In this document: positions 1-46,770 of the stretch, one piece after another
Layout of the letters: each line of letters begins with the position of its first letter
Numbering within the stretch: the stretch's first letter is position 1
Program-made: the position numbers and the translations under genes
The notes under the pieces: model-generated
What the model was told of the DNA's origin: nothing
Seen by the model: the letters and a program-made list of their open reading frames with translations, nothing else
The model's database searches: none
Source of the DNA: Acidimicrobiales bacterium
GTDB lineage: Bacteria > Actinomycetota > Acidimicrobiia > Acidimicrobiales > Aldehydirespiratoraceae
Reading direction: 5' to 3'
Assembly (NCBI GenBank): GCA_029247365.1
Contig: JAQWLJ010000018.1
Coordinates: 1 to 46,770, forward strand
DNA length: 46,770 nucleotides

Positions 1-133
1 TCCGTTTGGCCTCCAGCTCGGTCAGGACGACCAGAGGAAGAACGACTGCGTGTTCCTCGAAGCGCCTCAGGGCCTGCGGTTCGCTCAGCAGGACCGAAGT
101 GTCGAGGACGTAGGTCCGACGGTCACTCGTCAT
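1..133 (-). CDS. PhoH-family protein, N-terminal PIN domain (partial)
   Basis: Only the first 44 codons are in the window; the gene runs off the left edge. The ATG is at 133. The peptide begins [16 protein letters not shown] and continues to a VLTELEAKR segment. The DTS motif with its early Asp and the later TELE acidic pair are the hallmarks of a PIN nuclease domain, and this N-terminus is typical of the long actinobacterial PhoH proteins, which fuse a PIN domain to a PhoH ATPase and are thought to act on RNA. The ATPase part cannot be seen, so a stand-alone PIN toxin is not excluded. Confidence 0.6.
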
Positions 134-196
134 GTTGCCTAAGCACCGTACGGATGCAGCGCGCGCGGTGGGTGGATGGCTCCGATTGCTGGGGGG

Positions 197-1873
197 TCAG
201 ACGACTTCGACGAGAACGGCGTGCCAACCTTCGGCCCCGTCGGGGGCGACGTCGGCAGGGCCTTTGGGCTGGAGAACCCCCTCGCCGTCGAAGGCCCGAA
301 CGTCGATGCGGTGGGTGCCGGGGTTGGCATCCCACTCGACCTTCCATTGGACCCACGATTCGTCGGTGCCCGGCACGGCGAGATCGCACAGTTGCCAATG
401 GCCCTCATCGATCGAGACCTCGACTGCAGAGATCCCGCGGTTGGGCGCCCATGCCACACCGGCGAGCATCTGAGTTCCGCTTTCGAGCCGTTCTCGGTGC
501 CGGGGCACGTCGATGCGCGACATTGTCTTCATCGGACCTTCCTTGGACCAGCCGAGGTTGATCCAGTAGCCGTTGAAGTCTTCCCATGTGGTGAGATTGA
601 TTTCCTCGAGCCACTTGGTGGCCGAGACGTAGCCGTAGAGGCCGGCGATCACCAAGCGGGCGGGAAAGCCGTGGCGAACGGGCAGCGGTTCACCGTTCAT
701 GCCCACGACGAGGAGCGCGTTGCGGCCGTCATAGAGGACCTCGGTGGGAAAGCCGGCGGTGAAGTCATCGACCGAGCGGCCCACCAGTTGGGTTGCGCCT
801 TGTTGAACCCCCGCCTGTTCGAGCAGATCGATCAGCGGGATGCCGGTCCAGACGGCGTTTCCGACGAGATCGCCGCCAACGCTGTTCGACACACACGACA
901 GCGTGATCGTGTGTTCGACGAGGTCCATGGCGAGGAGGTCGTCAAACGTGAGCTCGAGCGGGTTGTCGACCATGCCGGTTATGCGCAAGGTCCAGTCGGC
1001 TGGGTCGACTTGGGGGACCTGGAGGGCTGTGTCGATGCGGTAGAAGCTGTCGCCCACCGACGGTGTCACCCAACTCGGGAGGCCATCGATACCTGCGTAC
1101 TCGGCCGCACTGACGTCACCGGATGCAGTGAGCCGGGCGATGGGGGCCTGGGCCGTGGTGGTACTCGCCTGGACCCGTTCGGTGGTGGTCGTGCTCGGGA
1201 GGGTGATGTTCGCCCGGGCGATCTCGGCCGCGGATTCGCCCTCGATGCCTCGACCGAGAGCGACTCCGGTCAATGCGACTGCACCGGCGCCGGCGGAGAA
1301 TCCGAGGAACGAACGACGCGAAGCCGGCGGCACCAGGGGGCTGGCCAGCACGTCGGTGTTGGACCCGATCGGTTCGCCTGGGGCGGTGACGCTCGCTCGG
1401 GCTCGGCTCACGAAGACAACGAGCGTGGCGATACCGAGCGCTGTGGCGACCAGCGCCCAGAACCAGCTACCACCGGCGTGCGATTGTGGGTTGCGGGCCG
1501 TCGCCCAGCCGCCGAGAAGGCCGAACGCGACGAAACTCCAGATCCCAATCTTGCGAGTGTGGCGAGCCGACTGGTCGCCGAGTAGGGCCGCAGTGAGGAA
1601 GGTGATAATCGTGATGCCGCGCAAGAGGTTGCCCTTGCCGGCCGACCCGAGGTTCTCGATCGACTCTTCGGCCGCCCAGCCCGGTGTGTAGTCGATGATG
1701 AGTTCGCCAACGCCGAGGACGAGACCGGGTATATCGGTGGCACCCTCGATGAACTGGCTGAATCCGAGCGCAACGGCGGCTGCGGCCATGCCGGCGAGTG
1801 CCCCCATCCAACGGGGGACCGCGTGCGTGGTTTTCCCGGCTCGTGCGTCAGGCGTCGTCGTGTCAGAAACCAT
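197..1873 (-). CDS. Membrane-anchored molybdopterin-dependent oxidoreductase (sulfite oxidase family)
   Basis: A 558-residue protein. The N-terminal part has hydrophobic segments near residues 22-44, 82-98, 108-124 and 136-156, likely membrane helices. They are followed by an internal twin-arginine-like stretch RRSFLGFSAGAGAVAL (186-201) and a low-complexity Ser/Thr linker. The C-terminal half is the sulfite oxidase/YedY-type molybdopterin fold. Cys327 in LSCVSNSVGG is the expected Mo ligand, and a dimerisation domain fills the last 110 residues (GVAWAPNRGISAVEVSIDEG). The catalytic domain should therefore lie outside the membrane. The substrate cannot be told. The ATG at 1873 is divergent to rsgA with a 55-base gap. 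Confidence 0.85.
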   Translation of the reverse strand: MVSDTTTPDARAGKTTHAVPRWMGALAGMAAAAVALGFSQFIEGATDIPGLVLGVGELIIDYTPGWAAEESIENLGSAGKGNLLRGITIITFLTAALLGDQSARHTRKIGIWSFVAFGLLGGWATARNPQSHAGGSWFWALVATALGIATLVVFVSRARASVTAPGEPIGSNTDVLASPLVPPASRRSFLGFSAGAGAVALTGVALGRGIEGESAAEIARANITLPSTTTTERVQASTTTAQAPIARLTASGDVSAAEYAGIDGLPSWVTPSVGDSFYRIDTALQVPQVDPADWTLRITGMVDNPLELTFDDLLAMDLVEHTITLSCVSNSVGGDLVGNAVWTGIPLIDLLEQAGVQQGATQLVGRSVDDFTAGFPTEVLYDGRNALLVVGMNGEPLPVRHGFPARLVIAGLYGYVSATKWLEEINLTTWEDFNGYWINLGWSKEGPMKTMSRIDVPRHRERLESGTQMLAGVAWAPNRGISAVEVSIDEGHWQLCDLAVPGTDESWVQWKVEWDANPGTHRIDVRAFDGEGVLQPKGPADVAPDGAEGWHAVLVEVV

Positions 1874-1928
1874 GTCTCATGAACGCATCGGCACGGGGAA
1901 TGGTTCCCGTGAGGCACACTGAATCCTC

Positions 1929-2960
1929 GTGAACGCGGATGTTGATCTCGCTGACTGGGGTGCCGCCCTGGTAGATCCCGGTGGCTGGCGCGATGTCGTT
2001 GCCGCGGCCGACCGGGCCCGGGTCGTGCGTGTCGACCGCGGCGAGTGCGATGTGATGACCGGGAGGGGCCGGGTCCGCGTGCTCTCGGATTCGCAGCGAG
2101 CGCAGGGCGAGATCGCTCCCGTCACCGGAGATTGGGTCGAACTCGCCGACGCAGAGGGTCTCGGCCCGGTGATCGATCGGGTGTTGGCGCGTCGGACTGC
2201 GGTCAGTCGCCGCGATCCAGCTGAGAAGGATCTCGAACAGGTCCTCGCCAGCAACATCGATGCGGTCGCAGTGGTGCTCGGGCTTGATCGGCCTATCCAG
2301 CCCGGTTGGCTCGAGCGGCTGCTGGTGATGGCGATCGACAGCGGCGCTGAGCCGGTGATCGTGCTGACGAAGCTCGACGGGATCGATGATCCGTCCGACG
2401 CACGCGAGTTGGTCGATGCAATCGCCGGTTCGACCCCGGTCGTTATGACGAGTGTCGTCGACAGGCACGGGATCGGCGACCTCCTGGCGCTGATCGGTGC
2501 AGGTCGAACACTTGCCCTCGTTGGTGAGAGTGGTGCTGGGAAGTCGTCGCTGGTCAATGCCTTGGTCGGCACGGAGTTGCTCGAGGTCGCAGAGGTCCGA
2601 GCGAGCGATGCCGAAGGCCGTCACACCACGACGGCCCGCGAGCTGGTGATATTGCCCAATGACGCCGGGATGGTGCTCGACACGCCCGGGATTCGCACCC
2701 TCGGCCTTTGGGAGGCCGAACACGCCGTCGATCTGGTCTTCGGTGATCTTGTCGATTTCGCCGATGAGTGCCGCTTTCGCGACTGTGCGCACGGCAAGGA
2801 ACCGGGATGCGCGGTCAGAGGGGCAGTCGACGACGGGAAGGTCTCGAAGATGCGACTCCGCCTGTTTCTCGAACTTGTCGGCGAGCTCGAGAACCTCCGT
2901 CGCCGTGAGGAGGAACGAGAACGGCGGCAGCGAAGCGGCGGTGGGAAACGCCGCCGCTGA
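1929..2960 (+). CDS. rsgA: Ribosome small subunit-dependent GTPase A
   Basis: A 343-residue circularly permuted GTPase that helps 30S ribosomal subunit maturation. An OB-fold occupies about residues 30-90. The G motifs then appear in permuted order: TKLD at 147-150 (G4), the P-loop GESGAGKSS at 199-207 (G1) and DTPG at 251-254 (G3). A zinc knuckle follows, with Cys281, Cys286, His288 and Cys294. The C-terminus is a basic Arg/Glu-rich helix and Lys/Arg tail. The start is GTG at 1929; a weak -10-like CACACT ends 8 bases before it. The stop abuts the convergent acyl-CoA synthetase gene. Confidence 0.93.
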   Translation: MNADVDLADWGAALVDPGGWRDVVAAADRARVVRVDRGECDVMTGRGRVRVLSDSQRAQGEIAPVTGDWVELADAEGLGPVIDRVLARRTAVSRRDPAEKDLEQVLASNIDAVAVVLGLDRPIQPGWLERLLVMAIDSGAEPVIVLTKLDGIDDPSDARELVDAIAGSTPVVMTSVVDRHGIGDLLALIGAGRTLALVGESGAGKSSLVNALVGTELLEVAEVRASDAEGRHTTTARELVILPNDAGMVLDTPGIRTLGLWEAEHAVDLVFGDLVDFADECRFRDCAHGKEPGCAVRGAVDDGKVSKMRLRLFLELVGELENLRRREEERERRQRSGGGKRRR

Positions 2961-4508
2961 TCAGGTGCGCTTATCGTCGGCGATCAGCTGGCGGCGGTCG
3001 ACTTTGTCGGATGCGTTGCGGGGTAGCTCACTTCGGATCCACAGCCGCTCCGGCAGCTTGTGGTGCGACAGTTGTCCGGCCGCGAAATCTCGGAGCTCGT
3101 CGAGTCTTGGGGTGTCTGCTCCGTCGGCCGGGACCACACAGGCCACGCCAATCTCACCCATGACGTCGTCGGGACGGGGTATGACGCAAACCTCGGCGAC
3201 CGACGGATGGTTGACGAGCACTGACTCGACCTCCATCGGGTAGATGTTGTACCCGCCTCGGATGAACATTTCCTTCGCGCGGCCCTGAAGGCGGAACGCG
3301 CCCGCGGGGTCGATGAGGGCGAGATCGCCGGTACGCATCCAGCCGTCGACGATCGTCTCGGCTGTGCCCTCGGGGTCGTTCCAGTAGCCCGACATCATGA
3401 CGCCAGAGCGAAGCCAGAGTTCGCCGACCTCACCGGCGGCGACGGCGTTGCGCTCACCGTTGCGGATTTCGGCCTCGACGCCGGGACGAGGGCGCCCGAT
3501 TGTGTGCAACGCCTCTTCGTCGTCGGCATCGAGTGCCGTGCCGATCCCGATCCCACCGCTCTCGGTAGAGCTGTAGCGGATCGAGTAGGGGGCGCCGAAA
3601 ACCTCACGGGCGCGGCGCACCAACGCCGGCGGAGAGGCTGCGCCACCGACGACAATCGCCCTGACATGGGTGAAGTCGTGGTCGGTGATGTTGGGCAGTT
3701 GCAGCAGCAAGGCGATCTGGGGTGCGACGCCGGTAACTGCAGGCATCTCGTGGCGAACGACGAGGTCGAGCACCGCATCGGCCCGCCAACGGTTGAGGAG
3801 ATGGGTCGTGCGGCCAGTGGCGATCATCCACGGCAACTTGGTCATGAATCCGACGTGGGCGAACTCCGTACTCGAAAGCCCGTGCCCGCCACCACCCCAG
3901 GCGCCGCCTGTGTCGAGCTCGGCGATGCGAGTGAGCTGTCGGTTGGCGTACCACGCACCCCGGGGTTGACCGGTCGAGCCGCTGGTGAAGCAGATACAGA
4001 CGGGGCGTTCCGGGTCGTCGGGCAGCGCAGTGGCGGGCTCGGCCCCGACCACACGGAACGCGGCTGCAACGCTGGCAGGCTCGGAACCAGGCTCGATGAT
4101 GTCAACGGGGCATGTCACCGCATCGCAGCCGTTAGCCAGTGCCGTCGTGGTGATCACCAGGTCGGGTTGCAGCACGCTGAGGCCGCTGCGGGTCTCGGCC
4201 GGGCGGAAGCGCGGGTTGAGTCCTGCGCTCACGGCACCGAGGCGAGCCGCTGCGAGGAACAGGACCACGTAGTCGATCACCGACGGCAGAACGAGGGCGA
4301 CGACCGCTCCCTCTCCGATGCCACGCCTTCGGAGACCGGCGGCTGCTTCGTCGGCGGCTCGATCGAGTTCGGCGTAGGTGATCGACCACGAACCGTTTGG
4401 CTGCGGATCGTTGATGAATGCAGGAGTATCCGCGAAATCGACAGCCGCTCGGCGGCTGATGTCGGTGAGCACGAGGTCAGTCTTCGATGAAGGTGTTCTC
4501 GGCATCAC
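2961..4508 (-). CDS. AMP-binding acyl-CoA synthetase
   Basis: An adenylate-forming ligase that activates a carboxylic acid to acyl-AMP and then acyl-CoA. Visible motifs are the phosphate loop CFTSGSTGQPRG, the hinge region with RGGYNIYPMEVE, and a C-terminal LPRNASDKVDRRQL carrying the expected catalytic Lys. The longest reading starts at ATG 4508 and overlaps the upstream synthetase by 32 bases. A GTG at 4472, five bases after that gene's stop (503 residues, VLTDISRRAAVDF), is an equally good start. It is the second gene of a two-gene operon read from the divergent promoter near 6190. The substrate is not readable from sequence; fatty, aromatic or steroid-derived acids are all possible. Confidence 0.88.
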   Translation of the reverse strand: MMPRTPSSKTDLVLTDISRRAAVDFADTPAFINDPQPNGSWSITYAELDRAADEAAAGLRRRGIGEGAVVALVLPSVIDYVVLFLAAARLGAVSAGLNPRFRPAETRSGLSVLQPDLVITTTALANGCDAVTCPVDIIEPGSEPASVAAAFRVVGAEPATALPDDPERPVCICFTSGSTGQPRGAWYANRQLTRIAELDTGGAWGGGGHGLSSTEFAHVGFMTKLPWMIATGRTTHLLNRWRADAVLDLVVRHEMPAVTGVAPQIALLLQLPNITDHDFTHVRAIVVGGAASPPALVRRAREVFGAPYSIRYSSTESGGIGIGTALDADDEEALHTIGRPRPGVEAEIRNGERNAVAAGEVGELWLRSGVMMSGYWNDPEGTAETIVDGWMRTGDLALIDPAGAFRLQGRAKEMFIRGGYNIYPMEVESVLVNHPSVAEVCVIPRPDDVMGEIGVACVVPADGADTPRLDELRDFAAGQLSHHKLPERLWIRSELPRNASDKVDRRQLIADDKRT

Positions 4509-6177
4509 CCATGACGACTCGCTTCAGGATCTTGCCGGTGGCGTTGCGCGGCAAGGGTTCGGCACGGATCTCCCAATGAACAGGAACCTTGTGAGTTGCG
4601 AGCTTCTCACCCACGAAGGCAGCGAGCCCGTCGGTGGTGGCCTCAACCCCGTCGTAGGGCACGACAACCGCTTTGACCTCCTGGCCGAGCTCGCGATGGT
4701 CGACGCCGAACACCACGACCTCTCGAACTGCAGGGTGCTCGTCGAGGCGGTTCTCGATCTCGACCGGGTAAATGTTCTCGCCGCCACGGATGATGAGGTC
4801 GGTGCGGCGACTCGACAGGAAGAGTAGGCCGTGTTCGAGGCGACCGAAGTCGCCGGTACGAAGCCAGCCCTCTGGCCGGATCGCCTCGGCTGTGCCGTGA
4901 GGGTTGTCCCAGTAGCCAGGGGTGATCATCGGGCCCCGCAACATGACGTTGCCGATCTCGCCGTCGGGGAGAACGTTGTCGTCGTCGTCATGGATCGCGA
5001 CGTCGCAGGTGGGTATCGGGTAGCCGACCGAGTCCGGGTACTCAACGAGCACATCGTCGCCGGCATTGGTCGCAAGGCCGGAGCACTCGGTGAGGCCATA
5101 GCCGACGCCGACGACACGGTCGGCGTGGGGGAGTGCTTCGCGGCATGCCCGTTGCAGTTCGGGCGACCAGACCGAGCCGCCGCCGCCGATGGACGAGACC
5201 GTCGAGGTGTCGTAGTCGTGGAAACTCGGGTGCTCGACGATGCGCCACACCTGGGTCGTGACCCCGCTCAAGCGGGTAATGCCGTACTGCTCGGTGAGCT
5301 GCAGGACCTTCTCAGGGTCGAAGCGGCCGGTCGTCCAGACATGGCCGGAGCCTGATGCCACGGCGGTCACACAGCACGAATGGAGGCCGGAGATATGGAA
5401 CAGCGGACTGGCGGCAAGCGTGACCATCGGTGGCCTCGGTGGGGCCTCCGGGTCGGCGGGGAACCGGAACGCGTCGCGTGCGCCGAGGATGAAGGCACAG
5501 CCGAGGTACGCGCCGAAGTTTCGATGCGTGATGATGGCGCCCTTCGGTCGACCGGTGGTGCCGCTCGTGAACAAAATGGTGGCTGGGTCGTCCTCAGCGA
5601 TTGGCGTGTCGGGTAGCGCAGCGTCTCGGGCGTGGGTGAGGAGTTCACCGAACTCGTCTTCGATCGCAATCACCGGCATGCCGGGATCGCTGGTGATGCG
5701 CTCGGCTCGTCGAGCATCGACGATGAGGAGTTTGGGGGACGTGAGTTTGAGCCCGTAGTTGATCTCGTCCTCAGTCCACCAACCGTTCATGGCGACGACG
5801 ATGCCGCCGAGCGACGTGACGGCCCAAAAGGTCTGGATCCACTCGGGAGAGTTGGCCGCCAACACGGCGACACGGTCGCCATGGCCAATGTCGTACCGAT
5901 CGCGTAACGCGGCGGCAACCGACCCGGCGTGGCCGATGTTCTCGGCGAACGTCGCTTCGCGTCCGTCGTCGAAGACGTAGTAGCGGCTGCCGCCGTCGCC
6001 GCCATGGTTGGCCGAGTTCTGCAGCAGCGCTCGTAGGTGCGGGGCACGATTCTTCAGGGTCGTCACGTCGATACCGCCGACGGTGACTTCCTCGGTCTCG
6101 AAGAAGCCTCCTTCGCGGGTGAGCACGGCATCGACTTCGGCGACCGTCATCGTGGGTTGGGGCGGCGTACTGCTCAT
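4477..6177 (-). CDS. AMP-binding acyl-CoA synthetase
   Basis: A 566-residue adenylate-forming ligase. It has the P-loop LFTSGTTGRPKG, the adenine-site stretch GVGYGLTECSG, the hinge RGGENIYPVEIE and the terminal LPRNATGKILKRVV with the catalytic Lys, so all core motifs of an active enzyme are present. The first 30 residues precede the usual fold start. It opens a two-synthetase operon transcribed divergently from an acyl-CoA dehydrogenase, which suggests a shared catabolic role: activation followed by the first beta-oxidation step. The ATG at 6177 lies 7 bases after a -10-like CAGAAT, so the mRNA may be leaderless. Confidence 0.9.
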   Translation of the reverse strand: MSSTPPQPTMTVAEVDAVLTREGGFFETEEVTVGGIDVTTLKNRAPHLRALLQNSANHGGDGGSRYYVFDDGREATFAENIGHAGSVAAALRDRYDIGHGDRVAVLAANSPEWIQTFWAVTSLGGIVVAMNGWWTEDEINYGLKLTSPKLLIVDARRAERITSDPGMPVIAIEDEFGELLTHARDAALPDTPIAEDDPATILFTSGTTGRPKGAIITHRNFGAYLGCAFILGARDAFRFPADPEAPPRPPMVTLAASPLFHISGLHSCCVTAVASGSGHVWTTGRFDPEKVLQLTEQYGITRLSGVTTQVWRIVEHPSFHDYDTSTVSSIGGGGSVWSPELQRACREALPHADRVVGVGYGLTECSGLATNAGDDVLVEYPDSVGYPIPTCDVAIHDDDDNVLPDGEIGNVMLRGPMITPGYWDNPHGTAEAIRPEGWLRTGDFGRLEHGLLFLSSRRTDLIIRGGENIYPVEIENRLDEHPAVREVVVFGVDHRELGQEVKAVVVPYDGVEATTDGLAAFVGEKLATHKVPVHWEIRAEPLPRNATGKILKRVVMGDAENTFIED

Positions 6178-6184
6178 GCGCGGG

Positions 6185-6228
6185 ATTCTGCCACCGATTC
6201 TGACGGTCCGTCAGGTCCGACGTATCCT
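6185..6228. promoter_or_regulatory. Bidirectional promoter for acyl-CoA synthetase and dehydrogenase genes
   Basis: Rightward: -35 CTGACG (6200-6205), a 17-base spacer, -10 TATCCT (6223-6228), then 6 bases to the ATG at 6235. Leftward: -35 CTGACG (6214-6209 on the minus strand), an 18-base spacer, -10 CAGAAT (6190-6185), then 7 bases to the ATG at 6177. The two -35 boxes are the outer halves of one palindrome. The hexamers were assigned by eye. Confidence 0.6.
6200..6214. promoter_or_regulatory. Perfect 15-bp palindromic operator (TetR-like)
   Basis: CTGACGGTCCGTCAG is a perfect inverted repeat around the central T at 6207. It covers the -35 region of both divergent promoters. The size and symmetry match operators of TetR-family repressors of fatty-acid catabolism. 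A TetR gene lies about 7 kb away at 13096, but nothing in the sequence ties it to this site. Confidence 0.65.
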
Positions 6229-6234
6229 GGCGAG

Positions 6235-7443
6235 ATGGACGTCCGGCTCGATCCCGTGCTGCTCGAGTTCAAGGACGAGGTCCGGACCTGGCTCGAGGAG
6301 CACCTTGCTGGCGAATTCGGCCCGTTCCGAGGCCGAGGCCTCACCGGGCATGAGGACATTCCGGCCGAGGTCCAGATCGCCTGGGAGCGCGAGTTGGCCG
6401 AAGGCGGCTGGCTGGGGATCGACTTCCCGGCGTCGATCGGTGGGCGCGAGTGTTCGCTCGCCGAGCAGGTCGTTTTCCACCTTGCTTACGTCGAGGCGAA
6501 GGCCCCCGGGCGAATCCCAAATATGGGGGTGACCCTGCTCGGGCCGACGCTCATGGCCTTCGGCAGTTCCGAGCAGCAGCATCGCTTCGTGCCTCAGATC
6601 CTGTCGGGGGCTGAGCTGTGGTGTCAGGGCTACTCCGAACCCGACGCTGGCTCCGATCTCGCCAACGTCAAGACCCGCGCCGAGTTGGTCGACGGTCGGT
6701 GGATTGTCAACGGGCAAAAGGTATGGACCTCGTTGGCCCAGTTCGCTGACTGGGTGTTCGTGGTAGCCCGTACCGCGCCCGGCAGTGAACGCCATGCTGG
6801 GCTCAGCTATCTGCTCGTCCCGATGAACCAGCCTGGCGTCGAGATCCGGCCGATCGTCCAGATCACAGGTGGCACCGAGTTCAACGAGACCTTCTTTTCC
6901 GACGCTGTCACCGACGAGGACCTCGTTGTTGGTGGGGTTGGTAACGGCTGGAAGGTGGCGATGGGCACGCTTGCGTTCGAGCGAGGTGCATCAACGCTCG
7001 GACAGCAGATGAGCTTCCGCCAAGAGTTCGACGACCTCATCGACGCTGCGAAGCGAAACGGCCGCTGGGATGACCCTGTTGTCCGTCAGGAGCTCACCGA
7101 GGCTTACATCCGGCTCGAGATCCTCCGCTACAACCAGCTTCGAATGCTCACCGCGCTCGCCCACGACGGGGTGCCCGGCCCCGAAGCATCGATCGGTAAG
7201 CTCTTCTGGGCGGGCTGGCATCGGCGCATGGGCGAGCTTGCGATGCTGGTCGCTGGATCGGGTGGCATGGTCGCCGGGTCTGACGGCCACAACGGCCACG
7301 GTGGTGGCCCTGACTACGCGATCGACACGGCGCAACGCACCTTCCTGTACAGCCGCTCACACACGATCTACGGCGGCTCGAACCAGGTGCAGCGAAACGT
7401 GATCGGCGAACGGGTGCTTGGGCTGCCGCGCGAGCCCCGCTAG
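6235..7443 (+). CDS. Acyl-CoA dehydrogenase
   Basis: A 402-residue flavoprotein that would introduce the alpha-beta double bond into an acyl-CoA. The N-terminal helical domain is followed by the FAD/substrate loop GYSEPDAGSDLANVKT, the W-x-S flavin contact VWTSLAQFADW, and a C-terminal YGGSNQVQRNVIGERVLGLPR. The medium-chain-type Glu of YEGT is absent (YGG), so the catalytic base is probably the Glu in LAFERG, as in isovaleryl-CoA-type enzymes. I chose ATG 6235 because homology begins there (MDVRLDPVLLEFKDEV) and a -10 box ends 6 bases before it. The stop codon overlaps that of the convergent peptidase gene in a CTAG. Confidence 0.92.
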   Translation: MDVRLDPVLLEFKDEVRTWLEEHLAGEFGPFRGRGLTGHEDIPAEVQIAWERELAEGGWLGIDFPASIGGRECSLAEQVVFHLAYVEAKAPGRIPNMGVTLLGPTLMAFGSSEQQHRFVPQILSGAELWCQGYSEPDAGSDLANVKTRAELVDGRWIVNGQKVWTSLAQFADWVFVVARTAPGSERHAGLSYLLVPMNQPGVEIRPIVQITGGTEFNETFFSDAVTDEDLVVGGVGNGWKVAMGTLAFERGASTLGQQMSFRQEFDDLIDAAKRNGRWDDPVVRQELTEAYIRLEILRYNQLRMLTALAHDGVPGPEASIGKLFWAGWHRRMGELAMLVAGSGGMVAGSDGHNGHGGGPDYAIDTAQRTFLYSRSHTIYGGSNQVQRNVIGERVLGLPREPR

Positions 7444-8822
7444 ACCGAGCGCTCGCCGAGGTCCCAGTACAGCCCTGTCATCACGCGGAGTCCCTCGCGG
7501 GCGATCGAAGGAAGCAGGTGTTCGTTGGGCGCGTGCTGCGAGCAACCGGCATAGGAGTGCGGAACCCACACCGTTGGAACGTTGAGCAGATCGGCGAAGA
7601 TGTCGTTTGGGAGCGATCCCCCCAGGTTCGGGAGCACTGTCGGTGGCTCGCCAATCGTTCGCTCAACCGAAGCCATGGCCCACTCGACCCACGGGTGGTT
7701 GGGGTCGAGGCGGGTCGCCATCATCGGAGTCTGGGGCACAGTGAGTTCGATGGTCTCGAAGCCGTGCTCATCAAGGTGGCGTCGCACCCCTGCGAGCATC
7801 TCCTCGGGGTCAGACGGCACCACGAACCGAATCTGGCAATGCGCACGCGCCGTCGGCGGAATGGCGTTCACCGGCTTGTCGGGGTTGCCGGTGGTGAAGG
7901 CAAGAACCTCGAGTGTGTTCCAGCCGAACACACGCTCGGCGGGAGTGAGGCCAGGCTCGCCCCAGTCGAAATCGATCGCCGGTGCGTCGTCGCCGCCGCC
8001 AACTTGGAGATCACGTATCGCAGCGCTAACCGACGCGGGCACGTCATCGGGGCGGACTTCAGGGACAAGGATCTCGCCGTTGCTGCCGATCATTGAGGCG
8101 ATCGCATGGCTGAGGATCACGCCGGGGTTCGCAAGAAGGCCCCCCCAGTTACCCGAGTGGTGACCCCCGTCCCGGAGATCAAGGTGGAGGTCGAAGTTGA
8201 GCGCGCCGCGGCTTCCCATGAAGAGTGTGGGACGGTCTGGGGCGAGGCGCGGGCCGTCGGAGGCGAGCAACACGTCGGCGGTGAGCTCGGTGACGTATTC
8301 GGCGCAGAACGTGCGCAGGCCGGGCGAACCCGTCTCTTCGCCGGTCTCGATCAGGATGGTGCTGTTGAAGCCGAGGTTGCCTCGCGTTTCGAGCACGTTG
8401 GCCATTGCGGCAAGGTTGATCGTGTGTTGGCCCTTGTTGTCGGCGGTGCCGCGGCCGTACCACCGGTCGCCGACCTCTTCGAGTCGCCACGGCGACAGAC
8501 CGTCGCGCCACTGATCGTCGTAGCCGCGAACGACGTCGCCGTGGCCGTAGCCGAGCACTGTTGGCCGGTCGTCGGACTCGTGGCGGTGCCCGACGAGGAT
8601 TGGTGGCCCATTGGCGTCCTCCGGGTTGGGGTGGACCGAGGTGGTGAAGCCGAGCTGCGCGAGCGCGAGCGCGATCTCATCGTGGAGGTAGCGGTGGAGG
8701 TCGGGACGGCGTTCGAGCTCCTGGCTCTCGGTCGGGATCGCGATCCGTCGAGCGAGATCAGTGAAGTAGCCACCGTCATCGAAGTACGACTCGCTGCGGG
8801 CAATAGCGTCAGCACGGGTCAC
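7440..8822 (-). CDS. M20-family metallopeptidase
   Basis: A 460-residue zinc-dependent dipeptidase or amidohydrolase of the M20 family (ArgE/DapE/CPG2). Metal-site motifs are GYGHGDVV (His94), GRGTADNKGQ (bridging Asp128) and ETGEETGSPG (general base and metal Glu, 162-163), with a late His in NEHLLPS. The dimerisation lid lies between about 190 and 330. The start is GTG at 8822, 6 bases after a -10-like TATTGT, so it can be transcribed apart from the crotonase gene 93 bases upstream. The substrate is unknown; its place beside CoA genes may be fortuitous. Confidence 0.9.
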   Translation of the reverse strand: MTRADAIARSESYFDDGGYFTDLARRIAIPTESQELERRPDLHRYLHDEIALALAQLGFTTSVHPNPEDANGPPILVGHRHESDDRPTVLGYGHGDVVRGYDDQWRDGLSPWRLEEVGDRWYGRGTADNKGQHTINLAAMANVLETRGNLGFNSTILIETGEETGSPGLRTFCAEYVTELTADVLLASDGPRLAPDRPTLFMGSRGALNFDLHLDLRDGGHHSGNWGGLLANPGVILSHAIASMIGSNGEILVPEVRPDDVPASVSAAIRDLQVGGGDDAPAIDFDWGEPGLTPAERVFGWNTLEVLAFTTGNPDKPVNAIPPTARAHCQIRFVVPSDPEEMLAGVRRHLDEHGFETIELTVPQTPMMATRLDPNHPWVEWAMASVERTIGEPPTVLPNLGGSLPNDIFADLLNVPTVWVPHSYAGCSQHAPNEHLLPSIAREGLRVMTGLYWDLGERSV

Positions 8823-8828
8823 ACGCCG

Positions 8829-8834
8829 ACAATA
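8829..8834 (-). promoter_or_regulatory. -10 box, leaderless promoter of the M20 peptidase
   Basis: TATTGT on the minus strand ends 6 bases before the GTG start at 8822, the spacing expected when transcription begins at the start codon. No convincing -35 was seen. Confidence 0.45.
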
Positions 8835-8915
8835 CCAGTGGACTCCTGAGCCGAACTCGCCGTTGACGCCTTTCGTGCTGGCAGCGTCGGTCGGCCAAGA
8901 GAGGGACCACTTGGG

Positions 8916-9881
8916 TTAGGCGCCGGTCGAGATCTTGTCGATGAGCCCCCAGGTGAGGGCGGTCTCCGCATCGACCTCGAGGTCGAGCAGCAGCCACTCG
9001 AGGGTCCGATGCCGGCCGATGCGGCTGGGGATACTCCATGTACCGCCGACGCCGGGGATCAGTCCCATGGTGACTTCGGGAAGACGAAAGCGCGTGCCCG
9101 GATCGGCGATCACCTTGCCGGCAAAGGCTGCAAGCTCGATGCCAGCACCGACGCAGGCACCGTGTACATGAGCCGTGGCTCGCTCAGCGATCGCCGCCAG
9201 CTGTGGCGCGGGCCCGGCAGCCATTCGAATGGTGTGGGCCGACACAGGATCCGCCACCGTGCCGAACTCGGCTGGGTCACCGCCAGCGCAGAACGAGGCG
9301 CCTTCAGCTCTCCAGCTGACCGGGCGATTCTCGCCCGGCAGTCCCGCCAGGGCGAAAGCGGCGGCGAGTTCGTCGCGCCCTTGTCGGTCGATCAGGTTGT
9401 GGAGCCGGGGCCGCGTCAAGGTGATCGTGATGCCAGCATCATTGAGCTCGGAATGGACTCGGGGCACTGTGTCGGTCCGCACGCGCTGGCCCTGGGCGTC
9501 GATCCAGGCCAGGTGTTCGGGACCGGCTTGCAACATCGCGTACGCGAGCGACTCGACCACGAGTCCATCGGCGAGAGAACCCGTCGCCAACCGGAGCACC
9601 TGCGATGCGGTGGTGGCGGCATGCGGGTGGGCGAGCACAGCCGCAACGAGGGCATTGATATCGCCCGTCGCGTCGGCGATGGCGCCATCGGCCGCGACCG
9701 TTACGACGGGCAGGGCGGCCAGCCGCTCGTGCACCGTCCGCCAGACCGTCTGATCGTCGGAGGGGTGTGCCTCGAGCACAATGACAGGAACATCGACGGC
9801 GGCACCGACCTCGAACCGTAGGTCGATCGATTCGGTGGCCGCGACGGCGTCGTTGAGCGACCAGTGCGGCACCGTGGGCAT
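8916..9881 (-). CDS. Enoyl-CoA hydratase/isomerase-like protein with rearranged domains
   Basis: A 321-residue crotonase-family protein. Residues from about 195 on carry the recognisable core: an oxyanion-hole-like GASFCAGGDPAEFG, HVHGACVGAGIELAAF and RFRLPEVTMGLIPGVGGT, including both Glu residues used by hydratases. It stops soon after LTWGLID, so the usual C-terminal helical tail is missing. The first 150 residues contain a helical stretch (QVLRLATGSLADGLVVESLAYAML) resembling that missing tail, which suggests a permuted or duplicated arrangement. The ATG at 9881 is one base after the stop of the upstream synthetase, so the two are translationally coupled. Confidence 0.8.
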   Translation of the reverse strand: MPTVPHWSLNDAVAATESIDLRFEVGAAVDVPVIVLEAHPSDDQTVWRTVHERLAALPVVTVAADGAIADATGDINALVAAVLAHPHAATTASQVLRLATGSLADGLVVESLAYAMLQAGPEHLAWIDAQGQRVRTDTVPRVHSELNDAGITITLTRPRLHNLIDRQGRDELAAAFALAGLPGENRPVSWRAEGASFCAGGDPAEFGTVADPVSAHTIRMAAGPAPQLAAIAERATAHVHGACVGAGIELAAFAGKVIADPGTRFRLPEVTMGLIPGVGGTWSIPSRIGRHRTLEWLLLDLEVDAETALTWGLIDKISTGA

Positions 9882-9882
9882 G

Positions 9883-11406
9883 TCAGTCGCCGGGGTCGTT
9901 GCCGAGGTGGGTGTAGTCCTCGCGCAGCACACGGCGCAGAAGCTTGCCGGTGTCGTTGTGGGGGAGTTCGTCGACGAAGACGATATGGGCGGGTACACGG
10001 CTTGATCGGAGCCGGGATCGGATCAGGTCCTCGAGTTCCGCGGCGTCGGGGGTGGCACCGTTGGGCACAGCTACGAGGACGATCTTCTCTCCCCACTCGC
10101 GATCCGCAATGCCGATCGCGGCGGCATCACGGACGCGGGGATGGGAGACGGCGACGTCCTCGATTTCTCCAGGCGAAATGTTTTCGCCGCCTCGGATGAT
10201 GAGGTCGTCGTTGCGACCCTGCACAAAGAGGAAGCCGTCAGCATCGATTCTCCCGCCGTCGCGAGTGGGGAACCAGCCGTCGGCGTCGAGCAGCGATCCT
10301 TTCTCGCGGTATTCACCTGCGACCTGTTCGCCGCGCACGAAGATCTCGCCAACCTGTCCCGCAGGAAGGTCGTTGCCGTCGTCGTCACGGATGGCGACCT
10401 CGACGCCCGGCAGTGGTCGGCCGACACTTCCCAGGCGAGCCTGTTCGGCCGGCTCGTCGCTGTACTGCGCAATGCGATGCTCGTCGGGGCCGAGCAGGGC
10501 GATCGTGGAGCTGGTCTCTGTCAGGCCGTATGCGTTGACGAAGTTGGTGATCGGGAACAGCTCGAGGGCCTGCTCGATCACGGGTCGCGGCATTTTGCCA
10601 CCACCGTAGGAGAGCGCCTGTACCCCGAGTAGGGGCTCGCCGCCACGTTCATCGAGGGCGTCGACGATCCGGGTCAGCATGGTGGGTACGACCATCGCGT
10701 GGGTAATGCCCTCGGCTTCGACGGTGTCGATCCATGTGTGGGGGTCGAACCGGGGGAGTTGCACGATCCGGCGTCCGGTGTAGACCGACGACAGCATCGC
10801 AGCAACCCCGGCGATGTGGTATGGCGGCACGCTGACGAGGGTTGCCTCGTCCTCGCTGGCGCCCATGAACTCGACCGAGCTAAGGATGTACGACACCAGG
10901 TGCCTTTGCCGCAAGATCGCCGACTTGGGTGTGCCGGTGGTGCCGCTGGTGAAGAGCAGCACCGCAACATTGTCGGGGTCCATGTTCCAGTCGCCGGGCT
11001 CGACCCCGCCATCATGGCCTCCGGCGGGGTCGGCGAGAAAGGCGCTCTGGTGCACCGTTGTCACAGCATCGACTGTGGCGAGGCGCTTGAGGTTGGCCTC
11101 GTCAGTCACCGCCACAGCGCTGCCGACGCGCCCGGCGAGGGCTAGGAGGTCATCGTCGGGCAGGCGGTAGTTGAGTGGGACGTAGGGCACACCGGCCCAG
11201 GCCGAACCGAACAGCGTGATCGGCACTGCATGGCTCGACTCGTCGCACAAAACCGCTGCATCGACACCGCTGTTGCGGTAGCGGCGAGCCGCCGCCTGCG
11301 CCTGGTTGAGGAGCTGGGCGTAGGTGAGGCCGTTCGACCGCGACCCAACTGCGATCCGATCACCGAGACCGGACGCCGCCATCTCGAGGAGCATCATCAG
11401 GTTCAT
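9883..11406 (-). CDS. AMP-binding acyl-CoA synthetase
   Basis: A 507-residue adenylate-forming ligase. Motifs are LLFTSGTTGTPKSAIL (phosphate loop, with Ser in place of the last Gly), NAYGLTETSST, RGGENISPGEIE and LPHNDTGKLLRRVL with the catalytic Lys. The open frame continues further upstream but lacks family similarity there; ATG 11406 (MNLMMLLEMAASGLGDRIAV) is the natural start. It lies between a small unknown gene (22-base gap) and the crotonase-like gene (1-base gap), forming a three-gene operon. Activation of an unsaturated or cyclic acid followed by hydration is a reasonable guess, no more. Confidence 0.88.
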   Translation of the reverse strand: MNLMMLLEMAASGLGDRIAVGSRSNGLTYAQLLNQAQAAARRYRNSGVDAAVLCDESSHAVPITLFGSAWAGVPYVPLNYRLPDDDLLALAGRVGSAVAVTDEANLKRLATVDAVTTVHQSAFLADPAGGHDGGVEPGDWNMDPDNVAVLLFTSGTTGTPKSAILRQRHLVSYILSSVEFMGASEDEATLVSVPPYHIAGVAAMLSSVYTGRRIVQLPRFDPHTWIDTVEAEGITHAMVVPTMLTRIVDALDERGGEPLLGVQALSYGGGKMPRPVIEQALELFPITNFVNAYGLTETSSTIALLGPDEHRIAQYSDEPAEQARLGSVGRPLPGVEVAIRDDDGNDLPAGQVGEIFVRGEQVAGEYREKGSLLDADGWFPTRDGGRIDADGFLFVQGRNDDLIIRGGENISPGEIEDVAVSHPRVRDAAAIGIADREWGEKIVLVAVPNGATPDAAELEDLIRSRLRSSRVPAHIVFVDELPHNDTGKLLRRVLREDYTHLGNDPGD

Positions 11407-11428
11407 GACGGGGTGCCCGCGTGGGCGA

Positions 11429-11734
11429 TCAGTCGGAGGCGGGGAGCGTCTTGGCCTGGGCGATCGCCAAGGCCTCGTTACCGGCCGCGAGCGAGCCATC
11501 GCCGGCCTTGGTAGCGAGGATCTCAATGGTGCCGGCCTCATTGCCGTAGCGCTTGCCGAGCTGCGTTCCCTCTGCTGCGCCGTCAGCAGGGGAACCGTCG
11601 ATCGAGCCGGTTCCGGCCGCGACCATCGGGGCGCCACCGCAGGTCAGGTCGACCTCGCCAGCGCCCTTCACGACGATCACCTCCGTCGTGCACACGGTGC
11701 TTTGGAAGCGGGCGCCTGCTTTCAACTCGACCAT
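11429..11734 (-). CDS. Small conserved-looking protein of unknown function
   Basis: A 101-residue protein starting MVELKAGARFQSTVCTTEVIVVK at ATG 11734, with a good ribosome site GGGGGAA just upstream. Visible features are two cysteines (in TVCTTEVIVV and DLTCGGAPMV) and a C-terminal half rich in Ala and Gly. I recall similar short proteins next to acyl-CoA synthetases in other actinobacteria, but know no function. It has no signal peptide or membrane segment. It is the first gene of an operon with the synthetase and the crotonase. The much longer frame upstream of 11734 runs antisense into the neighbouring CoA-transferase and is not coding. Confidence 0.7.
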   Translation of the reverse strand: MVELKAGARFQSTVCTTEVIVVKGAGEVDLTCGGAPMVAAGTGSIDGSPADGAAEGTQLGKRYGNEAGTIEILATKAGDGSLAAGNEALAIAQAKTLPASD

Positions 11735-11836
11735 CGTGATTCCCCCAGGAGTTCCGTTCGTGCCCGCCGCTGCGGCGCGCATGCCAGTTTGCCCGCCGCA
11801 GCCGTACCGCGAAAGTCGAGACCCGTTGAGATTCGC

Positions 11837-11842
11837 TACGGT
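11837..11842 (+). promoter_or_regulatory. -10 box, leaderless promoter of the CoA-transferase gene
   Basis: TACGGT ends 6 bases before the ATG at 11849. A weak -35 (GTCGAG, 11815-11820) lies 16 bases upstream. Confidence 0.45.
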
Positions 11843-11848
11843 GCGGCT

Positions 11849-13084
11849 ATGGCGGAGTCCGAAGTCTCGGTCTGGGCCGCGAGCGGCGCCATGGCCCTCA
11901 CCGGTCGACCCGATGGTCCACCGCTTGTTGCGCCCGCGGGCCTCGTGAGCGCGGTCGCCTCCGCTGCGGCATTGGTTGCCGCCAAGACGGCCCATTTCGG
12001 AAAGGCGGTTTACCTCGATGGACCTGCACTCCTCGGCGAGCGCGCTGCGCTTGCGGGGATGACCAGGCAAGGGGCCGTGTCGGTTGGCGGCGCTGCCCGC
12101 TTTGAGCGGGCCGCCGACGGATGGGTCGTGCTCAACCTGCCGAGACATGACGACATCGCCGCCCTGCCTGCGCTGCTCGAGGCCGAGGTCAGGCCGCAGG
12201 ACTGGCGTTCGGTCAGCGCCCTCATCGCTTCGCGGTCTGCTGCCGAACTGGTCGATCGTGGCCGGCTGTTGGGGCTGGCGGTCGCCCGGCCCGACGAACG
12301 GCGACCATCAGCGGTGCCTGGCCGGGAACTTGCGCGTGGCTCGGCCCGGTCGGCGAGGGGCCAACCGCTGATCGTCGACCTCACCTCACTGTGGGCGGGC
12401 CCGCTTGCAGGGTCGATCCTCGCTGCCGCCGGCGCCCGCGTGATCAAGGTTGAGGGTCGCAACCGCCTCGACGGAGCGCGGCTGGGGCCCGCACCGTTCT
12501 TTGATCTCATGAACAGCGGCAAGGAGATGCTCGCCGTCGACTTCGTCGATGGCGACGACATTCGCCTGCTGCGGCGAATTATCGCCGCGGCTGACCTCGT
12601 GATTGAGGCGTCTCGGCCGCGGGCGGTGGAACAGATCGGCATCTACCCGACGATGGTGGTCGCTGACTCGTCGACGTCGTGGTTGTCGATCACGGGCCAT
12701 GGGCGGACCGATGAACCCAACCGAGTGGGATTTGGCGATGATGCAGCAGTCGCTGGGGGGCTCTGGATCGACGGTCCCCTGGGTCCGGCGTTCGTCGCAG
12801 ATGCGGTCGCCGATCCCTTAACTGGCCTGGTTGCGGCAGCGCTCGGTGCTGAACTGCTGGCTGCCGATCGAGCTGCAGTCGTCGAAACCCCGTTGTCGCA
12901 GGTGGCGTCGTGGGCATCGCGAGCCGGGGCAAGCGCCTCAGTCCAGACGGGCGCCGATGGTGGTTGGCAGGTTGTCGCCCCCGAAGGCCAAGTGTCGGTT
13001 GCGGCACCCCGCGCCCGGGTGCCAACCGAAGCAGCGGCACCCTTCGACGCCCATGGATCGGCGCTGCGCAACGAGTTCGCCTAG
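11849..13084 (+). CDS. Family III (CaiB/BaiF-like) CoA-transferase
   Basis: A 411-residue protein. Residues from about 170 on match the N-terminal part of a family III CoA-transferase: LIVDLTSLWAGPLAGSILAAAGARVIKVE followed by FFDLMNSGKEMLAVDF. The first 160 residues look like the middle part of such a fold without its catalytic Asp region being clear. The gene thus seems to hold two partial CaiB units rather than one normal 400-residue chain. It probably moves CoA between acids, but activity is uncertain. The start at ATG 11849 is supported by the -10 box. The TetR gene follows after 11 bases. Confidence 0.78.
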   Translation: MAESEVSVWAASGAMALTGRPDGPPLVAPAGLVSAVASAAALVAAKTAHFGKAVYLDGPALLGERAALAGMTRQGAVSVGGAARFERAADGWVVLNLPRHDDIAALPALLEAEVRPQDWRSVSALIASRSAAELVDRGRLLGLAVARPDERRPSAVPGRELARGSARSARGQPLIVDLTSLWAGPLAGSILAAAGARVIKVEGRNRLDGARLGPAPFFDLMNSGKEMLAVDFVDGDDIRLLRRIIAAADLVIEASRPRAVEQIGIYPTMVVADSSTSWLSITGHGRTDEPNRVGFGDDAAVAGGLWIDGPLGPAFVADAVADPLTGLVAAALGAELLAADRAAVVETPLSQVASWASRAGASASVQTGADGGWQVVAPEGQVSVAAPRARVPTEAAAPFDAHGSALRNEFA

Positions 13085-13087
13085 GGT
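13082..13087 (+). promoter_or_regulatory. -10 box upstream of the TetR gene
   Basis: TAGGGT overlaps the end of the CoA-transferase gene and ends 8 bases before the GTG at 13096. It may give the regulator its own leaderless transcript. Confidence 0.35.
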
Positions 13088-13095
13088 CCGTCGCC

Positions 13096-13746
13096 GTGAG
13101 CGATCCGCGGACACCCGGCACTGGCGAGGCGCGAGCAGCCGATGGCCGCGTTGCCGGTCGCCGGGGTCAGGCGACGCGCCAGCGATTGCTCGATGCGACG
13201 AGCGCAGCGGTCGCCGAGGGTCGCTATCGCGACCTCACAGTCGTCGATGTGTCCCGTCGAGCCGAGACGAGCCCGGCAACCTTCTACCAGTACTTCCCCG
13301 ACATCGAATCGGCGGTGCTGTCGTTGCTCGACGAACTCACCGACTCTGGCGGCCATCAGTTGCGCACGCTCGTCACTGAAGCGTCGTGGGATGGGGATTC
13401 AGCGGCCAAGGGGCTGGCCCACGGCTTCATGGCCTTCTTTCACGAGCACGGCAACCTGTTGCGGGTCTGTGACCTCGCAGCCCTCGAGGGGGACGATCGG
13501 TTCCGTCAACTGCGCACCCGGCTCTTCAACGGGGTCTTTCTCGCGCTGCAGGATCTCGCCCACGAGGCTCGGGCCGCAGGTCAGATTCCAACGGAGTCGT
13601 CACCGGGCGCGCTTGCTTCGGTGTTGACCACGATGCTCGCTCACGTGAGTGCGCATCAGCCCGGATTCGAGGCGTGGGGAGTGTCGTCGAGCGAACTCAC
13701 ACAGACGATGGCGTCTGTCGTCGAGCGGTCGATGCGCTGGAACTGA
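13096..13746 (+). CDS. TetR-family transcriptional regulator
   Basis: A 216-residue protein. The N-terminal DNA-binding domain (about residues 18-68) reads TRQRLLDATSAAVAEGRYRDLTVVDVSRRAETSPATFYQYFPDIE, the classic TetR helix-turn-helix ending in the FYQYF signature. The helical C-terminal domain is the effector pocket. The start is GTG at 13096, just after the CoA-transferase gene. The context of acyl-CoA genes suggests a ligand such as an acyl-CoA. I found no palindrome next to the gene; the operator at 6200-6214 is a candidate target by motif style only. Confidence 0.9.
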   Translation: MSDPRTPGTGEARAADGRVAGRRGQATRQRLLDATSAAVAEGRYRDLTVVDVSRRAETSPATFYQYFPDIESAVLSLLDELTDSGGHQLRTLVTEASWDGDSAAKGLAHGFMAFFHEHGNLLRVCDLAALEGDDRFRQLRTRLFNGVFLALQDLAHEARAAGQIPTESSPGALASVLTTMLAHVSAHQPGFEAWGVSSSELTQTMASVVERSMRWN

Positions 13747-13901
13747 TCCAACCGCGTGCCAAAGGAACCGAAACGACTACTCCTGGCGTCGTAGCTCGAA
13801 TCGACCGCCGACCGTGCTGCTGCATGCAGATGAATGGAGGGCCAGCGGCGGCAGAGACCTGCTGAAAAGTCATGTTTCTCGCACTGATCTGAGCCCCGCC
13901 C

Positions 13902-13907
13902 TATCGT
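13902..13907 (+). promoter_or_regulatory. -10 box upstream of the carboxyltransferase gene
   Basis: TATCGT ends 8 bases before the ATG at 13916. The rest of the 169-base gap after the TetR gene shows no other feature to me. Confidence 0.4.
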
Positions 13908-13915
13908 CGACGGCC

Positions 13916-15412
13916 ATGGCCGACCCAAACGACTGGTACCCAACCCTCGAGGGCCTCGCCGTCCGTCGGGCCGAAGCGCATGCGATGGGTGGAGCCGAGA
14001 AAGTGGCCAAGCGTCACGCCGCCGGTCGGCTCGATGCACGCCAGCGGATCGCCGAACTGGTCGATGAGCGGTCGTTCACCGAGATCGGCGCACTGTCGGG
14101 TGCCGCCCCCGCCGATGCGCTCGTCGCTGGGGTCGGGTTGATTGATGGGCGCCCGGTCGCGGTTGGGGCGGAGGACTTCACGACGCTTGGCGGCTCGATC
14201 GGTCCGGCGGCGTCGCGGAAGCGTTGGCGCATCGCTGATGTCGCCCGGCGTGAGCGGGTGCCGCTGGTGATGCTTCTCGAAGGTGCCGGGCATCGACCGC
14301 CGATGCCGGGCGATCCTGGTGGCGGCGGGCCGGGCGATCTCGGCGCACAGGGCAACCTTTCAGGCCTGGTTCCTATGGTCACAGGGGTGATGGGTTCGTC
14401 GGCCGGGCACAGCGCGATCAGCGCACCGCTGTGTGACTTCGCGTTGATGACACCGGACGGGGCGATCTTTACGGCGGGCCCACCCGTGGTGAAGGCGGCG
14501 CTTGGCGAAGAGGTCACCAAGGCTGAGCTCGGCGGTCCGAGCGTGGCGATCACTAGCGGTTTGATTCACAACGTTTCCACTGATGACGCGTCCCTGCTTC
14601 GCGATATTCGCACATATCTGTCGTTCTTCGGTTCGTCGGCGTGGGAGCGCCCGCCGCATATCGACACCGGTGATACCGGTCCTCGCCCACTCGACGATCT
14701 GCTGTCGATCGTCCCTCGCAATGGGAATGCGTCGTACGACATGCGTCTTGCCATGTCGCAGGTGGTGGACGGTGGGGGCTTCTTCCAGGTGCAGCCCGAC
14801 TTCGGCCCATCCATTATCTGCGCGCTGGCCCGGATTGGTGGTGATTCGGTGGGCATCGTGGCCAACCAGCCGGCGGTGATCGCCGGCTCGATCGACACCG
14901 ATGCAGCCGACAAGGCCGCTCACTTCATCCAGGTCTGCGACAGTTTTCATCTGCCGCTTGTGTTCCTCGCCGACAATCCTGGCGTGCTCGCAGGGCTTGC
15001 GTCGGAGCGCACTGGCGTCTTACGGGCTGGTGCTCGGATGTTTGCCGCACAAACCCGAGCCCGGACGGTCAAGATTCACGTCACACTCCGAAAGGCGTAC
15101 GGGTTCGGGTCGAGCGTGATGGCGATGAACCCCTACGACGAGCAGACGCTCAGTTACGGCTTCCCGGGTGCCGCGCTCGGCGCCATGGGGTCGGCGAGCG
15201 CGGGCAAGGCGGTGGGTGCCGACGATCAGACCCGGGCCGACTTGCAGCAGGCGGAGAACGAGTCGAGCTACCGCTCAGCCAACGGGTTGAGCTTCGACGA
15301 TCTGATCGACCCTCGCGACCTGCGCAACAAGGTGCTGGCTGCGCTGGCGGTCTCAGCTCGACGCCGAGCGAGCGCTGTTGAGCCTGTCGCTCGCACCGGT
15401 ATCACGCCCTGA
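13916..15412 (+). CDS. Acyl-CoA carboxylase-type carboxyltransferase subunit
   Basis: A 498-residue protein of the propionyl/acetyl/methylcrotonyl-CoA carboxylase beta family. It has the two crotonase-like halves expected: an N-terminal part with KVAKRHAAGRLDARQRIAELVDERSF and the oxyanion region AGHSAISAPLCDFALM, and a C-terminal part with AGSIDTDAADKAAHFIQVCDSFHLPLVFLADNPG and KAYGFGSSVMAMNPYD. The glycine-rich loops are altered from the usual GGAVYSPAL and AYGGAY, so substrate or activity may differ. No biotin carboxylase or biotin carrier gene is in the window. ATG 13916 fits the family start and a -10 box. Confidence 0.86.
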   Translation: MADPNDWYPTLEGLAVRRAEAHAMGGAEKVAKRHAAGRLDARQRIAELVDERSFTEIGALSGAAPADALVAGVGLIDGRPVAVGAEDFTTLGGSIGPAASRKRWRIADVARRERVPLVMLLEGAGHRPPMPGDPGGGGPGDLGAQGNLSGLVPMVTGVMGSSAGHSAISAPLCDFALMTPDGAIFTAGPPVVKAALGEEVTKAELGGPSVAITSGLIHNVSTDDASLLRDIRTYLSFFGSSAWERPPHIDTGDTGPRPLDDLLSIVPRNGNASYDMRLAMSQVVDGGGFFQVQPDFGPSIICALARIGGDSVGIVANQPAVIAGSIDTDAADKAAHFIQVCDSFHLPLVFLADNPGVLAGLASERTGVLRAGARMFAAQTRARTVKIHVTLRKAYGFGSSVMAMNPYDEQTLSYGFPGAALGAMGSASAGKAVGADDQTRADLQQAENESSYRSANGLSFDDLIDPRDLRNKVLAALAVSARRRASAVEPVARTGITP

Positions 15413-15540
15413 ATCAACCCGCTATGAGCGAGAATCCGAGCGCCTCTTCGTACGAGACTGTGTTCACGGTGCAGCGACAATCCGTTCGGTTTGCGATGCT
15501 GGTGTGACGACACCAGTGGACGCAGGTGCTTCGAACGATT

Positions 15541-16656
15541 TCAGCCCAAGCGCTCGATGCAGTAGTCGAGGCAGGCGGTGAGTGCCCGCGTATCGGCCGG
15601 GTCGATGGCCGGGAACATGCCGATACGCAGCTGGTTGCGGCCCAGCTTGCGGTAGCCGTTCACGTCGAGGATGCCATTGGCGCGCAGGACGCCGTCAAGG
15701 GTGTCGGCATCGATCGACTCGTCGAAGTCGATTGTGGCCACGACCTTCGAGCGCTGTGACTCGATCTGCACAAACGGCTCGGCGGCATCGGAGGCGCTGG
15801 CCCAGCTGTAGAGCGTCTCGGCCGACGTGGCGGAACGGCCAGCCGACCACGACAGGCCACCGTTCTCGTTGAACCAGTTGACCGTCTGTGCGGTGAGGAA
15901 CACGGTGGCAAGGGCCGGCGTGTTGTACGTCTGGTCCTTCCGAGAGTTGTCGAGTGCAGTCTTCAAGTTGAGCGATGGTGGGATGTAGCGACCCGACGCC
16001 GCGATCTGCTCGATGCGCTCAACGGCGGCGGGGGAGACCAGCGCGATCCAGAGGCCGCCGTCGCTGGCCAGCGCTTTTTGGGGTGCGAAGTAGTAAACGT
16101 CAGTGGCATTGGCATCAAACATCAAGCCACCAGCAGCCGACGTTGCGTCGACCATCATCAACTGGTCGCCTGTGCTCACTCGGGCCGGGTCGAGCATGAC
16201 GCCAGTCGATGTTTCATTGTGGGTGTAGCAGATGGCATCGACCCCATGGACCGGTTCGAGGGGCGGGTGGGTACCCATGTCCGACGCCGACACCGATGGT
16301 TCCTCGAGATGGGGAGCCATCGAGACGGCCTTGCCGAATTTGCTGCCGAATTCACCAAATGACAGATGGTGTGACTTGTTTTCGATGAGTCCAAATACTG
16401 CGGCATCCCAGAAACCGGTGGAGCCGCCGTTGCCACAGATGATCTCGTAACCGTCGGGCGCGCGGAGGAGTTCGGCGATGCCGTTACGCATCTCGGCCAC
16501 TACCAGCTTGACGGGCATCTGGCGGTGCGACGTGCCCATGAAGTCGGTGGCGCGACGGGCAAGGGCTTCGAGTGCCTCGGGTCGGACCTTGGTGGGGCCG
16601 GAGCCGAACCGACCGTCGGCGGGGAGAAGGTCGGCGGGAATGGTGACGTCGGGCAT
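15541..16656 (-). CDS. serC: Phosphoserine transaminase
   Basis: A 371-residue PLP enzyme converting 3-phosphohydroxypyruvate and glutamate to phosphoserine, step two of serine synthesis. The N-terminus IPADLLPADGRFGSGPTKVRPEAL is typical of actinobacterial SerC. Other signatures are FMGTSHRQ, ICYTHNETSTGV and the PLP-lysine segment YYFAPQKALASDGG. ATG 16656 (MPDVTIPADLL) is preferred; an upstream ATG at 16692 would add 12 residues. It is divergent from an aspartate-type aminotransferase. serA, the preceding pathway step, lies 5 kb to the right. Confidence 0.93.
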   Translation of the reverse strand: MPDVTIPADLLPADGRFGSGPTKVRPEALEALARRATDFMGTSHRQMPVKLVVAEMRNGIAELLRAPDGYEIICGNGGSTGFWDAAVFGLIENKSHHLSFGEFGSKFGKAVSMAPHLEEPSVSASDMGTHPPLEPVHGVDAICYTHNETSTGVMLDPARVSTGDQLMMVDATSAAGGLMFDANATDVYYFAPQKALASDGGLWIALVSPAAVERIEQIAASGRYIPPSLNLKTALDNSRKDQTYNTPALATVFLTAQTVNWFNENGGLSWSAGRSATSAETLYSWASASDAAEPFVQIESQRSKVVATIDFDESIDADTLDGVLRANGILDVNGYRKLGRNQLRIGMFPAIDPADTRALTACLDYCIERLG

Positions 16657-16733
16657 ACTCACAGGGACAAAGCGTGTCAGCTTCGGCGACAAAACGGCGC
16701 GAATTCAGAACGAAATCCTCGCCGCCGGCTCAG

Positions 16734-16739
16734 TAGTGT
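16734..16739 (+). promoter_or_regulatory. -10 box, leaderless promoter of the aminotransferase gene
   Basis: TAGTGT ends 6 bases before the ATG at 16746. No strong -35 is visible. Confidence 0.45.
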
Positions 16740-16745
16740 GGCGGG

Positions 16746-17942
16746 ATGAGTCTCGATCGGATCTCGCGCCGCGTTGGCGCCATCGCCCCATCCGCCACTC
16801 TGGCGGTCTCCAACAAGGCCAAGGCTATGAAGGCGGCCGGCGAAAGTGTCATCGGTTTTGGTGCTGGTGAGCCCGACTTCGCCACGCCGGAGCACATCGT
16901 TGAGGCTGCGATTGCGGCGTGCTCCGACCCGACAATGCACAAGTACAGCGCAGTCGGTGGCCTCCCCGAACTCAAGGAAGCCATCGCTGCGAAGACGAAG
17001 CGCGATAGCGGCTATGAGGTAGAGGCATCGCAGGTGCTCGTCACCAACGGCGGCAAGCACGCCGTCTACAACTGCTTCGAGGCCCTGCTCAACCCGGGCG
17101 AAGAGGTTCTGCTCCCTACCCCATACTGGACGACGTACCCCGAGCCGATCGCGCTGGCCGGTGGTGTGACCGTGCCGCTCATCACCGCCGCCGAAGGCGG
17201 CTTCCGAGTCACCGTCGAACAGCTCGAAGCCGCATGCACGCCGAATACCAAGGCGCTCGTTTTCGTTTCGCCATCGAACCCGACCGGTGCCGTCTACCCG
17301 AAGGAAGAAATTCTTGCGATCGGCGCCTGGGCCGCTGAGCACGGCATTTGGGTGATCACCGACGAGATCTATGAGCACCTTGTTTACGGCGAGAACGAGT
17401 TCCATTCGATGGCCACGCTCTGCCCGGAGATCGGCGACAAGATGATCGTGCTCAACGGTGTTGCCAAGACCTACGCCATGACCGGCTGGCGAGTGGGCTG
17501 GATGATCGCCCCGGCCGACCTCCTCAAGGCTGCGCAGAACCTCCAATCACACTCCACGAGCAATGTTGCGAATGTCGCTCAGGCGGCAGCCCTTGCGGCC
17601 GTGTCGGGTCCGCTCGATGCCGTCCACGAGATGCGCGAGGCCTTCGATCGCCGTCGTAAGAATATGTACTCGATGCTCTCGCGCATCGAGGGGGTGTTGT
17701 GCCCCGAGCCGCAGGGTGCGTTCTACGCCTACCCGGACTTTTCTGCGCTGCTCGGCAAGGAGATTCGCGGCCACCAGATCGACACCACCCTCGATCTCGC
17801 CGACGTATTGCTCGAGCAGGCCAAGGTTGCGATCGTGCCCGGTGAGGCGTTCGGCGTTGGTGGCGGTGCTCGCCTGTCATTCGCGCTCGGTGACGATGAT
17901 CTCGGCGAGGGTGTCAGCCGCATTGCTGACTATCTGTCGTGA
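16746..17942 (+). CDS. Class I aminotransferase, aspartate aminotransferase type
   Basis: A 398-residue PLP-dependent enzyme of the Ib aspartate aminotransferase group. Key features are [13 protein letters not shown] near residues 40-51, [11 protein letters not shown] (174-184), [10 protein letters not shown] (205-214) and the Schiff-base Lys241 in [16 protein letters not shown], where Ala replaces the usual Ser before the Lys. A C-terminal Arg in ARLSFAL would bind the alpha-carboxylate. It probably interconverts aspartate and oxaloacetate, but closely related enzymes act on other amino acids. Its stop overlaps the GTG start of the next gene (GTGA). Confidence 0.88.
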
Positions 17943-19861
17943 TCGACCCGACGGTCACGCCCTTTGGCGAGTGGCCGTCGCCGATCACGGCGGCGTCGCT
18001 CGTTCGCGGCGCGGTCGGCATCGGCGAGTGTTGCGTCGACGGAGACGACATTTGGTGGGCGGAGGCTCGACCTGACGAAGGCGGTAGAACCGCGCTGGTG
18101 CGGTGGCGCAACGGTGCAACCGAAGAGGTCACCCCAGCCGACGCCTACGTCCGAACGCTCGTCCACGAGTACGGCGGCGGGTCGTGGTGGGTGCAGAACG
18201 GCGCGGCGTATTACGTCGATGTCAACGACCAGCGACTGCGCCGGCTCGTGCCCGGTCAGGAACCGACCTTCCTCACTCCCGAGCCGGGCCTGCCTCGCAG
18301 TCTGCGTTTCGCCGATCTTCGGGTCGACGGGCAAGATCGTTTTGTCGTCGCGGTGCGCGAAACCCATCACGGCGAGGGCGAGCCGAGCAATGATCTGGTT
18401 GCGATCCCCACCGACGGCTCGATGGAGGTTCGCGATCTGTGGGGTGGCACCGACTTCGTGTCGTCGCCCCGGCTCTCGCCCGACAGCACGCAGCTGGCCT
18501 GGATTTCGTGGGATCACCCCAACATGCCGTGGGACTCGACCCGGCTTCACGTGGCTTCGTACGGTGACGGTGCCATCGGTGAGATAGCGCTCGAGGTCGG
18601 CAACGGCACCGAGGCCTGGGTTGAACCGGGCTGGGCGCCTGACGGCCGCCTGCTTGCGTGTACCGATCGCGACGAATGGTGGAACCTGGTCTCGATCACT
18701 GGTGATGGCGAACTGGAGCCGGTTGTGGCCGGACCCTTCGAGGTGCCGACGCCGAGCTGGGTGTTCGGTATGCAGCGGTGGGCGATTACCGCTGACCACA
18801 CCGTCGCCGCGGCCGGCTTGGCCACCGGCGACGAGCTGATCATCGACGGCCGCACCATCTCGATGCCCGATGCCACGATCTCTTCGTTGCAACCCGCTCC
18901 GGGAGGTGTTGTCTACGTCGGCGCGGGCTACGGCCACGAGTCGCAGGTCGTCAAGCTTCACCTCGAGGGCCCCAAGGTGCGGCGAGAGGTCCTGTCGAGC
19001 GGACGCGAACTCCCGGTCGAGGTCGGCTACCTGATTGAGCCCGAGTCGATCACGTTCCCGACCGGTGGCGGTGAGGCAGTCGCACACGGCCTGTACTACC
19101 CGCCTGCGAATCCCACCCACATCGGGCCGGCCGACGAGGCTCCGCCGCTGCTCGTCCTCGCCCATGGTGGCCCGACCGGGCAGGCTCGGCGGCAGCTCCA
19201 ACTCGGAATCCTGTACTGGACATCTCGCGGCATCGCGGTCGTCGACGTCGACTATCGGGGTTCCACCGGCTACGGCCGAACGTATCGCCGTGGCCTCGAT
19301 GGCGTGTGGGGCATCGCTGATGTCGAAGACTGTGTTGCCGCCGCTCGCTATCTCGCCAGCCGTGGCGACGTCGACGGCGATCGGCTCATGATCCGGGGTG
19401 GAAGCGCAGGCGGGTACACCGTGCTGAGCGCACTTGCGTTCCACAACGTGTTCGCTGCGGGGGCGAGCCGGTTCGGCGTGGCTGACCTCGAGGCCCTCGC
19501 AACCGACACCCATAAGTTCGAGAGCCGCTACCTCGACACATTGATTGGGCCGTGGCCCGAGGCCAAGGCCGTGTACGACGAGCGGTCGCCGATCAACCAT
19601 GTCGACAAGTTCTCAGCGCCGATGATCGTGTTGCAGGGAGATGAGGACGCGATCGTGCCGCCGAACCAGAGTGAGATGATCGTTGCTGCGCTCGAGGAGC
19701 GAGGGATCCCCGTGAGCTATCTCCTCTTCGAGGGTGAACAACACGGTTTCCGCAAGGCTGAGAACGTCATTGCGGCCCTTGAAGCCGAACTGGCGTTCTT
19801 CGGCGCGATGCTGGAGTTCGTGCCCGCCGACGAGCTTCCACCGCTCGATATCCGTCGTTGA
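17939..19861 (+). CDS. S9-family peptidase (prolyl oligopeptidase/acylaminoacyl peptidase type)
   Basis: A 640-residue serine peptidase. The first 380 residues form a beta-propeller-like region that filters substrates; the C-terminal 250 are the alpha/beta hydrolase domain. The catalytic triad can be placed at Ser489 ([11 protein letters not shown]), Asp570 ([11 protein letters not shown]) and His602 (EQHGFRK). The oxyanion region [14 protein letters not shown] precedes it. No signal peptide, so it is likely cytoplasmic. The start is GTG 17939, overlapping the aminotransferase stop by three bases, and its stop overlaps the TTG start of the following surface-protein gene. Confidence 0.9.
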
Positions 19862-21672
19862 TCCGTCTGCTCCACCTGCTCCTGGTGGTGGCAATGGCCT
19901 GGCTGTTCGCGAGCGGGTCCGGTCCGGTAGGCGCGGTCGCTGGCGACGGCGTGTTCGATGTGTGCGTTTGCGACAGCCGTGGCGTTGCGCTGACCCACAC
20001 AACGATCGAGCTCGACAGCCGCAGCGCGGTTACCGACATGTAGGGTCGAGCCAGCATCGCCGACGCTGAGCCTGGAATGGTCACGATCAGCTACCCGCGA
20101 TTCCCGAGTCGGTCGATCGAATGGAGCGATACCGGCGACCGTGTGCACGTGGTTCTTGGTGCGCCGGTCCTGCGGGCAATTCATGTCGCAGGCACGCTGG
20201 TCGGTACTCGGCAGTGGGACAACCTCGTTGCGCTCGTAGAGCGAACGTCGTTCAACGCGTTCATGCTCGACATCAAGGATGAGTCAGGCCGTGTGTTCCC
20301 CGTGACCGACTCGTCGTGGGCGATCGCTGCCGGAGTAAATCTCGATCGCTGGGACCTGGCTGAGGTCACCGCCGACCTCCACAGCCGAAACATCGGCGTC
20401 ATCGCCCGGATCGTGTCGTTTCAGGACCCTGTTGCTGGGAAGAACCTCCCCGATATGGCGGTCCGCACGACCGGGGGACAGGTATTCACCCGCCGCGGCC
20501 AGACGTTCCTCGACTCCACTGATCCAAACGCCCGCGAGTACGCGCTGCAACTCGCTGAGGAGAAATGCTCCGCCGGTGTTGACGAGGTCCAGTTCGACTA
20601 CGTGCGTCATCCCGATAGTGATCAGTCCATCCTGGTTTTCGACGGTCGCAACACCGAACAGATCCGAGTTGCCGCGATCACCGGATTTCTCAATGATGCG
20701 AAGGAGCGGGTTGGCCCCGACTGTCAGATCGCTGCCGACATCTTTGGCTTCGTGACTTCGGTGCCCAACGACGGTGGTATCGGTCATCAGCTTGAAGCCT
20801 TGGGAAACGTGGCCGACGTGCTGTCGCCGATGGTGTATCCCAACCACTGGGGTCCTGGCTGGTTCGGGTATGCCTCGCCCGAAGACCACCCGGGCGGGGT
20901 CATCGACCAGTCGATGAGAGATGCGCTGGAACGCACCGCTGGACTCACCACGATCCGGCCGTGGCTTCAGGACTTCGGTGGGTATAGGCCTGATGAGGTC
21001 CGGTCGCAGATCGACGCAGCTGACGAGCTGGGACTCGGATGGATGCTCTGGAACGCAGGCAGCGTGTTCACCGAGGGTGGGATCCCGCTCGCTCATGAGG
21101 TCTTAACCCTGAGCGACATCCTGCCTCCGGTCGAGGAGACGCTGCCACCGTCCGGCTTTTGGGACGTTCCTGCCACCAGCGGCTACACGCAAGCGGTGGC
21201 ATGGCTTGGAGCCGAAGGCATCACCGAGGGCTGCAACCCACCCTGGCGCGATGACTATTGTCCCGACCGCGAACTCACCCGCGGGCAAGCAGCCACGATG
21301 CTCGTTCGAGCATTCAACCTCCCAGCCACGCGCGCCGACCGGTTCACCGATGATGACGGGTCGCTGCATGAGGCTGACATCAACGCACTCGTAGAGGCAG
21401 GTATCGCCGACGGGTGCGACATCGTTCGTTTCTGCCCCGACGACGCGTTGACGCGTCAGCAGATGGCCTCGATGATCGCTCAAGTACTTGACTTGCCGTC
21501 AGCCGACACGACGGCCACGTTCGTCGACGACGACGGGAACGAGCACGAGGCCGACATCGAACGGATTGCCGCTGTCGGCATTACTCGGTGATACACGGAG
21601 ACCGAGTTCTGCCCATAGCGGGCTATCCGCCGTGACGAGACCGCAGCGATGTTGTTTCGTGCCGCCGGCTGA
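19858..21672 (+). pseudogene. Glycoside-hydrolase-like surface protein with S-layer-type repeats, broken by three in-frame stops
   Basis: One reading frame spans the region but contains TAG at 20041, TGA at 21589 and TAG at 21616 before a final TGA at 21670. The first segment has a signal peptide ([20 protein letters not shown]) and a beta-sandwich start ending TIELDSRSAVTDM; after the TAG the same domain resumes GRASIADAEPGMVTISYP. A DUF4015-like TIM-barrel follows (FNAFMLDIKDESG, FDYVRHP, MVYPNHWGPGWFG). The C-terminus has S-layer-type repeats (FTDDDGSLHEADINALVEAGIADGC, CPDDALTRQQM). The third repeat carries the last two stops (GITR, YTETEFCP, RAIRRDETAAMLFRAAG). Either a young pseudogene, a recoded gene or sequence error. 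The largest uninterrupted part is 20077-21591. Confidence 0.75.
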
Positions 21673-21701
21673 TCGTTCACACGGCGTTCATAGAAATTGG
21701 T

Positions 21702-21729
21702 TTGTAAGCCGTGGGCCAACGGCAATTCT
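21702..21729 (+). promoter_or_regulatory. Putative serA promoter
   Basis: TTGTAA (21702-21707), a 16-base spacer and AATTCT (21724-21729), ending 6 bases before the GTG at 21736. The hexamers are weak and were judged by eye. Confidence 0.35.
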
Positions 21730-21735
21730 CTGTAG

Positions 21736-23304
21736 GTGGGTCGTGTACTTGTCACCGAAAAGATCGCCGAGTCGGGGCTGGAGGCTCTCCGAGCCGCCGG
21801 GCATGAAGTCGACCTGCAACTCGGGCTCTCGGCCGAGGCAATCGCAATAGCGGTCGCTGGCGCCCAGGCACTGATTGTTCGCTCTGCGACCCAGGTCGAT
21901 TCTGCTGTCCTGAACGCCGGTACCGAACTTGTTGTCGTCGGCCGCGCGGGTGTTGGCCTCGACAACGTCGACACCCGCGCGGCCACCGATCGCGGCGTCA
22001 TGGTCGTGAACGCGCCGGAGTCGAATATCACCTCGGCCGCGGAGCACACACTCGCCATGTTGTTGGCGCAGGCCCGCAACATCCCGCAGGCGCACGCTGC
22101 GCTCGTCGCCGGCCGGTGGGAGCGCTCGCAGTGGGAGGGTGTCGAGCTTGCCGACAAGACGCTCGGCGTGATCGGCCTTGGCCGGATCGGCTCCTTGGTG
22201 GCACAGCGAGCGGCAGCGTTTGGCATGCGGATCGTCGCGCATGATCCCTTCGTCTCTTCGGCGGCCGCCGGACGCCTCGACATCGAACTGCTCGACCTTG
22301 ACGATCTTGTCGCCCTCGCTGACTTCCTCACGATCCACGTGGCAAAGACTCCCGAGACGGTCGGTCTGATCAACCAGGAACGTCTCTCGCTTGCCAAACC
22401 GAACCTCCGGGTCGTCAACGTTGCCCGGGGCGGGATTGTCGACGAAGTAGCGCTGGCCGATGCGGTCCGGTCGGGTCAGGTTGCGGGCGCGGCGATCGAT
22501 GTGTTCGATGAGGAGCCGACGACCGCGTCCCCGCTGATCGGTGTCCCCGGCGTCGTGGTCACCCCGCACCTCGGTGCGAGCACCAGCGAGGCCCAGGACC
22601 GGGCCGGAGAGCAGATCGCGGAGCAGGTTGTGAAGGCACTCGCCGGCGACTTCGTGCCGTTTGCGGTGAATGTCGCGGCCGGACCGGCGTCACCTGTGCT
22701 CCGTGAACACCTTGCGTTATGTGAGGCGCTCGGTGGGGTCCTGGGTGGACTTTCCAGCGGCCAGCCGACGACGATCGACCTCGAGTTGCGTGGGGAGGTG
22801 GGGGAGGGTGATCCGTCGCTCGGTCGGCTCAGTCTCCTGAAGGGCCTACTCAGCCAGTCGTCGAGTGATCCGGTGAGTTACGTGAACGCCGCGAGTCTTG
22901 CCGAATCGCGCGGTCTCGACGTTCGCGTCCTCACGACCAACGCAGCGAAGGACCATGTGAACACCGTGCGAGTCACCGGTGGTGATCTGACGGTGGCGGG
23001 CACGATGTCGACGATCGACGGTCAACCGCGCCTGATCGAGATCGATGGCCATCGGCTTGAGATCCGCCTGAGCGAGAACATGCTGTTTATTCGCAACGAG
23101 GATGTGCCCGGCATGATCGGGCACGTCGGCATAGCGCTCGGCGGCGCAGGGATCAACATCTCGAATATGCACATCGGGGAGGACAGCGATGGTGTCGCTG
23201 CAGTGATGGTGGTTTCCACCGATGGTCTGGTCCCGCAGAATGTGCTGGCCGAGCTTCGTTCGCTTGACGGTGTGCGATCGGCGCGAACCGTCCGACTCGC
23301 CTGA
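21736..23304 (+). CDS. serA: D-3-phosphoglycerate dehydrogenase
   Basis: A 522-residue enzyme oxidising 3-phosphoglycerate to 3-phosphohydroxypyruvate, the first step of serine synthesis. It is the long type known from Mycobacterium: catalytic and NAD domains, an intervening domain and an ACT domain. Seen are the dinucleotide site LGVIGLGRIGSLVAQRA, the catalytic-Arg segment NVARGGIVDEVAL, the catalytic His in VVTPHLGASTSEAQD, and the ACT domain from about residue 450 (IRNEDVPGMIGHVGIALGGAGINISNMHIG), probably the site of serine feedback inhibition. The start is GTG at 21736. Confidence 0.95.
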   Translation: MGRVLVTEKIAESGLEALRAAGHEVDLQLGLSAEAIAIAVAGAQALIVRSATQVDSAVLNAGTELVVVGRAGVGLDNVDTRAATDRGVMVVNAPESNITSAAEHTLAMLLAQARNIPQAHAALVAGRWERSQWEGVELADKTLGVIGLGRIGSLVAQRAAAFGMRIVAHDPFVSSAAAGRLDIELLDLDDLVALADFLTIHVAKTPETVGLINQERLSLAKPNLRVVNVARGGIVDEVALADAVRSGQVAGAAIDVFDEEPTTASPLIGVPGVVVTPHLGASTSEAQDRAGEQIAEQVVKALAGDFVPFAVNVAAGPASPVLREHLALCEALGGVLGGLSSGQPTTIDLELRGEVGEGDPSLGRLSLLKGLLSQSSSDPVSYVNAASLAESRGLDVRVLTTNAAKDHVNTVRVTGGDLTVAGTMSTIDGQPRLIEIDGHRLEIRLSENMLFIRNEDVPGMIGHVGIALGGAGINISNMHIGEDSDGVAAVMVVSTDGLVPQNVLAELRSLDGVRSARTVRLA

Positions 23305-23718
23305 TCAGCGCTTCGCCTGCCGAAAGCCGTCGGCTTCGGCGTCTTCGGCCGTGCAGTAGCAGCGTTCGGCCTTCGTACGCTCGTACGACATGCCGCCCGG
23401 CACGTGGAAGATCATGCTGTCGGCGTTGCCCTTGATTGGGTGTGAGTCGGGGCAGGCGCCGTCGGTTGCCTCCACCCAGGTTGGGTCGGCAGGGTTCTGG
23501 GCGTCGTAGTCCGTGTCGAGGGTGGGTTGCGGCGTGGCGAACTGCACGGGTCCGGTGCGGGTTTCGACGCCGGGTTCGGGCACGAGCGGCGGCCAGGATG
23601 CGACACCCGAGGGTTCTGGTGGGCTTGGTCGACGAGCCGAGCGGGCAAGACCGACGGCGAAGGCGATGATGGCACTGAGGCTGCTGATTCGGAGGAAGCG
23701 TCCAAGCGCTGGGGGCAT
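23305..23718 (-). CDS. Sunset-domain membrane protein, function unknown
   Basis: A 137-residue protein. One hydrophobic segment near residues 8-26 (LRISSLSAIIAFAVGLA) is followed by a Pro-rich linker. A C-terminal domain reads CPDSHPIKGNADSMIFHVPGGMSYERTKAERCYCTAEDAEADGFRQAKR. That domain is the actinobacterial sunset domain, also found at the ends of nucleases and other surface proteins; its role is not known to me. ATG 23718 is chosen over 23739 because a -10 box TACCGT ends 7 bases before it. Confidence 0.75.
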   Translation of the reverse strand: MPPALGRFLRISSLSAIIAFAVGLARSARRPSPPEPSGVASWPPLVPEPGVETRTGPVQFATPQPTLDTDYDAQNPADPTWVEATDGACPDSHPIKGNADSMIFHVPGGMSYERTKAERCYCTAEDAEADGFRQAKR

Positions 23719-23725
23719 GCCCCCG

Positions 23726-23731
23726 ACGGTA
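23726..23731 (-). promoter_or_regulatory. -10 box of the sunset-domain gene
   Basis: TACCGT on the minus strand ends 7 bases before the ATG at 23718, consistent with a leaderless message. Confidence 0.4.
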
Positions 23732-23775
23732 GCCGACACCGGACCGCGACGGACCCGGTGTCGGCGTCAGTGCTC

Positions 23776-26157
23776 TCAGTTCAAGGTGACGCGATCGAGG
23801 CGCCCGAGGTCCTTCAGGTCGTTGATCTGCAGCGTCCCGGGAGCGTCCGGACTGGCGTAACCCCACTCGGTACCGAGGGTCCAGAGTTCGTCGCCGTCGA
23901 GGACGATGGTTCGAACGATGGTGGGCATCTGGTTCCACCCAGGCCAACACATCCAGATGGTGGCGCCGTCGGAGACGGGGATTTCCATGCGTTCAGCTTC
24001 ATCGAGGAGCCAGGGCTCGTCGTAGCAGTCGAACCCGGTGGCTGACGGCTTCTCGCCGTCCTCACACAGGCGGATCTGCCCTTCTTCGTCGAAGGCGATG
24101 ATCCACTCGAGTTCGGATTCGAACGACTGCTCGTCGTTGGGGTCGAAGCCGCTGATGTCGTCGCCGGTGATGCGCCGGCAGCCGTTGACACCCCTGTCGG
24201 CGTCGGGGTCGGCGTGGTCGATGCGGCCGACCTCCGTGATGTCGGTGCCGTCGACTCGAAGGACGATCGCTCCGGCCCAGTGGCCATCCTCGTCGTAAGT
24301 CGTCAGCGGTACGACGGCCATCTGCTCGGCCTCCCACCACAGGAAGCTTCGGTGCTCCCAGCCAACGTCGTTCCAGCCGCCGGGGGCGGACCAGATCGCG
24401 ACCTCTTCAGGGTTGGCCGGATCGCTGACATCGAAGATTGAGACTTTCGAGCCGGTAATCCGACCGTCGTCGGTCCCATCGGACCCGACGCCGAGGACTC
24501 GGTCCTCCCCGATGGGGTGGAGGTAGCTGGAGAAGCCGGGGATCTTGAGCTCCCCAACCACTCGGGGGTTCTCGGGGTCGCTCAGGTCGAGGGTGTAGAA
24601 GGGGTCGATCTGGCGGAATGTGACGACGTAGCCGACGTCGCCGATCATGCGGACCGACTGCACGGCCTCGCCACGGCCCATGTCGCCAACCGAGCCGATC
24701 TCGACGAGTTCCCCCGCGTCTTCGCTCAGGACCCGAATGTGGGTCTCCGACGTCTCGTCCCACGTCTCGCCAGTGGTCGTGACGACCCGCAGATGGCCGT
24801 CGTACTCGCTCAGGTTGAACTGGTTGCGGATGTCACCCGCCACGGAGCCCGAGGCTACGTAGGCGGCATCATCGCCGGAGAGAGCGAAGCGGTGGATTGA
24901 GGTACGGCGAGCGTCCCACGCCTGCTGCCACGCGTCTTGTTCATTGTCGAAGAGGCTGATGTCGGCCCAGGTTTGGGTGGCGACGTAGACCGACTCCGTC
25001 GACGCGTACACGGTGTTGCCAGGGGCGAGGACGCTGGTGGTGGTGTGGTCAGCAATGTCGCCGGTGACGTCGACGTTGATCACCGAGAGCACGCCGAACC
25101 CAGAGAACTCAGTCGGGGCATGCACGGCTCCACAGTTGGGCAGGAGGCCGGTTTCGGTGGTGGCGCCGCTGGCGTCAACGATCCCGTAGGCGGGGAGCCA
25201 GGTGTCGAGGTTGGAGTCGAGCACGGCGACCCGGTTCGCGTTCTCGGCGATCTCTTCGCCCTTCTCGCTCTGGGGGTAGACAAACGGGAAGTTATACTGG
25301 GGGTTGCTGCGGACGATGACCCGGGCGGTGCCATCGATGGCCCGGCTCGAGACGTAGTCGCCCTCGACGAACATCTCGCTGATCAACTCGGGACGGTCGC
25401 CATCGAGCTGGATCCGAGCGATGCGCACGATGTCTGTCGCGCCGTACCAGTCTTCCTCGATCGCGATGTCGTCGTCGAACTCGGCATCGCTGTCCACGCC
25501 CTCGACCGAGCTGGTGGTGGCACCGTCGAGCGCGTTGTTGCCTCTCCAGCCCGAGCTGATCAGGAGCAGATCATCGCCGGCGAGAAAGAGCTCGCCCTGC
25601 CAGATGTCGTTTGGGAGATCGAGCGTGCCAACAACGTCTCGGGCAGACGCGTCGACCACGATGAGCTGACCGGCCGCGATCACGAAGACACGGTCGCCGT
25701 CGGTCTTGATGATGTCGGCCTCGTCGACGCCGATCTCCTGCACGTTGGTGCCGGAGAAGTCGACTCCCTCGACAGGTATCGCCGAGCCGCCGTCGGTCGA
25801 AGCTGCGCTGCTTTCGGCCATGTCGAAGCCTGCGTCGTCATCCATCGACTCGTCGACGGCCATTCCGTCGCGGGCGAAGACCGGTCCGAACCAGCCGTGG
25901 GTGTCGAAACCCCAGGGTGTGACCCGCTCGGCGGCCTCGGTGCGTAGGTGGTCGAGCAGGGCATCGCAGCTGTCGAAGCCGGAGAGGCCTGACGCCAACA
26001 CAATCTCGTTGCCTTCGATATTGATGACGACTTCGCCATCGTCGACCGTTGCCGGCGTGTTGTCGCTGGGCGAGGCCACCGGTTCGTCGCCGGTACACGC
26101 CACGGCGAAGAGCGTCACGCTCAGCAGGAGGGAGAGGGAGACAAGGATTCTGCGCAC
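23776..26157 (-). CDS. Secreted beta-propeller lipoprotein
   Basis: A 793-residue exported protein. GTG 26157 gives a proper lipoprotein signal (VRRILVSLSLLLSVTLFAVAC) with the lipidated Cys at about residue 20, and GGAAAG lies 7 bases upstream; the longer frame has no signal. The segment TNVQEIGVDEADIIKTDGDRVFVI is the hallmark of the beta-propeller domain family once called DUF2139-like/Beta_propel in secreted proteins of archaea and bacteria. The repeats run through most of the chain, and the C-terminus ends at a last propeller blade. The function is unknown. There are many acidic residues and few Lys, as is common for surface proteins. Confidence 0.82.
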   Translation of the reverse strand: MRRILVSLSLLLSVTLFAVACTGDEPVASPSDNTPATVDDGEVVINIEGNEIVLASGLSGFDSCDALLDHLRTEAAERVTPWGFDTHGWFGPVFARDGMAVDESMDDDAGFDMAESSAASTDGGSAIPVEGVDFSGTNVQEIGVDEADIIKTDGDRVFVIAAGQLIVVDASARDVVGTLDLPNDIWQGELFLAGDDLLLISSGWRGNNALDGATTSSVEGVDSDAEFDDDIAIEEDWYGATDIVRIARIQLDGDRPELISEMFVEGDYVSSRAIDGTARVIVRSNPQYNFPFVYPQSEKGEEIAENANRVAVLDSNLDTWLPAYGIVDASGATTETGLLPNCGAVHAPTEFSGFGVLSVINVDVTGDIADHTTTSVLAPGNTVYASTESVYVATQTWADISLFDNEQDAWQQAWDARRTSIHRFALSGDDAAYVASGSVAGDIRNQFNLSEYDGHLRVVTTTGETWDETSETHIRVLSEDAGELVEIGSVGDMGRGEAVQSVRMIGDVGYVVTFRQIDPFYTLDLSDPENPRVVGELKIPGFSSYLHPIGEDRVLGVGSDGTDDGRITGSKVSIFDVSDPANPEEVAIWSAPGGWNDVGWEHRSFLWWEAEQMAVVPLTTYDEDGHWAGAIVLRVDGTDITEVGRIDHADPDADRGVNGCRRITGDDISGFDPNDEQSFESELEWIIAFDEEGQIRLCEDGEKPSATGFDCYDEPWLLDEAERMEIPVSDGATIWMCWPGWNQMPTIVRTIVLDGDELWTLGTEWGYASPDAPGTLQINDLKDLGRLDRVTLN

Positions 26158-26245
26158 GTTGGCTTTCCAGTTCGGAGTAGATAAGTGATGGTCAGACGCC
26201 TGCACTCCCAGTCTGGTTCCCAAGAATCGCAGATTTCTCGGTGGG

Positions 26246-26839
26246 TTATGCTTGGGCAGGCATCCAGGGCTTGCGGTCGCTCTCGTAAGTGTCGATGTCT
26301 GACGCATATCGGAGCGTCAGGCCGATGTCGTCGAGGCCCTCCAAGAAGCGCTCTCGGACCGCCGAATCGAGCGGAAATGTCGTCTCGAGGCCGATCGCTG
26401 GGGCTTCGACGGTGAGGCGCTCGACGTCGATCGTGATCTCGAGCGTCGGGTCGGTCTGGACCGCCTCCATCAACTGGGCATTGATGTCCTCGGTGACCGC
26501 CACCGGCACGAGACCGTTCTTTGTGCAGTTGTTGCGGAAGATGTCGGCGAAACGCGGCGAGATGACGGCGTCGAAGCCGTACTGCTGGATCGCCCATACG
26601 GCGTGCTCACGGCTCGAGCCGGTCCCAAAATTGAGGCCCCCGATCAATATGCTGGCGCCGCTGTACTGCTCCTGGTTGAGCACGAAGTCGCGGTCGTCGC
26701 GCCATTCGGAGAAGAGACCCTTTTCGAAACCGGTGCGCTCTACTCGCTTGAGCCAGTCGGACGGGATTATCTGGTCGGTGTCGACGTCGGTGCGGTTGAG
26801 CGGGATCGCAGTTCCTGAGACGATTCGGACAGCCTTCAT
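26246..26839 (-). CDS. leuD: 3-isopropylmalate dehydratase small subunit
   Basis: A 197-residue swivel-domain subunit that pairs with LeuC to isomerise isopropylmalate in leucine synthesis, and citramalate in the pyruvate route to isoleucine. Typical features are GTAIPLNRTDVDTDQIIPSDWLKR near the start and LIGGLNFGTGSSREHAVWAIQQYGFDAVISPRFADIFRNN. The length is normal for the family. The ribosome site AAAGGAA lies 8 bases before ATG 26839. It follows leuC by 83 bases in the same direction. Confidence 0.96.
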   Translation of the reverse strand: MKAVRIVSGTAIPLNRTDVDTDQIIPSDWLKRVERTGFEKGLFSEWRDDRDFVLNQEQYSGASILIGGLNFGTGSSREHAVWAIQQYGFDAVISPRFADIFRNNCTKNGLVPVAVTEDINAQLMEAVQTDPTLEITIDVERLTVEAPAIGLETTFPLDSAVRERFLEGLDDIGLTLRYASDIDTYESDRKPWMPAQA

Positions 26840-26922
26840 GAGTGGTGTTCCTTTCCCGATCTACACCCGCCGGAGCCAAGTAGGCGGCTCGAGCGGGCTG
26901 AGATCGGCACGGGCGGGGAGGG

Positions 26923-28332
26923 TCAGTTGAGGTCGGACGGGGCGGCAAAGTGGCCGGCGATGGCGGTGGCAACAGCGACCTCGGGTGATACGAGATGGGT
27001 GCGGCCGCCGCGGCCCTGGCGGCCTTCGAAGTTGCGGTTGCTGGTGCTGGCGCAGCGTTCGCCCGGCTGGAGCTTGTCGGGGTTCATCGCCAGGCACATC
27101 GAGCAGCCCGGTTCGCGCCAGTCGAAGCCGGCGTCGCGGAAGATCTGATCGAGCCCCTCCGCCTCGGCCTGGGCGCGGACCTTGCCAGATCCGGGAACGA
27201 CCAGGGTGCGTACACCATCGGCGACGCTGCGGCCTTTCGCCACGGCGGCGGCGGCACGGAGATCTTCTATACGGCTGTTGGTGCAGCTACCGATGAACAC
27301 GGTATCTACCGCGACGTCCTTGATCGGTGTCCCGGCCTCGAAGTCCATGTATTCGAGGGCGCGACTGGCTGTGTTGGCAAGATTTGGATCATCGAAGTCG
27401 TCGGGGCCCGGGATCATGCCGTCGATCGGCATGACCTGCGCCGGATTGGTGCCCCAGCTGACCTGTGGCTTGATGTCGGCCGCATCGATCACGACTTCCT
27501 CGTCGAAGACCGCACCCTCGTCAGTGACCAGGGTCTTCCAGTCGGTGACTGCGGCGTCCCAGTCGGCGTCGGTGGGGGCCTGGGGGCGCCCCTGCATGTA
27601 CGCGAATGTCGTCTCGTCGGGGGCGATGAGACCGGCCTTGGCGCCACCCTCGATCGACATGTTGCAGACCGTCATTCGGCCCTCCATCGACATGTTTTCG
27701 AAGACGTCGCCGCGGTACTCGATGATCTTGCCGATCCCGCCACCGGTACCAATCACGCCGATGGCGTACAGGATGACGTCCTTGGGCGTGACACCGGGGT
27801 TGAGTTCGCCTTTGACCGTGATCGCCATCGTGCCTGGCTTCACTTGGGGCAGGGTCTGTGTGGCGAGGACGTGCTCAACCTCGCTGGTGCCAATCCCGAA
27901 GGCGATCGAACCGAAGGCGCCGTGGGTGGCGGTGTGCGAATCGCCGCACACGATGGTCATGCCCGGCTGGGTAAGGCCCTGCTCGGGACCCATCACGTGC
28001 ACGATGCCGTTGTTCTCGTGTCCCATCGGATAGTTGACGATGCCGAACTGCTCGGTGTTCACCCGAAGCGTCTCGATCTGCTTGGCGCTGATCTCGTCTT
28101 TGATCGGCTGGTCCTGGTTCACCGTCGGCGTGTTGTGGTCTTCGGTGGCGATAGTGAGATCGGGGCGACGGACGCTGCGGCCGTTCAGGCGGAGCCCGTC
28201 GAACGCCTGCGGCGACGTGACCTCGTGGACAAGGTGGAGGTCGATGTAGAGCAGGTCAGGGTCGCCGCCGATGCCTGCGGCGACCACGTGACGGTCCCAG
28301 ATCTTCTGGCTGAGGGTGCGGGGTTCTGACAT
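26923..28332 (-). CDS. leuC: 3-isopropylmalate dehydratase large subunit
   Basis: A 469-residue aconitase-type subunit holding a [4Fe-4S] cluster. The cluster cysteines are in [15 protein letters not shown] and [15 protein letters not shown]; the substrate-site segment is [34 protein letters not shown]. The open frame extends further upstream, but ATG 28332 ([17 protein letters not shown]) is the family start and has GGGAGA 6 bases before it. It is divergent from the IclR gene across 70 bases containing a palindromic operator. With leuD it serves both leucine and citramalate-derived isoleucine synthesis. Confidence 0.96.
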
Positions 28333-28364
28333 CTTGGTCTCCCTGGCGGTGAACCGTGTCGTGG

Positions 28365-28394
28365 TGGACACTGTCTCATAATATGAGATACAGT
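28365..28394 (+). promoter_or_regulatory. Promoter of the IclR regulator gene
   Basis: -35 TGGACA (28365-28370), an 18-base spacer and -10 TACAGT (28389-28394), ending 8 bases before the GTG at 28403. The spacer contains the perfect palindrome at 28374-28388. Confidence 0.5.
28374..28388. promoter_or_regulatory. Palindromic operator between leuC and the IclR gene
   Basis: TCTCATAATATGAGA is a perfect 15-bp inverted repeat centred on the A at 28381. It lies 42 bases before the leuC start and inside the spacer of the IclR promoter. The divergent layout suggests it is the binding site of that regulator. I recall similar TCTCA-type palindromes upstream of actinobacterial leuCD. Confidence 0.7.
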
Positions 28395-28402
28395 TCTGAA
28401 CT

Positions 28403-29056
28403 GTGGAACTCAGTGTAAGCGGCGTTGGCGTTATCGACAAGGCCATGGCCGTGTTGGCTGCCGTCGACCCGAACGGTGCCAATCTTGGTGAACTTGTGGA
28501 GCGCACGGGTCTTTCCCGGGCAACAGCCCATCGGCTTGCGTCGGCGCTCGAGGTGCACGGCCTGCTCCGCCGTACCTCCGACGGCCGGTTTGCGCTTGGT
28601 TCCCGCCTTGTGACCTTGGGCTCGAGCGCTGCGGCCGGCTGGCCACTTGCCGACGCGGCCCGACCCGCGCTTGCGGAACTCCGAGACGTCACCGGCGAGT
28701 CTGCTCAGCTGTATGTCCGCGACGGTGATGCTCGCGTCTGCATCGCGTCGCTCCAGTCGCCCCATGGTCTGCGTACCATCGTCGCCGCCGGCGCGGTGTT
28801 GGCGCTTGGCCAGGGGTCAGGTGGTCGTGTGCTCACCGGCGAGGTCAGCGCCGAAGGCTGGGTGGCATCGGTGGCAGAGCGTGAGGCCGGCGTCGCCTCG
28901 GTCAGCGCACCGGTTTTTGATCGCGCCGGCGCCGTGATCGCTGCAGTGTCGGTGAGCGGTCCAATTGAGCGACTCACTCACGAGCCTGGCGGAGCCTATG
29001 GTCCAGCCGTGGCGATGGCGGCCGCCCGGATCGCGCAGGAGTCGGGAATCGCATGA
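28403..29056 (+). CDS. IclR-family regulator of leuCD (NdgR/LeuR type)
   Basis: A 217-residue regulator. The N-terminal winged helix (about residues 8-62) has [44 protein letters not shown]. The effector domain contains [56 protein letters not shown], very close in pattern to NdgR of Streptomyces and the Mycobacterium IclR gene, which sit in the same divergent position to leuCD. The effector domain is shorter than in those relatives, with a deletion around residue 135. The start is GTG; the stop overlaps the next gene's ATG (ATGA). Confidence 0.9.
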
Positions 29057-30360
29057 CCGGGGAGACTTCCCGTGACGAAGCTGAGGTCGGTACCTTCTCG
29101 ATCTGGTTTCTGCGCGGGGTCCTCGTGCTCACATGCCTCGTCGTTCTGGGCTTCCTCCTACACGCCGCGGTCGGGTTGTTCGGCGGCGACGGAACCGCCA
29201 GCGACGATGAGTCCACCAACGCTGAGCAGGTGATGGCCAGCGACGACGAATCGACCGACGAGACCTCCACCTCCTCGACGTCGCTATCGCCGAGCAGCGA
29301 GGCCCCAGCGACAACACCTATCCCGGACGGCAACCAAGAGCTCCAGGTCTTCGTTGATGAGGCGATTGGGTTCATCGAAGCGACCCGGCAACGAGCGTTT
29401 GTCGAGCGACCCGTCGTCGAAGTCGTCAGCGTCGACGCAATGACCGAGGTCGTGCTCGACGACATTCGCAAGACGTTGGCCGCTGACCCTGAGGCAGCCG
29501 AAGCAAGCCTCGCGCTTTCCCGTGCTATCGGGTTCTTTGGGCCAGCTGACGAGTTCCTCGGTGTCTACGAGGTTTTTGTCTCTGCTGGTGTGCTCGGTGT
29601 CTACTTCCCGGACTCCGACCGATTGCTGGTGCGCTCGGCGAGCGAGTTGACCCTCAGCACCAAGGCGACCATCGTCCACGAACTCGTGCATGCGTTTGAC
29701 GATCAGCACTTCGATCTTGATCGCAACGAATTGTCCGACGACGGCGATGCTGGCTGGACATTCGGCGCGGCTGTCGAGGGCAGTGCGTCCTGGGTCGAGG
29801 AGGCATGGCGGGCCACCCTGACGACCGACGAGGTTTCTGAGCTCCTTGAAGAGGAGTTGAGCTTTGACACCGGCGACATATTTTCGCTGGACTTCGGTTT
29901 TCTGGTCTACCAGACCTCGGTCTACGAGGCGGGACGTGTGTGGCTCGATCGCCGCGTTGTCGACGAAGGTATCGCCGCCATCGATGACGCGCTGATCAAC
30001 GGCGCTGCGAGCAGCGAGGTCGTCATGATGGCGCTCGACGCTCCAAACCTCGATCCGATCGACGTTGTGTCACCGGCGGTCGACGGCGAAGTGCTGTGGC
30101 AGGGCCGCGGCGGCCAAGCTCTCATCGCAGCACTCACGTTCCTTGCCGAACAGAGTGAAACCGCTGCCATCGGCTGGGGTGGTGATGCGATGACCGTCTA
30201 CTACGACAGCGAGGGCTTGGCATGCCTGCGGTGGGATCTGGTTGGCGACACCGCCATCGATACGAGCGAGATCTTCGAGGAGCTGGGTCGGTGGGTCACC
30301 GCGATCGGCGGCACCGCAGAAATGGTCGACGGGCTGGTTCGCATCGACCGCTGCGCTTGA
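29053..30360 (+). CDS. Membrane-anchored metallopeptidase-like protein (HExxH)
   Basis: A 435-residue protein with one hydrophobic segment near residues 17-42 and a Ser/Thr/Glu-rich linker to about 95, so the main domain should face outward. The zinc motif is His209-Glu-Leu-Val-His213 in TIVHELVHAFDDQHFDLD. A probable third ligand is Glu242 in AVEGSASWVEEAW, the arrangement of gluzincin peptidases. The pattern recalls the poorly known Hvo_1808-type surface proteins. No substrate is known. It overlaps the IclR gene by four bases and could be co-transcribed with it; it is convergent with the di-heme gene, with three bases between the stops. Confidence 0.72.
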   Translation: MTGETSRDEAEVGTFSIWFLRGVLVLTCLVVLGFLLHAAVGLFGGDGTASDDESTNAEQVMASDDESTDETSTSSTSLSPSSEAPATTPIPDGNQELQVFVDEAIGFIEATRQRAFVERPVVEVVSVDAMTEVVLDDIRKTLAADPEAAEASLALSRAIGFFGPADEFLGVYEVFVSAGVLGVYFPDSDRLLVRSASELTLSTKATIVHELVHAFDDQHFDLDRNELSDDGDAGWTFGAAVEGSASWVEEAWRATLTTDEVSELLEEELSFDTGDIFSLDFGFLVYQTSVYEAGRVWLDRRVVDEGIAAIDDALINGAASSEVVMMALDAPNLDPIDVVSPAVDGEVLWQGRGGQALIAALTFLAEQSETAAIGWGGDAMTVYYDSEGLACLRWDLVGDTAIDTSEIFEELGRWVTAIGGTAEMVDGLVRIDRCA

Positions 30361-30363
30361 GGG

Positions 30364-31797
30364 TCAGCGGCTCTCGACAAAGGCGATGATCGCGGCACGA
30401 TCTTCGCCCGTGAGGGCCATGAACGCGTCGGTGACGGGCCTGGCCTCGCCGCCGTGCCAGAGGATCGCTTCCTCGACCGAGCGGGCGCGCCCGTCGTGCA
30501 GGAGCGAAATATGGCCGTTGACTTCGTGCAGCAGTCCCACTCCCCACAGGGGTGCGGTGCGCCATTCGCTGCCCGACGCGCTGTATACGGGGCGGTTGTC
30601 GGCGAGCCCTGGTCCCATGTCGTGGAGGAGGAGGTCGGTGAAGGGATAAATGACGAGGTCATCGAGCTCAGGCGTATTGGTCGCACCGGTGCGCTGCTGC
30701 GGCGTGTGGCATCGAGTGCACCCGATCGATTCGAACAAGTTGGCCCCTGCGATCACCAGTGGATCGTCGATCTCGCGGCCGGCCGGGATCGCCAGGGCTT
30801 CGACGTAGAACGCAAGGTCGGCGAGTTCCTCGTCGCCAACCTCGATGTCGGCACCGATCGGATTGATCGACGTGCTGATCCCCATGTCCTCAGCGAGCGC
30901 GCTGGCCGATTGGTGGATGAGGTCGAAGTTCTCGGCCTTCCAGCCATGGCGACCGACCCGGCGAATGCCATCGGCATCGACAACCCACTGGACCTCGCCG
31001 GAGATGCCGTCGCCGTTGGTGTCGTCGGGATCGGCCGCGATGACGATGTCGGCCTCGGGTACGAACTCGAGTAGCCCGGGTCCGGCAACCTGGGGTGGAA
31101 TACGAAGGCTCAGTTCGGCGCCGACCGACAGCATCCCCTCGCGTCCGACGACGGAGACGACGGGGCGGCGGAGCTGATAGGTCGTGCCGTCGGGGTACTC
31201 ACCCTGCTCCTGTTCCCAAAGGATGTTGACCTGAGCCTCGGCTTCGCCGTCAACGGCGTACGTCTGCAAGCGGGTGCCGTAGCCAGGGAGCGCGAACGGT
31301 AACTCGAGCTCACCGGCACCGCTCTGGGAGATGTGGACAACCGGGCCGATGCCGAGGTAGGCACCGTCGACCGGCTCGCTCTGGCGCCCGTTGTTGTGGT
31401 GGCATGCGTTGCACCCGTTGCCGTTGAAGTCGGGACCGAGTCCGGTTTCGGGGGTGAAGAACGCTTCGAACGTCTCGTCTCCATCAGCAAAGCGAATGCG
31501 GGCGGCGAGCCCGATGTTGCGAGCCGACAGATTGTAGGACCGCTCACTGACCTCGAATGTGGTCGTCGCGTCGCCAGCTCGTTCGATGAGCCAAATGGGC
31601 GCGCTCGCGGCTGGTTCGGTCTTGACGCGCGCGAGGTCGGCGGCGGCTTCTGGGTTGGGTTGCGGTGCCTGGTCAGGCGGCGGTTCTGCGCTCTCTGCGC
31701 CGCCGCTGCAGCCCGCCCCGAACAGGGCGAGGACCACGACGACGCCGCAGAGCGTCAGACGACCTGAATCACCCGCCGGAGGGAACGGTGATCGCAT
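30364..31797 (-). CDS. Di-heme cytochrome c oxidoreductase, lipoprotein
   Basis: A 477-residue exported protein of the di-heme oxidoreductase (thiol oxidoreductase-like, DHOR) family. Signal peptide with a likely lipidated Cys30 (VVVVLALFGAGC). There are two c-type heme sites: CNACH at 129-133 and CTRCH at 360-364. The segment FTPETGLGPDFNGNGCNACH is typical of the family, as is the C-terminal TAPLWGVGLLHEVNGHISLLHDGRARSVEEAILWHGGEA. Electron partner and substrate are unknown. Its start overlaps the end of the beta-helix gene by 29 bases, so both are surely one operon. In other bacteria relatives often neighbour imelysin genes; none is seen here. Confidence 0.88.
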   Translation of the reverse strand: MRSPFPPAGDSGRLTLCGVVVVLALFGAGCSGGAESAEPPPDQAPQPNPEAAADLARVKTEPAASAPIWLIERAGDATTTFEVSERSYNLSARNIGLAARIRFADGDETFEAFFTPETGLGPDFNGNGCNACHHNNGRQSEPVDGAYLGIGPVVHISQSGAGELELPFALPGYGTRLQTYAVDGEAEAQVNILWEQEQGEYPDGTTYQLRRPVVSVVGREGMLSVGAELSLRIPPQVAGPGLLEFVPEADIVIAADPDDTNGDGISGEVQWVVDADGIRRVGRHGWKAENFDLIHQSASALAEDMGISTSINPIGADIEVGDEELADLAFYVEALAIPAGREIDDPLVIAGANLFESIGCTRCHTPQQRTGATNTPELDDLVIYPFTDLLLHDMGPGLADNRPVYSASGSEWRTAPLWGVGLLHEVNGHISLLHDGRARSVEEAILWHGGEARPVTDAFMALTGEDRAAIIAFVESR

Positions 31798-33148
31798 CGA
31801 GGTCGAACGTATCGAACTCCGGAATCACGTCGGCGGTCACCGGCGGCGCAGTCATCGGATCGACCATGCTCATCTGGTCGTCGGCGCCGGGGCTGGCGAC
31901 GTCCTCGTATGGCATGTTCTCGTCTGCCGCTGGTGGGGCGAAGAACTCGATCCCGATCATGTCGCTGAGATCGCCTTGCGGTCCGTCGCACGGCAAGACG
32001 GTTTCGATATCGGCGGGCCGGGAGGTCTCGTAGTCGTTGTCGGCGAAGCAGTTACCAAGACCGTCGCCTTCGGCCTGCTGAACCATCACGATGTCGATGC
32101 CGTTCCCGGTGAAGACGTTCTCTCGGATCTGGTTGTCGGTTGCCTGCCAGAAGACGTCGCCGTCGGGAAGGAACGACACCGCGACACCACCGTTACGGTT
32201 ACCTTCGATCAGGTTGCGAAGCACCAGGTTCTCGTTGGCGCCCGGCAGCACCATGCCGACGCCGTACGCGAGCTCCCAGATGTCGCCACCCTTGCTGGTA
32301 TCGGGGTTGCCGTTGGAGTGAATCCAGTTTCCAGCAAATACGCCGCCTCGCTGCGGCGCAAGCTCCTCGGAGCTGAGCGTGTTGGGCGTGACGCCGATGC
32401 GATTAAGACGGAACTCGTTGTTGACGATGTAGAGCTCGCCGCCGGCGTTCGTGCCGGAGTAGGCGAGGGTGTTGTACTCCGAGATGTTGTCGGTGAGGAG
32501 CACTCGGCATGGCTGGCACTGGCCGATGTAATACCCCGAGTCGGTGTGACCGGCGGCGTAGCTGTTCTCGATCAGGCCGTAGGAGGCGTTGAACGCGTAG
32601 ATGCCGTACTTGCGGTTGTTGAGCGCCGTGACGTGGCTGATCCGGTAGCCCTCGAGGACGAAGTCGGAGTCGTAGTCGCCGGTGAAGAACACGCCGTTAC
32701 TGAAGTAGTTCTGGACGGTCAGGTTCTCGACGGCGACGCCGTTCGAGAAGACGATGATTCCGTTCGCGAGGTCCTCAGAGTGCATGCCGTCAAGCACGAC
32801 ACCCTGGCGGTCGACGCCGCGGATCACGATGTTGTCGGTCTCGACTGCAACGGACTCGTTGTAGACGCCCGCACCGATCAGCACGATGTCGCCAGGGGTT
32901 GCAGCGTCGACGGCTTCCTGGATGGTGGGGTAGTCCTCAGGGACGCGCAGCGCGTCGAGCGGGTTCGGGTCCTCTTCGGGCTCGGGCTCTTCTTCGGGCT
33001 CGGGCTCTTCGTCAGACTGCGGGTCTGCCTCGTCGCCGACATCGCCGGTCGAGTCGCCGATGCCGGTCTCGGTTGCGTTGTCAGACTCGCCACCGCATGC
33101 CGTCGCAGTGAGAGCCAGTACGAACAGAAGAGCCAAGAATCGGCGCAT
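31769..33148 (-). CDS. Right-handed parallel beta-helix lipoprotein
   Basis: A 459-residue exported lipoprotein (MRRFLALLFVLALTATAC, lipidated Cys18) at ATG 33148 with a strong GGAGG site. An acidic Glu-Pro linker (about residues 40-58) leads to a pectate-lyase/NosD-like beta-helix beginning YPTIQEAVDAATPGDIVLIGAGVYNESV. Near the middle is YYIGQCQPCRVLLTDN with a CxxC, and further Cys lie in LGNCFADND and VLPCDGPQG. The CxxC and later Met-rich tail (ENMPYEDV, DQMSMVDPM) could bind copper or form disulfides; this is inference. It sits between a cupredoxin gene and a di-heme cytochrome gene. Confidence 0.82.
   Translation of the reverse strand: MRRFLALLFVLALTATACGGESDNATETGIGDSTGDVGDEADPQSDEEPEPEEEPEPEEDPNPLDALRVPEDYPTIQEAVDAATPGDIVLIGAGVYNESVAVETDNIVIRGVDRQGVVLDGMHSEDLANGIIVFSNGVAVENLTVQNYFSNGVFFTGDYDSDFVLEGYRISHVTALNNRKYGIYAFNASYGLIENSYAAGHTDSGYYIGQCQPCRVLLTDNISEYNTLAYSGTNAGGELYIVNNEFRLNRIGVTPNTLSSEELAPQRGGVFAGNWIHSNGNPDTSKGGDIWELAYGVGMVLPGANENLVLRNLIEGNRNGGVAVSFLPDGDVFWQATDNQIRENVFTGNGIDIVMVQQAEGDGLGNCFADNDYETSRPADIETVLPCDGPQGDLSDMIGIEFFAPPAADENMPYEDVASPGADDQMSMVDPMTAPPVTADVIPEFDTFDLDAITVPSGG
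32975..33010. repeat. Two tandem 18-bp repeats encoding the Glu-Pro linker
   Basis: Two identical consecutive copies of an 18-base unit beginning TTCGGGCTCGGG on the plus strand encode the acidic EEPEPE-type linker of the beta-helix lipoprotein. The copy number may vary between strains. Confidence 0.7.
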
Positions 33149-33197
33149 TACATCCCTCCAGATGGGTTCCGCACGTGAGCGTAGCGTCGTGGCTCGG

Positions 33198-33716
33198 TCA
33201 GGCCGAATCGGCGGGAACGACGATGATGCGCCCGGTCTGCCCGTTGGTTGCAGTGCCGTGCAGGCTGCAGAAGTAGGGATAGTCACCGGGCTCGGTGAAG
33301 ACGCGCGAGGCGGAGTCACCCTTCATTGCGAGCGCCGTCGCCGAGATCGAATCGAAGGCTCCTTCGATCGCCGGCCGCACGTTGTGCTCGTTGCGCCCTT
33401 GGTTGGTCCAGGTGAGCTCGGTACCGGCCGTGACGACGACGACGCGCTGGTCGAAGGCGTTGTCTTGGACGTCAATCCCGACAGCACCTCGACCAGTCCA
33501 GTCGAGAGCATCGTCGGGGATCTCGATCGGTATCGGCCCGCTCGGCTCCGGGTCGATAGCGGCTCCCTCCAGCGCGTCGAGGTCGACGCTGAGTGTCTCG
33601 GTCTCGACAATCGGTTCCCGCCCAGCCCGCCGCCCATCGAACAAGCCCACGGGGTCGTCGCCGGCACACGAGGCCGAAAGCAGGCAGAAGAGAAGGGCGA
33701 TGCCGGCGCGCACCAC
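33198..33716 (-). CDS. Cupredoxin-domain lipoprotein with a Gln in place of the axial Met
   Basis: A small exported blue-copper-like protein. The signal peptide GIALLFCLLSASC ends in a lipobox Cys. The plastocyanin fold occupies about residues 75-170: VVVVTAGTELTWTNQGRNEHNVRP and DYPYFCSLHGTATNGQTGRIIVV. Copper ligands are His111, Cys150 and His153; the expected axial Met is Gln160. The longest start is GTG 33716 (172 residues). The GTG at 33713 is preferred because a TATCGT -10 box ends 7 bases before it. It is the first gene of a cluster with the beta-helix (49-base gap) and di-heme genes and probably carries electrons between surface redox proteins. Confidence 0.82.
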   Translation of the reverse strand: MVRAGIALLFCLLSASCAGDDPVGLFDGRRAGREPIVETETLSVDLDALEGAAIDPEPSGPIPIEIPDDALDWTGRGAVGIDVQDNAFDQRVVVVTAGTELTWTNQGRNEHNVRPAIEGAFDSISATALAMKGDSASRVFTEPGDYPYFCSLHGTATNGQTGRIIVVPADSA

Positions 33717-34119
33717 GGAGACGATATCGGTCAGACGACTCGGTCGGCGATCGGGGTCGCCATGTCGCTACCGGGTTCTTGGGAGGCATCGGCCGCGCTG
33801 ATCAAGCGGAATGGTCAACTCGTAAACTGGGCGAGCTCGCGCCCTGCGTGGACTACATGAGGCGAGGAGGCAGAGCGGATCTCATCGATGAACCATTGGG
33901 GTGATTCATGGGATCGTGCTCTCCGCTCACGGGAAATGCGTCCGTGAACCGCTGGTCCACGGGCCGACTGGCGTCAGCGCTTCAAAGCAGAGAGACCAGT
34001 TGACCGACACGACCGTCCTCGAGTTCGGTCATATCGGGATGCGCCGTCGTTCACGTGACGTTGGCGATTTGCCCGGTCGAGGTTAGTGATCGCCCCATCG
34101 GTTCCGCTCTGGGCCCCGT
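33717..34119. other. 403-base gap without a supported gene
   Basis: Apart from the cupredoxin promoter at its left edge I see no convincing gene. A stem can form between 33878-33885 and 33908-33915 (8 pairs, one G-T) with a 22-base loop. There is no T tract after it. The tail end carries the region downstream of greA but no clear terminator. Confidence 0.3.
33721..33726 (-). promoter_or_regulatory. -10 box of the cupredoxin cluster
   Basis: TATCGT on the minus strand, 7 bases before the GTG at 33713. It decides between the two adjacent GTG starts if the message is leaderless. Confidence 0.4.
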
Positions 34120-34596
34120 TCAGTCGATGGCGAGGACCTTGATCGTCAGCATCGCACCGGCGGGGGTCTCGTACTCGACCGTGTCACCGACCGCTGCGCC
34201 CAGCAGCGACGCACCCATTGGCGAGCGCGGAGACACGACCGTGACGTCTTCGGCCTGTTCCTCGATCGAGCCGACCAGGTAGCGCTCGGCGTCGTCTTCG
34301 TCGTCACCGTCGAAGACGATCGTGACGATGGTGCCTGTCATGACCGAATCGCCACCGCCTTCGTTCTCGACGATGACGGCGTCTTCAATGATGCGCCCGA
34401 GGTGCATGATGCGGCCTTCCATCTTGCCCTGCTCCTCCTTGGCTGCGTGGTAGTCGCCGTTCTCGGAGAGGTCGCCGAGCTCGCGTGCGGTTTCGATCTT
34501 GCGGGCAATATCGATGCGTCCGCGCGTGGTGAGGTCGTCGTACTCCGCCTTGAGTCGGTCGAACGCGGCCTGGGAGAGCTCCTGTGCTTCTGCCAT
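34120..34596 (-). CDS. greA: Transcription elongation factor GreA
   Basis: A 158-residue factor that rescues backtracked RNA polymerase by stimulating transcript cleavage. The N-terminal coiled coil carries the acidic tip in ARELGDLSENGDYHAAKEEQGKMEGRI, with the Asp and Glu needed for cleavage. The C-terminal domain has VVSPRSPMGASLLGAAVGDTVEYETPAGAMLTIKVLAI. An acidic insert (FDGDDEDDAERYLVGS) precedes it. The ATG at 34596 lies 6 bases after the -10 box TAACCT; the gene is divergent from the leuB leader. Confidence 0.95.
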   Translation of the reverse strand: MAEAQELSQAAFDRLKAEYDDLTTRGRIDIARKIETARELGDLSENGDYHAAKEEQGKMEGRIMHLGRIIEDAVIVENEGGGDSVMTGTIVTIVFDGDDEDDAERYLVGSIEEQAEDVTVVSPRSPMGASLLGAAVGDTVEYETPAGAMLTIKVLAID

Positions 34597-34602
34597 GAGA
34601 AC

Positions 34603-34608
34603 AGGTTA
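34603..34608 (-). promoter_or_regulatory. -10 box, leaderless greA promoter
   Basis: TAACCT on the minus strand ends 6 bases before the ATG at 34596. The -35 is weak and would overlap the leftmost part of the opposing leuB promoter. Confidence 0.5.
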
Positions 34609-34626
34609 CCGCCGCGGGTCGGCCGA

Positions 34627-34655
34627 TTGAGAGGCGGTTCTCGGCCCGGTAGGCT
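34627..34655 (+). promoter_or_regulatory. Promoter of the leuB-ilvE-cimA operon
   Basis: -35 TTGAGA (34627-34632), a 17-base spacer and -10 TAGGCT (34650-34655). The expected transcription start near 34661-34664 would put the leader peptide start codon almost at the 5' end of the RNA. Confidence 0.6.
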
Positions 34656-34666
34656 CATCGACCGTG

Positions 34667-34699
34667 ATGGCTAACTCGTACATCATCATCATTTCGTAG
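34667..34699 (+). CDS. Isoleucine-rich leader peptide of the leuB operon
   Basis: A 10-residue peptide, MANSYIIIIS, encoded right after the promoter. The four consecutive Ile codons (ATC, ATC, ATC, ATT at 34682-34693) mark it as an attenuation leader: ribosomes should pause here when charged tRNA-Ile is scarce. The GTG at 34664 would add one residue. There is no clear ribosome site, and the start is 8 to 11 bases after the -10 box, so it is probably translated from a leaderless RNA. Two hairpins follow, the second a terminator. The operon product cimA makes the isoleucine precursor, which fits the codon choice. Confidence 0.78.
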   Translation: MANSYIIIIS

Positions 34700-34724
34700 C
34701 GCACGCCGGGTCTCCGGCGTGCGC
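34699..34724 (+). promoter_or_regulatory. Attenuator hairpin 1 of the leuB leader
   Basis: A perfect 11-bp stem (GCGCACGCCGG with CCGGCGTGCGC) and a 4-base loop, starting at the last base of the leader stop codon. A ribosome stalled on the Ile codons would cover the left arm. The freed right arm can pair weakly with the right arm of the terminator (CGCC at 34722-34725 with GGCG at 34745-34748). Confidence 0.65.
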
Positions 34725-34729
34725 CTCCT

Positions 34730-34754
34730 CCGTCCACCCTGGTGGGCGGTTTTT
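34730..34754 (+). terminator. Attenuator terminator before leuB
   Basis: A 9-pair stem (CCGTCCACC with GGTGGGCGG, one G-T pair), a very tight loop, then five T. It ends 24 bases before the leuB ATG, so it can only act as a regulated terminator of the leader RNA. Confidence 0.75.
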
Positions 34755-34778
34755 CATGTTTCAGGGAGTTTCACAGGC

Positions 34779-35744
34779 ATGGCGCATCGCATCGGCATCA
34801 TGGGTGGCGACGGCATCGGTCCCGAGGTCGTTGCCGAAGGCATTAAGGTCATCGACGCGCTCGGCATCGAGTACGACCGCATCGACTACGACCTCGGCGG
34901 CGAGCGGTACCTGAGAGACGGCACGGTCCTCACCGACGAGATCATTGCGGAGTGGCGCGGGATCGACGCGCTTTACGCCGGTGCCGTCGGGACCCCCGAC
35001 GTGCCCCCTGGCCTGATTGAGCGGGGCCTCCTGCTGCGTATGCGGTTCGAGCTCGACCTCTACATCAACTACCGGCCCTTCGTCACCTCTGGGCATGACT
35101 TCGTTGTGATCCGGGAGAACACCGAGGGCACCTATGCCGGTGAGGGCGGGTTACTGCGCAAGGGCACGCCGCACGAGATCGCCACCCAGGGATCGGTCAA
35201 CACGCGCTTCGGCGTCGAGCGCTGCGTTCGCTACGCCTTCGAACTGGCGATGACGCGCAACAAGCACTGCACCCACGTCCACAAGACCAACGTCCTCACC
35301 TTCTCCGGCGACCTGTGGGAGCGGACCTTCAATGAAGTCTCGGCCGAGTACCCCGAGGTCGAGACGGCCTACAACCATGTCGACGCCGCATGCATCTACT
35401 TCGTCGATCGGCCCGAGAGCTATGACGTGATCGTCACCGACAACCTGTTCGGCGACATCCTCACCGACCTGGGCGGGGCGATCTCGGGCGGGATCGGCCT
35501 AGCGCCGACTGCGAACCTCAATCCGCGCGGCATGTCGATGTTCGAGCCGGTGCACGGTTCGGCACCCGACATCGTCGGTACCGGCAAGGCCAACCCTGTT
35601 GCTGCCATCCTGAGCGGCGCGATGATGTTGGACCACCTCGGCGAGACCGAGGCCGCCGATCGCATCCGGGCGGCCTGTGCCGACCCGGACACCCTGACCG
35701 GATCCACCAGCGAGATCGGCGACCAGGTCGTCGCCCGCCTCTAA
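34779..35744 (+). CDS. leuB: 3-isopropylmalate dehydrogenase
   Basis: A 321-residue NAD-dependent enzyme that oxidatively decarboxylates 3-isopropylmalate, and also methylmalate on the citramalate route. It matches the mycobacterial LeuB pattern: GGDGIGPEVVAEGIKVIDAL, ERGLLLRMRFELDLYINYRP (substrate arginines), VVIRENTEGTYAGEGG, HKTNVLTFSGDLW (catalytic Lys), DNLFGDILTDLGGAISGGIGLAPTANLNP (metal Asp) and FEPVHGSAPDI. It is somewhat short. AGGGAG lies 10 bases before ATG 34779. First enzyme gene of the attenuated operon; ilvE follows after 9 bases. Confidence 0.93.
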   Translation: MAHRIGIMGGDGIGPEVVAEGIKVIDALGIEYDRIDYDLGGERYLRDGTVLTDEIIAEWRGIDALYAGAVGTPDVPPGLIERGLLLRMRFELDLYINYRPFVTSGHDFVVIRENTEGTYAGEGGLLRKGTPHEIATQGSVNTRFGVERCVRYAFELAMTRNKHCTHVHKTNVLTFSGDLWERTFNEVSAEYPEVETAYNHVDAACIYFVDRPESYDVIVTDNLFGDILTDLGGAISGGIGLAPTANLNPRGMSMFEPVHGSAPDIVGTGKANPVAAILSGAMMLDHLGETEAADRIRAACADPDTLTGSTSEIGDQVVARL

Positions 35745-35753
35745 GGAGTTCTT

Positions 35754-36671
35754 ATGCCAATCGAATCCACTCCGAACATCTGGATGAACGGCGAGATGGT
35801 GCCGTGGGAGGACGCAAAGATCCACGTCCTCACCCACACGCTCCATTACGGCACCGGCGTCTTCGAGGGCATTCGTGCCTACGAAACCGATCAGGGACCG
35901 GCAATTTTCCGGCTGACCGAGCACATCGAGCGCCTCTACAACTCGGCGAAAATCCTTGCAATGCCGATGCCGTATGACGTGCCGACGATCGTTCAGGCCT
36001 GCAAGGACGTCGTGGCCGACTCCGGTCTCGATGCCTGCTACCTCCGTCCGATCGCCTACTACGGCTATGGCGAGATGGGTCTCGCCACCGGTGCCTGCAC
36101 CACCGACATTGCGATCGCAGCGTGGCCGTGGGGCGCGTACCTGGGCGACGATGCAGCCAGCAAGGGTGTGCGGATGAAGATCAGCTCGTGGACACGCCAC
36201 GACCACAACATCATGCCGCCGGCCGCCAAGACGACCGGCAACTACGCCAACAGCACCCTTGCAAAGATGGAGGCCATCAACGCGGGCTACGACGAAGCGA
36301 TCATGCTCAACGGCGCCGGCCTCGTGAGCGAGTGCTCGGGTGAGAATCTCTTCTGCGCGAAGGGCGATGTCATCATCACGCCACCGACTTCGTCGGGTGC
36401 GCTGCCCGGCATCACCCAAGACACCGTGATGCAGCTCGCCGCCGACCTCGGCATCAACATCGCGATTGGTGATCTGGCTCGGAGTGACGTCTACACCGCC
36501 GACGAAATCTTTGTTGTTGGCACTGCGGCCGAGGTCTCGGCTGTGAACTCCGTCGACGATCGTGCCGTGCCGTGCCCTGGACCGGCCACCGCTGCTCTGA
36601 CCAACGCGTACGCCGACCTCGTCCGTGGCAAGAACGAGAAGTACCGCGCCTGGAACGAACTCGCAAGCTGA
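35754..36671 (+). CDS. ilvE: Branched-chain amino acid aminotransferase
   Basis: A 305-residue class IV PLP aminotransferase performing the last step of valine, leucine and isoleucine synthesis. Seen are IWMNGEMVPWEDAKIHVLTHTLHYGTGVFEGIRAY at the start, the catalytic Lys in NYANSTLAKMEAINAGYDEAIMLN, and SECSGENLF and GITQDTVMQLAADLGI around the cofactor phosphate. TAAGGAG lies just before the ATG. Between leuB and cimA; its stop codon overlaps the cimA ATG by one base (TGATG), giving tight coupling. Confidence 0.95.
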   Translation: MPIESTPNIWMNGEMVPWEDAKIHVLTHTLHYGTGVFEGIRAYETDQGPAIFRLTEHIERLYNSAKILAMPMPYDVPTIVQACKDVVADSGLDACYLRPIAYYGYGEMGLATGACTTDIAIAAWPWGAYLGDDAASKGVRMKISSWTRHDHNIMPPAAKTTGNYANSTLAKMEAINAGYDEAIMLNGAGLVSECSGENLFCAKGDVIITPPTSSGALPGITQDTVMQLAADLGINIAIGDLARSDVYTADEIFVVGTAAEVSAVNSVDDRAVPCPGPATAALTNAYADLVRGKNEKYRAWNELAS

Positions 36672-38305
36672 TGACCAAGGTCGACCGCTCGGCGCATCGC
36701 GACCCGTCGTGGCCAACGGCGGTTGACATTTACGACACGACCCTTCGCGACGGCAGTCAGCTTGAGGGCATCTCGCTCACGGTTGACGACAAGCTTCGCA
36801 TTGCGGAGCAGCTCGACCGGCTTGGTGTCGCTTTCATCGAGGGCGGCTGGCCGGGAGCGAACCCGAAGGACGACGAGTTTTTTACTCGGGCGCGTACCGA
36901 GCTCAACCTGCTGAGGTCGCAGTTCGTGGCGTTCGGCTCGACGCGGCGGGCGAAGGGCAAGGTCGACTCCGACCAAACGCTTGCGAACCTGGTCTCCGCT
37001 GGCACCGAGGTTGTCTGCATCGTCGGCAAGTGTTGGGACTACCACGTCACCGAGGCGCTCAACACGACGCTCGATGAGGGCATCGCGATGGTTGCCGACT
37101 CCGTCGAGTACCTCGTTTCGAAGGGGAAACGGGTGTTCTTCGATGCTGAGCATTTCTTCGACGGCCACAAACGCAATCCTGAGTTCAGCCTCGGCGTGAT
37201 CGAGGCGGCAGCGATGGCCGGCGCTGAGGCGGTCGTGCTGTGCGACACCAACGGTGGTTCGCTTCCGGGCGATATCGACGTCGCTGTGCGCGCCGTGGTT
37301 AGCCATGTCGACTGCCAGGTCGGTATTCATCTGCACAACGACACGGGTTGTGGTGTAGCCAACGCGCTCGCTGCGGTACAGGCCGGTGCCACGCAAGTGC
37401 AGGGAACGATCAACGGCTACGGCGAACGGGTCGGCAATTGTGACCTCGTGCCGATCATGGCGAACCTCGAACTCAAGATGGGGATTCAGTGCCTTCCCGA
37501 GGGACGGCTCGCGAACCTCACGTCCGTCGCCCACCATGTGGCTGAACTCGTCAATTTCTCGGTCGACCCCCAGCAGCCCTATGTCGGCTCCACCGCGTTC
37601 GCGCACAAGGCTGGCCTGCATACGTCGGCCCTGAGTCGTGCGAGCGATGCGTACGAGCACGTCGACCCCCACGCCGTCGGCAATGGCACACGGGTCCTCG
37701 TGTCGGAGATGGCTGGCCGTTCGACCCTAGAGATGAAGGCCGAGGCGCTCGGGATCGAGCTCGACGGCAAGACTGTCGGTGAGGTGATCGACACGCTCAA
37801 GCGGCTTGAGCACGAGGGCTACCACTTCGAAGCGGCCGACGCCTCGCTCGAACTGTTGATGCGTGGTGCCGCAGGCTGGTCTCAACCGTATTTTTCGCTC
37901 GAGTCGTTCTCGGTGTCGACCGATCATCGGTCGGGCACCAATGCCCGCCTTTGGAACGATGTCACTGTCGACGTTGAGACGCAGGCCACCGTGAAGGTCT
38001 GGGTCGATGACGAACGCCGGCTTGCGGTGGGGGAGGGAAACGGTCCGGTAAACGCCCTCGACGCCGCTCTTCGGTCTGCTCTCAACGGTGCCTACCCGGC
38101 ACTCAACCGAATTAGTCTGACCGACTTTAAAGTTCGCGTACTAGACACCGGAAAGGGCACGGGTGCGATCACGCGCGTGTTGCTCGACTCAACCGACGGC
38201 GAGCGTGAGTGGACCACTATTGGAGTGAGCGAAAACATTATCGAGGCGTCGTGGCAGGCCCTGGTTGACTCGCTCATCTACGGCCTCCTGCACGCCGATG
38301 GCTGA
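36671..38305 (+). CDS. cimA: Citramalate synthase
   Basis: A 544-residue enzyme condensing acetyl-CoA and pyruvate to citramalate, which leuCD and leuB turn into 2-oxobutyrate for isoleucine. The HMGL-type TIM barrel begins VDIYDTTLRDGSQLEGISLTVDDKLRIAEQLDRLG. Metal and substrate residues are in VLCDTNGGSLPG and GIHLHNDTGCGVANALAAVQAGATQVQGTINGYGERVGNCDL. The pattern of an early VAFIEGGWPGANPKDDEFF segment is that of CimA rather than LeuA. Residues from about 410 form the LeuA-type regulatory domain, likely an isoleucine site. Last gene of the operon with the Ile leader. Confidence 0.93.
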   Translation: MTKVDRSAHRDPSWPTAVDIYDTTLRDGSQLEGISLTVDDKLRIAEQLDRLGVAFIEGGWPGANPKDDEFFTRARTELNLLRSQFVAFGSTRRAKGKVDSDQTLANLVSAGTEVVCIVGKCWDYHVTEALNTTLDEGIAMVADSVEYLVSKGKRVFFDAEHFFDGHKRNPEFSLGVIEAAAMAGAEAVVLCDTNGGSLPGDIDVAVRAVVSHVDCQVGIHLHNDTGCGVANALAAVQAGATQVQGTINGYGERVGNCDLVPIMANLELKMGIQCLPEGRLANLTSVAHHVAELVNFSVDPQQPYVGSTAFAHKAGLHTSALSRASDAYEHVDPHAVGNGTRVLVSEMAGRSTLEMKAEALGIELDGKTVGEVIDTLKRLEHEGYHFEAADASLELLMRGAAGWSQPYFSLESFSVSTDHRSGTNARLWNDVTVDVETQATVKVWVDDERRLAVGEGNGPVNALDAALRSALNGAYPALNRISLTDFKVRVLDTGKGTGAITRVLLDSTDGEREWTTIGVSENIIEASWQALVDSLIYGLLHADG

Positions 38306-38602
38306 CGGCGGCCAGACCTTTAGGAGATGGGCGACGCGGTAGTCCCACCATGTAGTGGCGGAGGTGACCCAGTGCGAAGCATCGACAAGTGGTTCGCCCG
38401 GGCTTGTTGCCGGTGAACTCAACGAACACGGCCATGACTGCGAGCAGTCATGGTGTCGCCATACAGATAGCGCCGGTTGGTAGCCGGATCAGTCGTCTGA
38501 TGAGGATTTGATCGGTCTTGGGAAGGCCACTGCGAAACCAAATAGCTGCACAGTAATTGCCGATTCGGCTCGACCGATGTCCAACGCGACTGGGCTGCAG
38601 AC
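38306..38602. other. 297-base intergenic region after cimA
   Basis: No gene could be supported. The one clear structure is the hairpin at 38432-38453. Codon pattern is lost on both strands, and the base composition is slightly less GC-rich than the genes around it. Confidence 0.4.
38432..38453. terminator. Hairpin between cimA and the DUF429 gene, possible terminator
   Basis: A perfect 9-bp stem, CCATGACTG with CAGTCATGG, and a CGAG loop. There is no T run on either side, so if it ends transcription it is of the weak, U-less type. It lies between convergent genes and could serve either direction. Confidence 0.4.
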
Positions 38603-39265
38603 CTAGGCCCAGATCACATCGTGGAGCGGGTTGGGGCGGGGCGGAAACGACCGAGCCTCACCCCGGTGGAACCGAGCCGCAGTCCAGGCTGTGACAGCGG
38701 CGTCAAGGAGGTCATCAGTCAGTGCGGCTCGCGCCGCTGTCTCGTCGATATCACTCAGTTCGAACCCGGCGGCAGTTAGCGCGCCGAGTCGCTGAGTCAT
38801 GCCCGCCCAGGTCTTCTTGCTTGCGCTCGCCGGGGCACCGAGGAGCGCGGCGAAGCAGCCCTCCGGGTGCGCTTCGATGACCGGTATCCCCGCTTCGGGA
38901 ATCCACGCGACCGCCTCGCGAATCTTGGGAACGAGGGCCCAGGCCTGACGGCTGATGCCCTTGCCGGTCGCAGCCCGGGCCGCGCGATTCGCCGACGCGT
39001 AATCGTCGGCGTCCAAAGCGGCTTGGGGTGGCGTGGCGAACACCGAGCTGCGGCGAGGGCCGAGAAACGAACGCAGGGCAGCCTCAGCCGAGCGAGCGGC
39101 CTCAGGGATAACGATCGGTATATCGATCGCCACCACCGCAGCGTCGGGCACCAGCGCAGGGAGTGCCTCCAGCCTCGGCAGGAAGTACGCCGTCGCTGAT
39201 CCACTGCCGTCCCAGGCAACCGCAATCCAGCCCGAGGGGCAGCCGTCGATGCCGACGAAACGCAT
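38603..39265 (-). CDS. DUF429 family protein
   Basis: A 220-residue protein of the DUF429 family, predicted to have an RNase H-like fold. The pattern is typical: MRFVGIDGCPSGWIAVAW with an early Asp, AAVVAIDIPIVIPE, RRSSVFATPP, IPVIEAHPEGCFAALLG and TDDLLDAAVTAWTAARF near the end, giving a set of acidic residues fit for metal binding. No function has been shown to my knowledge. Its ATG overlaps the stop of the upstream CoA-transferase by one base, so the two are coupled. Confidence 0.85.
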   Translation of the reverse strand: MRFVGIDGCPSGWIAVAWDGSGSATAYFLPRLEALPALVPDAAVVAIDIPIVIPEAARSAEAALRSFLGPRRSSVFATPPQAALDADDYASANRAARAATGKGISRQAWALVPKIREAVAWIPEAGIPVIEAHPEGCFAALLGAPASASKKTWAGMTQRLGALTAAGFELSDIDETAARAALTDDLLDAAVTAWTAARFHRGEARSFPPRPNPLHDVIWA

Positions 39266-41493
39266 CAGGTCAGCGCGCCACTCGCCTCGAGTTGGCCGAT
39301 TTCGGCCTCGTCGAGGTTGAGCCAGTCGTGCAAGATATCGCGGGTGTGTGCGCCAAGGCAGGGGGCGGAGGGGGCGGTGCGCAGTTCGGTCCGGCTCATC
39401 CGGGTGGGGTTGGCGACGTGGTGCTCAAATCCGAACTCTTCGTGGACCAGTTCGTCGACGAAGTTTCGGCTTATGAGGTGTGGATCGGCGGCTTGTTGAA
39501 GGGGACCCATAACGGTCATGCCTGACACGCCGGCCGCCTGCAGGAGTTCAGTCGCCTCGTCGGAATCGCGCTTGCATGTCCACGCAGTCACCAGTTCATC
39601 GAGCTCGGCAACGTCGGCCAGTCGGCCCTTGGTGGTCGCCCACTCGAGGCGATCGACGCCGAGCACGTCGGCAAACCGTGCCCAGGTCTCGTCGTCAGGT
39701 ACAGCGATCGCTATCCAAGCATCTTCTCCGGCTGCCGGGTAGACGTTGTGGGGAGCCTGATGCCGGTGGCGGTTGGCCAGGTTGATCGGCTCGATACCAG
39801 TCTCGAGCCCCTCGAGGTACACATCACCCAGTTGGTAGACGGCGACCTCTGTCTGGGCCATGTCGATCATCTGCCCCTCACCCGTTCGATCTCGGTGGCC
39901 AATCGCCGCGAGGACGGCGGTCGCCAGCATTTTGCCGGCGATGTGGTCGGGATGGTTCAGTGACGTGCCGCTCGGGTAGGGCCCGTCGGGATGACTCCAG
40001 AGTAGATGCACACCTGAGAACGCCGAGTTGAGTGGGCCGTACGCCTTCATCTCACCCATTGGTCCGCCGCGGCCGTAACCCTGCGACGCTGCGTAGATCA
40101 GCGCCGGCTTCTCGTTCTTGAGGTCGTCCCAGTCAAGCCCGAGCCGCGCCATGACTCCGCCCCGGTTGTTCTCGGCGACGATGTCGGCACGCAGGCACAG
40201 CTCCTTGGCGATTCGTTGGCCCTCCTCGGTCGTGAGGTCGACGGTGATGCTGCGGCGGCCACGCGACTCCATGTTGTAGGCGAACGCCTTGTTGTACTCG
40301 CCCATGCCGACGAACCGGAGTGTGTCCATCTTTCCGACCGATTCGACCTTGATGACGTCAGCGCCGAACTCGCTCAACATCCAGCAGAGTTCGGGTACGA
40401 CGGCGGCGACGCCGAACTCGAGCACCCGGGTTCCGGCCAGCAGTTGGGGGAGGGGTTGGTCATTACGCTCGGGGATCGACGGGCGGGAGACGTCAGGGAT
40501 CTCACCGAGTGGTGGGGTGGGTGTGGCGGAGAACTTGAGGGGCGCAACGGGCATGTCGTCGACGAAGAAGCCGCGCTCGAGGCACTGTTCATGCCGCGCG
40601 AATTCGAGCGGTGTCTGGACAAAGCCGAGCGGCGCGTTGGCGTGCATTGCGTGGGCGAAGACGTCGGCTCGGGGACGGTTGGCGAACTCGCGCTTCGCAA
40701 CTGAGCGGATGAGGTCCATGTTCATCGCTCGGTGGGCGATTGTGCGCCACTCCTCGCTGGCGAGCTCATTAGGGTGGCCCATCACCTCGAGGAGGTGGTC
40801 CCAGTCGCGGTTTGTGGTGATGACGGTTCGGACGAAGCCGTCCGCGGCCTCGAGCACGAAATACAGGCCTTCGGCGTTTCGGGTGCCCTCGGCGGGGAGG
40901 AACGGGTTGACACTCAGGTAGTCGGGGACCGAGATCGGCCAGGGCACGAGCCCGGTCAGCGCTGCCTCCTGAGCGCTGATTTCGACGATCTGGCCGAGTC
41001 CGGTTCGGTGCCGATCGAGCAAGGCTGCGGCGGCTCCCATCGCACCGTGAACCGAGGCGCAGTCGTGGGCGGCGAAGCCGGGCAGAGCGGTGGGTGGAAG
41101 ATGAGGGAACCCGGTGGCCCAGAGCGCGCCGCTGGCGGCGAGGGCGGGCAGGGGTTCGAGGTGCCACCCGGCCCGTTCACCGGTAAGCCCAAAGTCGCTG
41201 AGAGAGACGTGGATAAGGGTGGGGTGCTCAGCGGCAATGACATCTCGGTCGATCGGCGCTGTCGGGCCAGCGTTCTCGATCCAAATGTCGTAGTCGGCGA
41301 AATGAACCTCGGCAGCAGGGGGTTGGATCTTGCGGGCGTTGCGGAAGCGGTCGGCAGGACCACCGTCGTCGTCGGCATGCACGGGGCGGTGCACGGTGGC
41401 GCCAAAGTCGGCGAGGATGCGACCGCAGAGCGCGCCCCGAATGTCGGTTTCGTCCAGAACGTGGACGCCGGCGAACGGAGCGGGACTGGTCAT
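39265..41493 (-). CDS. Double-domain family III CoA-transferase
   Basis: A 742-residue chain with two CaiB/BaiF-type units in tandem. The first (about residues 1-340) starts GVHVLDETDIRGALCGRILADFGATVHRP and has GFAAHDCASVHGAMGAAAALLDR, whose Asp is the likely catalytic one. The second (about 355-742) starts GTRVLEFGVAAVVPELCWMLSEFGADVIKVE and has NHPDHIAGKMLATAVLAAIGHRDRTGEGQMIDMAQTEVA. Normal enzymes are interlocked dimers of 400-residue chains, so the fusion may mimic a heterodimer. ATG 41493 is chosen (MTSPAPFAGVHVLDE), 7 bases after a weak -10 GAGACT. The acid handled is unknown. Confidence 0.87.
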   Translation of the reverse strand: MTSPAPFAGVHVLDETDIRGALCGRILADFGATVHRPVHADDDGGPADRFRNARKIQPPAAEVHFADYDIWIENAGPTAPIDRDVIAAEHPTLIHVSLSDFGLTGERAGWHLEPLPALAASGALWATGFPHLPPTALPGFAAHDCASVHGAMGAAAALLDRHRTGLGQIVEISAQEAALTGLVPWPISVPDYLSVNPFLPAEGTRNAEGLYFVLEAADGFVRTVITTNRDWDHLLEVMGHPNELASEEWRTIAHRAMNMDLIRSVAKREFANRPRADVFAHAMHANAPLGFVQTPLEFARHEQCLERGFFVDDMPVAPLKFSATPTPPLGEIPDVSRPSIPERNDQPLPQLLAGTRVLEFGVAAVVPELCWMLSEFGADVIKVESVGKMDTLRFVGMGEYNKAFAYNMESRGRRSITVDLTTEEGQRIAKELCLRADIVAENNRGGVMARLGLDWDDLKNEKPALIYAASQGYGRGGPMGEMKAYGPLNSAFSGVHLLWSHPDGPYPSGTSLNHPDHIAGKMLATAVLAAIGHRDRTGEGQMIDMAQTEVAVYQLGDVYLEGLETGIEPINLANRHRHQAPHNVYPAAGEDAWIAIAVPDDETWARFADVLGVDRLEWATTKGRLADVAELDELVTAWTCKRDSDEATELLQAAGVSGMTVMGPLQQAADPHLISRNFVDELVHEEFGFEHHVANPTRMSRTELRTAPSAPCLGAHTRDILHDWLNLDEAEIGQLEASGALT

Positions 41494-41536
41494 GGCTGGG
41501 AGTCTCGCGTGTCTCCACACGTTGCGCTGCTCTGGC

Positions 41537-41542
41537 TACGCT
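41537..41542 (+). promoter_or_regulatory. -10 box upstream of the 41550 gene
   Basis: TACGCT ends 7 bases before the ATG at 41550, as expected for a leaderless message. Confidence 0.4.
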
Positions 41543-41549
41543 TCGCCTT

Positions 41550-42077
41550 ATGGCAGCTCCGTCTCGCGTTCCCACCAGCCCGACTCAGGCCAAGCACTAC
41601 TCGTCGCCGCCTCGGCGATCGGGTTCGTGGCGGGCCGAGCGGCCGGGCGAGACCATTGGCGCGGCCCACCCGAGTGGGCCGGCCCTTGGTAATCCGGGTC
41701 CCGACCAGGGATACGTTCTTACACTGGCCGCTGACCTGAAGGGCCAGCTCGTGCTCGCTCCGGGTGAGCACGCAGCCGACGTCATGGCCGGTGCGTGCGC
41801 CGTTGCGCTTCGGCGAGCGTCGATGTTCGGCCGGGGTCCCATGTGCGAAGACCTCGAGATGGCCCTCACGCTGTTCGGCTTCCTCAGTGAAGCCGACGAC
41901 GGACTCGTTGAGATGCGGCGTAAGTTGTTTGCAGAGGTCCATCACACGACAGTGCACTACTTCGCCACCCGCGAGATTGCCGACCGGGTCGATGCTGAGA
42001 TGCTGAAGGGTCGGCTCGAGAAAGCCAAGAAGGCGGTTGAACGCGACTGGCGCTCCGCCTTCGGTGGCAACGAGTAG
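41550..42077 (+). CDS. Hypothetical protein upstream of gltX
   Basis: A 175-residue soluble protein that I do not recognise. The first 50 residues are Pro/Ser/Arg-rich and probably disordered. The rest looks mainly helical: VLTLAADLKGQLVLAPGEHAADVMAGACAVALRRASMFGRGPMCEDLEMALTLFGFLSE, ending in a charged coiled-coil-like RLEKAKKAVERDW. It has no signal or membrane segment. Codon use and the -10 box support it as real. It precedes gltX by 17 bases, and the two may be read together. Confidence 0.65.
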   Translation: MAAPSRVPTSPTQAKHYSSPPRRSGSWRAERPGETIGAAHPSGPALGNPGPDQGYVLTLAADLKGQLVLAPGEHAADVMAGACAVALRRASMFGRGPMCEDLEMALTLFGFLSEADDGLVEMRRKLFAEVHHTTVHYFATREIADRVDAEMLKGRLEKAKKAVERDWRSAFGGNE

Positions 42078-42082
42078 GCCGG

Positions 42083-42088
42083 TAGCCT
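42083..42088 (+). promoter_or_regulatory. -10 box, leaderless gltX promoter
   Basis: TAGCCT ends 6 bases before the gltX GTG at 42095. It lies in the 17-base gap after the preceding gene, so gltX can also be expressed on its own. Confidence 0.45.
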
Positions 42089-42094
42089 CGCGGG

Positions 42095-43510
42095 GTGACA
42101 CCTCGGGTTCGTTTTGCTCCTGCGCCCACCGGCTTTCTGCATGTCGGATCGGCGCGCTCTGCCCTCTTCAACTGGCTGTTCGCCCGTAATCAGGGTGGCA
42201 CGATGGTGCTTCGTGTCGAAGACACCGATGCGTCGAAAAAGACCCAGGAGTTCGTAGATGCGATCGTCGAGCCGTTGCAGTGGCTCGGCATCGACTGGGA
42301 CGAGGGGCCCTACTTCCAAAGTGATCGACGCGAGCTTCACGCGGTCGCGGTCCAGCAGCTCGTCGACTCGGGCCGCGCATACTTCTGTGATCTGAGCCGC
42401 GAAGATATCGACGCCAAAGCCGAGGAGGCCGGCTTGCCTCCCGGGTACCACGGCTGGTCGCGTGATCGCGATGTTGCCGACGGACCGGGCGTGGTGGTTC
42501 GCTTCCGGGCACCTGGCGAGGGTTCGACCGTGATCGACGATGAGATCCGAGGCATGGTCGAGGTTCAGCACTCGACCGTCGAGGACTTCGTGATCCGTCG
42601 TGGCGACGGTTCGCCCGTCTTTCTGATTGCGAATGCGGTCGACGATTATGAGATGGGTATCACCCATGTGATCCGCGGTGAAGATCTGCTCAACACAGCG
42701 CCGAAAGTGGTGTTGCTTTGGAACGCACTCGGCTACGGCAAGCCGCCCACCTACGCTCACCTCCCGCTGTTGGTGAACGACCAGGGCAAGAAGCTGTCGA
42801 AGCGGCGTGACTCTGTCGCTCTGGGTGCGTTTCGCAAGGAGGGCTACCTTCCCGAGGCGATGGTCAACTATCTAGCACTCCTTGGTTGGGGGCCAGCCGA
42901 TGAGGTCGAGGTCCGCCCGCTCTCCGAGATCGTCGAGCTGTTCAGTCTTGATGCGGTCAACAAGGCGCCGGCGATGTTTGACCGCAAGAAGCTCGACCAC
43001 ATCAATGGCGAGTACATCAACGCCATGTCACCCGCCGAGTTCGTTGCGGCTGCCGAGCCCTGGCTGACCGGCACCGACACCCTGTGGCCGGCCGAGGCCT
43101 ACCGGCCTGAGGTCGCCGAAGCGCTGGCACCGGAGCTGCAGCAGCGGATCTCGAAGCTGAGCGACGCTGCCGGCTGGCTCTCGTGGCTGTTCGTTGCCCC
43201 CAGCGACTATGACGAGAAGGGCTGGACGAAGGCGATGGTCAAGGGCCGTGTCGCCGATCGGGTTCTCGACAATGTGATCGCTGCGTTGGAGACGATCGAC
43301 TTTCACGACCCGGAAGCCATCGAGGCGGCAGTGATGGGTGTCGGTGCCGACCTGACTGAGGAACTCAGCGATCGGGTTCTCTCCCAGGCGCCAGTTCGGG
43401 TTGCGCTGACCGGCGGGGGAGCGGGTATTCCGCTGTGGCAGGCGATGTCGCTTCTTGGCGACGACGAGTGCCTCGCCCGACTTCGAGCCGCACGAGCCCG
43501 GCTGGACTGA
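42095..43510 (+). CDS. gltX: Glutamyl-tRNA synthetase
   Basis: A 471-residue class I synthetase. The HIGH-type motif is in RFAPAPTGFLHVGSARSALFNW and the KMSKS-type motif is GKKLSKRRDSVAL; LRVEDTDASKK follows the first motif as usual. The anticodon-binding helices fill the C-terminal third. It charges tRNA-Glu and, if no GlnRS exists in this organism (usual in Actinobacteria), also tRNA-Gln for later amidation. Both tRNA genes are within 4.5 kb downstream. The start is GTG at 42095. Confidence 0.96.
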   Translation: MTPRVRFAPAPTGFLHVGSARSALFNWLFARNQGGTMVLRVEDTDASKKTQEFVDAIVEPLQWLGIDWDEGPYFQSDRRELHAVAVQQLVDSGRAYFCDLSREDIDAKAEEAGLPPGYHGWSRDRDVADGPGVVVRFRAPGEGSTVIDDEIRGMVEVQHSTVEDFVIRRGDGSPVFLIANAVDDYEMGITHVIRGEDLLNTAPKVVLLWNALGYGKPPTYAHLPLLVNDQGKKLSKRRDSVALGAFRKEGYLPEAMVNYLALLGWGPADEVEVRPLSEIVELFSLDAVNKAPAMFDRKKLDHINGEYINAMSPAEFVAAAEPWLTGTDTLWPAEAYRPEVAEALAPELQQRISKLSDAAGWLSWLFVAPSDYDEKGWTKAMVKGRVADRVLDNVIAALETIDFHDPEAIEAAVMGVGADLTEELSDRVLSQAPVRVALTGGGAGIPLWQAMSLLGDDECLARLRAARARLD

Positions 43511-43511
43511 C

Positions 43512-44138
43512 GTGGAGTGGTTGCGCAACCTGCTGGTGTGGCTGCGTTCCCCCCGGGCGCTCCTGATCATCGGTGGGTTGGGCTTTTTCTACGTCGGCTT
43601 CAACTTCCTTGCGGTTCTGGTCGCTTCTGGTGCCGACCAGCGCCAGCCGGTCGATGCGATCATCGTGCTCGGTGCGGCGCAGTACGACGGTGAGCCGTCG
43701 CCGGTCTTTCAGGGCCGGCTCGATCATGCGTACTCGCTGTGGGACGAGGGCATTGCACCGCTCATTGCCACCACCGGCTCAAACCAGCCAGGTGACCGGG
43801 TAACGGAAGGCTTCGCCGGATTCGAGTACCTGCGGTTCGAAGGCGTGCCCGAGACGGCGTTGTTGGTGATCACCGATGGCGCGTCGACGTGGGAGCAGCT
43901 CCTGGCGACAGCTCGTCAACTCCGCCAGCGTGATCTTGACTCGGTGGTTCTGGTGTCCGATCCGTACCATGCGCTGCGGCTCACACAGATCGCCGACGAG
44001 GTTGGACTCGACGCGTCGGTTTCGTCGACCGATGGCACGACGTCGATCCGAAACCTGGCCCGGGAAACTGCCGCCGTAAGCCTGGGTCGAATACTTGGCT
44101 ATCGACGGGTCGACAACTGGCTCGGAGGGGTCGGCTGA
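43512..44138 (+). CDS. YdcF/DUF218-family membrane protein
   Basis: A 208-residue protein starting at GTG 43512, one base after the gltX stop, so coupled to it. A single N-terminal membrane helix (LLIIGGLGFFYVGFNFLAVLVA) is followed by the DUF218 domain: DAIIVLGAAQYDGEPSPVFQGRLDHAYSLWDEGIAPLIATTG, then STWEQLLATARQL and VVLVSDPYHALRLTQIADEVGL. Relatives (SanA, YdcF) are linked to envelope functions, but the reaction is unclear. The longer in-frame start at 43455 lies inside gltX and is not used. Confidence 0.82.
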   Translation: MEWLRNLLVWLRSPRALLIIGGLGFFYVGFNFLAVLVASGADQRQPVDAIIVLGAAQYDGEPSPVFQGRLDHAYSLWDEGIAPLIATTGSNQPGDRVTEGFAGFEYLRFEGVPETALLVITDGASTWEQLLATARQLRQRDLDSVVLVSDPYHALRLTQIADEVGLDASVSSTDGTTSIRNLARETAAVSLGRILGYRRVDNWLGGVG

Positions 44139-44185
44139 CGGCCTCGGAGCAGGTATCGTTTTCCCCTGCCCTTCGGGGTCATCCT

Positions 44186-44257
44186 TCGGGGATGGTGTAA
44201 TTGGTAACACATCTGGTTCTGGTCCAGACATTGGGGGTTCGAGTCCTCCTCCCCGAG
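44186..44257 (+). tRNA. tRNA-Gln (anticodon CTG)
   Basis: A full cloverleaf: acceptor TCGGGGA with TCCCCGA, D arm TGG-TGTAATTGGTAACA, anticodon stem TCTGG with CCAGA around loop TTCTGGT (anticodon CTG, codon CAG), T stem GGGGG with CCTCC (one G-T) and loop TTCGAGT. Discriminator base G. CCA is not encoded. A strong terminator follows. Confidence 0.93.
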
Positions 44258-44262
44258 CTCAG

Positions 44263-44297
44263 AACGGCGCCCCCCCGGGGCGCCGTTTGTTTTTTTT
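44263..44297 (+). terminator. Intrinsic terminator after tRNA-Gln
   Basis: An 11-bp GC-rich stem (AACGGCGCCCC with GGGGCGCCGTT), a 3-base loop and a T-rich run of eight T after TTTG. The clearest terminator in the window. Confidence 0.92.
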
Positions 44298-44362
44298 GGT
44301 GGTTCACACTTTCCTCACGTGGGGCTTATGGATGCCTCACCTTGGCGCCCAACAGTTGCTCC

Positions 44363-45475
44363 ATGAGGCAAATCATGATCGGCGGAACCCTGCTTGCCTT
44401 GCTGGGGGCGAGCTGCAATGCAGGGGGTGGGGGGTCGGACCTCGAAACGGGCGCTGATGTCGTGGCAGTGGAGTGGGACGCCGACGTCGAGGAGCCGACC
44501 ACGAACCTACGCCCGACGAAGGTTGCCCCCGACCGCCCGGCACCCCGTGCAGCATCCAGTGGCAACGGCGGTGGGTTTGGTGCTCGGATTTTGCTCGATG
44601 GAAGCCCAACCTTTCCGGGGGACTTTGCCGACCCCGACGTGGTGGCTCACGATGGGGCGTTCTTCGCGTACGGCACCAACACCCTCTTCATGAACGTTCC
44701 GGTTCTGAGCACCGAGGTCGGTGGCATCTACGGCGAAGCGCTGCCGGAGCTGCCAACGTGGAGTGAGCCAAACCATGTGTGGGCGCCGTCAGTCACCGAG
44801 TTCGGCGACCATTGGGTCCTGCACTACACAACCAGGCATACGGCGAGTGGTCGGCAGTGCATCTCGGTTGCGGTGGGCGGCCATCCGGGTGGGCCGTTCG
44901 TTGACGACTCGACTGAGCCATTGCTCTGCGCTCTCGACCAGGGTGGCGCGATCGATCCGAGTGTCATCATGAAGGGTGCCGACCCGTATCTGCTGTGGAA
45001 GTCAGACGGGAACTGCTGCGGACTTCCGACGATCATTTACTCGCAGCCGCTGTCGGCAGACGGCACCGAGCTGGCCGGCGATTCGGTCGAGCTCATCCGC
45101 AACGATCTGTCGTGGGAGCGTGACGTCGTCGAGGGCCCGTCAATGATCGAAGTCGACGGCGACTGGTACCTCCTGTATTCGGCGAACCGCTGGGACAGCG
45201 CCGACTATGCCGTGGGTATCGCCCGTTGCGACTCAGTCATTGGCCCGTGTGTGAAGCAGCCCGAACCCTGGCTCAGTTCGACCGACTCGCTCGCCGGTCC
45301 TGGCGGCCTCGAGGTGATATCGCTGCCGGATCGGGCCGCTGACCTTGTCGTGTATCACGGGTGGGTCAACGGCGAGGTTGGCTACCCCGACGGCGCTCGG
45401 GCGCTCTACGCGCGCCCGGTCCGCTGGACGACTGACGGGTTGGTTCTTATCGGGAGCGCCAACGAAGGGTCCTGA
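44363..45475 (+). CDS. GH43-like secreted lipoprotein (glycosidase)
   Basis: A 370-residue exported protein with a lipoprotein signal (MRQIMIGGTLLALLGASC, Cys18), a disordered linker to about residue 75 and a five-bladed beta-propeller of the GH43/GH62/GH117 type. The three catalytic acids can be placed at Asp90 (GDFADPDVVAHDGAFFAYGTN), Asp198 (GGAIDPSVIMKG) and Glu258 (VVEGPSMIEVDGDWYLLYSAN). It would cut arabinose- or xylose-containing chains or related glycans outside the cell. No sugar transporter is next to it. The frame continues upstream through the tRNA and terminator, so ATG 44363 is the sensible start; ATG 44375 is possible. Confidence 0.85.
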   Translation: MRQIMIGGTLLALLGASCNAGGGGSDLETGADVVAVEWDADVEEPTTNLRPTKVAPDRPAPRAASSGNGGGFGARILLDGSPTFPGDFADPDVVAHDGAFFAYGTNTLFMNVPVLSTEVGGIYGEALPELPTWSEPNHVWAPSVTEFGDHWVLHYTTRHTASGRQCISVAVGGHPGGPFVDDSTEPLLCALDQGGAIDPSVIMKGADPYLLWKSDGNCCGLPTIIYSQPLSADGTELAGDSVELIRNDLSWERDVVEGPSMIEVDGDWYLLYSANRWDSADYAVGIARCDSVIGPCVKQPEPWLSSTDSLAGPGGLEVISLPDRAADLVVYHGWVNGEVGYPDGARALYARPVRWTTDGLVLIGSANEGS

Positions 45476-45487
45476 CCGGCCCCAGGG

Positions 45488-45493
45488 TACGGT
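45488..45493 (+). promoter_or_regulatory. -10 box, leaderless promoter of the aldo/keto reductase
   Basis: TACGGT ends 6 bases before the ATG at 45500. Confidence 0.45.
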
Positions 45494-45499
45494 CGTCGC

Positions 45500-46486
45500 A
45501 TGAGTGCGCCCGCAGTGAACGGTCAGATGGAGTACCGGCGGCTGGGTGCCACCGGCTTGAAGGTCAGTGTTCTGTCCTTCGGTAGTTGGGTCACCTTCGA
45601 CACCCAGCTCGACGACGGACTCGCCGTGGATTGCATGGCGGCTGCCGGTGAAGCCGGCTGCAATTTCTTCGACAACGCCGAGGCGTATGCCGGTGGTGCG
45701 TCCGAGGAGATCATGGGTAGGGCATTCGAGCGGCTCGGCTGGCCTCGTTGGTCGTACGTGCTCACTACCAAGGCGTACTGGGGCATTCACCGGGGCGTAC
45801 CAAACATGCACCTGACGCTCAACCGTAAGTACCTGCTGCAGTCGATCGAAGGATCGCTCGAACGGTTCGGCACCGACTTCGTAGACGTTTTCTATTGCCA
45901 TCGCGCTGATCCAGATACGCCGATGGAAGAGGTTGTGTTTGCGATGAGCGAGATCGTCTCGTCGGGCAAGGCCAACTATTGGGGCACCAGCGAATGGACG
46001 GTCGATCAGGTGCGTGAGGCGATTGCAATCGCTGAGAAATACGGCCTGCACAAGCCCGTCACCGAACAGAGTCAGTACAACCTGCTCGAGCGGCGCATCG
46101 ACACGGACTTCGCCGGCCTGGTCGAGGAGACCGGCTACGGCAACACGATCTGGAGCCCGCTTGCCTCCGGTCTGCTTACCGGCAAGTACCGCGACGGCGT
46201 ACCGGACGGCTCCCGGGCGGCACTCGACGGGTATGACTGGCTCGCTGAACGCATGTCTGACGCCGCCACAATCGCCAAGGTCGAGAACCTGCGGCCAATT
46301 GCCGAACGCCTCGACTGCTCGATGGCCCAGCTTGCGTTGGCCTGGTGCACCCTCAGCCCGAACGTGTCGACCGTGATCACCGGCGCGTCTCGCGTCGAGC
46401 AGGTCGTTGCTAACTTCGAGTCGCTCGATGTGATTGCAAAGATCACGCCGGAGGTCAAGGCGGAGATCGAAGCAGCCGTCGCCTGA
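45500..46486 (+). CDS. Aldo/keto reductase, potassium channel beta-subunit type
   Basis: A 328-residue NADPH-dependent reductase of the AKR6 type (Kv-beta/YghZ-like). The catalytic tetrad is visible as Asp58 and Tyr63 (NFFDNAEAYAGG), Lys91 (LTTKAYW) and His134 (VFYCHRADPDTP). Further signatures are the GTSEWTVDQVREA and TEQSQYNLLERRID strands and the cofactor loop IWSPLASGLLTGKYRDG, with VITGASRVEQVVANFESLDV near the end. There is no channel gene nearby; it most likely reduces small aldehydes. A -10 box 6 bases before the ATG supports the start. Confidence 0.92.
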   Translation: MSAPAVNGQMEYRRLGATGLKVSVLSFGSWVTFDTQLDDGLAVDCMAAAGEAGCNFFDNAEAYAGGASEEIMGRAFERLGWPRWSYVLTTKAYWGIHRGVPNMHLTLNRKYLLQSIEGSLERFGTDFVDVFYCHRADPDTPMEEVVFAMSEIVSSGKANYWGTSEWTVDQVREAIAIAEKYGLHKPVTEQSQYNLLERRIDTDFAGLVEETGYGNTIWSPLASGLLTGKYRDGVPDGSRAALDGYDWLAERMSDAATIAKVENLRPIAERLDCSMAQLALAWCTLSPNVSTVITGASRVEQVVANFESLDVIAKITPEVKAEIEAAVA

Positions 46487-46501
46487 GGGCAGCGGAATCG
46501 G

Positions 46502-46530
46502 TTGGGCCGCCTCGGCCGGATCGCTACACT
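46502..46530 (+). promoter_or_regulatory. Promoter of tRNA-Glu
   Basis: -35 TTGGGC (46502-46507), a 17-base spacer and -10 TACACT (46525-46530). The expected start lies about 25 bases before the tRNA. Confidence 0.6.
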
Positions 46531-46540
46531 CAGCAAGCCG

Positions 46541-46554
46541 ACCACCGCGGTGGT
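46541..46554. repeat. Perfect 14-bp palindrome in the tRNA-Glu leader
   Basis: ACCACCGCGGTGGT lies between the promoter and the 5' end of tRNA-Glu. It may be a protein site or a small stem in the precursor RNA. Confidence 0.6.
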
Positions 46555-46562
46555 TCGAACAC

Positions 46563-46635
46563 GCCCCGTTCGTCTAGCGGCCTAGGACGCCACCCTCTCA
46601 AGGTGGTAGCACGGGTTCAAATCCCGTACGGGGTA
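46563..46635 (+). tRNA. tRNA-Glu (anticodon CTC)
   Basis: Acceptor GCCCCGT with ACGGGGT, D arm TCGTCTAGCGGCCTAGGA, anticodon stem CCACC with GGTGG around loop CTCTCAA (anticodon CTC, codon GAG), T stem CGGGT/ATCCCG region with loop TTCAAAT. Discriminator A, and CCA is encoded at 46636-46638. The first pair is G-T. Confidence 0.95.
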
Positions 46636-46770
46636 CCAAACCGGAATCGGCGCTGGCGGAGTGCCTGTTTTCGTTGATCCACCATGGGTTTTTGGCGGGT
46701 CCAACGTGGTCATCGTGGTAGGTGAAGCCCTCGGGGAAGAGCGCGCGGAGAAACTGCGGTCTTTCTAGGG
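46598..46770 (-). CDS. Partial C-terminal open frame running into tRNA-Glu
   Basis: An open frame enters from the right edge on the minus strand and stops with TGA at 46598-46600, inside tRNA-Glu. The readable part includes FLRALFPEGFTYHDDHVGPAKNPWWINENRHS, which has ordinary protein character, then a tail made by antisense tRNA. I do not recognise the family. An end overlapping the 3' half of a tRNA is what one sees where an element has integrated at a tRNA gene, but only 57 codons are visible and the frame could be fortuitous. Confidence 0.35.
   Translation of the reverse strand, partial: LERPQFLRALFPEGFTYHDDHVGPAKNPWWINENRHSASADSGLVPRTGFEPVLPP

Follow-up and report, generated by a model that had tools for sequence, protein, structure and literature searches.

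A candidate cupredoxin and beta-helix module with lineage-dependent partners in actinobacteria

Do three neighbouring genes for a blue-copper-like protein, a beta-helix protein and a di-haem protein form one redox system, and what might such a system do? The genes lie in a 46,770-nucleotide stretch of an Acidimicrobiales genome (the window).

Gene layout and probable membrane attachment

Three adjacent open reading frames on the minus strand encode a cupredoxin (CUP), a right-handed beta-helix protein (BH) and a di-haem oxidoreductase (DHOR) (Table 1). The first-pass annotation had correctly described three neighbouring genes and a 29-base overlap of the last two; the cluster spans 30364-33716, its right end being 33716 rather than the 33726 given there. 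For BH an ATG start was chosen, while the mechanical reading frame extends to a GTG at 33319. The overlap is identical in 7/7 further loci (L155-L161).

Table 1. Features of the three-gene cluster (window coordinates)
Feature	Position	Strand	Basis or remark
DHOR, di-haem oxidoreductase (PF06537), 477 aa, probable lipoprotein	30364..31797	-	sole DHOR locus in genome
DHOR haem-binding motif 2, CTRCH	30706..30720	-	CxxCH invariant in 18 DHORs
DHOR haem-binding motif 1, CNACH	31399..31413	-	CxxCH invariant in 18 DHORs
BH/DHOR overlap, 29 bases	31769..31797	-	ORF coordinates; recurs in L155-L161
BH, right-handed beta-helix lipoprotein, 459 aa	31769..33148	-	PF13229 (Beta_helix) 9.9e-12, above gathering score
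Second conserved BH Cys pair (Cys367, Cys387), stretch	31988..32050	-	nearly invariant in 26 sequences
BH CxPC motif (Cys211, Cys214)	32507..32518	-	each Cys invariant across 26 aligned BHs
BH partner-variable segment NGVFFTGDYDSDFVLEGYR, residues 151-169	32642..32698	-	length differs by partner
Cupredoxin (CUP), 172 aa, possible lipoprotein, GTG start	33198..33716	-	PF00127 1.9e-7; sole PF00127 locus in genome
Gln160, axial position (Met in plastocyanins)	33237..33239	-	alignment to plastocyanin 1m9w
His153, copper ligand (predicted)	33258..33260	-	H in 67/68 cupredoxin rows
Cys150, copper ligand (predicted)	33267..33269	-	C in 67/68 cupredoxin rows
His111, first copper ligand (predicted)	33384..33386	-	H in 67/68 cupredoxin rows

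Each family (PF00127, TIGR03805-like beta-helix and PF06537) has a single locus in the 3.1 Mb genome, and the three loci adjoin. Because these single loci all coincide, the adjacency exceeds chance; together with recurrence in other genomes, this coincidence ruled out the trio as chance neighbours. Lipoprotein signals had been attributed to all three products: that of BH is clear and that of DHOR plausible, whereas the window cupredoxin (LSASC) fails the lipobox pattern. Across 29 DHOR-linked loci the pattern was found in 26/29 BHs, 15/27 cupredoxins and 16/28 DHORs, and some aligned DHORs carry a membrane-helix-like N-terminus in place of the lipobox. The three genes probably constitute one operon-like module whose products are anchored to the outside of the cytoplasmic membrane. 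PF01578 (c-type cytochrome assembly) gave two neighbouring matches; ResB was searched for and is absent.

Recurrence and alternative partners

Conserved adjacency in other genomes had been set as the check on a shared system, and it was found: BH adjoins DHOR in 29 distinct loci, 27 of them with a cupredoxin. In the two loci without a visible cupredoxin (L175 and L179), the BH domain starts 825 and 151 bases, respectively, from the contig end. Loci were picked by BH matches (TIGR03805, nearly all below E 1e-9), and such counts are not prevalences; the sample includes six genomes from a genus with ~1 Mb genomes and the best 80 among the matches listed in one search, and removal of near-copies reduced 161 BH rows to 148. 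Families were called on stop-to-stop frames with HMMs that had themselves been built from these loci in successive rounds; the gene calls of the neighbour tables came from a codon-usage script that broke down on AT-rich sequence (e.g. L171, L173). Of 198 genomes drawn evenly from the class, only four contained the BH-DHOR pair (the contigs of G080 being too short to call). No paper on the CUP/BH/DHOR cluster was among those listed by open-access literature searches.

The BH-DHOR loci lie in two chromosomal contexts. The first, present in the window and L155-L163 to the extent of their contigs, has greA (GreA_GreB), leuB-like (Iso_dh) and ilvE-like (Aminotran_4) genes on one side and an aconitase-family leuC/leuD-like pair on the other; the latter side occurs in 15 loci, including L164, L168-L170, L172, L174 and L175. 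The second, found in L177, L178, L179, L182, L185 and L187, has fpg/Ldh_1/ClpP/VCA0040-like neighbours, and there DHOR lies on the opposite strand.

Judged by gene neighbourhood, a wider module comes in three versions with a cupredoxin, of which the trio is one; the first reading overlooked this. DHOR is the partner in 29 of the 148 BH loci, DUF1996 in 42 and a two-domain multicopper oxidase (MCO) in 14; the other 63 have none of these inside 1.5 kb, and many of them are fused CUP-BH genes with no partner visible. Such single-frame fusions, found in 36/148 BH loci and also in the sampled genus with ~1 Mb genomes, argue for CUP and BH as a physical unit. Among three fused proteins scanned, those of L083 and L109 have a PLDc_N-type membrane tail above the cut-off and that of L103 falls just below it. 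CUP and BH form a conserved pair, the constant part of the module, with a third partner that varies by lineage. The cupredoxin itself seems dispensable in some versions, as BH occurs without it, facing a DyP peroxidase gene, in 13/13 loci of Streptomyces, Amycolatopsis, Saccharothrix and Actinokineospora. At the level of sequence, BH adjoins alternative partners, of which three belong to oxidising metalloenzyme families (DHOR, MCO and DyP), the chemistry of DUF1996 aside. DUF1996, the commonest partner, has to our knowledge no redox cofactor; no PDB relative of it was found.

Because adjacency is conserved and CUP-BH fusions occur, the original suggestion of an outer-face electron chain or copper-dependent system is a reasonable one; a NosD function of BH and a copper role for its Met-rich tail were not supported.

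Copper, haem and beta-helix components

The window cupredoxin matches PF00127 (Copper-bind) with 31.8 bits against a gathering score of 21.2 (E 1.9e-7), and its closest solved relatives by sequence in the PDB include plastocyanin and amicyanin. Alignments place in it the His, Cys, His ligand set of type-1 cupredoxins. The first reading overlooked a Gln at the usual axial Met position, which is Met in 58/68 cupredoxin rows. Unlike plastocyanin, halocyanin and amicyanin proper, the protein has no axial Met (Gln160), and it scored below their curated NCBIfam cut-offs (26.6/87.85, 32.9/93.8 and 23.8/110.2 bits, respectively).

Gln replaces the axial Met in 26/27 DHOR-linked cupredoxins, the exception (L163) having Met. 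The length of one BH segment likewise follows the partner: 19 residues in 29/29 DHOR-linked, 12-13 in 42/42 DUF1996-linked, 12 in 14/14 MCO-linked and 35-37 in 13/13 DyP-linked BHs. L068 and L176 combine the 19-residue segment with axial Gln, yet have no adjacent DHOR, and axial Gln without DHOR is also found in L122, L124, L135 and L186. The BH tree comprised 125 rows (23 remote, fragmentary or redundant rows omitted), and monophyly of the DHOR-linked BHs was not rejected by an AU test (p 0.485). Segment length and axial Gln are best taken as clade-level traits reflecting about one independent event; with only one independent pair on the tree, repeated co-adaptation of the Gln with DHOR was rejected.

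One alternative is metal handling of the EfeO/EfeB kind, in which CUP-BH would take the role of EfeO, the cupredoxin-M75 protein of EfeUOB, and bind Fe(II) or Cu(I), while DHOR or DyP would oxidise the bound metal, or the ligand holding it, so that the metal is taken up or detoxified. In EfeO, a cupredoxin-like domain at the N-terminus is followed by an imelysin-like (M75) domain at the C-terminus, and the protein acts alongside a peroxidase; imelysin operons also contain DUF1111, the di-heme peroxidases (PMC3143127). EfeUOB and imelysin-DHOR operons resemble the module in placing a cupredoxin domain and a DyP or DUF1111/DHOR haem peroxidase outside the membrane (PMC3143127, PMC3577903). The cupredoxin is similarly N-terminal to BH in the fusions, the haem partners are DHOR or DyP, and among the DHORs from elsewhere in the class whose neighbours were scanned, L085, L086 and L089 adjoin imelysins and L091 and L093 lie near solute-binding-protein genes. 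However, the genome gave no match to the FTR1 permease (EfeU), a Pfam scan found no M75 in any of the three proteins, a beta-helix standing in its place, and DyP-linked BHs have no cupredoxin; the neighbours of DHORs L087, L088 and L102 are non-iron genes (chaperonin, sensor kinase, DUF4147/MOFRL). The cupredoxin also retains the type-1 His-Cys-His set, a feature that speaks for electron transfer rather than for transient binding of a metal. We regard metal handling as unlikely.

DHOR matches PF06537 with 257.8 bits against a gathering score of 22 (E 2.1e-76), and its two CxxCH heme sites, already noted in the first reading, are both invariant across 18 aligned DHORs. While bCCP, BthA and MauG likewise have two c-haem motifs per chain, DHOR had no match to CCP_MauG (PF03150) in a Pfam scan at E <= 0.1, and we know of no beta-helix partner for those enzymes. 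The AlphaFold2 model of DHOR is poor (mean pLDDT 51.5); a single-sequence search found no PDB relative, and a profile search gave short cytochrome stretches only. DHOR probably works as a peroxidase, although the 'putative peroxidase' of PF06537 is a family label only. On the DHOR tree (32 rows; pieces <900 bases and five redundant loci omitted), 20/20 BH-linked DHORs fall on one side of a branch (SH-aLRT 84) and 12 DHORs from elsewhere in the class on the other; no CUP or BH matches were found beside those 12 (L067 being only a 4.2 kb contig).

Among the closest known systems is the pairing of TIGR03805 with TIGR03806, the HNE_0200 family, alias SO2930 family diheme cytochrome. Like the trio, it sets an exported beta-helix protein beside a diheme c-type protein; here, in contrast, BH is below the curated cut-off (3.3e-24, 85.5 against 141.5 bits), the partner is DHOR and a cupredoxin is added. 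No genome among the 198 of the class exceeded the TIGR03805 cut-off. TIGR03806 had no match in this genome, which excluded DHOR as a member, and matched one of the 198, below cut-off.

The AlphaFold2 model of BH (mean pLDDT 87.3) has a predicted fold that is both AlgE-like and NosD-like, aligning with NosD in NosDFY(L) over 276-280 residues (VIA Z 28.1-28.2). BH could accordingly be read as a NosD-like docking protein for metal-centre assembly, supplying copper to the cupredoxin and the partner enzyme. PF05048 (NosD; 30.7 bits, gathering score 23.6) agrees with this fold match to the protein of nitrous oxide reductase assembly, but the curated TIGR04247 does not (46.2 against 300 bits), and the genome contains no NosL match and only a 24.6-bit partial NosZ match (cut-off 625). 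BH was therefore rejected as a NosD, and the NosD analogy of the first-pass annotation was not supported as a function. AlgE-type epimerases fit the model better (Z 33.7), DHOR and DyP are haem proteins, and 26 aligned BHs share no invariant His, making an assembly role improbable.

Mannuronan C-5 epimerases, alginate lyases and pectate lyases are among the top structural matches, as would suit a protein that binds or acts on polysaccharides at the cell surface or outside the cell, with its copper and haem partners oxidising the polymer. The likeness to AlgE-type epimerases is of fold only, however, and the fold is common to non-enzymes such as NosD; the invariant BH residues include neither His nor Lys, and the window neighbours scanned include no recognisable gene for acting on polysaccharides. 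This reading is very unlikely.

What BH does conserve is the CxxC seen in the first reading, invariant across the 26 sequences, and several invariant Tyr. The window BH does have the reported Met-rich tail, with 5 Met among the domain's last 60 residues, but this is not typical of the family: across the 29 DHOR-linked BHs the Met count there ranges from 1 to 5 and is most often 2, and only M428 is nearly invariant in the 26-sequence alignment. The tail was rejected as a copper motif. The invariant Cys211, Cys214 and Tyr could be targets of MauG-like maturation, with DHOR, DyP or MCO oxidising BH residues to a protein-derived cofactor and the cupredoxin accepting electrons from the matured BH, as in amicyanin/methylamine dehydrogenase. 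One-electron oxidation is the chemistry of three of the four partner families, and amicyanin is among the closest solved relatives of the cupredoxin. MauG, a diheme enzyme, acts on a partner protein whose Trp residues it oxidises (PMC6405878). On the other side, BH bears no sign of a modified residue, its aromatic and Cys conservation is likewise consistent with fold stability, the DUF1996 partner has no known chemistry, and no catalytic activity of BH is known. We consider such maturation improbable too.

A proposed electron-transfer module

Taken together, these results are compatible with a model, to which we assign a probability of roughly 45%, of an electron-transfer module anchored to the membrane, in which BH serves as the docking hub, the cupredoxin as electron carrier and DHOR as peroxidase. 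BH would be a rigid hub with the partner enzyme, DHOR in the trio version, docked at its variable segment. The cupredoxin, with its type-1-like copper site and axial Gln, would shuttle single electrons between a membrane chain or outside donor and the docked enzyme. Via its two c-haems, DHOR would then probably pass the electrons that it receives from the cupredoxin on to hydrogen peroxide and so reduce it; both electron direction and substrate are inferred. Bacterial diheme peroxidases (bCCPs) receive electrons from small redox proteins (PMC6405878).

A bolder extension, which we think unlikely, is a modular exoplasmic plug-board: the BH hub, mostly with its own cupredoxin, would have exchanged DHOR, DyP, MCO and DUF1996 in evolution, with retuning of docking segment and axial ligand. 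In its boldest form, oxidation of the hub by its partner would create a novel protein-derived cofactor that the cupredoxin reads out.

If the electron-transfer model is true, it would set DUF1996 in bacteria, PF06537 away from imelysins and TIGR03805-like beta-helices in a physical context, tying these families to one electron-transfer hub in actinobacteria known mainly from metagenome-assembled genomes. Partner exchange and the matching BH segment would make the docking hypothesis directly testable.

Gene content of the cluster and its neighbourhood

The first-pass annotation had described three neighbouring minus-strand genes in which the right-handed beta-helix (BH) and di-haem oxidoreductase (DHOR) genes overlap by 29 bases, and the ORF coordinates agree with this arrangement; the cupredoxin and BH genes are separated by 49 bases. 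When the source genome was searched (3,110,708 bases in 75 contigs, 98.2% complete), PF06537, TIGR03805 and PF00127 each matched a single locus, in every case the corresponding gene of the trio.

Coordinates of the three cluster genes (window) and of members of a short family adjoining BH genes at three of the loci compared
Feature	Location	Strand	Evidence
Cupredoxin gene	33198-33716	-	PF00127 above gathering score
BH gene	31769-33148	-	Pfam match above gathering score
DHOR gene	30364-31797	-	PF06537 above gathering score
BH-adjacent family	L200:7211-8116		
BH-adjacent family	L212:7226-8131		
BH-adjacent family	L183:4133-4933		

Convergent with the DHOR gene, the plus strand of the window encodes an Hvo_1808-like surface protein (29053-30360; NF038145, 79 bits against a cut-off of 200). 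Since it is retained in 6 of the 34 neighbourhoods compared, this gene likely reflects synteny rather than membership of the module. An 843-aa PF09826 beta-propeller protein (7.4e-122) is encoded on the minus strand at 23776-26307, downstream of leuC/leuD-like genes, a position conserved in 9 of 34 neighbourhoods. The genome of the actinobacterium G000 carries two adjacent PF01578 cytochrome c assembly matches (C7:17548-19862) and gave no ResB match in a profile search, which together suggest haem assembly of the CcmF/CcmC type from gene content.

Partner exchange around the beta-helix protein

Across 198 evenly drawn Acidimicrobiia genomes, TIGR03805 matched at E <= 0.001 in 116 (none above its cut-off) and DHOR was above cut-off in 18. 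BH and DHOR genes were adjacent in four (G000, G149, G169 and G187), with G080 undecided. A named-genome scan with a 20-row BH alignment contributed 80 loci, the best among the matches listed; once near-copies had been removed from the whole set, 148 BH loci were compared. Partners were assigned within 1.5 kb of BH, and cupredoxins within 3.5 kb. DHOR was the partner at 29 loci, DUF1996 at 42 and a two-domain multicopper oxidase (MCO) at 14, while 63 had none of these; the DHOR count comprises 28 loci identified by HMM and L159, whose DHOR gene starts at the contig end, by gene clustering. A cupredoxin lay near BH in 111/148 loci, and in 36/148 the two share one open frame. Pfam bore out these assignments in example proteins (DUF1996, 5.1e-41 and 2e-36; Cu-oxidase_3, 4e-27), the shortened L063 protein matched DHOR at 1.5e-58, and the nearest solved structure to the L202 MCO is the two-domain MCO 3gdc. 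Fused proteins L083 and L109 bear a PLDc_N-like tail above cut-off, that of L103 falling just below. At L073 (1-3386) one DUF1996 gene sits between two BH genes, the upstream one cut by the contig start; L077 (5924-6490) encodes a tandem pair of cupredoxin-like domains, of which the second lacks the Cys and His ligands to copper.

Outside Acidimicrobiia, among the matches listed, each of the 13 BH loci from Streptomyces, Saccharothrix, Amycolatopsis and Actinokineospora has a divergent DyP peroxidase gene beside BH and no cupredoxin match. Of the 20 cupredoxin-poor loci in the comparison, 9 have next to BH a member of a family whose gene calls, some of them truncated, run to about 233-301 aa. 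Its three scanned members (table) had no Pfam match at E <= 0.01, and the family is a possible further BH partner.

The BH-DHOR pair occupies two chromosomal contexts. In the window and L155-L163, greA-, leuB- and ilvE-like genes flank the trio on one side and leuC/leuD-like genes on the other where the contig reaches, the latter flank being common to 15 loci. At L177, L178, L179, L182, L185 and L187 the DHOR gene lies on the opposite strand, in surroundings of fpg, Ldh_1, ClpP and VCA0040-like families. Thus the linkage either survived at least one relocation or arose by two assemblies. BH-linked DHORs separate in a tree from 12 other DHORs of the class (support 84), and none of those 12 stretches contains a cupredoxin or BH match. 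Three of the 12 adjoin imelysins (L085, L086, L089), two lie near solute-binding-protein genes (L091, L093), and the neighbours of L087, L088 and L102 include a chaperonin, a sensor kinase and a DUF4147/MOFRL protein.

Beta-helix segment length and axial copper residue

One BH segment, counted from NG.FF through GYR inclusive, varies with the partner: 19 residues in 29/29 DHOR-linked proteins, 12-13 in 42/42 DUF1996-linked, 12 in 14/14 MCO-linked and 35-37 in 13/13 DyP-linked. The fold, predicted at a mean pLDDT of 87.3, places this segment after a strand, just as the stretches CxPC (Cys211/Cys214) and GTNAGG come after, or close, their own. Given this similar placement, judged by strand order rather than coordinates, the three may share one face of the protein.

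The axial copper residue (Gln160 in the window's cupredoxin) is Gln in 26/27 DHOR-linked cupredoxins, the exception being Met in L163, and Met in 37/37 DUF1996-linked and 14/14 MCO-linked cupredoxins. On the BH tree, partner labels require two changes (among labelled rows) and the axial residue four, and the correlation between them comprises a single independent pair. Segment length and axial residue are therefore lineage marks, which alone do not prove co-adaptation. Both the 19-residue segment and Gln are present at L068 and L176 without an adjacent DHOR; scanned neighbours there are NUDIX, CBS, HTH, glycosyltransferase, inositol-phosphatase, DUF3040 and DNA-polymerase-like genes.

Novelty and proposed function of the module

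Among the papers listed in searches of mainly open-access literature, none describes this gene cluster. The TIGR03805 beta-helix is presumably paired with a diheme family, as its NCBIfam description has it, which makes 'beta-helix plus diheme' less novel; an added cupredoxin and partner exchange seem not to have been described in the literature searched.

The predicted BH fold resembles AlgE epimerases (Z 33.7, rmsd 2.7 over 298 residues at 18% identity) as well as NosD (Z 28.2). Identity with NosD was ruled out by the curated model and genome content. With a fixed beta-helix hub, exchangeable oxidoreductases and a type-1-like cupredoxin, the module is most simply read as one of electron transfer. 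DUF1996 deletions in a fungus are described as more sensitive to oxidation and several metal ions, not to Cu2+ (PMC4738358), and for DHOR domains PMC9638140 repeats only an apparent, probable peroxidase role.

A rival reading is metal handling of the EfeO/EfeB kind. PMC3143127 describes EfeO as a cupredoxin-like domain joined to an imelysin-like M75 domain, beside a peroxidase, and places DUF1111 in imelysin operons. The trio resembles the EfeO arrangement with a beta-helix replacing M75. However, unlike EfeUOB, the source genome lacks the FTR1 permease that was searched for, and DyP-linked BH proteins differ from EfeO in having no cupredoxin. With a fixed beta-helix hub, exchangeable oxidoreductases and a type-1-like cupredoxin, the module is most simply read as one of electron transfer.
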